DNA of 41,660 nt, from assembly GCA_029251375.1 (NCBI GenBank), contig JAQXDL010000036.1, forward strand, positions 1-41,660, read 5' to 3'. This document shows, piece after piece, positions 1-41,660 of this stretch (positions are counted from its first letter, which is position 1; each line of letters begins with the position of its first letter). The DNA comes from Pseudomonadales bacterium (lineage in GTDB: Bacteria > Pseudomonadota > Gammaproteobacteria > Pseudomonadales > Azotimanducaceae). The position numbers and the translations under genes are program-made. Below the pieces are notes generated by a model. That model was not told where the DNA came from and made no database searches. It saw only the letters and a program-made list of their open reading frames with translations.

Positions 1-386
1 CAGGACGGGTAGTCACCTTAATCGAGCAAGCCGATGCGATTTGCTGGGGCAATGCTTATCGACTGAATCAAGCGAGTGCGACGCAGACGCTTAAGCACCT
101 AGATCATCGAGAGAAAGGCGGCTATGACCGCCGCGTGTTGCCGATTCATCTGAAAAGCGGCGAAAAGATTCAAGGCCTTACCTATCACGCGACACAAGAC
201 AACGAGAGTTATCTTGGCGAGGCCACTACAGTTGAAATCGCTAAACAGGTCATAAAATCACTAGGGCCAAGTGGCGACAACATTGAATATGTCCTGAACT
301 TAGAAAAAGCACTCGCCGACATTAATGCTACCGATGACCACGTAACAGACATCGCCAAAGAAATCCGCGCGTTGCTTAAGCGCTAA
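1..386 (+). CDS. chaC: ChaC-type gamma-glutamylcyclotransferase, 3' part only
   Basis: The gene is cut by the left window edge; the reading frame begins at base 3 and ends in TAA at 384-386. The visible 127 residues start with GRVVTLIEQ, continue with CWGNAYRL and then LDHREKGGY. These are the central and C-terminal motifs of the ChaC/GGCT fold, in which the Glu of the R-E pair is the catalytic acid. Family members cleave glutathione (or gamma-glutamyl dipeptides) to 5-oxoproline and Cys-Gly in the cytosol. The N-terminal substrate-binding loop (YGSLxW) lies outside the window. The gene stands alone with no close downstream partner, although two glutathione transferase genes follow within 7 kb. 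Family assignment is firm; glutathione as substrate is inferred from the family. Confidence 0.82.
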   Translation, partial: GRVVTLIEQADAICWGNAYRLNQASATQTLKHLDHREKGGYDRRVLPIHLKSGEKIQGLTYHATQDNESYLGEATTVEIAKQVIKSLGPSGDNIEYVLNLEKALADINATDDHVTDIAKEIRALLKR

Positions 387-536
387 ACAATCTCGCGACC
401 ACCCGCGTTTAAGCCGTGCCCGATAGAAATATGCGGCAAACCGACCGAAATAGAGGCCAACAAAGCCAGCCTCGGCATTGCAAACCACTGATGAAACTCA
501 TACATTGCTTTCGACGGTAAATTAAAAGTAAAGCCT

Positions 537-1709
537 ATGAAAACCATCGATTCAATCGAAAAGTATAAAAATGAAATGACCCAATGGCGCCGTGATATTC
601 ACGCCCATCCAGAGATTGCATTCGAGGAACACCGAACGGCGCAAGTGGTTGCTGAGAAGCTCGAAAGCTTCGGCATTGAAGTCGAAACTGGTATCGCTGG
701 CACGGGCGTTGTAGGCACCATTACCAAAGGTCGTGGCAATAGAGCGATTGGACTTAGAGCCGATCTGGACGCGCTTCCTATCCATGAAGCCAATGAGTTC
801 CCTCACAAATCAAAGCATCCTGGCAAAATGCACGCTTGTGGCCATGATGGACACACCACCATGTTGCTAGGTGCGGCGAAATATCTCGCCGAAGAAGCCG
901 AATTTGAAGGCACAGTACATCTGATCTTTCAGCCAGCTGAAGAGAATGAAGGCGGCGGACGGGCAATGATTGAGGCAGGTCTTTTTGACAAGTACCCGGT
1001 TGAATCTGTTTTTGGCATGCACAATATCCCGGGGATGGCGGTGGGAACATTTGCGATCAAGTCAGGACCTATGATGGCGGCTTTCGACATTTTCAACGTC
1101 AAGGTTATCGGTAAAGGCGGCCATGCTGCCATGCCTCAATTCACGATTGACCCTATTGTCATTGGTGCGAAAATAATCGAGGCCTATCAGAGCATTATTA
1201 GTCGCTTCGTCGATCCACAACAACCGGCAGTAATAAGCATCACCCAAATTCATGGTGGCGATGCTTACAACGTCATTCCCGACAGTATCGATATCAAGGG
1301 ATGCACACGCTGTTTCTCACCAAAGATACAAATGTTGATGGAAACGAAAATGCGCCAAATGGCCACGGACATTTGTAAAGCCTACGGTGCAACAGCTGAA
1401 TTCACCTACGAAAAGCGTTATCCACCAACGGTCAATTCACAAGCTGAAACCGATATAGCCGCAAGTGTTGCCGCCGGTATTGTTGGCACCGAACGGGTTA
1501 ATACTCGGCCAACCGCAGCAATGGGATCAGAGGATTTCGCCTTCATGCTACAAGAAAAACCAGGGGCCTATATTTGGGTCGGCAATGGCGATGGTGAGGG
1601 CTCATGCTCGGTACACAACCCCGGGTACGACTTCAATGACGATGTTTTACCCATAGGTGCCAGCTACTGGGTCAAACTCGCAGAAACGCTTCTACCGCCA
1701 ATTAGGTGA
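537..1709 (+). CDS. M20 family amidohydrolase (hippurate / N-acyl-amino-acid hydrolase type)
   Basis: This 390-residue protein has the usual length of the M20D amidohydrolases, which remove acyl groups from N-acyl amino acids in the cytosol. The metal-binding motif HACGHDGHT is at residues 99-107 (Cys101, His103) and the catalytic Glu pair is E135-E136 in QPAEENEGGG. Further ligands fit the MHNIPG stretch and the C-terminal GSEDFAFM and VHNPGYDFND motifs. The middle third, around GKGGHAAMPQ, is the lid and dimerisation domain. There is no signal peptide. The start ATG has only a weak upstream purine stretch. The gene converges with the reductase gene at 1760-2737, and a shared hairpin lies between them. 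The exact substrate cannot be read from sequence. Confidence 0.88.
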   Translation: MKTIDSIEKYKNEMTQWRRDIHAHPEIAFEEHRTAQVVAEKLESFGIEVETGIAGTGVVGTITKGRGNRAIGLRADLDALPIHEANEFPHKSKHPGKMHACGHDGHTTMLLGAAKYLAEEAEFEGTVHLIFQPAEENEGGGRAMIEAGLFDKYPVESVFGMHNIPGMAVGTFAIKSGPMMAAFDIFNVKVIGKGGHAAMPQFTIDPIVIGAKIIEAYQSIISRFVDPQQPAVISITQIHGGDAYNVIPDSIDIKGCTRCFSPKIQMLMETKMRQMATDICKAYGATAEFTYEKRYPPTVNSQAETDIAASVAAGIVGTERVNTRPTAAMGSEDFAFMLQEKPGAYIWVGNGDGEGSCSVHNPGYDFNDDVLPIGASYWVKLAETLLPPIR

Positions 1710-1743
1710 GGTAGATCAACAGCGCAAAAATGACGAGAAATCC

Positions 1744-1778
1744 CGAAAAGCGAATAGGACTATTTCATACGCTTTTCG
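1744..1778. terminator. Hairpin between convergent genes
   Basis: A perfect 9-bp inverted repeat, CGAAAAGCG at 1744-1752 and CGCTTTTCG at 1770-1778, encloses a 17-nt loop. It lies after the stop of the M20 gene and includes the last codons of the convergent reductase gene. No long U-tract follows on either strand (ATTATT on plus), so it could be a weak bidirectional terminator or a transcript-end structure. Confidence 0.4.
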
Positions 1779-2737
1779 ATTATTGACATTATCTCAGCGG
1801 CTGTCATTCGCCCCGGCTCCCAACTTTCCCTAGCGGCTTGTGTCGCTAGATTTTGGAGAACCGTGTTCGCAGGCGTCGGCACGCCGTTCATGCGACCGAG
1901 CAGAACAATCTCACCGTTCATATAATCACTCTCGATATCGCCCTTACCATTCATAAGACTTTGCCAAGAAGAACCGCCCGCACGTCTCTTGCCACCAATC
2001 GGCTTCATTGTCACAAAATCGGCACGACGATCTTTCTCTTCTTCATCACCTGCGCTTGTCACCCCCGCCGCTTCGTAAACAGACAATGCCTCGGCATGCA
2101 GCATTGACGAAATTGGAAGCGTCTGCTCATTCATCTCGCAGAGCGCTTGCAGTGAGTTGTTCAGATTCCGTAATAGCTTCTGATACTTCCATCTCATCAC
2201 GTCTTCGTCCGCGAAGGAGGAGCAGTTAGAGCCATCAATTGCTTTCGCAACACCTGTTATCAATGCGTCTTTGCCCTTTGGGTAACATCCCGCATCAAGA
2301 ATCCCAGACTTATTGGTTGAATTACATTCAACAATACCTGGTTCGAGATGGTTTGCCGGTAACATGACCACCATGCCATAAACACGCTCGAATAAACGAA
2401 TCGCCATACGTTCATTAGCAACACCATTCTGACAGCAGATAACCGGCACGTCTGTTCCAGCCGCTGCTCGCAATGACAACAAGGCATCCCAAGTGTGTTG
2501 ACTCTTCATCGTTAGGATCACGACATCATCCGATGAAAATTCTATCTGCGAAGGGTGACTCACGATCGGGATCGGCAAGTTCACACTCTCTAGCGGCGTG
2601 ACAAACGTTAACCCGTTACTCTTAATCGCGTCGTAATGGGCACCCCGGGCGATCAACAAAACCTCATGACCATACTGAAACAATCGCGCACCAATGGTTC
2701 CGCCGACTGCGCCGGCGCCATATATTACAAATCGCAT
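1760..2737 (-). CDS. 2-dehydropantoate 2-reductase family protein (ApbA/PanE-like)
   Basis: The 325-residue protein opens with MRFVIYGAGAVGG, a Rossmann GxGxxG motif for NADPH (G8, G10, G13). It contains the family's QNGV segment, whose Asn helps bind the substrate, and a helix with MRWKYQKLLRN that carries the likely catalytic Lys. Length and domain order (N-terminal Rossmann, C-terminal helical ApbA_C) match ketopantoate reductases, which reduce 2-dehydropantoate to pantoate. No other pantothenate gene is nearby, and genomes often carry paralogues acting on other 2-oxo acids, so the substrate is uncertain. The ATG start immediately precedes the Rossmann strand, as usual in the family. Confidence 0.82.
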   Translation of the reverse strand: MRFVIYGAGAVGGTIGARLFQYGHEVLLIARGAHYDAIKSNGLTFVTPLESVNLPIPIVSHPSQIEFSSDDVVILTMKSQHTWDALLSLRAAAGTDVPVICCQNGVANERMAIRLFERVYGMVVMLPANHLEPGIVECNSTNKSGILDAGCYPKGKDALITGVAKAIDGSNCSSFADEDVMRWKYQKLLRNLNNSLQALCEMNEQTLPISSMLHAEALSVYEAAGVTSAGDEEEKDRRADFVTMKPIGGKRRAGGSSWQSLMNGKGDIESDYMNGEIVLLGRMNGVPTPANTVLQNLATQAARESWEPGRMTAAEIMSIIEKRMK

Positions 2738-2753
2738 ATTTAACTGCCTACCC

Positions 2754-2768
2754 TACGAAAAATTCGTA
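2754..2768. promoter_or_regulatory. Short palindrome upstream of the reductase and META genes
   Basis: The dyad TACGAA-AAA-TTCGTA lies 17 bases upstream of the reductase start, in the space shared by two divergent genes. It could be an operator or a short stem. No regulator can be assigned. Confidence 0.25.
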
Positions 2769-2866
2769 TTTACTGCGTTATAAAAACTATACCATGCGTG
2801 CTAAACGCAAGATGCTAAAAACCGAGTTACACCACAGTCTTAAATAAAACTGCAACAAGGACGTTT

Positions 2867-3337
2867 GTGATGCACCAAATTAAACTTGGAAAAAAGCTCG
2901 CCGCTTTACTCAACTTTTCACCACGCCTAAGCGTTATTACAACCGCATTAATCGTACTGGTTGCTTGTCAAAGTGAGTCGACTCAAAAACCTGACAGCCC
3001 GTTAACCAACACCTATTGGAAACTGACGAGCCTGCAGGGTGAGTCTATAAAAACCTACGAGGGAAATAGAGAAATGTTTCTTCAGTTCAGAGCCGAAGGC
3101 TTTAGGGGCTATGGCGGATGCAATAGGTTTTTCGGCGCTTACACCAACACTCAGTCGAAGATCAGCTTCCAACCGATTGCAGTGGCAGAGAAATTCTGTC
3201 AGCAAAGTAGCCAACAAGAATCAAAATACATCGGTTCTTTGGTCGGCTCCGTCAACTATGAGATTGATGGGGAGTCGATGCACTTCAGCAACCTTAACAA
3301 TCAATTCTTCGCAACCTTTAGTGCCATCTACTTTTAA
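2867..3337 (+). CDS. META / HslJ-like domain lipoprotein
   Basis: A 155- or 156-residue exported protein. After a basic N-terminus and a hydrophobic stretch comes LIVLVACQSES, which fits a lipobox with Cys as the lipidated residue, so it is probably anchored in an envelope membrane. The remainder, from NTYWKLTSLQGE through GYGGCNRFFGAYT and ending in YFSAIYF-like hydrophobics, is a META domain as in heat-shock protein HslJ (a small beta fold linked to envelope stress and novobiocin tolerance in E. coli). GTG at 2867 and ATG at 2870 are adjacent; AAGG at 2857-2860 suits the ATG best. The gene stands alone and is divergent from the reductase gene. Confidence 0.82.
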   Translation: MMHQIKLGKKLAALLNFSPRLSVITTALIVLVACQSESTQKPDSPLTNTYWKLTSLQGESIKTYEGNREMFLQFRAEGFRGYGGCNRFFGAYTNTQSKISFQPIAVAEKFCQQSSQQESKYIGSLVGSVNYEIDGESMHFSNLNNQFFATFSAIYF

Positions 3338-3358
3338 CTCAAACAACCACCACCACAA

Positions 3359-3394
3359 CCCATCATTACAACCTATCATTACAACCTATCAATG
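3359..3394 (+). repeat. Short 13-bp tandem repeat after the META gene
   Basis: Roughly 2.7 copies of a 13-base unit close to CCTATCATTACAA follow the stop codon of the META lipoprotein. No hairpin is apparent. This may be slippage-derived sequence. Confidence 0.45.
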
Positions 3395-3442
3395 AGGCAA
3401 GATTAAGTTGCTGGAAAAAATCCCACCTCGCTTCAATGAGAG

Positions 3443-4378
3443 TTATGGGGCCTTGCTAACCTGAAAGCCCAAACGTGGAAAATGCACTGCTACCTGCCCT
3501 GCTCGCTGGTCTGATCGTTTTACTACGATCTCTTCCATAGAAGAGACGAGTAGTTCACCTTTCGTAGGCTGGAAGCCGTAGTCAATCGGCATGACTTCAA
3601 CTATGTCGCCAAGGGAAAGTGACTCTTGCGAGACCACGGTCAATTTCGGTTCTGTAGAAATCACGCTGCTATTGGCAATATCGACGGCTTGCTCGCCCGT
3701 CATTGCCACGGCTTCGCCTTGACCGAATGCATGCATTGCTTGCATCCATTTTGATAGTGCTTGGAAATTAGCGAGGTCAGCTTTTAGAACGTCATTTTTG
3801 TAAACAAACCAACAGCAGTGGTACGTTGAAAAATCTAAAATGTTCGGTGCTTCTCCACCTAAAAATGCTGCTGTTGACAACTGATTGTCTAATCGCCGCA
3901 TATGCAGCAACCAATGAGGTTCGGCAATCGCAAGATCGATCCCTAACTCTGTAGACCCCTTGCTAAAATCTGCACGATCAGCCATGAAGGCTTCGGCGGT
4001 TGCTTGATCGCTGAAAAGGTCGCTACCTACTAACGCTTTAGGCTGAAACGCCACAGCAACACTGACTTTGAACAGGAACGTATCGGTCCAATGCGCAGCC
4101 GCGCCAATGGTTGCTATTTGTTCGTCCGAGTAGACCGGTTTATCCGGATAAAGGCGATCGATCAAGCGACAAATCAATGATGTATCACAATAAATATCCG
4201 CACCAACCTGCAACACGGGCGTCTTGCGATAACCACCCGTCAGCGCCATAAGGTCTGGCTTAGGCATAATGACAGGAATCTCGACGGTTCGATAAGCTTG
4301 CTGCTTGTATCCCAACAAACACCTAACCTTCTCTGAGAAAGGTGAAGCAGCGTATTGATGCAGTATTAGTTCGTTCAT
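3443..4378 (-). CDS. Glutathione S-transferase family protein (long form)
   Basis: The 311-residue product starts MNELILHQYAASPFSEKVR, a thioredoxin-fold GST N-domain in which the SPFSEK turn is the usual glutathione-site loop. YRKTPVLQVG supplies the cis-Pro and CDTSLICRLID the GST gamma-Glu contact region. A helical C-domain follows (about residues 90-220), and residues about 220-311 form an extra beta-rich tail (LSLGDIVEVMPIDYG) that classical 200-220-residue GSTs lack. I chose the ATG at 4378; an in-frame GTG at 4390 is possible, and only a weak GCGAG precedes the ATG. The gene is divergent from the CMD-family gene at 4447. The substrate is unknown. Confidence 0.78.
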   Translation of the reverse strand: MNELILHQYAASPFSEKVRCLLGYKQQAYRTVEIPVIMPKPDLMALTGGYRKTPVLQVGADIYCDTSLICRLIDRLYPDKPVYSDEQIATIGAAAHWTDTFLFKVSVAVAFQPKALVGSDLFSDQATAEAFMADRADFSKGSTELGIDLAIAEPHWLLHMRRLDNQLSTAAFLGGEAPNILDFSTYHCCWFVYKNDVLKADLANFQALSKWMQAMHAFGQGEAVAMTGEQAVDIANSSVISTEPKLTVVSQESLSLGDIVEVMPIDYGFQPTKGELLVSSMEEIVVKRSDQRAGQVAVHFPRLGFQVSKAP

Positions 4379-4446
4379 AAATGCTCGCACAGCTGTAAAA
4401 ATAACATCCTAACAAGCAATGGCACGCCGAGACATTATTTTCTATA

Positions 4447-5028
4447 GTGGCGTCATCTTCCACACGCTTACAGGACTTTTATTTGCGACTACATAAACCA
4501 AGAATTGCACCGCTACATGAAGACAACTGGTCAGAGGAACAGAATGACGTTTTATCAGGCCAAAAAATGCGCGGCAACGTGCAGAATATTTTTCGTACGA
4601 TGGCAAATCACGAAAAACTCGCCAAGCGATGGTTAGTCTTTGGCAACCACATTTTATCCAAATCAACACTGCCCGCACGAGACCGTGAGATCGCGATCCT
4701 GAGGATTGGTTGGCTATGCCAGGCCGAATACGAATGGGGGCAACATGTTGTCATCGGTAAACACGCAGGTATTAACGATGAAGAGATCGAAGCGATAAAA
4801 GTTGGCGCGGATGCAGCTTGGTCAGAGCATGATGCTCTAGTGATACGTGCCGCAGATGAACTACATGGTGATGCATTTATTACCGACGACACGTGGACGG
4901 GGCTAAAAAAGACCTATTCAGATCAACAGATGATGGACCTCGTCTTCACCTGCGGTCAATACAACATGGTATCCATGGCGCTGAACTCTTTTGGTGTTCA
5001 ACTCGATCCCGACATCAGTGGGTTTTAG
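4447..5028 (+). CDS. Carboxymuconolactone decarboxylase (CMD) family protein
   Basis: A 193-residue all-alpha protein with the CMD/AhpD-like core. PARDREIAILRIGWLCQAEYEWGQH at about residues 77-101 combines the family's REIAILR helix with the C-x2-EYxWxxH motif, where Cys and His can act in thiol-redox or decarboxylase chemistry. It carries one Cys where AhpD has CxxC, so it is not a typical alkylhydroperoxidase. The length fits the longer CMD-like proteins found with aromatic or acyl degradation genes. GTG at 4447 is the first in-frame start and has no clear ribosome binding site; the true start may lie slightly downstream. Function beyond the family is not predictable. Confidence 0.78.
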   Translation: MASSSTRLQDFYLRLHKPRIAPLHEDNWSEEQNDVLSGQKMRGNVQNIFRTMANHEKLAKRWLVFGNHILSKSTLPARDREIAILRIGWLCQAEYEWGQHVVIGKHAGINDEEIEAIKVGADAAWSEHDALVIRAADELHGDAFITDDTWTGLKKTYSDQQMMDLVFTCGQYNMVSMALNSFGVQLDPDISGF

Positions 5029-5060
5029 CCCGCTAATATGTTTATAAGGAGCTGATGAAC

Positions 5061-5089
5061 CTGCCTGTAGATCATTCATGGCAGTTTTT
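5061..5089 (+). terminator. Possible Rho-independent terminator after the CMD gene
   Basis: CTGCC (5061-5065) pairs with GGCAG (5080-5084) and is followed directly by TTTTT. The stem is only 5 bp with a 14-nt loop, so it is a weak candidate. It lies 32 bases after the CMD stop and before the convergent nnrU end. Confidence 0.38.
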
Positions 5090-5096
5090 GCCGATG

Positions 5097-5654
5097 CTAA
5101 TAGAAGGCTGGCATTTTAAACAGATAAGGATGCGCAGCGGCAAGGATGAAGTAGGTCACGGTGCCCATCGCGATCACTTTCATATCGGACACCAGCGGCA
5201 GCGCCTCCTGCTGCCGCACCGCGCCTCGCATATTAGCTGTGACAATGTGAATCAGGGCGAATAAGGCAAACGGCGCGAATAATAAGATACTCGCCTGATC
5301 GCCATTCGCAACAAGATGTGCACCAGCCCACATCATCACCGCCCACATCATGGGATGCGGTGAGAAACGCTTGATATTACATGGCACATTCGCGCCCACA
5401 ATCAAGATAAGCGCCGGCAGCATCAGCACCCAGGGAATAAATCGCGCCCAGCTTGGCGGTGACCAAACAGGAATAAACTCAGCATAAGCTTTGCCATAGA
5501 CAATCAGAACAAGCCCCACTAAAGAAATCAGACTGTAAACCCCTTTGTAGGGTCCCTCACCAAGCTTAGCGATGAGCATTGCTCGCAATGGAAAAACGGA
5601 GGGCATCAAATGAATGCCTATAAAGATTGCCATACCTATATATAGTGTATTCAT
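5097..5654 (-). CDS. NnrU family integral membrane protein
   Basis: A 185-residue, highly hydrophobic inner-membrane protein with about five or six membrane segments. MAIFIGIHLMPSVFPLR at the start, SLISLVGLVLIVYGKA in the second segment and the later RFSPHPMMWAVMMWAGAHL match the NnrU family; the HPxMW and AHL-x2-NGD segments are its hallmark. NnrU was first seen beside denitrification genes and resembles the isoprenylcysteine-methyltransferase-like membrane fold, but its activity is unproven. AAGGA lies 8 bases before the ATG. It is the last gene of a minus-strand operon with a phosphotransferase and a GST, 20 bases after the GST stop. No denitrification gene is in the window. Confidence 0.85.
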   Translation of the reverse strand: MNTLYIGMAIFIGIHLMPSVFPLRAMLIAKLGEGPYKGVYSLISLVGLVLIVYGKAYAEFIPVWSPPSWARFIPWVLMLPALILIVGANVPCNIKRFSPHPMMWAVMMWAGAHLVANGDQASILLFAPFALFALIHIVTANMRGAVRQQEALPLVSDMKVIAMGTVTYFILAAAHPYLFKMPAFY

Positions 5655-5674
5655 CGCTTCAGTCCTTCAATCAA

Positions 5675-6343
5675 TTAAGATGAGCCCAGTGAGTCTTCAA
5701 GACTCGTTTTGGGGCTAATTGCAGTATAAGAGTCTCTCGCACGAAGACGGTCGAAGTACGCACTGGTCCGTGGAAAGTCCGACAAATCGAAATCATCTAC
5801 TTCGAACACCATTGCAATGGCCATATAGGGCACATCGGCTAGACTAAACTCGCCGCAAAGGAATTCATGCTGACCGATCTCTGCCTCGATAAAGGGTAAT
5901 CTGTTTTTACGCATACCTTCTCTACCCTGCTCCATCACGTCTACGTCACGTTTCTCAGGTGATGACCACATTGGCATCCAAAGCTTTGGCAAATCGACCG
6001 AAATTATCGCCTCATCGGCATAGTTTTCGAGCATTCTCATACGAGCACGTACCGCCGCTGCCTGCGGCTTTAAAGGATTGTTAGCATATTTGTCGTCAAG
6101 GTACTCATTGATCACCGTTGAGTCAAAAATGACGCCATCATCATCCGTTTCTAAATACGGCACTTTACCTAAGGGGTGTTTGGCCAATATCTGTGCTGGC
6201 TTTTTCCACAAATCTCCCGGATGCAATCGGTCGACTTGATAAGTTAGGCCCTTCTCTTCTAGAACTACTTTAACCTTAGAAGCATTCGTAGAGCGCAGAA
6301 CACCCCAAGGGTATTCCCTTTCCGTCGTCGCCAGTATCAACAT
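5675..6343 (-). CDS. Glutathione S-transferase family protein
   Basis: A 222-residue protein of standard GST length. The N-terminal thioredoxin-like domain contains STNASKVKVVLEEKGL, LGKVPYLETDDDG (cis-Pro) and FDSTVINEYLDD (Ser contacting the gamma-glutamyl group). The helical C-domain carries CGEFSLADVPYMA, the N-cap box that helps GSTs fold. The start ATG has a strong GAGGAG at 7 nt. Its ATG lies 3 bases after the stop of the phosphotransferase gene upstream, so the two are translationally close. Its place between an acyl-CoA-type phosphotransferase and NnrU suggests conjugation or isomerisation of a reactive lipid- or aromatic-derived substrate, which is inference. Confidence 0.85.
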   Translation of the reverse strand: MLILATTEREYPWGVLRSTNASKVKVVLEEKGLTYQVDRLHPGDLWKKPAQILAKHPLGKVPYLETDDDGVIFDSTVINEYLDDKYANNPLKPQAAAVRARMRMLENYADEAIISVDLPKLWMPMWSSPEKRDVDVMEQGREGMRKNRLPFIEAEIGQHEFLCGEFSLADVPYMAIAMVFEVDDFDLSDFPRTSAYFDRLRARDSYTAISPKTSLEDSLGSS

Positions 6344-6346
6344 TAC

Positions 6347-7408
6347 TCACTCCTCGTCCAAGTTAACGCTCTTGTCAATTTGTGCCCAAGCAACTTTAGC
6401 CATGTTAAACGCTCCAGCACCGGCTATTTCTGCCTGCTTACTAGCGGCTGTACCATCCAATACACGTTTCGCAATGCCCTGTAGAATCGCCGCTAAACGA
6501 AACATATTGAAAGCCAAGTAGTAGTCCCAGTTCTCTATGCCATCTCTGCCGGTGCGACGACAATATGCTTCAACATACTCCTGTTCAGAAGGAATGCCGA
6601 GTGCCTTTAAATCCACGTTACGCAAGCCATCACGGTAAGGTCGGCATAAATAGGCAAAATCAGATAGCGGATTGCCGAGCGTACTCAGCTCCCAATCAAG
6701 AATGCCGATAACTTCAGGCTTGTCCTTGTGCATCATCATATTGGCTATTTGCAGGTCACCGTGCACGATGGAACAGGCATCTTCATTGGGCATATTTTTG
6801 GGGAGGTAGTCGATTAGATTATCCATATAAGGATTTTCTACCGTTTTAGTGTATTCATATTGTCCCGCCCATCGATTCAATTGCCTCCCGATGTAATTCG
6901 AATGCTTACCAAATTCTGACAGTCCAACCGATTCAAAGTCGACGCTGTGTAGTTTAGCGACCGCATCATTGGCCGAATCCCACATTGCGGCGCGCTCGGC
7001 TGGCGTAAAGTCGCTAGAAGTGGAATCCCACACAACTCTTCCGTCGAGATATTCCATAATATAAAACATCGTACCGATAACACTCTCATCCTCACACAGA
7101 CAATAGGTTTTTGCCGTCGGCACATTCGTATTCTGCAGGGCAGTCAGGACGCGATATTCACGGTCTACCGCGTGGGCAGATTTCAGCAAGGTGCCAGGTG
7201 GCTTGCGACGCAACACGTATTTTTTGTTATTAGCCTCAAGGGAATAGGTTGGGTTGGATTGCCCGCCGGCAAACTCCTCAACAATCAATTCGCCACTGAA
7301 CCCGGCCACATTTTTTTTCATATAGTCTTCGAGAGACTTCACATCAAATTGATGTTTTTCCAATACGGGAATGGTGCCTTCATTATCCAGCGATTCAAAA
7401 TCTGACAT
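6347..7408 (-). CDS. APH-like phosphotransferase of the ACAD10/ACAD11 type
   Basis: A 353-residue protein kinase-fold phosphotransferase. GGQSNPTYSLEANNKKYVLRRKP is the nucleotide-binding part with the Lys of the YVLRRKP strand. The catalytic loop is SIVHGDLQIANMM (HGDxxxxN) and the metal-binding Asp is in GILDWELSTLGNP. FYIMEYLDGRVVWD is typical of the subgroup fused to, or adjacent to, acyl-CoA dehydrogenases (ACAD10/11). Members of that subgroup phosphorylate 4-hydroxyacyl chains so that they can enter beta-oxidation; antibiotic kinases have a less similar N-lobe. I chose ATG 7408 because GGAG lies 9 nt upstream; an in-frame TTG at 7423 overlaps that site. First gene of the operon with the GST and NnrU genes. 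No dehydrogenase partner is in the window. Confidence 0.84.
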   Translation of the reverse strand: MSDFESLDNEGTIPVLEKHQFDVKSLEDYMKKNVAGFSGELIVEEFAGGQSNPTYSLEANNKKYVLRRKPPGTLLKSAHAVDREYRVLTALQNTNVPTAKTYCLCEDESVIGTMFYIMEYLDGRVVWDSTSSDFTPAERAAMWDSANDAVAKLHSVDFESVGLSEFGKHSNYIGRQLNRWAGQYEYTKTVENPYMDNLIDYLPKNMPNEDACSIVHGDLQIANMMMHKDKPEVIGILDWELSTLGNPLSDFAYLCRPYRDGLRNVDLKALGIPSEQEYVEAYCRRTGRDGIENWDYYLAFNMFRLAAILQGIAKRVLDGTAASKQAEIAGAGAFNMAKVAWAQIDKSVNLDEE

Positions 7409-7586
7409 CTCACTAATCTCCAAGACTCTGGTAATTCAAAATGGTTAATGGCTAAAGTATATGATTGATTGATGCTTAATGGACACAGGGAATTTTGCTT
7501 CATGTCAAACCCCACAAATTAGGCAAAAATAATGGCAGCTGTTCACGTCGCTAACCAATAAGTCATTCAAGTAGTTAATCAGCTAG

Positions 7587-8063
7587 TTACTCAAGCACTT
7601 CGTCAAGTACCTCGAGCAAATCATCGTGGTGCGTTTTCGTCTTGAACTTGTCCATCACCGCCAGTAGGCGACCATTTTTACCTATAATAAAGGTGGTCCT
7701 GATTAAGCCCATGAACTCACGCCCCATGAATTTCTTCATTCCCCAAACCCCATATTTATCTGCGATCGCATGGTCCTCGTCTGACAGCAGACTGAAATTC
7801 AGGCCTTCCTTTTCAATGAACTTTGGCAACCGCTTGACCGAGTCGGGGCTCACTCCCAAAACCACGACATCGCGTTTATCTAACTCCGCCTTCGAGTCCC
7901 TGATGCCGCATGCTTGCGCCGTGCAGCCCGGCGTCATTGCTTTAGGGTAAAAATACAAAACAACGTGTTTGTTACCGGCATAGTCTTTTAGCGCAACTTG
8001 TTCGCCGTCTTGGTCATGTAAACGAAATGCAGGTGCTTTATTGCCAACCTTGGGTACCGTCAA
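7587..8063 (-). CDS. bcp: Thiol peroxidase / peroxiredoxin Bcp (AhpC-TSA family)
   Basis: A 158-residue cytosolic peroxiredoxin. The active-site segment is YPKAMTPGCTAQAC: Thr44 and peroxidatic Cys47, with a resolving Cys52 at the CX4C spacing usual for atypical two-cysteine Bcp/PrxQ enzymes. It reduces H2O2 and organic hydroperoxides with thioredoxin as electron donor. The start is TTG: AAGGAG sits 7 nt before it, and no ATG or GTG gives as good a fit to the family N-terminus (VPKVGNKAPAFRL). It lies upstream of no other gene on its strand within the next 160 bases. oxyR is 4.4 kb away; direct control by OxyR is possible but not shown. Confidence 0.92.
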   Translation of the reverse strand: MTVPKVGNKAPAFRLHDQDGEQVALKDYAGNKHVVLYFYPKAMTPGCTAQACGIRDSKAELDKRDVVVLGVSPDSVKRLPKFIEKEGLNFSLLSDEDHAIADKYGVWGMKKFMGREFMGLIRTTFIIGKNGRLLAVMDKFKTKTHHDDLLEVLDEVLE

Positions 8064-8515
8064 AAACTTTCTCCTTGATGTTTACTAAACTGTTTTGCGT
8101 AAGGTACTGACTTGTCGGTGGTAAATCTATATCGGCCAGTAATATCAAGAATCGCCCTACATTTTTGGAGAGCGCGATCGGCATAAAGCAAAAATTTCCC
8201 AAGGCAGCATGTTTGCTAAGCGGCCAATTAGCGATGACGCGCACAAGTTCTGCAGATGCACTGCCACAGGCGATTCTGATGGGCCTGTATGCGTTGGTAT
8301 CACAGAATCAATGATGCTTGCCGCACTGAGATTCCTCTAAGTCGACCAGGATAAACGGATCGAACGAGTGATAACCTTAGGTGAAAAGGTGTAATCGTTA
8401 CCAATCATTGTTTCAGATAAACGCATGCACTAGCGGCTAAATAACACAGACATTGGGCTCGGCGCTTTAGATTGAGTACTCTAAATTAAATGTCTCAAAT
8501 TAGTGCTTCGAAACG
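8064..8515. other. Intergenic region without a recognisable gene
   Basis: About 450 bases lie between bcp and the korB terminator. Translating the minus strand gives an open but unrecognised stretch (8064-8244, extending with one stop toward about 8350 as HSFDPFILVD-like residues). It lacks a ribosome binding site and family motifs. It may be a decayed gene. I saw no RNA gene or long repeat. Confidence 0.4.
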
Positions 8516-8544
8516 AAAAAGAGCCTGATAATACAGGCTCTTTT
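8516..8544 (-). terminator. Rho-independent terminator of korAB
   Basis: GAGCCTG (8521-8527) pairs with CAGGCTC (8534-8540) around a six-base loop. It is flanked by A5 and T4, so the stem can extend as AAAAGAGCCTG with CAGGCTCTTTT. On the minus strand the stem is followed by TTTTTC. It begins about 30 bases after the korB stop. The structure is nearly symmetrical and could also act on plus-strand transcripts. Confidence 0.85.
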
Positions 8545-8573
8545 GTGCTCCAAGGACAGACGTTTAGACGAGT

Positions 8574-9587
8574 TTAAACCGTCCAGGTATGCCCAGACTG
8601 CAGCAGTGCATTAACATCCGCAGCACCTTTAGCCTCACGAACCTTAATTCTCTGATTGTAAACATCGGTGACATAAGCGGGTGCCGGTGCTTGATAGATC
8701 ACACCAACAGGCAGTGGGTAGTCAGGTGATTTGAGTTCACTCAGCATTTGAGCCAGCACCTTGTTAGTTTCATCATGTACCATGATGTCAGACTCCGTCA
8801 CACCTTCTTCTCCAAGCGTAACAACTTCCAAGGTTAGATTAGCCGTGTTTAGACGTAAGCCTTTACTGTTATCAGTACCAAAGAGCATAGGCTTGCCGTT
8901 TTCAAGTACTAAACGGGTGTCCGCCGACGTTTTCTTATCCTTAACATGGTCAAAAATACCATCGTTATAAACAGGACAATTTTGCAGGATCTCTACAAAT
9001 GAAGCACCTTTATGTGCGTGAGCCTTGGTTAATTGGCTAGTAAGGTGTTTCATTTCAGTATCAATCGATCGAGCAACAAACCTCGCACCAGCACCAATCG
9101 CAAATGTGCAAGGCGTTAACGGAAGGTCGACTGATCCATCAGGTGTTGAAGGTGATTTTGTGCCGACCTGAGATGTCGGTGAGTATTGCCCCTTCGTCAA
9201 ACCGTATATTTCGTTGTTAAACAGTAAAATATTGAGATCAACATTACGACGCAAGGCATGCATCATGTGATTACCACCAATACTGAGTCCATCACCGTCA
9301 CCGGTTACTACCCATACATCTAATTCAGGATTAGCAAGTTTCACACCCGTTGCGACCGAAGGTGCGCGACCGTGAATCGTATGGAAGCCGAAGGTATTCA
9401 TATAGTAAGGGAATCGCGATGAACAGCCGATGCCTGACACAAACACGCTGTTTTCTTTCGGTACATCAAGCTCAGGCATGAGCTTTTGAATCGCTTTGAG
9501 AATTGCATAATCACCACAGCCAGGACACCATCTAACTTCCTGATCTGTTGCATAGTCTTTCGCAGTTAATTTTATCGGCGCATTCAT
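8574..9587 (-). CDS. korB: 2-oxoacid:ferredoxin oxidoreductase subunit beta (KorB type)
   Basis: A 337-residue subunit that binds thiamine pyrophosphate and a 4Fe-4S cluster. VRWCPGCGDYAI gives the C-x2-C pair; further cluster Cys residues are in GIGCSSRFPYY and in LQNCPVYNDG. The TPP/Mg motif is VVTGDGDGLSIGG...NNEIYGLTKGQ. With KorA it oxidatively decarboxylates a 2-oxoacid, most likely 2-oxoglutarate to succinyl-CoA, passing electrons to ferredoxin. The ATG overlaps the korA stop by four bases (ATGA), which indicates coupled translation. No ferredoxin gene is adjacent. Substrate choice between 2-oxoglutarate and related acids rests on similarity to the two-subunit KorAB form. Confidence 0.9.
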   Translation of the reverse strand: MNAPIKLTAKDYATDQEVRWCPGCGDYAILKAIQKLMPELDVPKENSVFVSGIGCSSRFPYYMNTFGFHTIHGRAPSVATGVKLANPELDVWVVTGDGDGLSIGGNHMMHALRRNVDLNILLFNNEIYGLTKGQYSPTSQVGTKSPSTPDGSVDLPLTPCTFAIGAGARFVARSIDTEMKHLTSQLTKAHAHKGASFVEILQNCPVYNDGIFDHVKDKKTSADTRLVLENGKPMLFGTDNSKGLRLNTANLTLEVVTLGEEGVTESDIMVHDETNKVLAQMLSELKSPDYPLPVGVIYQAPAPAYVTDVYNQRIKVREAKGAADVNALLQSGHTWTV

Positions 9588-11452
9588 TTTGACGACTCCA
9601 ATTGTTCTTTAATTGCAGATTCGATTTCTCGAATTTTAAAGGGTTGTCCAGAGATCTTGTTCAGGCCTTTGGCATCAATCAAAAACTCTGCGCGTATAAT
9701 TTTTATCAGTTGTCCGGTGTTCATCTCAGGTATGAGTACATTCTCATAACCCGACAAAAGTGCTTCCAGATTTGAAGGCATAGGCCACATGTGGCGAATA
9801 TGAATATGTGCCACATCCAAACCTTCAGCCAAGCCTCGCTTGACCGCCTGATGTATTGCCCCAAAAGTTGAACCCCAACCTACAACGGCAAGCTTACCTT
9901 TGGTATTGCCTAAAACCACTTCTTGGTCGGGAATGTCATTTGCGATGCCATCAATCTTTGCTTTTCGAATATCCGTCATTTTTTGGTGATTGTCTGAATC
10001 GTATGAAATATCACCGCTGACATAATCCTTCTCAATACCGCCAATACGATGTTCCATGCCGGGTGTGCCTGGCTTAGCCCAAACTCGCGCCAATGTTTCA
10101 GGATCACGTTTAGCCGGCGAGAACCCTTCAGGGTTGGTCTCGAAGGTCACAGGGAACGGTTCGTAACTATTGAAATCAGGTACGTGCCAAGGCTCCGAGG
10201 CATTCGCCATGTAACCATCACTGAGTAAGATGACGGGGGTTCGATACTTTGTTGCTATTCGAACCGCCTCGATGGCAACGTCAAAACAATCAACCGAGGT
10301 TGAAGCTGAAATGACCGGTAATGCCGTGTCACCGTGGCGACCAAATATCGACTGATTCAAATCCGACTGTTCTGTCTTAGTCGGCAGTCCAGTAGAAGGT
10401 CCACCACGTTGAGTATTAACAATAAGTAACGGCAGCTCGGTAGCACAGGCCAATGATATCGCCTCGGCCTTCAGGGAAATACCAGGACCGGAACTTGACG
10501 TTACACCTAATGAACCTGCGAAGGAGGCACCAATTGCAGCACAAACCGCCGCTATCTCATCTTCGGCTTGAAAAGTCATAACCTCAAATTGCTTCTGAGA
10601 AGACAGCGAGTGCAGCAAACCAGATGCAGGCGTAATTGGGTAGGATGCGAAAACAATCGGCAGTTCAGCAAGCTGACCGCCCGCAATAATGCCGTAGGCC
10701 AACGCCTCTGTTCCCGTTGTGTTTCGATACAGACCTGGCTCAACGGAGGCTCGAGGTACTTTGTAAACCTCGACACCGGTTGGCAGCTCTGCTGTCTCAC
10801 CGTAAGCATGCCCCGCATTAATCGCTGCCACGTTTGCCTCGGCAATATCGGGAGCCTTGGCAAATTTTGTTCGCAATCCATCTATTGCCGCATCACGACT
10901 ACGATCAAACAACCACATGGTCAATCCAAGGGTCCACATATTTTTACATCTGACGGCAAACTTGTGGCTCAAGCCATGAGGTTTCACCGTATCAATAACA
11001 CGCTTTGTAATGTCGATCGAAATCAGTCGGTAAGCGTCAAGTGAGCCATCTTCTAGAGGATTATCTTTGTAACCAGCTCGGGCCAGGTTCTTAGCCGTGA
11101 AAGCGTCTGCGTCTGCGATGATAAGCCCACCAGGGACTAATTCTTTTAAGTTCGTGATGAGAGCCGCTGGGTTCATCGCGACCAATACGTCGACGTCATC
11201 GCCTGCGGTAGTGACATCTTCCGAACCAAAATAAATCTGGAATGCAGAAACACCGAAGGTTGCTCCCGCTGGGGCTCGAATTTCTGCTGGAAAATCAGGA
11301 AACGTTGCTAGATCGTTACCATAGATAGCTGTTGCTTCGGTAAAATTATTACCGGTCAACTGCATACCATCACCAGAGTCACCGGCGAATCGCACAACTA
11401 CGTCCGTAAGTATATTGCTGCCTTGCTCTTGAACTTGTTCAACTGCCGACAT
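9584..11452 (-). CDS. korA: 2-oxoacid:ferredoxin oxidoreductase subunit alpha with fused gamma domain (KorA type)
   Basis: This 622-residue protein is a fusion. Residues about 1-200 are the gamma domain (VVRFAGDSGDGMQLTGNNF and APAGATFGVSAFQIYFGS), and residues about 225-600 are the alpha, pyrimidine-binding TPP domain (PITPASGLLHSL, FQAEDEIAAVCAAIGASFAG, SSSGPGISLKAEAISLA, TQRGGPSTGLPTKTEQSDL). That order and length are usual for aerobic bacterial KorA. It forms the catalytic complex with KorB. The ATG is preceded by GGGAAG at about 8 nt. The long leader (about 80 nt) ends in a terminator-like hairpin at 11528-11557. Oxygen-labile Fe-S enzymes next to oxyR and near bcp suggest a need for peroxide protection, which is inference. 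Confidence 0.92.
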   Translation of the reverse strand: MSAVEQVQEQGSNILTDVVVRFAGDSGDGMQLTGNNFTEATAIYGNDLATFPDFPAEIRAPAGATFGVSAFQIYFGSEDVTTAGDDVDVLVAMNPAALITNLKELVPGGLIIADADAFTAKNLARAGYKDNPLEDGSLDAYRLISIDITKRVIDTVKPHGLSHKFAVRCKNMWTLGLTMWLFDRSRDAAIDGLRTKFAKAPDIAEANVAAINAGHAYGETAELPTGVEVYKVPRASVEPGLYRNTTGTEALAYGIIAGGQLAELPIVFASYPITPASGLLHSLSSQKQFEVMTFQAEDEIAAVCAAIGASFAGSLGVTSSSGPGISLKAEAISLACATELPLLIVNTQRGGPSTGLPTKTEQSDLNQSIFGRHGDTALPVISASTSVDCFDVAIEAVRIATKYRTPVILLSDGYMANASEPWHVPDFNSYEPFPVTFETNPEGFSPAKRDPETLARVWAKPGTPGMEHRIGGIEKDYVSGDISYDSDNHQKMTDIRKAKIDGIANDIPDQEVVLGNTKGKLAVVGWGSTFGAIHQAVKRGLAEGLDVAHIHIRHMWPMPSNLEALLSGYENVLIPEMNTGQLIKIIRAEFLIDAKGLNKISGQPFKIREIESAIKEQLESSK

Positions 11453-11527
11453 AATTCAATCTTCCCTCATCATCGCAACATGTGTTGATAGAGCAACTGG
11501 TAGATTTTCTCTTCAACACACACAAAT

Positions 11528-11557
11528 AAAAATACCCGCGTCCGCAGGTACCATTTT
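11528..11557 (-). terminator. Terminator-like hairpin in the korA leader
   Basis: On the minus strand TACCTGC pairs with GCGGGTA around GGAC (one T-G wobble), and TTTTTATTTG follows. The 7-bp stem with U-rich tail lies about 80 nt before the korA ATG and after the decayed minus-strand genes. It could end read-through from the upstream locus or act as a leader attenuator for korAB. Confidence 0.5.
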
Positions 11558-11802
11558 TTCTTCATACAAGCTTCGTGACGACGTTCACTTTTAGGCTTAT
11601 GACCTCAATTATCGTGATCTCGTAAATTCTATTCAATATCTGACCCTTCTTCTGGAAGTCTGGTCAAAACGACGAGATTTTAACAGATAAATCAAGGATT
11701 TAAAGATATCAAACGAGATGGTTTGGATATATTCATGATGCGAAGCGACAGACATTTTTCTACTGATTGGAACCAGCCTATTTGACCCTACAAAAACTGT
11801 GC
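11558..11802. other. AT-rich intergenic segment upstream of korA
   Basis: About 245 bases between the korA leader hairpin and the FHA remnant. It is likely to contain the korAB promoter, but I cannot place -35 and -10 boxes with confidence. There is no coding potential with a start signal. Confidence 0.35.
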
Positions 11803-11976
11803 TTAATCGAGCAAGATTTTTAGCGTCATAACAATAGAACCTATAAAAATTTGATCACCGATAATGATAGAAACTGGTCCTTTGCCTTCGATATTATGAC
11901 CGGAAACTGACGCTCCGTTGGTGGACCTAAGGTCCTCGATAAAAACTCGACGTTTAATCGACTTCAACCGCGAACG
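11803..11976 (-). pseudogene. Remnant of an FHA-domain protein (C-terminal part)
   Basis: The minus frame ending in TAA at 11803-11805 reads RRVFIEDLRSTNGASVSG, then GPVSIIIGDQIFIGSIVM. This is the second half of a forkhead-associated domain, which binds phosphothreonine; STNG and GDQIFIGS are its hallmark turns. The first half (GR...SRRHA) is missing from this frame. A neighbouring frame just upstream reads [12 protein letters not shown] before ending, consistent with a frameshifted N-terminal part. There is no start codon with a ribosome binding site. I read it as a decayed gene. I cannot exclude a short functional peptide, but the family never consists of half a domain. Confidence 0.6.
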
Positions 11977-11995
11977 CCTTCCTCATCCCTGCCTT

Positions 11996-12223
11996 CTAAT
12001 ACGTATTCAGCGAAAGCACTGGAGGCGTTTGCGTTGCAGGCTTTGAACTCAACACTGCATTTTTTGACACATCGGATCGCCCCGTCTTTGTTACTGGTCG
12101 CACTTCAGACACTGCGTCAATCGCCTGAACCAGATGCATCTCTGAGGTAGCCGGGTTTGCAAAACACACGTCGACACCTGCGTGTGCTAAAGATCGAATT
12201 AAACTTTCTGCACCATTCGTCAC
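11996..12223 (-). pseudogene. Truncated TPP-dependent (acetolactate-synthase-like) enzyme, N-terminal fragment
   Basis: The first 44 residues ([20 protein letters not shown], then [18 protein letters not shown]) match the start of acetolactate synthase/benzoylformate-decarboxylase-like TPP enzymes, where FxNPGTSEMH is conserved; here Gly is Ala. After residue 44 similarity stops and an unrelated tail runs to a stop at residue 76, whereas functional members have about 520-560 residues. GTG with GAGG 5 nt upstream is an intact start. The junction lies about 20 bases before the FHA remnant on the same strand, so the two appear to be fragments brought together by deletion. Confidence 0.65.
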
Positions 12224-12445
12224 TATCCCTCAATTTGAGACTATTTGTCAGAGCTGCTGTTGGTCGCTGATTGCGGTATCACATTATTAACAATCAAAAT
12301 CAAACCACGACTGGTTAATGAATTAGTAGTACACGAACAGGCCAAAGGTACAGCCGAGTTTGGCCATTTACATAATTAATTAATTCTGTATTTTCAATTA
12401 GCTCACTCGATTGTTATCCTGCTATTTTTACCCTTCGGTATAACA
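12224..12445. other. Divergent intergenic region upstream of oxyR
   Basis: An AT-rich segment of about 220 bases including a run of TAAT repeats near 12375. It probably carries the oxyR promoter and any OxyR autoregulatory site. I could not fix a -35/-10 pair or an ATAG-spaced OxyR site by eye. Confidence 0.35.
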
Positions 12446-13333
12446 ATGCATCTACCCTCCATTCGTCAACTCCAGTATCTCGTAGCCCTTCACGAAGAAG
12501 GCCATTTTGGTCGCGCTGCGGTGACTGAAAATGTCACCCAGTCGACGTTGAGTACAGGCATCAAAGAGCTTGAAAATTACCTAGGCATCACGCTGGTTGA
12601 ACGCACCAACAAGTCTGTCGTTTTCACCGATCTTGGTAAACAAATCGCCGACCGTAGTCGATACATCATTACTCAGATGGAAGACCTTATAGAAGACGCT
12701 AAAGCTCTCTCAAGCCCCTTGTCGAACCCGGTCAGACTGGGCGTAATTCCGACCATTGCACCCTACGCAATTAGCCCACTGGTCGTATCAATTCGCAAGA
12801 AGTACGAAGGTTTGAAGCTCTACATTCGAGAAGATACGACGCAGAATCTAATGCGCGAGCTTTCACAAAACAAACTCGATCTCGCCATCATCGCGCTGCC
12901 ATTTGAAGCCAACCAAGTGAACACGCGCATTATGTATAGAGAAGGTATGCATCTGGCATTCAACAAAAACACAGAATTGGTAAACCCAAATAAAATCGAT
13001 TTCGATGCCCTACCCGATGAAAGTCTCTTGTTGCTTGATGACGGCCACTGCTTGAGGGACCATGCGCTGGCAGGTTGTCGCCTGAAGAATGACAAGAAAA
13101 TCCATACCTTTGGTGCCAACAGTCTTCAAATGCTGCTACAAATGGTCGATGACGATCTCGGCGTCACGCTGGTGCCAGACATGGCAATTGACGCAGGTGT
13201 TTTAAAAGGGACCCGTATCCAAACCAAACGTCTACCGAGCAAACGATTTTATCGGGACATTGGTTTCGCGTGGCGCAAAGGCACTAGTCGTGAAGCGCTC
13301 TATACCGAGTTAATGGATCTGTTACCCCACTAA
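12446..13333 (+). CDS. oxyR: Hydrogen peroxide sensor and LysR-type regulator OxyR
   Basis: A 295-residue LysR-family regulator. The N-terminal winged HTH (IRQLQYLVALHEEGHFGRAA, then TQSTLSTGIKELE) binds DNA; residues about 90-295 form the sensor domain. The peroxide switch is visible in DDGHCLRDHALAGC: Cys202 and Cys211 have the nine-residue spacing of E. coli Cys199 and Cys208, which form a disulfide on oxidation. It normally activates catalase, peroxiredoxin and iron-storage genes. The ATG is the natural start of the HTH. No catalase or ahpC lies beside it; the closest redox gene in the window is bcp. The family and switch residues make the call firm. Confidence 0.93.
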   Translation: MHLPSIRQLQYLVALHEEGHFGRAAVTENVTQSTLSTGIKELENYLGITLVERTNKSVVFTDLGKQIADRSRYIITQMEDLIEDAKALSSPLSNPVRLGVIPTIAPYAISPLVVSIRKKYEGLKLYIREDTTQNLMRELSQNKLDLAIIALPFEANQVNTRIMYREGMHLAFNKNTELVNPNKIDFDALPDESLLLLDDGHCLRDHALAGCRLKNDKKIHTFGANSLQMLLQMVDDDLGVTLVPDMAIDAGVLKGTRIQTKRLPSKRFYRDIGFAWRKGTSREALYTELMDLLPH

Positions 13334-13366
13334 CGATAAGACCCCTAATCAGAGGTGAGATAAGAC

Positions 13367-14146
13367 TCAGGAAACCTTACCGTTCAACTCCACCGATGGA
13401 AACTTATCGGAGCGAGTACCGATGATTGGTTCGTTGCTAGCTTGATGATAGGTAAACACAACTGAAAATTTCGTCTCATCAGACAAATTTCGTCCAGCGG
13501 CATGAAACAGTTTGCTATGAAAGAAAAGTACGTCACCCTGCTCTAGTTCAACCTTTATTGCTTTAGCAATAAGCGCTTTATTCTCTTCAAGGTCAGGCCT
13601 GAGAAATAAGTTGGCGTCAAAACGTCCTGGCGATAGCTCGACTTCATGGGTGCCCGGAATCACACGCAAACAACCATTTCGCTTCGTCTCGGCACCGAGC
13701 GCGAGCCAAACGCTGATGAGGTTTTCCTCATCAAAATGCCAATAACGATTATCCTGATGCCATAGCGTCGCACTACTAAAACCGGGTTGCTTAGTCATCA
13801 CGCAATTATGATGACACTGAGATAAGCGATTATCTCGAGAAGTAAACAAGTTATCTAAATGGGATGCGACTTGGGCCGACGTAGACCAATCTCTGAATAG
13901 CTCGTGGCGACTATAAGCATGCAACAAACGTCTTGTGGTCTTGCCACCTTCCGCATCCACTGTCTTTGGCGCACCAGGGTATTGAACGTCAACTTCATAC
14001 TCAATCGGTGCGAGATGTTGGCCAAGGTGCAATTCAGCAATGGCACGCATTTCATCGCATGTTTGAGTACTTGCCAGCTGTTTGACAACAACAAATCCAT
14101 CACGCCTAAAAGACGCCAGCTCGGTTTCAGACAGACTTTCGTTCAT
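13367..14146 (-). CDS. Phytanoyl-CoA dioxygenase (PhyH) family oxygenase
   Basis: A 259-residue Fe(II)/2-oxoglutarate-dependent oxygenase of the PhyH/ectoine-hydroxylase superfamily. The iron ligands fit His130 and Asp132 in LWHQDNRYWH, and His215 in FHAAGRNLSDETKF. The position where PhyH enzymes usually have the 2-oxoglutarate-binding Arg (11 after the distal His) holds Lys226. ATG 14146 is chosen because GGAG lies 8 nt upstream; an in-frame GTG at 14155 is too close to that site. It begins 5 bases after the stop of the HEAT-like gene, so the two probably form an operon. Substrate unknown; family members hydroxylate lipids, amino acids, ectoine or natural products. Confidence 0.82.
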   Translation of the reverse strand: MNESLSETELASFRRDGFVVVKQLASTQTCDEMRAIAELHLGQHLAPIEYEVDVQYPGAPKTVDAEGGKTTRRLLHAYSRHELFRDWSTSAQVASHLDNLFTSRDNRLSQCHHNCVMTKQPGFSSATLWHQDNRYWHFDEENLISVWLALGAETKRNGCLRVIPGTHEVELSPGRFDANLFLRPDLEENKALIAKAIKVELEQGDVLFFHSKLFHAAGRNLSDETKFSVVFTYHQASNEPIIGTRSDKFPSVELNGKVS

Positions 14147-14151
14147 ATTTT

Positions 14152-14742
14152 TCACTCCGGTTTCTCCGAAACAGTCTCCGAGCGAATGCCTTCATCCCGA
14201 TCAAAGCCAGCAATGCGGCGCTCCCAATCTTCGGCGATTGTGCTTTCATAATTGGCAAGCACAACTGCTAGATTCAGCTCATTGTGGTCATCATTGACAC
14301 GCCGTAAACAATTGGCTGAGTGCGCACGCAAGTGAGGATCCGAACTTTCGAGCAAAGGCACAAGAAGATCAGCAAGGCCTTGCGGATTAGACGCGAGAAA
14401 ACCTGCGCAACTAGCCTCAACAAAACGACGCCGGGAAACCGTATTGTTCGATGCCTGAATGTTACTTTGATAGAAGTCCCAGACATCAGCGTTCGGATAC
14501 AAGGTTAGCGCCACCATGGCACGACCTCGAATGAAGCGTGCAATGCTCTCATCCTCGATGATATTCAACACAGTTAGGTAAGCGTCTGAAGGCAAAGCAG
14601 CGAATCGTGTAGCATCGAACTGCCACTCATAGCCCTGCAACAAAGCCAGCACATCCTCTCGCACGTTCTCTGCTGCAAACAGCGCAGTACTGTGAAGTTG
14701 CACACCACAAATAAGAAAAAATAAACCTAAACGTTTTCGCAT
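14152..14742 (-). CDS. Small secreted HEAT-repeat-like protein of unknown function
   Basis: A 196-residue protein from the ATG at 14742 with a clear signal peptide (MRKRLGLFFLICGVQLHSTA, cleaved near LFA-AEN). The mature part is alpha-helical and has pairs of helices such as IARFIRGRAMVALTLYP and DPHLRAHSANCLRRV, resembling HEAT or Armadillo-like repeats that serve as protein-binding scaffolds. The more upstream in-frame start (14802) would add 20 residues ahead of the basic n-region and is less likely. Upstream gene of a pair with the PhyH-like oxygenase; divergent from the TrmB-type regulator, so it may share its control region. The family is not recognised. Confidence 0.65.
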   Translation of the reverse strand: MRKRLGLFFLICGVQLHSTALFAAENVREDVLALLQGYEWQFDATRFAALPSDAYLTVLNIIEDESIARFIRGRAMVALTLYPNADVWDFYQSNIQASNNTVSRRRFVEASCAGFLASNPQGLADLLVPLLESSDPHLRAHSANCLRRVNDDHNELNLAVVLANYESTIAEDWERRIAGFDRDEGIRSETVSEKPE

Positions 14743-14830
14743 CACACGCGACTCTTTCAAGACTAATAGCATTATACCTCTGCTGCAGATCGATCCAAGC
14801 AAAAGGTCATTGCTAAATGAAACCTATTTA

Positions 14831-14911
14831 TTGTCATCATATTATTGACAAACTTAGTGTTACGTCAAAAGATCCTATTAAATATAATCTTTAAGAAATG
14901 AAATTTGTCAA
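14831..14911 (+). promoter_or_regulatory. TTGTCA dyads and promoter before the TrmB-type gene
   Basis: TTGTCA (14831-14836) and TGACAA (14846-14851) form a dyad with a 9-bp spacer, and a third half-site TTGTCA lies at 14905-14910. TATAAT at 14883-14888 is a good -10 box, with TTACGT 17 bases upstream as a poor -35. The dyad lies upstream of the -10 box in the space shared with the divergent secreted protein gene, as expected for an operator of the regulator itself. Confidence 0.45.
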
Positions 14912-15007
14912 CATTATTAGAACACCTCCAGACCAACCGCCAACAAGGTTAGCGCGTGTAGGTTTGGTACTCACTATGAACCCAGACAACAACTTATCGA
15001 GCTCAGC

Positions 15008-15754
15008 ATGATCATTCACGAAACACTCGCCACGTTAGGCATCAGCACCAAAGAAACTGACACTTACTTAGCCTTATTGCGGCTCGGGCCGAGCTCGATA
15101 CGAGACGTTGCTGACGCATCGGGCATTAACCGTGGCTCGACTTATGAAATTCTAAAAGGGTTGAAAGAAAAGTCCCTCGTTAGCTACTTTCCACGTGGTA
15201 AACGACGTCTGTTCTGTGCTGAACCGGCTGAAGTGCTCAATGAAATGGCAACGGACAAACAACGCGAACTTGATATCGCCGCGAAACGCCTTAACGAAGA
15301 CATCATACCTAACCTGCAAGCCACTCTGCCGCTGCATAGTTCGACCAGCGTTCGTCACTACGAGGGCGACGATGGTGTCGAATATTTATTAAAAGACATA
15401 CTACGAACCGTTGAGCAACAGGATGACAAACTTTATCGAGTCTATAGCTCCAAGCTTATTCGGAAATACCTCTACCGTCCTTTTCCAAACTTTACTCGGC
15501 AGCGTGTCCAGCGGGATATACATGTCAATGTCATTGCGATCGGTGACGGCGGTGACGAAGCACCACTAGCGAGTCGAAAGTGGATTGACCCAAACATGCA
15601 AAACCTAGGCGCAAGCTATGTCGCAATTTACCCAAACAAATGCGCCATGGTGTCTCTTACCAAGGGTGACTATCCAACCGTCGTTATAATGGAGTCGACG
15701 AGCATCGCCGCAGCAATGACACTTTCTTTCGATGCGCTTTGGCATAGGTTGTAA
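15008..15754 (+). CDS. TrmB-type winged-helix transcriptional regulator
   Basis: A 248-residue regulator. Residues about 1-75 form a winged HTH: ETLATLGISTKETDTYLALL, SIRDVADASGINRGSTYEIL (recognition helix) and a wing in YFPRGKRRLFCAEP. This matches the TrmB/Sugar-specific HTH family, which in archaea and some bacteria controls sugar or central-metabolism genes. Residues about 115-248 are an effector-like domain (RHYEGDDGVEYLLKDIL) resembling a PLD-like or TrmB C-terminal sensor, ligand unknown. The ATG is the first start before the HTH. It is preceded by a TTGTCA dyad and a TATAAT box, and has the unrecognised repeat-motif protein gene 90 bases downstream. Confidence 0.8.
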   Translation: MIIHETLATLGISTKETDTYLALLRLGPSSIRDVADASGINRGSTYEILKGLKEKSLVSYFPRGKRRLFCAEPAEVLNEMATDKQRELDIAAKRLNEDIIPNLQATLPLHSSTSVRHYEGDDGVEYLLKDILRTVEQQDDKLYRVYSSKLIRKYLYRPFPNFTRQRVQRDIHVNVIAIGDGGDEAPLASRKWIDPNMQNLGASYVAIYPNKCAMVSLTKGDYPTVVIMESTSIAAAMTLSFDALWHRL

Positions 15755-15844
15755 CTAAGTAGACAATATACAAAACGCTTACATGTTTTTCCTTGCTCCA
15801 AAAGTGGTCACTTTATAACCTGAAACTGAGTGAAAAGGCCCGCT

Positions 15845-16963
15845 ATGACAGAACTACTAAATATCATCGATAATTCACTTCAAGAAGTGGAAGAACAACT
15901 ATTACAAGAATTCAGCCGAATTCGGAATAGTTTGTCCGAAGCGCGATTTGAGCCTATTGATGCCGGCATTAAGAACGCGCTCGGTGAAGTCGTACTAGGC
16001 TTGCGCTCGAAACTTGAACACAGTGGTGATAAGAACAATTTGCAGTTACAAACTGAGCAGCATGAAGTGCTCTTCACCCGTATGTCTGTGATCAAACAGC
16101 TACTCGAAGCAAAGATCCCCACGGCCTATCTTCAAGAAATACATCAAGACGTTGCCACTTCTAGAAAGCAGCTCGAACGAAAGGTCATCGCCAGCCGAAG
16201 TCACGAAGAATCTAAACGCTCGGATGAGCCAATCAAACAAAGCGGCTTCTTCAAATCGATTAAGAGCATTTTCTCCGCAGACAAATCCGTGCAAGAAAAT
16301 CAGCGAAACCGCATTAAAATCACCGATCGAGAACAACAAGAGTTCGAAGACGTCGAGGTGTATCTCGACAATGGCATTTACTCGGCCTCAAGAGAGTTAG
16401 CGATGCTCTCGAGTTTGGTCTTCGAAACCGCGGAAGTCGCAGAAGAGCCTGTCACTAAAAAGAAACCCGCAGCGCCAGCTGGACCCCAGGGCAAAGCGCA
16501 GTTTAATTCACGAGATCTTTCTAGGCGAAAAGCTGAAGCGCTGCCTGATCCTGTGTCAACCGGTCAGGTTGCACAGACACCAGAGGACATCCGCCGTAAC
16601 CTCAAAAGTAGGAATGCATCATCGTCAGGCGCTTCGATTTTCGAAGCGAGGGATATCGCCCACGCAATGCCAACCCCTGAACCCAAGCGACAATCTCTAA
16701 AAACGCCAAAAACAGACACAGGCCGTGGCGATATAGCTCGCACGCCAGAAGCAATTCGTCAAAAACTTGCCGAGCGTCAACAATCTTCTAGCGGCAAAGC
16801 ATCCTTTGCTTCGAAAGACATTGAGAGCGAAGTGCCGCAGGCTTTTAACAAAAAACCGCTAAAACCGAAACTGCCAGAGCCAAAACCGCAGGAGCCAACT
16901 TCAAAGGGCAAAGCAGTTTTCGAATCACGCGACCTCAGCAAACCCGATCCTCAAAAAAAATAA
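15845..16963 (+). CDS. Unrecognised protein with four copies of a G-[KA]-x-x-F-x-[SA]-[RK]-D-[LI] motif
   Basis: A 372-residue cytosolic protein with no family I recognise. Residues 1-120 are mostly helical and probably coiled (LQEVEEQLLQEFSRIRN). Residues about 130-145 include an amphipathic GFFKSIKSIFSADKS, and residues about 150-195 form another helix. The C-terminal 170 residues are charged, Pro/Ser/Lys-rich and likely disordered, but carry a short motif four times: GKAQFNSRDL (216), GASIFEARDI (262), GKASFASKDI (317) and GKAVFESRDL (355). Copies 2 and 3 are each preceded 17 residues earlier by TPE-x-IR-x2-L. ATG 15845 follows AAAAGG by 6 nt; GTG 15830 is less likely. It follows the TrmB-type gene and converges with the M32 gene. 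Confidence 0.75.
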   Translation: MTELLNIIDNSLQEVEEQLLQEFSRIRNSLSEARFEPIDAGIKNALGEVVLGLRSKLEHSGDKNNLQLQTEQHEVLFTRMSVIKQLLEAKIPTAYLQEIHQDVATSRKQLERKVIASRSHEESKRSDEPIKQSGFFKSIKSIFSADKSVQENQRNRIKITDREQQEFEDVEVYLDNGIYSASRELAMLSSLVFETAEVAEEPVTKKKPAAPAGPQGKAQFNSRDLSRRKAEALPDPVSTGQVAQTPEDIRRNLKSRNASSSGASIFEARDIAHAMPTPEPKRQSLKTPKTDTGRGDIARTPEAIRQKLAERQQSSSGKASFASKDIESEVPQAFNKKPLKPKLPEPKPQEPTSKGKAVFESRDLSKPDPQKK

Positions 16964-16990
16964 CAGGCGATAAGACTGCAGCTATCACCT
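16953..16990 (-). terminator. Terminator of the M32 carboxypeptidase gene
   Basis: On the minus strand AGGTGATA (16983-16990) pairs with TATCGCCT (16965-16972), one G-U wobble, around a 10-nt loop. GTTATTTTTTTT then follows. The stem includes the M32 stop codon region. Opposite the plus-strand gene end it supplies A8 rather than U8, so it acts mainly on minus transcripts. Confidence 0.65.
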
Positions 16991-18490
16991 ATTCAATAGG
17001 TAGCGCTGCCTAACGTGGTTCTTAAAGTAGCTCGCATTAATCGGCTCACCCGTCGCTTCGGTCATCATCTCGTTATAACTCAAGAATTTACCCTTGCTGT
17101 GGACATTGTCTCGCAGCCAAGACAGTAGATTTTTGAAGTTACCCTGCCCCAGCTCTCCTGAGACGCCTTTAAGGGATTGATTTGCTGCGGAAAACAATTG
17201 TGCGGCTGTCATCGCACCCAAGGTATAAGTAGGAAAATAACCAAACAATCCCGCCGGCCAATGAACATCCTGTAAAAGCCCATCGGTATAGTTATTCTCG
17301 GTTGAGACGCCAAGATACGCCATCATCTTCTCGTGCCAAAGCGCAGGGAGATCCGCCACCTCAACCTTGCCTTCAATCAGGTCTTTCTCTATCTCATAAC
17401 GTAATATGACATGCAATGGATAGGTCACCTCGTCCGCATCGACGCGAATGAACCCTTTATCAACACGTGTATAGAGCTTGTAGATATTGTCAGCAGACCA
17501 GGCAGGATCATTTGTTTGCGTGCCCAAGAATATTTTCTGTGCCAGCGGCGTCATAAAGTTCATAAACTCTTTCGTTCGACAGGCCTGCATTTCCATCAAC
17601 AAAGACTGGCTTTCATGAGTGCCCGCGCTCAATGCATTACCCACCGGTTGTGAGGTCCACTCTTTTGGAAGTCCCTGCTCGTACATGGCGTGTCCGGTTT
17701 CATGGATCACTGCCATGATCGCCGATACAAAACTGTCGGTATCGTAACGTGTTGTGATTCGAACATCCTCTGGCACACCACCGCAGAACGGATGGTGACT
17801 CACATCAAGACGACCATGTTGAAAGTCAAAACCAAGCGATTTCATAATCTGCATACCGAGCGCTCGCTGCTTCTCTACCGAGAAGTCACCCGTTACAGGC
17901 AGCAGGGTTTCCCGCGCTTGAGACTCAAGTACTTGATCAAGGAACGGCGGCAAAAAAGACTTTAGGTCGGCAAAGACTTCGTCTAACTGCGCTGATCGAA
18001 CGTCAGGTTCGTAGGTATCAAGCAACGCGTCGTACAAAGCTAAATCACTGGCGCTCGATCTGACTTCAGCCTCTCGCCTACTCAGATTCACCACTTCAGT
18101 AAGTAAAGGTTGCATCGTATGCCAGTCATTGCTCGCACGACATTCACGCCATGCCTGCTCTGACTTTGAGGTTGCGAGTTGTTGTGCCTCGACCAAATCC
18201 GAGGGCATGCAGGTCGCCTCACGATAAACTCGACCCATTTCACGCAAATTAGCTGACTGCCAGGCGCTCAACTCTTCTTGCGCAGCCTCTGCAATCCAAT
18301 CAGCTACCTGGGTCTGCGTGATCATCTCGTGCATTAAAACACTGAGTGTGGCCATTGCCTGACCTCGCGCCTGCCCGCCGCCAGCGGGCATCATTGACGC
18401 CTCATCCCAACTCGCGATAGCACTCACATGCGCAAGGTCATTGATTTTTCTAAAGTGCGTCTCAAGGCAAGCATATGCGCTCATCGTCAT
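16985..18490 (-). CDS. M32 family metallocarboxypeptidase (Taq type)
   Basis: A 501-residue zinc carboxypeptidase of the usual M32 length. The active site is HETGHAMYEQ with His263, Glu264 and His267 (HExxH); the third zinc ligand should be the Glu about 30 residues later, in GTHESQSLLMEMQACR. ASWDEASMMPAGG near the N-terminus and RVDADEVTYPLHVILRYEIE are further M32 signatures. The protein is nearly all helical, dimeric in the family, cytosolic, and releases C-terminal residues with broad specificity. The start has two ATG codons (18490 and 18484) and only weak purines upstream. Solitary gene; a 16-bp duplication lies upstream at 18541-18572. Confidence 0.93.
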   Translation of the reverse strand: MTMSAYACLETHFRKINDLAHVSAIASWDEASMMPAGGGQARGQAMATLSVLMHEMITQTQVADWIAEAAQEELSAWQSANLREMGRVYREATCMPSDLVEAQQLATSKSEQAWRECRASNDWHTMQPLLTEVVNLSRREAEVRSSASDLALYDALLDTYEPDVRSAQLDEVFADLKSFLPPFLDQVLESQARETLLPVTGDFSVEKQRALGMQIMKSLGFDFQHGRLDVSHHPFCGGVPEDVRITTRYDTDSFVSAIMAVIHETGHAMYEQGLPKEWTSQPVGNALSAGTHESQSLLMEMQACRTKEFMNFMTPLAQKIFLGTQTNDPAWSADNIYKLYTRVDKGFIRVDADEVTYPLHVILRYEIEKDLIEGKVEVADLPALWHEKMMAYLGVSTENNYTDGLLQDVHWPAGLFGYFPTYTLGAMTAAQLFSAANQSLKGVSGELGQGNFKNLLSWLRDNVHSKGKFLSYNEMMTEATGEPINASYFKNHVRQRYLLNR

Positions 18491-18540
18491 GATCTCTAAG
18501 TCGGTAATTGTTTCGCTCGGTTAGCTAAGCAATGTGAAAT

Positions 18541-18572
18541 TTCTAAAGTCACTAAATTCTAAAGTCACTAAG
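18541..18572 (+). repeat. 16-bp tandem duplication
   Basis: TTCTAAAGTCACTAAA at 18541-18556 is followed directly by TTCTAAAGTCACTAAG. It lies between the histidine phosphatase stop and the M32 start. Confidence 0.7.
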
Positions 18573-18579
18573 TCATCAA

Positions 18580-19263
18580 CTACGTTGGCATAGCGATTTG
18601 TTCAGCACCACTAAGATGAGATGAGTCATTAAATCGCCGCACCATCATTTTTCCGTTCAAGATGATGACCTGACTAATAGAACCATTATCACAGCCGTTG
18701 AATGCAAACGGATTCGCGCCTGAAGCCTCCGCCAATATATGACCAACAATACCGCCATGGACAACCGCCACAACCAGCTGATCTTGATGCTTGGCCGCAA
18801 TTCGCGCCAGCGCAGGTTGGACCCGCTCCCGTAGAGCATCATGGGACTCTGCACCAGGTATCGCATCCCAGCGCTGCTCTGCTTGCATTTGAAGAAAGAC
18901 AGGGTCGTTTTCATGTGCCTTAATTCGAAATAGACCTCCTTCCCAGTCACCCAGATGAACCTCACGTAAATCCGGCTCAACAAGAGGATCAAGACCCAAG
19001 TGGCGACATAGTGGCGCAGCTGTTTCGTGGGTACGACGCAAACTAGTCACATAAACCGCATCAATTGCTTGATGCCGCAGTCTTTCGCCGACCTGCTCTG
19101 CCTGCAAACGACCAGCCTCAGCCAACTCCGGATCGCCTTGCCCGTCCACCAATGGGAACGGATCACCTGGCACCGCAGCACGACTTTCACCATGCCTCAC
19201 TAACAATATTTCTGTCGCACCTGGTGGTCGAGTGAATTTTTGCTGTCGATATTCTTTAGCCAT
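18580..19263 (-). CDS. Histidine phosphatase superfamily protein (phosphoglycerate-mutase-like)
   Basis: A 227-residue protein from ATG 19263. EILLVRHGESRA at residues 18-29 carries the phospho-accepting His24 in R-H-G-E. LRRTHETAAPLCRHLG supplies the second Arg, REVHLGDWEGGL the acid, and VVAVVHGGIVGHIL the C-terminal His. These are the four elements of branch-1 histidine phosphatases. The family includes cofactor-dependent phosphoglycerate mutases, CobC and broad phosphatases; nothing here points to one. The upstream in-frame start at 19344 is rejected because a GAGGA lies 11 nt before ATG 19263 and homology begins after it. The gene is divergent from the acyl-CoA carboxyltransferase gene. 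Confidence 0.85.
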   Translation of the reverse strand: MAKEYRQQKFTRPPGATEILLVRHGESRAAVPGDPFPLVDGQGDPELAEAGRLQAEQVGERLRHQAIDAVYVTSLRRTHETAAPLCRHLGLDPLVEPDLREVHLGDWEGGLFRIKAHENDPVFLQMQAEQRWDAIPGAESHDALRERVQPALARIAAKHQDQLVVAVVHGGIVGHILAEASGANPFAFNGCDNGSISQVIILNGKMMVRRFNDSSHLSGAEQIAMPT

Positions 19264-19337
19264 GCCGAAGACAATCCTCGCTGTAATACGTTTAAAAGAT
19301 GGTCGAATATTATCAGAATCGTATCGATGCAGTCGTT

Positions 19338-19445
19338 TATTCATCTACCTATTTATTCGGGTTCTCATTTCGGCACTCATTGGGATATTCATTCGGCAAT
19401 TCATTTAGCTATTCAGTCGGTTTCTCACTCATCAATTCATTTCGC
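19338..19445 (+). repeat. 12-bp degenerate tandem repeat, nine units, in the carboxyltransferase leader
   Basis: Read in triplets the stretch divides into nine 12-base units close to TAT-TCA-TTC-GGN. TCA is the second triplet in eight of nine units; the first varies as TAT, TTC, CAC or AAT, and the last is mostly GGN or CGN. It begins 75 bases after the phosphatase start and ends 60 bases before the carboxyltransferase start. The frame is open and continuous with that gene. Confidence 0.75.
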
Positions 19446-19505
19446 TGCGGCTTTGTGTTTCGTTCCAAAAGTAGTTTACGATCGACACATGGAGGAATAC
19501 GACTT

Positions 19506-21056
19506 ATGAGCTGGACAAAAGAAATTGAAGAATTAGCGCAACGGAGCAAACTGGCAGAAGAAATGGGCGGTGCTGACAAGGTCGCACGTCAGCATGAATT
19601 CGGCAAAATGACCGTAAGAGAGCGGGTTGAAAAAATATCCGATGCTGACTCCTTTCACGAAATTGGCAAACTAGCAGGCGTTGCACGTTACGACGATGAC
19701 GGTAACTTGATTGAATTTACGCCAGCAAATTTGGTTTTTGGTACAGCAGAGATTGACGGACGCCCGGTCATGATCTCCGGTGATGACTTTACTGTCAGAG
19801 GCGGTAGTGCCGATGCATCGATTGCCGGCAAACGAGCGCAAGCAGAAGGACTCGCTCACGAACTTCGCTTACCACATATTCGACTCGTCGACGGTATGGG
19901 CGGCGGTGGCAGCGTTAAAACAATCGAAACTTCAGGGCGAACCTACATCCCTGGTGTTGCCGGTTGGGAAGTCATCGTTGGCCACCTTGGCATTGCACCT
20001 TCGGTATCACTTGCGCTCGGCTCAGTCGCAGGCATTGGCGCCGCTCGGGTTTCAACTTCTCACTACTCTGTTATTGTAAAAGACACCGCCCAAATGATGA
20101 TTGCGGGTCCCGCTCTGGTCGATTGGGCTAGCCTTGGAGACGTCAGCAAGGAAGAATTAGGCGCAAGTAGAATCCACACACGCAATGGTGCCATTGACGA
20201 TGAAGCCGCTTCCGAAATCGAGGCGATGCAAATGGCGAGAAAATTTCTCTCCTATCTACCAACCAGTGTTGATGAGCTACCACCCATCATTGAATGTAAT
20301 GACCCGACAGATCGACGCGATGAATCCCTACTCAATGTCGTGCCAAAAGACCCACGTAAGGTTTACAAGATGCGTCCGGTTATCAATACCGTCTTTGATG
20401 AAGGTTCCTTTTTTGAGATCGGCAAGAAATGGGGTAAATCAGTTATATGTGGTTTCGCTCGACTCGACGGCATCCCCGTCGCTGTTTTTGCTGAAGACCC
20501 AATGGTCTATGGCGGTGCTTGGACCGCAGATGCTTGTCGCAAGCTGATTAGACATTGCGACCTTGCCTCCACATTCAATCTGCCACTAATACATCTGGTT
20601 GATTGCCCTGGCTTTCTCATTGGCAAACAATCGGAAGAAAATGCGACTATTCGCGTTGGCTCGACTGCGCTGGCGGCCTTAGGGCAAACAACCGTACCCT
20701 ATTGCAGCGTTGTGATTCGCAAAGCGTTTGGTGTTGCAGGTGCGGCAAACAAAAAACCTGGCGTTCAACACTTCCGTTTTTCTTGGCCATCAGGGGATTG
20801 GGGCTCACTGCCGATCGAGGGTGGTATTGAAGTCGCATACAAGGCAGAGCTTGCTGAAGTTGACGACTATGATGAGCACTTGGCAAAAATAAAAGAGCGA
20901 CTAAACCGGCTACGATCACCGTTTCGTTCTGCCGAGTTTTTTGAAATTGAGGAAATCATCGATCCAAGGGACACTCGAAAAAACCTATGCCGATGGGCTA
21001 AACTCGCGCAGCGAACCTTGGTCCCTGGCGGGGCCTCTTTCAGCTACCGACCTTGA
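19506..21056 (+). CDS. Acyl-CoA carboxylase carboxyltransferase subunit
   Basis: A 516-residue carboxyltransferase of the PccB/MccB type. N-terminal crotonase fold: MTVRERVEKISDADSF, FVRGGSADASIAGKRAQAEGL-like acyl-binding segment and GMGGGGSVKT. C-terminal fold: EDPMVYGGAWTADACRKLIR, LVDCPGFLIGKQSEE and the IRKAFGVAGAANKK oxyanion region. It transfers carboxyl from biotin to an acyl-CoA. The biotin carboxylase/carrier subunit is not in the window, so the partner must be encoded elsewhere. The start ATG has GGAGGA 9 nt upstream. A longer in-frame start at 19299 would add 69 residues made largely of a Y/F/N-S-x-G repeat and has no good ribosome binding site, so I reject it. The next gene starts 12 bases after the stop. 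Confidence 0.87.
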   Translation: MSWTKEIEELAQRSKLAEEMGGADKVARQHEFGKMTVRERVEKISDADSFHEIGKLAGVARYDDDGNLIEFTPANLVFGTAEIDGRPVMISGDDFTVRGGSADASIAGKRAQAEGLAHELRLPHIRLVDGMGGGGSVKTIETSGRTYIPGVAGWEVIVGHLGIAPSVSLALGSVAGIGAARVSTSHYSVIVKDTAQMMIAGPALVDWASLGDVSKEELGASRIHTRNGAIDDEAASEIEAMQMARKFLSYLPTSVDELPPIIECNDPTDRRDESLLNVVPKDPRKVYKMRPVINTVFDEGSFFEIGKKWGKSVICGFARLDGIPVAVFAEDPMVYGGAWTADACRKLIRHCDLASTFNLPLIHLVDCPGFLIGKQSEENATIRVGSTALAALGQTTVPYCSVVIRKAFGVAGAANKKPGVQHFRFSWPSGDWGSLPIEGGIEVAYKAELAEVDDYDEHLAKIKERLNRLRSPFRSAEFFEIEEIIDPRDTRKNLCRWAKLAQRTLVPGGASFSYRP

Positions 21057-21068
21057 AGGAATACTCCC

Positions 21069-21425
21069 ATGAGAAAGGCAAATAGATTGAACCCAGAGAC
21101 AAGTGATTTAAACTTATCGAGCACGATTAAATACGCCAGTATTATGCTCGCAGGGATTGCTGCTACTCTAATCATGAACACAGCTAGTGCCCATCAGTAT
21201 ACTTGTCAGCAAGGAGCTGTCACGCGCGTAATCGCCGTTGAACATGAACCCAATCAACCACTACCCTGCAGTGTTAGATATGAGAAGCCTGACGAAGGAA
21301 ATACAGTGACGTTTCCTTGGCACGCAAACACGACGAGCGGATTCTGCGAAGAAAAAGCTGACTATCTTGCTGAAAAACTCTCGTCTAATGGCTGGCTATG
21401 TGAGAAAAAGAAAAGTCACGAGTGA
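21069..21425 (+). CDS. Small secreted Cys-containing protein of unknown function
   Basis: A 118-residue protein with a long basic/polar n-region and a hydrophobic segment (YASIMLAGIAATLIM) ending in the signal-peptidase site ASA-HQ. The mature 76 residues contain four Cys (YTCQQGA, LPCSVRYEK, GFCEEKADYL, WLCEKKK), spaced to allow two disulfides in the periplasm. AGGA lies 8 nt before the ATG, and the gene starts 12 bases after the carboxyltransferase stop, so they are co-transcribed. I do not recognise the family. Similar small proteins near cytosolic enzymes are often unrelated to them; the link may be only transcriptional. Confidence 0.7.
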   Translation: MRKANRLNPETSDLNLSSTIKYASIMLAGIAATLIMNTASAHQYTCQQGAVTRVIAVEHEPNQPLPCSVRYEKPDEGNTVTFPWHANTTSGFCEEKADYLAEKLSSNGWLCEKKKSHE

Positions 21426-21530
21426 AGCAGCAGAATCATTTTATTTTTTAAATGCGGCTTGTTTGTCGGTTATTGCTAATCAATAGTTAACCTTAGTTGC
21501 GATAAATTAACAAAACTTGACGGAATATTT

Positions 21531-22943
21531 ATGGCTCTTGATATACCAAGTGCAGAGCAGTGGATTGAATCTTATTGGCAACATGAAGTCATGCCAAGCC
21601 TTGCCGACTACGTTCGTATTCCGAACAAATCTCCGCACTTTGACCCTGACTGGGAAGCTAATGGTTACATGGAGCAAGCAGTTCAACACATGGCCGATTG
21701 GGTGAACTCACATTCGTTACCTGGCATGCAGTTAAAGGTTCACCGCCTGCCTAACAGAACGCCGACAATCTTGATTGAAATACCAGGGAGTATCGACGAC
21801 ACCGTGTTGCTTTACGGACACCTGGATAAGCAACCTGAGTTCGTCGGTTGGCATGAGGGATTGTCTCCTTGGGAGCCCATCATCAAAGACGACAAGTTAT
21901 ACGGTCGAGGTGGCGCTGATGATGGCTATGCAATCTATTCATCAATCGCAGCAATACAGCTGTTACAGACACAAAAAATTGCCCATCCGAAAATTTTTAT
22001 ATTGATCGAGGCATCTGAAGAAAGTGGTAGCCCAGACCTACCGCATTATATGAACGAATTAGAGACCATAATCGGCAGCCCCAGTTTAGTTATTGCCCTC
22101 GATTCGACCGCAGGTAACTACGACCAAATGTGGGTGACAACATCTTTAAGAGGAATAATGCTTGCCAATCTAAAGGTGCAAGTACTCGAACAAGGTGCGC
22201 ATTCGGGCATGGCAGGTGGCATTGTTAGCTCAAGCTTTAGAGTTCTTAGAAGCTTGTTATCAAGAATAGAAAACGAAGATACTGGCGAAATAAAACCCGA
22301 TTTTCTACAGGCCCAAATCCCCCCTGTGAGAAGAAAAGAAGCCGAATATGCCGCACAAGTGTTGGGCGATGACTTCGACACGATGTTCACCTTCGCGGGT
22401 GATGGTAAACCTTTGACGCAGAATTCAACGGAGCTTGTGCTTAATAACACTTGGCGGGCAAGTTTAGCGATTACTGGCGCAGATGGTTTACCCAGCCCGG
22501 AGGAAGCGGGCAATGTACTTCGACCCTACACGACAGCAAAGCTCTCACTCCGTATTCCACCTACAGCTGATCCAGAGACGGTCGCTGCAGGCATGAAAAA
22601 ACTGATCGAAGAAAACCCGCCAAATGGTGCCAAAGTCGAATTCGATTTCGAACACCCTAGTCCTGGTTGGCACGCGCCGCTGTCTTCAGCCCTGCTGCAA
22701 GAAGCGATGGATGGTGCGTCCGAGGCTTGGTTTGGCCTTCCCTCCGTTTCCATCGGTTGTGGCGGAAGTATTCCCTTTATGGAATTTCTTGCGAACAAAT
22801 ATCCAAAAGCCGAGTTCGTTGTGACAGGAGTCCTCGGACCTCATTCGAATGCTCACGGGCCGAACGAGTTTCTTCATCTACCAACTGTCAAGAAAATAAC
22901 GGGCTGTGTTGCATCCATCATCGAGAAATGGACTGATCGCTAA
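21531..22943 (+). CDS. M20 family metallopeptidase (CNDP dipeptidase-like)
   Basis: A 470-residue dinuclear zinc peptidase. VLLYGHLDKQPEF carries the first metal ligand (His) and the Asp of H-x-D; YGRGGADDGYAIY the bridging Asp; and EASEESGSPDLP the catalytic Glu and metal Glu. GAHSGMAGGIVSSSFR starts the lid domain, and GPHSNAHGPNEFL near the C-terminus gives the last His. The pattern matches the carnosine-dipeptidase/succinyl-diaminopimelate branch and cytosolic nonspecific dipeptidases. Length agrees with CNDP proteins (about 470). There is no signal peptide. The ATG at 21531 has a GGA about 7 nt upstream. It ends 29 bases from the convergent CinA-type gene. Confidence 0.9.
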   Translation: MALDIPSAEQWIESYWQHEVMPSLADYVRIPNKSPHFDPDWEANGYMEQAVQHMADWVNSHSLPGMQLKVHRLPNRTPTILIEIPGSIDDTVLLYGHLDKQPEFVGWHEGLSPWEPIIKDDKLYGRGGADDGYAIYSSIAAIQLLQTQKIAHPKIFILIEASEESGSPDLPHYMNELETIIGSPSLVIALDSTAGNYDQMWVTTSLRGIMLANLKVQVLEQGAHSGMAGGIVSSSFRVLRSLLSRIENEDTGEIKPDFLQAQIPPVRRKEAEYAAQVLGDDFDTMFTFAGDGKPLTQNSTELVLNNTWRASLAITGADGLPSPEEAGNVLRPYTTAKLSLRIPPTADPETVAAGMKKLIEENPPNGAKVEFDFEHPSPGWHAPLSSALLQEAMDGASEAWFGLPSVSIGCGGSIPFMEFLANKYPKAEFVVTGVLGPHSNAHGPNEFLHLPTVKKITGCVASIIEKWTDR

Positions 22944-22972
22944 TCGAGCAGCCTTGGCAACTCGTTCAACGC

Positions 22973-23740
22973 TTACGATTCTTTAATCGGCTCTGCACCA
23001 AAGCCATGAATCATTGTACGAATTTTTTCAATCATCTCGTCAAGCTCAACTTCGTTGGTACCACGAACAACGAGATTAGTACCGTATCCATCCTGTCGAT
23101 AGAAAGGGTAGCTACCAAGATCGACTTCGGGATGTTGGTCTTGAATCTTACCTAGTTCTTTCGCAACCTGACTCTCACCTAAGTAGGCTCCAATAGTTCT
23201 CGAACGTACCGGGGCACCCCCCATAATTCTCGTATTGTCTAGTGAATCGGTCATTGCTTGCATCACCATAGGCACCCCTGCCATGACAAACACATTACCT
23301 ATTTGGAATCCCTGTGGGCCGCCAGTAGGGTTATCTATTAGTACAGCCCCTTTAGGCGCTCGTGCCATTAGCAGGCGCGACTCCATTATCTCCGGAGGCG
23401 CTTCTCTACGCTTTATTACTTCAACGATATCCGGATGCAATTCGAGCTCTGTGTCGAACGCTTTCGCCATGCACGCAGCAGTAATGTCGTCGTGAGTAGG
23501 ACCTATGCCACCGGTGGTAAACACATAATCAAATTTTTGACGACATTCATTAACCGTCTCGACAATGACCGACTCTATATCCGGAATGACCCTCGCCTCT
23601 TGCATCCTGACCCCGAGTTCATTCAAAGCTTTAGCGAGATAGTTCAAATTGGTGTCTTGAGTTCGGCCCGAAAGAATTTCGTTACCAATAATGATCATGC
23701 AACCAGTGACTACCTTCGAGTTTGTATTTGTTGAACCCAT
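22973..23740 (-). CDS. CinA N-terminal-type MoaB/Mog domain protein
   Basis: A 255-residue protein with only the molybdopterin-binding-like domain of CinA. TGCMIIIGNEILSGRTQDTN, VFTTGGIGPTHDDIT and NPTGGPQGFQIGNVFVMAGVP are the signature segments; the C-terminal nicotinamide-nucleotide amidohydrolase domain of full CinA is absent. A short alpha/beta tail (YRQDGYGTNLVVRG) follows. Stand-alone members are often annotated as competence/damage-inducible protein A; in full CinA this domain is an ADP-ribose or NMN-related pyrophosphatase (COG1058), so that is the likely activity. AAGG lies 7 nt before the ATG. It is solitary and converges with the M20 gene. Confidence 0.87.
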   Translation of the reverse strand: MGSTNTNSKVVTGCMIIIGNEILSGRTQDTNLNYLAKALNELGVRMQEARVIPDIESVIVETVNECRQKFDYVFTTGGIGPTHDDITAACMAKAFDTELELHPDIVEVIKRREAPPEIMESRLLMARAPKGAVLIDNPTGGPQGFQIGNVFVMAGVPMVMQAMTDSLDNTRIMGGAPVRSRTIGAYLGESQVAKELGKIQDQHPEVDLGSYPFYRQDGYGTNLVVRGTNEVELDEMIEKIRTMIHGFGAEPIKES

Positions 23741-23818
23741 ACGTATACCTTTTTCCTCTAAACGAATAATTAATAACTGTTGTTACGGACAACTTGTATT
23801 TTTAGACTTATCAGCAGT

Positions 23819-24295
23819 CTATGTACCCCAGTCACCACGACACCGATAAGCAACATTAGCATCCAGACTGTAATCTTGAGTTGGCTCGAAAGGTACCTCA
23901 GATAATTTTAGGTTCTGCATCAAATCAACCCTAAAAGATCGAAACCCAAGACGCACCTCACACCAGGCCCCGAGTGTTTAGGTGCTACCCCAGATATGAA
24001 GTAGACATGGCCAAATGACTCGTTGGGCAGTTTCACCTTTTTGCGATGAATAATGCGTATCACGTTTAAGCGACATATCTATCGCGCCACGGGTTAACTC
24101 AAAATTCTCCGATGTCGACTAATCGATCTGAAATGAGGGTACCACAACAGCTTGGATTTCAATTTCCTTTTTCAGTTTATCCGGCAAAACTGATTCAACC
24201 TTTTTGAAGGCTGTATTAGTTACAGAACCAGGCGCCTTATCCGACCAAGCGCGCACCATTTCTGCCCCAGGTGCCCGTACTTTTAGCAGTGATGT
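23819..24295 (-). pseudogene. Pseudogene of a YafY-type WYL-domain regulator
   Basis: One minus frame of 159 codons, interrupted by TAG at 24119-24121 and TAA at 23978-23980, reads like the C-terminal two thirds of a YafY/WYL regulator. Segments seen: AEMVRAWSDKA and KKVESVLPDKLKKEIE (linker helices), KGETAQRVIWP (WYL core strand), HIWGST, then, after the TAA where Trp is usual, TLGAWCEVRLGFRSFRVD. These regulators have an N-terminal DeoR-type HTH, which I could not find upstream. The frame is otherwise unbroken, so decay is recent. It lies between the CinA-type gene and uvrA, which explains most of that long intergenic space. Confidence 0.72.
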
Positions 24296-24551
24296 CCTAT
24301 CATGAATCCAACAGTGTCATAAAGCATCGACCAAATGTCTAATATCTGTGAAGCACCAGGCAGATTCAATACACCTCACATGGAGTATTGTAACGACAAA
24401 AACACACCAACAAATATTGACTTAGTGATACTGTCTATATTCATATAAACAAAAGTAGCGGTCGCATTTTTAACCATCGCAAAAAACCTATAAGGTTACC
24501 AGTCGCCTAAAAAGTTTGATTAATTTGCCATCAAGATATCCTTGAGCACTG

Positions 24552-24587
24552 CCTAGTGGACGACCTAGTAAACGGCCTAGTAAACGA
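24552..24587 (+). repeat. 12-bp tandem repeat, three units, before uvrA
   Basis: CCTAGTGGACGA, CCTAGTAAACGG and CCTAGTAAACGA follow one another directly, ending 45 bases before the uvrA ATG, in its likely leader. Confidence 0.7.
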
Positions 24588-24631
24588 CCAAATACGCAAG
24601 ACTATTCACACAAGGGAAACAACAAAAAAAG

Positions 24632-27460
24632 ATGAAAACTGCTTCCGAAGAACTTGACCATATCCTCATTAAAGGTGCGAGAGAACACAACCTCAAATCA
24701 GTCGAGATAAAAATCCCAAAACGAAAGCTGGTCGTGTTCACGGGTGTCTCCGGCTCAGGTAAATCCTCCCTCGCGTTTGATACTTTGTATGCAGAGGGTC
24801 AGCGCCGTTACGTAGAATCTCTATCTGCTTACGCTCGCCAGTTTTTGGGACAAATGGAAAAACCGAAATACGACATGATTCGAGGTTTGTCACCAACAAT
24901 ATCTATTGAACAAAAGACCACGAGCAGGAACCCGAGGTCGACCGTCGGCACCATCACCGAAATCTCAGACTACCTTAGGGTCTTATTTGCCAGAGTAGGC
25001 ATTCAACACTGTCATCAGTGTGGGCGCGAAGTACAAAGCCAAACCGCGCAACATATCGCAAAAGAACTCTTGAAGTTGCCCGAGGGCAGTCGCTTAAACC
25101 TGTTAGTTCCTCTACTCGTTAATCGGCGAGGCGAGCATCGTGACATGCTCGCCGACGCAAGAGCGCAAGGTTTTGTTAGACTCAGAGTCGATGGCGAAGT
25201 GATACGTAGTGAAGACGTCGAAGCATTAGATAAACGCAAGAAACATACAGTCGAAGCCGTGATTGACCGACTCGTGATTAAAAAGGGATTACTGGAACGC
25301 CTGACAGAGTCGGTTGAATCTGCACTCGCTCTCGGAGACGGAATGCTAATCGCCGCAACCGAAAAAACCAAAGATCAGATATTTTCTGAGCATTTATCTT
25401 GCGGCCACTGCAACGTATCCTTTCCAGCACTGACGCCACAAGCCTTCTCGTTCAACTCGCCTCAAGGCATGTGCCATGAATGCAATGGGCTCGGCACTCA
25501 GGTTGCATTTGATCCTGATTTACTCGTACCAGACAAAGATCTCACCCTGGAAGACGGTTGCTTAAAGCCAGTCGGAAAAATTCACGAAGACAACAACTCA
25601 ATGGGTTCTACGTTCCATCGCCAGGTCTTTAAGAAGTTGAAAATCCCCTTACAAAAACGTTGGAGAGATCTCTCTGCTGCGCAACGCAAAACAATCCTTT
25701 ATGGCACCGGTGAAGATCGATACAAGATCAACTGGGGCAAACATGGCACCAGCAACTCCCGTTATGAGGGCCTGGTTAACAGGCTTATGCGTCGTTTTAA
25801 AAACACGCGTTCTGAGGGAATGAAACGTTGGTATTCTCAATTTCTCGCTAACACTCCCTGTGATGCATGTGGCGGCGTTCGACTTAAGGCAGAAAGTTCT
25901 GCGGTACAGGTTGCAAGCAAAACCATTGTTGAAGTTTCTAGTTGGACCATCGACCAAACCTCAGAATTCTTTACACATTTAAAATTACCGGGCGCATCGG
26001 GGGAAATCGCCGCAGAGGTATTGAAAGAAATCTGTAATAGGCTAGATTTCCTAGTTTCTGTTGGTCTATCTTATCTTTCCTTAGACCGACTCGGGCCCAC
26101 ATTGTCAGGTGGCGAATCGCAACGAATCCGATTAGCCAGCCAAGTAGGTTCCGAATTGTCTGGCGTCATTTATATCTTGGACGAACCCAGCATTGGTCTG
26201 CACCAGCGGGACAACGAAAAGTTGTTGGCAACGCTTTGTCGCATGCGTGATATTGGTAATACGGTGGTCGTTGTGGAACATGATGAAGAAACTATTAGGC
26301 TTGCCGATTACGTCGTTGATTTCGGTCCAGGCGCGGGCATCAAAGGTGGCAATGTAGTTCATGCTGGTTCAGCTAAAAGTTTGGAGAAGAATAAGAAATC
26401 TATCACCGGCAACTACCTTTCTGGCCGAACCAAAATCGAAATTCGAGAGCAACGTCGCCAACCGATAGGACACATTCGAGTTGAAGGCGCTAGGGCCAAC
26501 AACCTGAAGAATATAAATGTCGACTTTCCACTCGGTGTGCTGACAGCGGTTACCGGGGTTTCCGGTGCGGGCAAATCAACCCTCGTCAATGACATCTTGC
26601 ATCCTGCGCTCGCTAGAGAATTCCACAACTCTACCCAGCGTATCGGTGACCATGACCGAATCATAGGACTAGAACAACTCGACAAAATTGTTGCCATTGA
26701 TCAACGGCCAATCGGCCGGACCCCGCGCAGCAATCCGGTCACCTATATCAAAGTATTCGACGATATAAGGACCTTCTACAGCATGTTGCCGGGTTCGCGG
26801 ATGCGTGGTTATAAGCCAGGGCGCTTCTCTTTTAATGTAAAAGGCGGTCGTTGCGAGGCCTGCCAAGGCGACGGCGTACGCAAAATTGAAATGCATTTTC
26901 TTTCCGATGTTTTTGTTAAATGCGAAGAATGCGATGGCCGACGATTCAACGAGGCTACCTTGGAGGTAAAGTATCAAGGTAAATCCATCGCTGACATACT
27001 CGAGATGACCATTGCAGAAGCCGTTATACATTTTTCCGAACACCCGAAAATTGTCAACAAATTGCAGCTACTTGTTGACGTCGGATTGGATTATCTCCAT
27101 ATGGGCCAACCCTCCTCCACACTATCCGGCGGGGAAGCGCAAAGAATCAAACTCGCACGAGAACTCTCTAAGGTCGCAACCGGTAAAACCTTTTACATTC
27201 TTGATGAACCAACCACTGGTTTGCATTTCGATGATGTGAAAAAATTATTGATAGTCTTGGATCGCCTTGTTGAAGCCGGCAATTCGGTTACGGTAATTGA
27301 ACACAATCTAGACGTCATCAAGACCGCTGACTGGGTTATCGACATCGGTCCAGATGGCGGCCCCAAAGGCGGCAAAGTGATCGCGACGGGTACGCCAGAG
27401 AAGATCTCAAAAAGTAAACGATCTGAAACCGGCAGGTACCTTGTAGACCTACTGAAATAG
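24632..27460 (+). CDS. uvrA: Excinuclease ABC subunit UvrA
   Basis: A 942-residue DNA-damage sensor of nucleotide excision repair, of full family length. Two ABC ATPase halves are visible. Walker A motifs are GVSGSGKSS (residues 38-46) and GVSGAGKST in the second half; signature segments are LSGGESQRIRLASQ and LSGGEAQRIKLARE; Walker B are YILDEPSIGLHQRD and YILDEPTTGLHFDD. Zinc fingers: CGHCNVSF...CHEC in the first insertion and CEACQGDG...CEEC in the second. The ATG follows an A-rich stretch without a strong ribosome binding site. No complete LexA box (CTGT-N8-ACAG) was seen upstream. uvrB and uvrC are not in the window, as usual for uvrA. Confidence 0.97.
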   Translation: MKTASEELDHILIKGAREHNLKSVEIKIPKRKLVVFTGVSGSGKSSLAFDTLYAEGQRRYVESLSAYARQFLGQMEKPKYDMIRGLSPTISIEQKTTSRNPRSTVGTITEISDYLRVLFARVGIQHCHQCGREVQSQTAQHIAKELLKLPEGSRLNLLVPLLVNRRGEHRDMLADARAQGFVRLRVDGEVIRSEDVEALDKRKKHTVEAVIDRLVIKKGLLERLTESVESALALGDGMLIAATEKTKDQIFSEHLSCGHCNVSFPALTPQAFSFNSPQGMCHECNGLGTQVAFDPDLLVPDKDLTLEDGCLKPVGKIHEDNNSMGSTFHRQVFKKLKIPLQKRWRDLSAAQRKTILYGTGEDRYKINWGKHGTSNSRYEGLVNRLMRRFKNTRSEGMKRWYSQFLANTPCDACGGVRLKAESSAVQVASKTIVEVSSWTIDQTSEFFTHLKLPGASGEIAAEVLKEICNRLDFLVSVGLSYLSLDRLGPTLSGGESQRIRLASQVGSELSGVIYILDEPSIGLHQRDNEKLLATLCRMRDIGNTVVVVEHDEETIRLADYVVDFGPGAGIKGGNVVHAGSAKSLEKNKKSITGNYLSGRTKIEIREQRRQPIGHIRVEGARANNLKNINVDFPLGVLTAVTGVSGAGKSTLVNDILHPALAREFHNSTQRIGDHDRIIGLEQLDKIVAIDQRPIGRTPRSNPVTYIKVFDDIRTFYSMLPGSRMRGYKPGRFSFNVKGGRCEACQGDGVRKIEMHFLSDVFVKCEECDGRRFNEATLEVKYQGKSIADILEMTIAEAVIHFSEHPKIVNKLQLLVDVGLDYLHMGQPSSTLSGGEAQRIKLARELSKVATGKTFYILDEPTTGLHFDDVKKLLIVLDRLVEAGNSVTVIEHNLDVIKTADWVIDIGPDGGPKGGKVIATGTPEKISKSKRSETGRYLVDLLK

Positions 27461-27534
27461 TCAATTTGGCAAAATCATCTGATGGCGACCAAGATTGGTT
27501 AAACTAAGACGATTTAGGCTGTGTTGATCTAGAA

Positions 27535-28101
27535 CTAGTTTACCTTTGATTGAATTTCTTGCATGTCGCGACTTTTCATCAAGCGGATAATCTTCGGGTT
27601 ATTCTGTATTCTTTCAATGTCAAAACGCTGGATTGCTTGCATCAATTCAGGATCATTAAGTACAGCCTGCATTTCTGGATTGTCCTGCATTTGCATAATT
27701 GATGACATCAAAGATGCGCTAGAGAAAATGCTGGTTTGAATTTGTTGAACACTACTTTCCAAACCGCCCCGCGGGGCCACCACTGTTGAATTTAACGCCG
27801 GTGCACTAACGTCACGTGACACACTCGTGGTATTTGTCGCAGCACCCAATCGGCTGATACTCTCGATCTGCTGAGATCCCAAAGTAATTGTACCCAGAGA
27901 TTTCGTTTTGATGACATAGCTGCCATTTTCCACTGATACAATTTCACCAACAATCGATGAACCATCCTCCAGGTAAATTTGTCGCGTCTCGGTAGCTAGC
28001 GATGTTTGTGCGACCATTAACGCACCCAACGATACTAGCAGCACAGTCAAAAATTTGATGTTAGTTATCTTCACTTGTGGCGCCGTTATCCAATCAGACA
28101 A
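27535..28101 (-). CDS. Exported protein with an SH3-like N-domain and STI1-like C-terminus
   Basis: A 188-residue protein with a signal peptide (FLTVLLVSLGALMVAQTSLA-TE). The mature N-domain reads RQIYLEDGSSIVGEIVSVENG, a small beta barrel resembling Sm/SH3-like modules found in envelope proteins. A Ser/Thr/Ala linker follows. The C-terminal 55 residues have repeated N-P/D-P helices (DNPEMQAVLNDPELMQAI and NNPKIIRLMKSRDMQEI), the pattern of the STI1/DP domain of co-chaperones. The first start is TTG at 28101, without a ribosome binding site; GTG at 28074 would leave the signal peptide intact, so the N-terminus is uncertain. Divergent from the Nudix gene. Function unknown, possibly chaperone-like in the periplasm. 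Confidence 0.65.
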   Translation of the reverse strand: MSDWITAPQVKITNIKFLTVLLVSLGALMVAQTSLATETRQIYLEDGSSIVGEIVSVENGSYVIKTKSLGTITLGSQQIESISRLGAATNTTSVSRDVSAPALNSTVVAPRGGLESSVQQIQTSIFSSASLMSSIMQMQDNPEMQAVLNDPELMQAIQRFDIERIQNNPKIIRLMKSRDMQEIQSKVN

Positions 28102-28215
28102 AACTTAGCTTATCGAGCTAACTACTGGAACACCACCCATTTGCAGGCAGCTGTGACATTCTCTACAGTGTGCCCACAATATTCCATTAATACGACGCTG
28201 TATCGAGATTCCCTA

Positions 28216-29055
28216 ATGAGCGATTTTGACCCTCAAGATGTACCTATCCGCGCTGCTGCAACAGTGATGTTGATTGATGATCGCCCGGACCTTCAAGTTT
28301 TCATGATGGAGCGCAACGCCAATACCATTTTTGCCGGCGGCATGTGGGTTTTCCCCGGTGGTGCTGTCGATCCAACCGATGATCCAAGTATTTTCGAATC
28401 GATTTCCACTCACCGCCCCGATGCAGATGCCAGTGCATTAATGGGTCTGGATCATGGTGGCCTAGCCTACTACGTAGCCGCAATACGTGAAGCTTTCGAG
28501 GAAGCCGGCGTATTACTTGCCCTCAACAAAGACGATCACACACCCTTAAAAATCGAGGGCGATGAGACACAACAGAGATTTGATCAACATCGAGATATCG
28601 TCAACAACGACGGCAAAGAGTTCATCAACATCGTAAACAGAGAGAACCTGATCCTTGACGCTGGTCAAATGCACTATGTCGCAAGATGGGTGACCCCCGA
28701 AGGACCGCCGAGGCGATTTGACGCTAGATTTTTCATCTCCAGAATGCCTAGCAACCAACAACCTATGCACGATGACGATGAGCTAATCCACTCTGAATGG
28801 CTATCACCAAAGACAATTTTAGAAAGATTCGACAATGAAGAAATGGTGTTAATGAGTCCAACATTGCGCATGATTAAGAGTCTCGCAAAATTCGAGTCTG
28901 CCGATCAAGTCATCGAGGCAGCGGCGAGTAACTTTCCTGACGAACGTGCTCGGGTGAATTCCAAAGGCATTATTATTTTACCCGGCGATGAAGAATACGA
29001 TACTGGCGATGAAACGGTTGAAACCGGCTGGGTCCGACTTAGACCAACGGCCTGA
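28216..29055 (+). CDS. Nudix hydrolase, NUDT19-like
   Basis: A 279-residue Nudix protein. The strand and loop AGGMWVFPGGAVDP lead to an insertion of about 40 residues, then the catalytic helix AAIREAFEEAGVLL (R91, E92, E95, E96, G98). The long insert between GG and the RExxEE helix, and the FPGGAVD start, are features of NUDT19-type enzymes, which hydrolyse CoA and acyl-CoA to 3',5'-ADP derivatives and acyl-phosphopantetheine. That substrate is inferred from family. The chosen ATG (28216) fits the first conserved strand; an in-frame start at 28075 has no support and overlaps the divergent gene. A GAG at 8 nt is a weak ribosome binding site. Confidence 0.85.
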   Translation: MSDFDPQDVPIRAAATVMLIDDRPDLQVFMMERNANTIFAGGMWVFPGGAVDPTDDPSIFESISTHRPDADASALMGLDHGGLAYYVAAIREAFEEAGVLLALNKDDHTPLKIEGDETQQRFDQHRDIVNNDGKEFINIVNRENLILDAGQMHYVARWVTPEGPPRRFDARFFISRMPSNQQPMHDDDELIHSEWLSPKTILERFDNEEMVLMSPTLRMIKSLAKFESADQVIEAAASNFPDERARVNSKGIIILPGDEEYDTGDETVETGWVRLRPTA

Positions 29056-29354
29056 CATAGTGACGCGCATTCATATTTTTTAGCCAACAGGCGTTCACCT
29101 CTCCCTGCTGGTTTATAGTCAATATAGAACGCTTGCGATAAACTTGAACGACCCGTCATTAAAGACGAATCTTTCCGGCACGTTGAGCATATGCCTCTGG
29201 CAGTGTTAGAAAAAGCAGATTGGGTCGTGAGGGTATTCGCTTTGCAGTCGAGAATGTGGCGGAGATTAAACTTTTGGTCATTCGTGATCTGGCAATATAT
29301 TTTGAACATGCATCGATCTAGCTTACATATCCAGCAAGACAAGTCCTTACAGAA
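29056..29354. other. Intergenic segment without a recognised gene
   Basis: About 300 bases between the Nudix and glucosaminidase genes. Both strands have short open stretches (a plus frame reads GREGIRFAVENVAEIK), but no start signal or family match, and no hairpin of note. It may be old coding sequence. Confidence 0.35.
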
Positions 29355-30182
29355 ATGAAGGGTTCGACGTCTTTAGTTGTTGTTATCTTGGTGGCCTGCA
29401 TTGCGGCATTCGCCGTTTTTCACTTTGCCGCACGCAGCCCAGCGGACCTTGATATAGACCAGACCGATAAACGACTGATCGATTCAAAAAAGCCGACAAC
29501 CAGCCCGGATTTTAAAAGCTACAGAGATGTCGTTAAAAAGAAACACGATTTTTTCAGCTACATGTTGCCTCAAATACAGCAAGCTAATCGCAATACAATG
29601 TCAGAGCGCAATCAAATCTTGTCAATACAAAACTCCATCGTTCTGGACGGCGCCGAACGCGAAATCATAAAACGGCTCGCTAAAAAGTATCGCGTCTCCA
29701 TAACCTTGAAGAAAGATAATCAAATCGCCGATACGGACATCGAAAAGTTACTGGCAAAAATCGACATCTTGCCACCCTCGCTCATCCTCGCCCAGTCAGC
29801 AAACGAATCAGCTTGGGGCACATCGCGATTTGCGACGCAGGCCAACAATTTCTTCGGAATTTGGTGTTTTACCGAAGGCTGTGGATTAAAACCTAAACTC
29901 AGGGATGAAGGCTTACATCACGAGGTAGCCTATTTTGATTCAGTACAAGAAGGCGTCAATTACTACGTTAAAACAATCAACTCCCACCCTGCCTACAAAG
30001 ATTTGCGCGCGATACGACTGCAAAAACGCCAGGGAAATGTCCCCGTTGCGGGTTATGATCTGGCAGAGGGTTTAATCAACTACTCAGAGCGTGGCGTCGA
30101 ATATATAAAGGAAATTCAAGCCATGATTCGATACAACAAACTTCAGCGTTTTGATGTAGCGTCAACACCTGATAGTCGCTAG
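29355..30182 (+). CDS. Bax-type glucosaminidase-domain protein
   Basis: A 275-residue envelope protein anchored by one N-terminal membrane segment (LVVVILVACIAAFAVFHF) or signal anchor. Residues about 95-255 form a glucosaminidase fold: IDILPPSLILAQSANESAWG with the likely catalytic Glu151, then ATQANNFFGIWCFTEGCGL, HEVAYFDSVQEGVNYYVKTINSHPAY and a C-terminal YSERGVEYIKEI helix. This matches Bax (FlgJ-like) proteins, which cleave the GlcNAc-MurNAc bond of peptidoglycan during envelope turnover. Two Cys in WCFTEGCGL could form a disulfide in the periplasm. It has its own start ATG with a weak ribosome binding site and is probably monocistronic. Confidence 0.87.
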   Translation: MKGSTSLVVVILVACIAAFAVFHFAARSPADLDIDQTDKRLIDSKKPTTSPDFKSYRDVVKKKHDFFSYMLPQIQQANRNTMSERNQILSIQNSIVLDGAEREIIKRLAKKYRVSITLKKDNQIADTDIEKLLAKIDILPPSLILAQSANESAWGTSRFATQANNFFGIWCFTEGCGLKPKLRDEGLHHEVAYFDSVQEGVNYYVKTINSHPAYKDLRAIRLQKRQGNVPVAGYDLAEGLINYSERGVEYIKEIQAMIRYNKLQRFDVASTPDSR

Positions 30183-30462
30183 ATCGACAACTCACAGTGA
30201 GGCTCGAACCGTCCTAACATTCGTTTGCTTTTTGCGCTTTTGCACACCTTAGTTAAGTGTTTTTAAACTCCTATAAAGTAACCAATGGCGCAACGCTCAA
30301 ACTCACTGTGTCGACCTTTCAATTTGAAATCGACGATGATGGCCCAAACAACCTCTAATGAACCTCACGCACTATCTAGTAAATCGTCGTCGCTTTATGA
30401 TTTAAACCCACCGAAGGATTTTTGCGTCAAACTTAAAATGATTGTTACTCAAGGATTTCACA

Positions 30463-31380
30463 ATGCCAGTCTTACCGTTCAAAATGATTAGCTCTCAGAC
30501 GCTGAGGCAGATGCTGGGCTTGCTTGTCCTGCTTGGTATCGCATGCAACACATGGGCTTTCGGGTGCAAGTACTCAAAAGAGATCAACCTCTCGCGAGCC
30601 GCAGCAGACTATGGCGTCGTGGAAATGAAAGCATTGGCCGGCCGCCTTGACGTCATCGGTGCGGAAACATCAAAGATCAGTATTGAGGGCGACGTCTGCT
30701 CCGACGAGCAGTATTACGTTGATCAAATGGACATAATCGTGGAAGAAACGGCCTCGAGTTTAATCCTCACCGCCATTATTCCTTATGATAACGATGACTG
30801 GCATGCACAGTATGCCCATATCGATATTACAGTGACACTGCCCCATGCACTTCTCATACAGCTACGAGACTCGAGCGGCGACATATCAGTAACGGATGCA
30901 TCGGTCATATTCATAGACGACAGTTCAGGCGCGATCCGAATTAATGACAATCTGGCAGCGCTAGAACTGAACGATTCATCCGGCGATATTGATATCCGAG
31001 GCAGCAAGGGCACCCTGACCATTTCCGATAGTTCTGGAAAGATTGATATTCGCGACGTCGATGGCGACGTGTTGATTCCAAGGGACAGCTCCGGAGACAT
31101 GGAAATTGACACTGTTAACGGCAGCGTCACAATCGGACGCGACGGATCTGGCGGTATCAATATAGAAAATGTTCAACGCACCGTTAGCATTGACAGCGAT
31201 GGAAGCGGTGACATTGAAATAGATAACATCGAGGGTTCCGTTGAGATCGGTAGCGATGGTTCTGGTAAGATCAGCGTGAGCCGAATTGCCGGTAACTTTA
31301 CAGTACTATCAAAAGGCAGCGGTGATATCCGCAGCCGCGAAGTGAAGGGAAACACCGACATCCCCATCACGAAATCGTAA
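30463..31380 (+). CDS. Secreted 19-residue-repeat beta-solenoid protein (DUF4097-like)
   Basis: A 305-residue exported protein: signal peptide MISSQTLRQMLGLLVLLGIA then CNTWA-FG, a beta-sandwich-like part to about residue 130, and a C-terminal run of nine D-x-S-G-x-I-type turns beginning at residues 136, 153, 171, 189, 208, 227, 246, 265 and about 284. Period is 17, 18, 18, 19, 19, 19, 19, 19. Early turns read DSSGDI, later ones DGSGDI, as if the array grew by internal duplication. This suits the DUF4097/DUF2807 beta-helix group, often linked to envelope stress or adhesion; the role here is unknown. ATG 30463 is preceded by AAGGA at 7 nt; TTG 30442 is unlikely. Confidence 0.82.
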   Translation: MPVLPFKMISSQTLRQMLGLLVLLGIACNTWAFGCKYSKEINLSRAAADYGVVEMKALAGRLDVIGAETSKISIEGDVCSDEQYYVDQMDIIVEETASSLILTAIIPYDNDDWHAQYAHIDITVTLPHALLIQLRDSSGDISVTDASVIFIDDSSGAIRINDNLAALELNDSSGDIDIRGSKGTLTISDSSGKIDIRDVDGDVLIPRDSSGDMEIDTVNGSVTIGRDGSGGINIENVQRTVSIDSDGSGDIEIDNIEGSVEIGSDGSGKISVSRIAGNFTVLSKGSGDIRSREVKGNTDIPITKS

Positions 31381-31472
31381 CAGCCCTGAGCGTGCTCTTA
31401 TAAACAGCCCTGAGCTGCTCTTGTAGACAGCCCTGAGCGGGCTCTTATAAACAGCACTGAGTGACTTGAGCC
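31381..31472 (+). repeat. 24-bp tandem repeat, about four units, after the solenoid gene
   Basis: Units start CAGCCCTGAGC at 31381, 31405, 31428 and a degenerate one at 31452. Unit length is 23-24 bases with TCTTATAAA or TCTTGTAGA at the end. Unit 3 can fold AGCCC with GGGCT. The array starts right after the solenoid stop codon and may act as a set of weak 3' structures. Confidence 0.75.
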
Positions 31473-31511
31473 TTTCTAATTTAGTAGTCCTGCAATGGGC
31501 TTGAAATAACC

Positions 31512-32057
31512 TTACGCATTTAAAAACAAAGCACGCCACAGAGTCGCCGCAACCAGTGAGTGATCAATTTCCCCTGAAAGTAGTTTTTGAGGTACTTGGT
31601 CCATCGGCACCAGTACAACCTCTGTATGTTCGGTTGACGTATTGCTAATTTCAGCAATTTGTTTCACATCTCTGGCAATAAACGTATGCAACTTATTGGT
31701 AAAGATAGCTGGATTAGGATTGAGCACACCCAAAGAGGTTAGATTTAGTGCTTCATAGCCTGTTTCTTCAAGACATTCTCGTGCCGCGGCCGGCATCGGT
31801 TGCTCACCGGGATCAACCATGCCGCCAGGAATCTCCAGCGTGATTTCGGCACTTCCATGCCGATACTGGCGAATGCAGACGAGTTCATTATCAGTCGTAA
31901 TGGGAACAATATTGACCCAATCAGCCGTGTTAATGGCGTAGAACTCATGCTCAGCCGCGGTCTTGGGTGATATCGATTTTATTGCTTCAACAGTAAAAAT
32001 GCGGCAATCCGCTAACTGGCGCGTACCTACTTGCTGCCATTGTGTCACTTCTGTCAT
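31512..32057 (-). CDS. Nudix hydrolase, ADP-ribose pyrophosphatase-like
   Basis: A 181-residue Nudix enzyme. The full Nudix box runs from G79 in IPGGMVDPGEQPMPAAARE to CLEETGYEA (E85, R93, E94, E97, E98, G100). Upstream, VCIRQYRHGSAEITLEIPGG with the RQYRHG strand is typical of ADP-ribose/ADP-sugar pyrophosphatases (NUDT5/YffH). It hydrolyses nucleoside-diphosphate sugars to NMP and sugar phosphate; specificity is not determined. I chose ATG 32057, right after a GAGG-AAGGA run, over the in-frame TTG at 32081. It is divergent from the D-amino-acylase gene 210 bases away. Confidence 0.88.
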   Translation of the reverse strand: MTEVTQWQQVGTRQLADCRIFTVEAIKSISPKTAAEHEFYAINTADWVNIVPITTDNELVCIRQYRHGSAEITLEIPGGMVDPGEQPMPAAARECLEETGYEALNLTSLGVLNPNPAIFTNKLHTFIARDVKQIAEISNTSTEHTEVVLVPMDQVPQKLLSGEIDHSLVAATLWRALFLNA

Positions 32058-32267
32058 TCCTTCCTCTCTTGGCTTCAACAATTAAACTCATCAGCAATTG
32101 TATATCCAAGCTCGCCGCCTGGGGCATCTAGACATCTAATCGCTATTTAGATACTTTAATTCGTAAGCCACCGTTTTAACAATTAGTTATAGGCATTTAT
32201 GTCACTGATCTGATCGAAACGAAACGAACAAAAACATATTAAATCAGTCGAAGGGAGAAGATTGCAC

Positions 32268-33986
32268 ATGTACGATTTGCTAATCAAAAATGGCACTGTC
32301 ATTGATGGATCTGGCGACGAGAAGTTCGTCGGAAATATCGCAATAAAAGATGGCCTAATCGCCGCAGTTGGCAAGATTGAAGGTGACGCAACTCGGACCA
32401 TCGATGCCGATGGCAAGCTCGTGACGCCTGGTTGGGTTGATATCCATACCCATTATGATGGCCAAGCTACTTGGGACCCGATCATGGGCCCATCAAGTTG
32501 GCACGGCGTCACAACGGTTGTGATGGGTAATTGTGGCGTTGGTTTTGCACCGGTTAAACCGGGTAAAGAAAACTTCTTGATAGAACTGATGGAAGGCGTC
32601 GAGGATATTCCAGGCGCTGCACTCGCGGAAGGGATTAACTGGAAGTGGGAAACATTTGCCGAATATCTTGACGCGCTCGAAGAAATGCCAAGAACAATGG
32701 ACGTTGCGACACAAGTACCTCATGGTCCTGTACGCGCGTATGTCATGGGCGATCGCTGCAACGGTGACGAAGCCCCGACAGACGACGAGATCGCACAAAT
32801 GTCCGAACTCGTTCGAGACGGTATCAAAGCCGGTGCACTCGGTTTCTCAAGTTCACGCACACTGCTTCACAAAGACGTCCACGGCGAATACGTACCCGGT
32901 ACATTCGCCGGTAGTGATGAGATGCTCCAACTTGGCTTGGCAATGAAAGGCTTAGACCACGGCATATTCGAATTAGTCTCTGACAACCTTGGTGACGATG
33001 ACGAATGGCAATGGGTTAAACAGTTCGCAAAAGAAACTGGCAAGAAAGTGACCCTAATTGCGACGTCCGCCGCCGCCTATGAGAATGGCAAAATTTATCG
33101 AATTGCTCAAGAAGCTAGCGAACAGGGTATGGATATCATGCCGCAAATGGCTGGCCGACCGACTGGCGTTCTGCACGGTTTACAGAGTAGTTTTCATGCA
33201 TTCATCGCTCATCCGACTTATGTCAGCGAAGTATCCAACCTGACGCTTGATGAGAAGGTGAAGAAGATGCAGCAACCTCATATCAAGACGAAGATCCTCG
33301 CCGAAGAATCTCAAATACGATCAACACGTCAGGGCAGCATGGATGATCTGATGAAGATGGTCTTTCCTCTTGGCGAACGTCCAAACTATGAACCTGATGC
33401 TCAAGATAGTGTTGCCGGTGTCGCTAAAGAGCTCGGCAAGAGTTCATTAGAAGTCATGTACGACCTACTGGTCGACAATGACGGCAAAGAATTGTTCTAC
33501 CAGCCCCTCGGTGGGTATGTCGGTTACAACCTAGATGCACAGCGCATGCTAATGCAACACCCTAAAGTCATTATGGGACTAAGTGACGGCGGTGCACATT
33601 GTGGTGTTATCGCTGATGCAGGTATGCCGACGTTTATCATGACCCATTGGGGTCGAGATCGTAGTAAGGGTGAAACGCTGCCATTGGAATTCCTAGTGCG
33701 CTCCCTTACGCGGAAAACTGCAGAGGCTTACGACATGATGGACCGGGGTCTTATCAAACAAGGCATGATCGCAGACATTAATATTATCGATTTTGAAAAG
33801 CTCAACCTGCATCGACCGGAAGCCATATATGACTTACCCACAGGTGGCAAAAGATTGGTCCAAGGTGTTGATGGCTATGAATACACAATCAAGTCTGGTG
33901 AGGTAACGTTTGAACATGGTGCCCACACGGGTAACTTGCCCGGCGGCTTGGTTAGAGGGAAAACTGCGCTGCGGGCTAACGCTTAA
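32268..33986 (+). CDS. N-acyl-D-amino-acid deacylase / D-aminoacylase-like amidohydrolase
   Basis: A 572-residue amidohydrolase-superfamily enzyme with the long form of N-acyl-D-amino-acid deacylases. MYDLLIKNGTVIDGSG starts the small beta domain; PGWVDIHTHYDGQATWDP gives H-x-H metal ligands; VVMGNCGVGFAP has the Cys that bridges metal in D-aminoacylases; and MGLSDGGAHCGVIADAGMP is the C-terminal motif with the catalytic Asp. The C-terminus returns to the beta domain (GMIADINIIDFEKL, VKSGEV-like). It removes acyl groups from N-acyl-D-amino acids in the cytosol. ATG 32268 has GGGAG about 10 nt upstream; an in-frame TTG at 32262 is an alternative. The hairpin 34001-34028 follows. Confidence 0.86.
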   Translation: MYDLLIKNGTVIDGSGDEKFVGNIAIKDGLIAAVGKIEGDATRTIDADGKLVTPGWVDIHTHYDGQATWDPIMGPSSWHGVTTVVMGNCGVGFAPVKPGKENFLIELMEGVEDIPGAALAEGINWKWETFAEYLDALEEMPRTMDVATQVPHGPVRAYVMGDRCNGDEAPTDDEIAQMSELVRDGIKAGALGFSSSRTLLHKDVHGEYVPGTFAGSDEMLQLGLAMKGLDHGIFELVSDNLGDDDEWQWVKQFAKETGKKVTLIATSAAAYENGKIYRIAQEASEQGMDIMPQMAGRPTGVLHGLQSSFHAFIAHPTYVSEVSNLTLDEKVKKMQQPHIKTKILAEESQIRSTRQGSMDDLMKMVFPLGERPNYEPDAQDSVAGVAKELGKSSLEVMYDLLVDNDGKELFYQPLGGYVGYNLDAQRMLMQHPKVIMGLSDGGAHCGVIADAGMPTFIMTHWGRDRSKGETLPLEFLVRSLTRKTAEAYDMMDRGLIKQGMIADINIIDFEKLNLHRPEAIYDLPTGGKRLVQGVDGYEYTIKSGEVTFEHGAHTGNLPGGLVRGKTALRANA

Positions 33987-34000
33987 GATTTTGCGCACCG

Positions 34001-34028
34001 AACCCCAACCAGTTTATTGGTTGGGGTT
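34001..34028. terminator. Strong hairpin between convergent genes, without U-tract
   Basis: AACCCCAACC (34001-34010) and GGTTGGGGTT (34019-34028) form a perfect 10-bp stem with an 8-nt loop, 15 bases after the deacylase stop and 28 bases before the convergent enoyl-CoA hydratase end. Neither side has a U-run, so it may be a bidirectional 3'-end stabiliser rather than a classical terminator. Confidence 0.55.
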
Positions 34029-34056
34029 AAGCTGAAAAGCGACTTCGAAAACGCCG

Positions 34057-34839
34057 CTATTTGCCAACGAAATTTGCAGGTCGACGTTCAAGAAACGAAG
34101 CAACGCCCTCTTTGTGATCTTCAGACTTAAAACATTCAGCCAGCGCCTTGGTGTGGTTTTCCATATGTTGATCAACAGGAATACCCAGACCTTCATAGAC
34201 GAGCGACTTGATCCTTGTCTGAGAAAATGGAGAACCTTGAAGTAGCATTGCGGCCATCTTTTTCGCTTCGTCCATGAGTTCTTCGGGCTCGAACACAGCC
34301 GAGACATATTTAAGCTCATGGGCTTGCTGAGCGGAGATAAACTCACCGGAATACAACAGCCAAAATGCCTGCGAGGTTCCAATCAATCGCGGCAATAACC
34401 AGCTACCAGCGCCGGTATCCGGCACTAAGCCACGATGTGCAAAGTTCCAAGCAAACCTCGCCCGAGTTGAAGCGATACGGATATCACATTGGGAAGTAAA
34501 TTCAGCCCCCATGCCAACTGCCGGGCCATCAATCGCGCCGATCACAGGTTTAGGACATGAGATAATTGGCCACCATCGGGTTTTTTCTTCCGCGGTGCCA
34601 CGCAAGCCTCTTGTTTCACCCGGTATGGTTGCAAGATCCGCCAAGTCCGTTCCCGCGCAAAAAGAACCGGGTGTGCCTGTCAGAATAACAATCCGCACAG
34701 ACTCATCCTTGCCAGCCCGATCCATAGTCGCAATGAAGTCGCCAAGCATTTTATAGCTCATGGCATTTTTCTTCTCAGGGCGATTAATTGTGATTGTCGC
34801 TATCTCATCGGCGACTTCGTATAAAATCCAATCTTCCAT
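34057..34839 (-). CDS. Enoyl-CoA hydratase/isomerase family protein (crotonase fold)
   Basis: A 260-residue crotonase-fold protein. ATITINRPEKKNAMS is the N-terminal strand; TPGSFCAGTDLADLATIPG holds the first oxyanion-hole Gly; and PKPVIGAIDGPAVGMGAEFTSQCDIRIA holds the second oxyanion region and the usual position of the first catalytic Glu. FAHRGLVPDTGAGSWLLPRLIG fits the second acidic position, where Asp (PDTGAG) replaces Glu as in isomerases or other members. It may act as enoyl-CoA hydratase or isomerase in acyl-CoA breakdown. I chose ATG 34839 because GAGGAG is 5 nt upstream; the longer start at 34869 adds an unrelated tail. Co-directional with the SDR upstream, 50 bases apart. Confidence 0.88.
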   Translation of the reverse strand: MEDWILYEVADEIATITINRPEKKNAMSYKMLGDFIATMDRAGKDESVRIVILTGTPGSFCAGTDLADLATIPGETRGLRGTAEEKTRWWPIISCPKPVIGAIDGPAVGMGAEFTSQCDIRIASTRARFAWNFAHRGLVPDTGAGSWLLPRLIGTSQAFWLLYSGEFISAQQAHELKYVSAVFEPEELMDEAKKMAAMLLQGSPFSQTRIKSLVYEGLGIPVDQHMENHTKALAECFKSEDHKEGVASFLERRPANFVGK

Positions 34840-34889
34840 CGTCACTCCTCGGTAGGTTATCTTCACCAATTAAGCTGGCGCTTTTTATT

Positions 34890-35600
34890 TTAACTCAACC
34901 CATCGATCGGGATACAAGCACCATGAATCGCTGCAGACTCTTGGCTTGACAGAAAACCCACGAGGTTAGCAATCTCGGCGGGGCTAACCCACTTTGAAAA
35001 GTCTGCATCAGGCATATCGGATCTATTTCTCGGTGTATCGATCAAACTAGGCATGACAGCATTTACATTGATGCCGGACTCTCTCAGTTCAAGCGCCATG
35101 CTTTCGGTAAGGCGCATAACAGCAGCCTTACTTGCGGTGTATGCACCCATGTTGGCTGCGCCTGCCAAAGCCGCACGGGCAGCGACGTTAATTATCTTGC
35201 CCTGCCCCTGACCCACCATCGCAGGCACGATGGCCGCACTCATATTTAATATTGAACGTGTGTTCAAATCGAACAGGAAATTCCAAGTGTCATCGGAGGT
35301 TTCATGAACGGGGTCGCCCATGAGAAAGCCACCAGCTATATTGGCCAGTATACTAACCTCGCCAAACTGACGAACAACACGTCCAACCGCTTCTGCACAG
35401 CTATCTCGATTGGTGAGATCACAGGCTTCGTAACAGTGCAATTCAGAGGGGGTTGGAAAGGCGCTGGCAAGTATTTCATCGCTGTAATCGAGCACAGCAA
35501 CACGCGCGCCTCGTTCTGAGAACCAACTAACGATCCCTTGACCTAACGCACCGGCACCACCGGTGACCAACACTAGCTTGTTATCGAATGTTTTCTGCAT
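34890..35600 (-). CDS. Short-chain dehydrogenase/reductase, FabG-like, without the usual Ser
   Basis: A 236-residue classical SDR. Residues 8-19, VLVTGGAGALGQG, form the cofactor-binding TGxxxGxG; CDLTNRDS is the adenine-ring Asp region; NIAGG corresponds to NNAG; and GAYTASKAAVMRLTE holds the catalytic Tyr-x3-Lys. The position 13 before the Tyr, normally the catalytic Ser, is Ala in INVAARAALAGAA. C-terminal GACIPIDGLS is the usual SDR end. It likely uses NAD(P)(H) on a 3-oxoacyl or alcohol substrate. AAGGAG lies 9 nt before the ATG. It precedes the enoyl-CoA hydratase gene on the same strand; both could act on one acyl chain. Confidence 0.82.
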   Translation of the reverse strand: MQKTFDNKLVLVTGGAGALGQGIVSWFSERGARVAVLDYSDEILASAFPTPSELHCYEACDLTNRDSCAEAVGRVVRQFGEVSILANIAGGFLMGDPVHETSDDTWNFLFDLNTRSILNMSAAIVPAMVGQGQGKIINVAARAALAGAANMGAYTASKAAVMRLTESMALELRESGINVNAVMPSLIDTPRNRSDMPDADFSKWVSPAEIANLVGFLSSQESAAIHGACIPIDGLS

Positions 35601-35695
35601 GCTTTGTATCTCCTTTCACGAGCCTTATCATTGAAGGAGATAATGGCTGCGGGCTAATGCGATGAATCACAAAGCAACACAAGGTAACCCCTGTA

Positions 35696-36967
35696 TTAGG
35701 AAGACACACCAAAGATTGCTTTGAACATATAGAAGAAGATGATGGACAATATTGCGCCCGCAGGCAAGGTAACCATCCAAGATACAAAGATAGTCCCAAC
35801 AACCCTCAGATTCAGCGCAGAGATACCGCGTGCTAAGCCCACACCTAAAACGCCACCAACAAGTGTGTGCGTGGTCGACACAGGCAGACTATAAGCTGAA
35901 GCCAATACAACTGTTGTTGCGGCTGCTAGTTCGGCCGCAAAGCCACTGCTGGGTGTCAGCTCAGTGATTTTACTACCGATAGTCATAATGACCTTGTAAC
36001 CATAAAGAGCCAATCCAGCGACAATGCCACTACCACCGAGTAACAATATCCATACTGGCATTGCTGATTTTTGTGCGACCGCACCACCGGATTCGATAAT
36101 GCCGTTGATCGCGGCCAACGGACCAATAGCATTCGCTACGTCGTTAGAACCATGGGCAAACGCCATCGCGCAGGCTGTAAAAATCATCAAAACAGCAAAC
36201 ACTTTTTCAACATAAACCAAAGAGTGCTGTTCAGAATCGGTTATGCGCTTAATTCTACTCAACGCGGCGATGCCAATGAACATAATAATAATTGAGACAC
36301 CGATGGAATAAAGTATCGCTTGTTGAAAGGGAATATCTAAACCTACGTGCTTTAAACCTTTTACCATCGTTACCATCGAGATAACAAAACCCACTAACAG
36401 GATATAACCCGGTACAAATCGCTTTGCTGCGATGTAAGGATCATCAGCGGCGAAAATAAAACGCCTTACACTCATATAAAGAATAAAGGACAACGTGCCG
36501 GCCATCACTGGCGACACTACCCACGACGAGACAATCTCGCCAACCTTGCCCCAGTTGACGGCATCAACAGAGATACCGACGCTGGCAAAACCTACGATGG
36601 CTCCAACAATTGTGTGAGTCGTGGATACGGGCCAGCCCATGGCAGTGGCAACAAGCAACCAAATGGCAGCAGCCAACAGCGACGCCATCATGCCGTAGAC
36701 CAGCAACTCGGGGGTTTGTCCCATCAGATTCGGATCGATGATGCCTTTACGTATTGTTGAGGTAACTTCACCCCCTGCGAGGTAGGCACCTGCAAACTCA
36801 AATACCATCGCAATAAGTATAGCTTGCTTGATCGTAATCGCTTTTGAACCAACCGAGGTTCCCATAGCGTTGGCAACATCGTTTGCTCCAACCCCCCACG
36901 CCATGAAAAAACCAAAAGCAATAGCGAGAATCAAAAGTAGGTTGCCGTGTTCTGCGATGACATCCAT
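35696..36967 (-). CDS. PiT family inorganic phosphate transporter
   Basis: A 423-residue inner-membrane transporter with about ten membrane segments. The two PiT signature repeats are visible: GVGANDVANAMGTSVGSKAI near the N-terminus and AHGSNDVANAIGPLAA in the second half; the paired PVSTTHTIVGAIVG and PVSTTHTLVGGVLG segments are the other inverted-repeat hallmark. PiT proteins import phosphate with H+ or as metal-phosphate, with low affinity. GGAG lies 9 nt before the ATG. It follows the DUF47 gene by 57 bases in one operon, an arrangement known in many bacteria where the DUF47/PhoU-like protein assists the carrier. Confidence 0.92.
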   Translation of the reverse strand: MDVIAEHGNLLLILAIAFGFFMAWGVGANDVANAMGTSVGSKAITIKQAILIAMVFEFAGAYLAGGEVTSTIRKGIIDPNLMGQTPELLVYGMMASLLAAAIWLLVATAMGWPVSTTHTIVGAIVGFASVGISVDAVNWGKVGEIVSSWVVSPVMAGTLSFILYMSVRRFIFAADDPYIAAKRFVPGYILLVGFVISMVTMVKGLKHVGLDIPFQQAILYSIGVSIIIMFIGIAALSRIKRITDSEQHSLVYVEKVFAVLMIFTACAMAFAHGSNDVANAIGPLAAINGIIESGGAVAQKSAMPVWILLLGGSGIVAGLALYGYKVIMTIGSKITELTPSSGFAAELAAATTVVLASAYSLPVSTTHTLVGGVLGVGLARGISALNLRVVGTIFVSWMVTLPAGAILSIIFFYMFKAIFGVSS

Positions 36968-37024
36968 ATTGGGTTACTCCAACGAACTTAAATAATAAAA
37001 ATGGTGTTCTAGTCGATTTGGTAT

Positions 37025-37705
37025 TTATTTCGCAATAAGGAGCAACAGTCTGTTGCCGACGGATTGGGAGTTGTCAGCAATCTCCCCTATCCACTCAATC
37101 ATTCTGTAGATGAACATCACATCAACTGGATTCAAATCTTTCTCAATCGAGAAGAATGAATCACGCAACTTACCCTGAAGTACATCTGTTTCATGTTCAA
37201 CATCATTGAGTTCCGACAGCATGCCCGTTATTAGATCGATTTCACTACCGCTAAACCCCGAATGAAACAGCTCATCAAGCTCTTTTAGTGCTTCGAGCGC
37301 TAATTGTGATGCACTCACTGTTTTCGTCACTAGCTCAATAATTAGCGGCCCTAACTCGGCCGGAAATTGCATATGGCGGCTAAGCGTCAGGCCGACAACA
37401 TCTTTTGTACGGTTAGGAATCTTGTCTTGAACCTGCACAAGTTCCAAAAGGTCCGTACGAGACACAGGCATAAACAGACTACGAGGCAAATTTAAGCGAA
37501 TATTTCGCTTCAAATCATCCGCATCGCTTTCGAGCTTCTGAATCTTTGCACCAACTTTCTTGGCTTTCTTCCAATCGTCGTCCAAAACCGCCCCGAAAAA
37601 TTCAGGTAAATGACTCGCACAATTGTACGACGCCTTCATATGCTCCTGAATAGGTTGAACAGGAGACTTTGCAAACAGCTGACTGAATATTGGTATATTT
37701 GACAC
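37025..37705 (-). CDS. DUF47/PhoU-like Pit accessory protein (TIGR00153 type)
   Basis: A 226-residue all-helical protein of the DUF47 family, structurally related to PhoU. SNIPIFSQLFAKSPVQPIQEH is the conserved N-terminus; KKAKKVGAKIQKLESDADDLKRN is a PhoU-like acidic helix with E/D metal-binding residues; RTDLLELVQVQDKIPNRTKDV and ELNDVEHETDVLQGKL are the repeat equivalents. It likely binds divalent metal and controls or supports the PiT carrier. The start is GTG at 37705, with GGGGTGAG in the adjacent upstream bases. First gene of the operon with the PiT gene. Confidence 0.9.
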   Translation of the reverse strand: MSNIPIFSQLFAKSPVQPIQEHMKASYNCASHLPEFFGAVLDDDWKKAKKVGAKIQKLESDADDLKRNIRLNLPRSLFMPVSRTDLLELVQVQDKIPNRTKDVVGLTLSRHMQFPAELGPLIIELVTKTVSASQLALEALKELDELFHSGFSGSEIDLITGMLSELNDVEHETDVLQGKLRDSFFSIEKDLNPVDVMFIYRMIEWIGEIADNSQSVGNRLLLLIAK

Positions 37706-37857
37706 GACTCACCCCTTTAATTTTGCGGATTATACTCAAGTGCTGAGGCAAACATCAGCTACTTAATGTAAATTTTTTAAACCCATCTCGGTACTAAAGA
37801 TCTTTCCTTTATGGTATACAATGCGCCGGCAGAAGTATCCTGAACAAGTAGCCCGAC

Positions 37858-38331
37858 ATGGACCAAAAACAAAACAATAGATCAATACTTGATGGAGTTG
37901 CGGTATTCCTCAGCGCCACCTGCCTGTTGCATTGTTTGGCACTGCCGGTACTGATCACCCTGTACCCGATCGCTCATTCCAGCATTTTGGATGAACAGAC
38001 CTTTCATCTTGTTATGCTGCTACTCATCCTACCCGCTAGTTTGATTGCCCTTACTATTGGTTGTCGCACGCATCAAGATATACCAACCATGGTGCTCGGT
38101 GCGACTGGCTTGACTGTGTTAACTTTAACGGCGCTATTCGGTCATGATCTAGTCGGTATCGACGGCGAACGAATACTCACATCGATTGGCGGATTAGTAC
38201 TCGCTGCTGCCCATATACAAAACTTTCGAATCTGCCGCGCCGATCACTGCGACCACGAAGGTGCCCGTGATGGCATGCATGACGGGAAACCTAGCGGTGA
38301 TCAAACGAGCGTTCAAAAAACCCAGCCTTAG
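37858..38331 (+). CDS. MerC-domain membrane protein
   Basis: A 157-residue membrane protein with four predicted transmembrane segments. FLSATCLLHCLALPVLI carries the C-x3-C pair of MerC in the first segment, used in mercuric-ion transport proteins; LILPASLIALTIGCRTHQD and GGLVLAAAHIQNFRIC follow. The C-terminal 35 residues are hydrophilic with several His, Asp and Cys (CRADHCDHEG), suggesting metal binding. Many MerC-domain genes in Gammaproteobacteria lie outside mer operons and are linked to zinc or cobalt rather than mercury; no mer gene occurs here. ATG has no strong ribosome binding site. An extended -10-like TGGTATACAAT lies 45 bases upstream. Confidence 0.82.
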   Translation: MDQKQNNRSILDGVAVFLSATCLLHCLALPVLITLYPIAHSSILDEQTFHLVMLLLILPASLIALTIGCRTHQDIPTMVLGATGLTVLTLTALFGHDLVGIDGERILTSIGGLVLAAAHIQNFRICRADHCDHEGARDGMHDGKPSGDQTSVQKTQP

Positions 38332-38344
38332 CACACGCTGAAAT

Positions 38345-39019
38345 TCAATCTATCAAATCTTTACCGACAGTTTTGTTATTACAATAAGCGAGCAAGGTTT
38401 CAAAAAATCCAATCATAACGGAAACCGTTGGACCGGCGATTCTAAGCTGCCCTTGTGAAAAGCTGTAATGACCTCGTGTTTCACTGTAACGGGTCAAAGC
38501 GTAGCGAGAACTATTTAACATATCAGCAAAAGATATTTGGTGAATCTCACTGACCTCCTCCGTGTTGGCATTAAATTTGGCGGTATTTTGAATCAAGCCA
38601 ACAACCGGGGTAATCCTAAAGCCTGCTTGAGTAAAATAGTCGCCGAGGCAACCTAGCACCTCCACCTCTGATCGATCTAAGCCAATTTCCTCTTCACTTT
38701 CTCTCAAGGCCGTCGCAACAGCCGACTCATCAGCATCCGTTCGGCCACCAGGAAAGCAGATATGTCCACCAAAGCGAATCTTCGCGTGCCGACGGGTTAC
38801 GACGACATTTGATAGTTGATCATTCTCAACCACGACTGGGATCAAGACTGCAGATGATATTGCCGACGCCTTTACTTTTGTTGATACAGGCGATTCCAAA
38901 TGTGGATTCCGAAACTCAGGTAACACATTTTTATTATCGCCCTGTTCTTGAAAGTAGCCCCGCACCATTTCTAGCGTTGGTTCTACTCGACCCGTGACGA
39001 TATTACCCGGTGTACTCAA
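38345..39019 (-). CDS. Nudix hydrolase, CoA pyrophosphatase-like (NUDT7/8 type)
   Basis: A 224-residue Nudix protein. ISSAVLIPVV leads to VVVTRRHAKIRFGGHICFPGG and the Nudix box GGRTDADESAVATALRESEE (E98, R106, E107, E110, E111, G113). The RFGGHICFPGGRxDxxD run just ahead of the box is the UPF0035/CoA-pyrophosphatase signature that distinguishes coenzyme A hydrolases. It likely yields 3',5'-ADP and 4'-phosphopantetheine. The first start is TTG at 39019 with no clear ribosome binding site, 7 bases after the deacetylase-like gene; a GTG or ATG further in is possible, so the N-terminus is provisional. Probably translated from the same message as the upstream gene. Confidence 0.82.
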   Translation of the reverse strand: MSTPGNIVTGRVEPTLEMVRGYFQEQGDNKNVLPEFRNPHLESPVSTKVKASAISSAVLIPVVVENDQLSNVVVTRRHAKIRFGGHICFPGGRTDADESAVATALRESEEEIGLDRSEVEVLGCLGDYFTQAGFRITPVVGLIQNTAKFNANTEEVSEIHQISFADMLNSSRYALTRYSETRGHYSFSQGQLRIAGPTVSVMIGFFETLLAYCNNKTVGKDLID

Positions 39020-39026
39020 AATTTAA

Positions 39027-39920
39027 TCATACGTATTTCTTCAATTCGCGAAAGCCGATCATATGGATACCGGCATCTTCTATATAGTCTTTCAAAGAGT
39101 CATCGGTAAAAGCTAAGTAGTCAGCATGACGAGAATCAGGCCGTTCCTTGTCTATCGCCAACAATTCATCCCCCATTTTAGCTGGATGAAACAATAAATG
39201 TGTTAAGCCTGGCCGCACGCCATCGATTAAGCGACGGTAGAAGTTCGATTTATCATCTTCTGCTAACTCCTCCATCGGCACCAATGTGTCTACCAAAATT
39301 TCATCTAGCGTGGGTACCTTATCAGCGTCAATTTTTTCGAGAATCGCCAAATACTCATCCTGTTGTGCAATCCGATTTAACTCTCTCAATCGTTCACCAG
39401 TGACATTTGGCAAAAATGCCGGCACCGCGTACTCACTGGCTAATTCCAAATAGCTACCAAGGAATTTGGGATGAACAACTGATCCCATGTGCGTATCGAT
39501 GTGAGATATGTCAATGTCAGCAGATATTGCCATTTCTATTTGCATACGCATCTCAGCTTTTGCCGCGTCGACATCAACATGTCGAATAGCATCTTCTCTG
39601 GTTCGCCACAGGTAGCCTTGTTCATCCAGTAGACCCGAGGCTGGATCGCGCGTACTCAAAGCTGGCCAACGGAAGTGCGGGTATTCGCAGGTTAACGTCA
39701 GGTGCACACCGACATCATATTCTGGATGCTCTCGACATATTTCAGCTGCTTCCTGAAACCAAGGACCCGCGGTAAGGATCGAACCGCAGGTTGCCGCACC
39801 AACATCCAAACATTCAAAGGAGGCAACATTAGCCGCATGACTGAAGCCAATGTCGTCTATATGCGTGACGAGCACTTTATCGTCCGGCCCATATCCCATC
39901 CGTTTCAGAAAACCATTCAA
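39027..39920 (-). CDS. YdjC/ChbG-type carbohydrate deacetylase family protein
   Basis: A 297-residue protein of the YdjC (ChbG/HpnK) family. VLVTHIDDIGFSHAANVASF has the metal-binding Asp pair (D22-D23); YDVGVHLTLTCEYPHFRW the substrate-side His; and DISHIDTHMGSVVH the second His-x-Asp-x-His motif. ChbG removes an acetyl group from diacetylchitobiose and related enzymes act on hopanoid or other N-acetyl sugars; no chitobiose or hopanoid gene occurs here. TTG at 39920 is the likely start since GGAG lies 9 nt upstream; ATG at 39899 is the alternative. It lies 55 bases after the thiolase-fold gene and just upstream of the Nudix gene, all on one strand. Confidence 0.82.
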   Translation of the reverse strand: MNGFLKRMGYGPDDKVLVTHIDDIGFSHAANVASFECLDVGAATCGSILTAGPWFQEAAEICREHPEYDVGVHLTLTCEYPHFRWPALSTRDPASGLLDEQGYLWRTREDAIRHVDVDAAKAEMRMQIEMAISADIDISHIDTHMGSVVHPKFLGSYLELASEYAVPAFLPNVTGERLRELNRIAQQDEYLAILEKIDADKVPTLDEILVDTLVPMEELAEDDKSNFYRRLIDGVRPGLTHLLFHPAKMGDELLAIDKERPDSRHADYLAFTDDSLKDYIEDAGIHMIGFRELKKYV

Positions 39921-39975
39921 AACAACAATCTCCGGAGCTAAACAACTTTGCTTGAGTTTTTTGAGCGCGCTGAAT

Positions 39976-41442
39976 TTAAAGCGCTATATCACCCGCTTTA
40001 TTGACTAGGCCTGTTTTGCCGCAGAACTCTGCCTTTGTCATTTCTAGCAGTGTATCTGCGTCAGTAACATTCGCCCACGTCCGTCTGCCATCGGGCAGTA
40101 AGCAAGCCGTATGTCCAGTCACGGGGCCCTGCGGTCCATACATAACAGTATAGGATTCAACCGTCACCTCTCCGTCATGTTCGTCAACGGACTCTCTGAA
40201 GAAAGTTGCGTCCACCTCCGGCTGAACGTTCTCATGTTTAAAGCCTTCTGGCGGTTGCTCTGAGGAATAAATACCAAACGCATGCTTTGTCAGATAACCG
40301 CCATTTGCTGTGATCATGCCTTTTTTACCGGGTGCTTCTCGCAGTAACTCAACCATTCGAGAAATACTATGCATCACATAATTGTTAAGCGGGCCTCCGC
40401 CAAACGTCAGTCCACCGGTTATCGTCAAGGGTTTTGAATCATCCAGACCTAGTTCTTGCACTGCAACTTGGACTGCTGACGGGAAACAGCTGTAGACATC
40501 AATGAGATCGATATCCTGCGTCGTCATTCCCAACAACTCAAGTGCTCGCATACCAGCAATACGAATTGCTGGTGATGAATGCAGGTTATCGCGATTAGAG
40601 ACAAAATAAGTATCGTGGGCGTCAGTTCCCGACCATGGATAGATCCATTGAGACTCAGGTATTCCCATCTGCCTCGCTTTGTCAGTTGAACAAACCAATA
40701 ATGCAGATGCCATATCAACCGCATTGTTCGAATTCATAAGTTTCGGGTAGGGAAAACTAATCATTCGATTTCTTGCAGAAGCCGTACGAATTGTCTCAGC
40801 TGTGACGGGGTCCTGAATCCAAGCATGCGGGTTGTTTGAAGCGACTTTACTAAAACCCGCCCATAATTCTGATATGCGCTTTTGGTGAGCCTCTATGCTT
40901 TCACCTCTGTTAAAGCGGATGGCATTTTCAAAGATCGGATAGATTTGAATGGGCGCCCGAATACCTCGGTTATTTTCAGCATCGGAGGACATTTTGTGCT
41001 CCTCATCGAGCATCCTTGAATAGGTGCCTTGCACATCGCTAATCGGCAGATCTACACCAGCCTTGAGCGCCTTAGCTTGGCTGTTACCGTTCTCAGCACC
41101 CGTAATGACAATACAGGACTTTGAACCATCTTGAATTTCTAGGACCGATTGATTAACGGCATTTTGAACCATATTACCGCCATAGGGCGTACCACAGGTT
41201 TCGACATTACCGAGGTTCAAAGCATCTGCAACATACTGCGCTGGGTTTTTATAACGCCAAACACCACGGATGACACGGACAGATTCGATTTGGTCGATCA
41301 ATTTTGCATTGCCCGCATCTTCCGCGGCCGCTCTAACCGCATCAACCATCAATTGCACAGGCTCTTTTCCAAGCAAGGGATCTGATAGTCTCTGCAAGAT
41401 CTGAGATACACCTACGATGACGGGGATATTTTGAGTCAACAT
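39976..41442 (-). CDS. Thiolase-fold acetyl-CoA acetyltransferase-like protein with altered active site
   Basis: A 488-residue protein of the thiolase/SCP2-thiolase-like family found beside acyl-CoA genes. The N-terminal half has VIVGVSQILQR, VRVIRGVWRYKN and GTPYGGNMVQNAVNQ; the C-terminal half has MMTANGGYLTKHAFGIYSSE-like text with the His (KHAFG) that thiolases use. Where thiolases place the nucleophilic Cys, about 17 residues before the helix end in EIQDG, this protein has Gly89; Cys83 is six residues away. A further C-terminal domain follows (VTVESYTVMYGPQGPV). The activity may therefore not be thiolysis. AAGG lies 9 nt before the ATG. First gene of a run with the deacetylase and Nudix genes. 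Confidence 0.8.
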   Translation of the reverse strand: MLTQNIPVIVGVSQILQRLSDPLLGKEPVQLMVDAVRAAAEDAGNAKLIDQIESVRVIRGVWRYKNPAQYVADALNLGNVETCGTPYGGNMVQNAVNQSVLEIQDGSKSCIVITGAENGNSQAKALKAGVDLPISDVQGTYSRMLDEEHKMSSDAENNRGIRAPIQIYPIFENAIRFNRGESIEAHQKRISELWAGFSKVASNNPHAWIQDPVTAETIRTASARNRMISFPYPKLMNSNNAVDMASALLVCSTDKARQMGIPESQWIYPWSGTDAHDTYFVSNRDNLHSSPAIRIAGMRALELLGMTTQDIDLIDVYSCFPSAVQVAVQELGLDDSKPLTITGGLTFGGGPLNNYVMHSISRMVELLREAPGKKGMITANGGYLTKHAFGIYSSEQPPEGFKHENVQPEVDATFFRESVDEHDGEVTVESYTVMYGPQGPVTGHTACLLPDGRRTWANVTDADTLLEMTKAEFCGKTGLVNKAGDIAL

Positions 41443-41595
41443 TTATGCAAACCTTTTAAAATTTTGATTCGTCATTCTGCCACAGAAAGATTATTGCTGT
41501 CTTTTACTATAGGCAGACGATATGAGCAGGCACATTCACTAGCAGGTACAGTTAACATGTATCGCTAGGTCGTAAAGCCAGATGATCCCGAACAG

Positions 41596-41660
41596 CAGCT
41601 ATGGGTATTTCAGAAGAACAGCTATAGGCATCTCAGAAGAACAGCTATAGGCATCTCAGA
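41596..41660 (+). repeat. 23-bp tandem repeat running off the right window edge
   Basis: CAGCTATGGGTATTTCAGAA plus GAA at 41596-41618, a close copy at 41619-41641 and a truncated third at 41642-41660 (units 2 and 3 identical as far as visible). The array is at least 2.8 units and continues outside the window. Adjacent units leave no spacer, so this is not a CRISPR. It lies upstream of the thiolase-fold gene. Confidence 0.8.

Follow-up and report, generated by a model that had tools for sequence, protein, structure and literature searches.

The repeat protein and its locus

The window, that is, the whole 41,660-nucleotide stretch of DNA analyzed here, contains a gene for a 372-residue protein with a motif-bearing C-terminal tail (the repeat protein), located 90 bases from the stop of an upstream TrmB-type regulator gene. 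An in-frame GTG at 15830 in the window ORF is an alternative start, which would add five residues to give a protein of 377. The features of the locus are as follows.

15008..15754, + strand: TrmB-type helix-turn-helix regulator gene, upstream (Pfam TrmB, 4.7e-13)
15845..16963, + strand: repeat-protein gene, 372 residues from the ATG (ORF translation, 12 other intact homologues)
15845..16219, + strand: predicted N-terminal helical domain, residues 1–125, with helices at 3–27, 40–60, 71–88 and 93–125 (AlphaFold2)
16244..16276, + strand: amphipathic segment GFFKSIKSIFS, residues 134–144 (hydrophobic moment 0.69)
16490..16519, + strand: F motif 1, GKAQFNSRDL (pattern match, start residue 216)
16571..16603, + strand: helix motif 1, AQTPEDIRRNL (pattern match; predicted helix 246–258, AlphaFold2)
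16628..16657, + strand: F motif 2, GASIFEARDI (pattern match, start residue 262)
16736..16768, + strand: helix motif 2, ARTPEAIRQKL (pattern match; predicted helix 301–313, AlphaFold2)
16793..16822, + strand: F motif 3, GKASFASKDI (pattern match, start residue 317)
16907..16936, + strand: F motif 4, GKAVFESRDL, the copy nearest the C-terminus (pattern match, start residue 355)

Elsewhere in the window, around 19299–19500, the frame of the carboxyltransferase ORF begins far ahead of the Pfam domain, across a short tandem repeat at 19369–19420, and the true start of the ORF is probably further downstream than the opening of the frame. Short tandem repeats also occur at 31379–31461 (24-base unit, 3.5 copies) and, at the window end, at 41596–41660 (23-base unit, 2.8 copies).

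Conserved motifs form a composite module

The original prediction, made from the letters of the DNA, placed four ten-residue copies in the C-terminal tail, and all four are located at the positions it claimed, with the pattern G[KA][AS]xFx[SA][RK]D[LI]. It also described a TPE-x-IR-x2-L element before copies 2 and 3. This element is present at residues 245 and 300, and in both cases the next F-motif copy lies exactly 17 residues downstream. When the last 172 residues were shuffled 20,000 times, neither the F pattern nor TPExIRxxL arose even once; as these patterns were derived from the tested sequence itself, the result excludes composition as an explanation, and no more. Independent support for the motifs comes instead from their conservation in the 12 other intact homologues.

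Alignment A1 comprises 13 rows, the window protein and these 12 homologues, all chosen as full-length. Each member contains four to six F motifs and one to three helix motifs when counted with patterns wider than the motif of the original prediction. The mean pairwise identity is 65% in motif columns, 39% in the N-terminal 125 residues and 25% in the linkers, and the mean gap fraction is 0.03 in motif columns versus 0.18 in linkers. With F-to-F gaps that range from 15 to 54 residues and a variable copy number, the homologues display the conserved copies and variable spacers that the original prediction had proposed as its check. The invariant tail positions in the alignment are A, P, I, R, L, F, G and D.

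The start of a helix motif precedes the start of an F motif by 18–22 residues, with a distance of 19 in 16 of 28 cases. The helix motif and the F motif are thus one composite module with near-fixed spacing. This module, which was not part of the original prediction, is also seen in a second family of proteins (below). The copies also retain positional identity. Between species, copies at the same place are 59% identical versus 51% for copies at different places; the next-to-last copy has [KR]DIE in 10 of 13 members, and the last has [KR]DLS in 10 of 13. Since same-place copies are more alike across species, the order of the copies is probably old.

A lineage-restricted family with a patchy distribution

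A profile built from the 13 intact members matches 18 of the 206 genomes in the taxonomic family of the window, and all 12 other intact homologues found belong to that family. Five of the 18 matching genomes hold partial or broken versions: the gene is truncated by a contig end in G061, lies at the end of a contig in G020, split across two frames, and is represented by short pieces only in G041, G100 and G124, with one stop in G041 and two in G124. An order-wide scan of 293 genomes (E ≤ 0.001) gave matches in the own genome and in G245 only; the sensitivity of the first profile was limited, as it missed small proteins of G214 and of other G245 relatives that were recovered with the G245 protein as query. 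A contig scan with the single window protein as query returned no relative, and an alignment-based contig scan returned 13 loci, 12 of which encode proteins identical to members already found. No relative of the repeat protein was found in the viral, plasmid and phage collections.

With a model of the 31-residue module, the copies in the own genome are confined to the repeat protein (E ≤ 0.01). Outside of the own genome, no full module was found among 369 genomes of the class, and three other genomes gave partial, weak matches. The matches in G006 and G138 are partial or weak. Those in G092 and G108 are weak, and their host proteins, judged by eye, look to be of another kind; the match in G446 is weak as well, and its enclosing frame lacks the module. 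These candidates were set aside.

In locus L166 of G124, positions 6985–7203 hold a decayed remnant of the N-terminal domain of the repeat protein, with two stops, which adjoins an open CBS gene at 7248–7646. The overall distribution is patchy, and the gene was not found in some relatives that retain the neighboring regulator or CBS gene. The patchy presence, the remnant in G124 and the absence beside kept neighbors argue that the role of the repeat protein is dispensable. Taken together, the repeat protein is a real, lineage-restricted family, whose motif module is unnamed in the libraries searched.

Neighboring genes

A TrmB-type regulator is matched in 19 of 206 family genomes (E ≤ 0.001), and in 14 of these the relative is full-length and at least 61% identical; the other matches are a 48-residue fragment in G030 and weak hits. 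Ten of the 14 genomes also carry an intact repeat-protein gene. The regulator occurs without the repeat protein in G002, G064, G127 and G472, and an intact repeat protein occurs in G034, G046 and G113 with no such regulator in the genome. The co-occurrence gives a Fisher p of 9e-12 when kinship is ignored. The regulator (window 15008–15754) is far better conserved than the adjacent repeat protein.

Of the 12 other intact homologues, 11 have a CBS-pair gene directly upstream at a gap of −4 to +90 nt; the exception is G082. The two frames overlap in three homologues, although the overlap in G113 depends on an ATG-less start (GTG). CBS domains were confirmed by Pfam in the G038 protein. Searching by tblastn with four CBS proteins revealed no CBS gene in the window. 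The own genome has a single CBS match, on a different contig, which groups with CBS genes of other loci in a tree of 25 of the 30 intended rows (support 89/78, modest). Of 20 CBS loci examined, six (G001, G025, G053, G089, G117 and G124) have the same neighbors and no intact repeat protein. That the regulator or the CBS gene is kept without the repeat protein suggests that the locus is variable, with the repeat protein as an optional component.

Comparison with known families

The original prediction recognized no family with this motif, and that view holds: all 13 intact members stay below the cut-offs of Pfam, and the window protein stays below those of NCBIfam, where the highest score is 14.3 bits against a cut-off of 240. 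The best Pfam match of the window protein is VPS13_N, at 22.5 bits versus a cut-off of 80. Among the other 12 members, the best is THUMP_like (PF18096), at 22 bits versus 26, over 22 residues at a helix motif. At E ≤ 0.1, THUMP_like matches eight of the 13 members with 13.2–22 bits over 20–46 of the 78 profile positions, in most of them at a helix motif. We dismissed VPS13_N, THUMP_like and RecX_HTH1 as short or coiled-coil likenesses below cut-offs. The window protein has no significant match in PHROGs (best E 0.32) and none in the PADLOC anti-phage library at E ≤ 0.01. In the literature searched, which left out most subscription journals, we found no mention of the motif strings and no paper that brings together a CBS domain and repeated motifs in disordered sequence; broader queries returned general papers only.

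A forkhead-associated (FHA) phospho-threonine reader was considered as a partner, and an FHA protein is encoded nearby in G038. FHA domains are known to require threonine; 15 of the 28 copies have serine at the position in question, and this candidate was dismissed.

Predicted structure

AlphaFold2 was run from the 13-sequence alignment for the window protein and the homologue L045 as single chains. In line with the helical N-terminus anticipated by the original prediction, the N-terminal domain of the window protein is predicted to be helical, with mean pLDDT of 85–95 in 11 of the first 12 ten-residue blocks and 60 in the remaining one. The N-terminal blocks of L045 have lower values (55–93), and the pTM is 0.48 for the window protein and 0.39 for L045. 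In both predictions most of the tail is at low confidence, with pLDDT mostly <50. The pLDDT is higher at the helix motifs, which are predicted as helical in both instances in the window protein and in all three in L045, and rises slightly, to about 50–56, around the last F motif. A Foldseek search of the PDB with the predicted structure gave no similar fold at E ≤ 0.001, and searches with the single protein and with the profile matched no solved structure under E 0.05.

The protein is probably cytoplasmic. The amphipathic pattern is found in six of 13 members, and segment GFFKSIKSIFS is at best a tentative candidate for membrane contact, a possibility with weak support.

A second protein family carries a single module

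The match in G245 is a 77-residue protein. Its relatives occur in 10 of the 15 genomes of its taxonomic family, another family of the order, with 11 matches in total. Nine small proteins of 69–78 residues (alignment A4) have one module each, and in all nine a T is followed after six residues by KLxxYxxxxGxAxF. Comparing the module with the small-protein family in hhalign gives a probability of 96% and an E-value of 3.8e-9; the best of 200 column shuffles reaches 2.3% and the reversed alignment 1.3%. Nothing aligned outside of the module in the profile comparison of the two families. The nine small proteins have no Pfam or NCBIfam match at E ≤ 1.

Eight of the 11 small-protein loci adjoin genes for a PDZ serine protease and a ferritin, and seven of these also have a Bfd-type ferredoxin gene, where neighbors were named by Pfam for L169 alone and by likeness to L169 for the other loci. 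The remaining three have different neighbors. A small ORF at ~1450–1735 is seen in each of L169–L176, and several have an N-terminal segment like MKKSFFSRF.

The small proteins and the window protein share the composite module, and the order of its elements and, very nearly, their spacing agree; the small proteins have a single copy, no helical N-terminal domain and other neighbors. The sharing may reflect either common descent or convergence on one receptor, both of which are possible. The likeness to THUMP_like and RecX indicates that short N-capped helices are common; the GxAxF at matching distance, however, is beyond what such common helices explain.

A candidate multivalent scaffold

We are moderately inclined to view the repeat protein as a multivalent disordered scaffold or hub whose motifs would dock a common putative partner. 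The predicted helical N-terminal domain would anchor or join the protein. It would be followed by a linker, with an amphipathic segment in some members, and by a mostly disordered C-terminal tail that may present four to six docking peptides. A full docking peptide would consist of a short N-capped helix ([ST]P[ED]xI[RK]xKL) and GxAxF at a near-fixed distance, with Ile, Leu and Phe as putative hydrophobic anchors that become ordered on binding only. The presence of multiple copies would increase avidity and bring together many molecules of one partner or partner family, and the scaffold may be tied to the CBS-pair protein, whose gene is adjacent in most relatives. The tail does combine conserved short motifs with a fast-changing, predicted disordered chain, and the conservation of hydrophobic anchors within such a chain points to docking motifs; likewise, the presence of several copies suggests avidity or clustering. 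The original prediction had read the copies as repeated binding sites for one partner, in a protein whose N-terminus might oligomerize, and this interpretation is partly supported, by the conserved copies with variable spacers, the lack of a known family and the predicted helical N-terminus. Docking, multivalency, a single partner and the tie to the CBS protein are our deductions, and the helices and disorder are those of the predicted models. The scaffold reading is also favored by the near-fixed spacing within the module, its recurrence in the small proteins and the CBS gene upstream in most homologues; counting against it are the patchy, dispensable gene and the lack of a CBS gene, whose product is the leading candidate partner, beside the repeat-protein gene of the window.

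Several other readings were weighed. The lysine- and arginine-rich tail might contact RNA or DNA, with the motifs mainly spacing or tuning the binding. The tail is net positive in all 13 members (+1 to +13), residues 1–125 are net negative, again in all 13 (−1 to −15), and REER repeats in the disordered RNase E tail of Pseudomonas aeruginosa bind RNA, according to the available part of the report (PMC11964227). The tail charge is not conserved in magnitude, however, being +1 in one member and +2 in another, and only one basic kind occurs among the invariant tail positions, so that a nucleic-acid binder seems distinctly improbable. We judge it just as improbable that the motifs bind one another, or their own N-terminal domain, in a self-assembly that recruits no partner. 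The opposite charges of the two parts would suit such contacts, and the N-terminal domain and motif tail co-occur in 13 of 13 aligned members, a weak point as members were selected as full-length. The module is also found in the 69–78-residue proteins, which are too short for the N-terminal domain. The single-chain predictions, in which most of the tail has low confidence, are neutral on contacts between the tail and the N-terminal domain.

The repeat protein may also be a dedicated partner of the neighboring CBS-pair protein. CBS domains bind adenine nucleotides, and the CBS protein would sense these and switch the scaffold via the helical domain or the motifs. The directly upstream position of the CBS gene in nearly all of the other intact homologues, the three overlaps of the frames and the Pfam CBS domains in the G038 protein favor this possibility, which we nevertheless regard as unlikely: in the window and in G082, no CBS gene accompanies the repeat protein, and the six loci that keep the CBS gene and its neighbors without an intact repeat protein suggest that the CBS gene may be just an old resident of the locus.

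Relation to known scaffolds and significance

A multivalent scaffold of this type would have precedents. In the available parts of the cited reports, the C-terminal scaffolding region of RNase E from Pseudomonas aeruginosa and E. coli is described as mostly disordered, with short linear motifs and a membrane-targeting segment (PMC11964227, PMC4435900, PMC5758883). The window protein resembles it, as far as these parts go, in having a predicted, mostly disordered motif-bearing tail behind a folded N-terminal part. It differs in that it has no match to the RNase E catalytic domain (Pfam, E ≤ 1) and repeats one motif type, whereas RNase E, as portrayed there, uses different motifs for different partners; its motifs are also unlike the REER and NDPR motifs of RNase E as given in the available part of PMC11964227. 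CsoS2, the disordered linker of the alpha-carboxysome, stitches partner proteins together with repeated short motifs, as the accessible portion of PMC10484944 relates. The likeness lies in repeated short motifs along a disordered chain, predicted as such in the window protein; the [IV]TG repeat motif as defined in that portion is absent from its 372 residues. No carboxysome shell or Rubisco gene was found among the neighbors scanned with Pfam, which cover part of the neighborhood. The architecture is thus already of a known kind, and it is the family that is missing from the libraries searched.

A broader and rather doubtful proposal is that the module belongs to a docking system so far undescribed in Pseudomonadales. 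One widely kept receptor for the helix-plus-GxAxF peptide would be used once in small, possibly membrane-touching adaptors and four to six times in array scaffolds, and the CBS-pair protein would couple assembly to adenylate levels in some lineages.

A conserved linear motif with near-fixed internal spacing is defined here in two families unnamed in the libraries searched, arrayed in one and present once in the other. With such a motif, peptide pull-down should be able to find a common partner. As the repeat protein was visible through its repeat pattern only, with the family libraries silent, further disordered hubs of bacteria may be escaping notice for the same reason.
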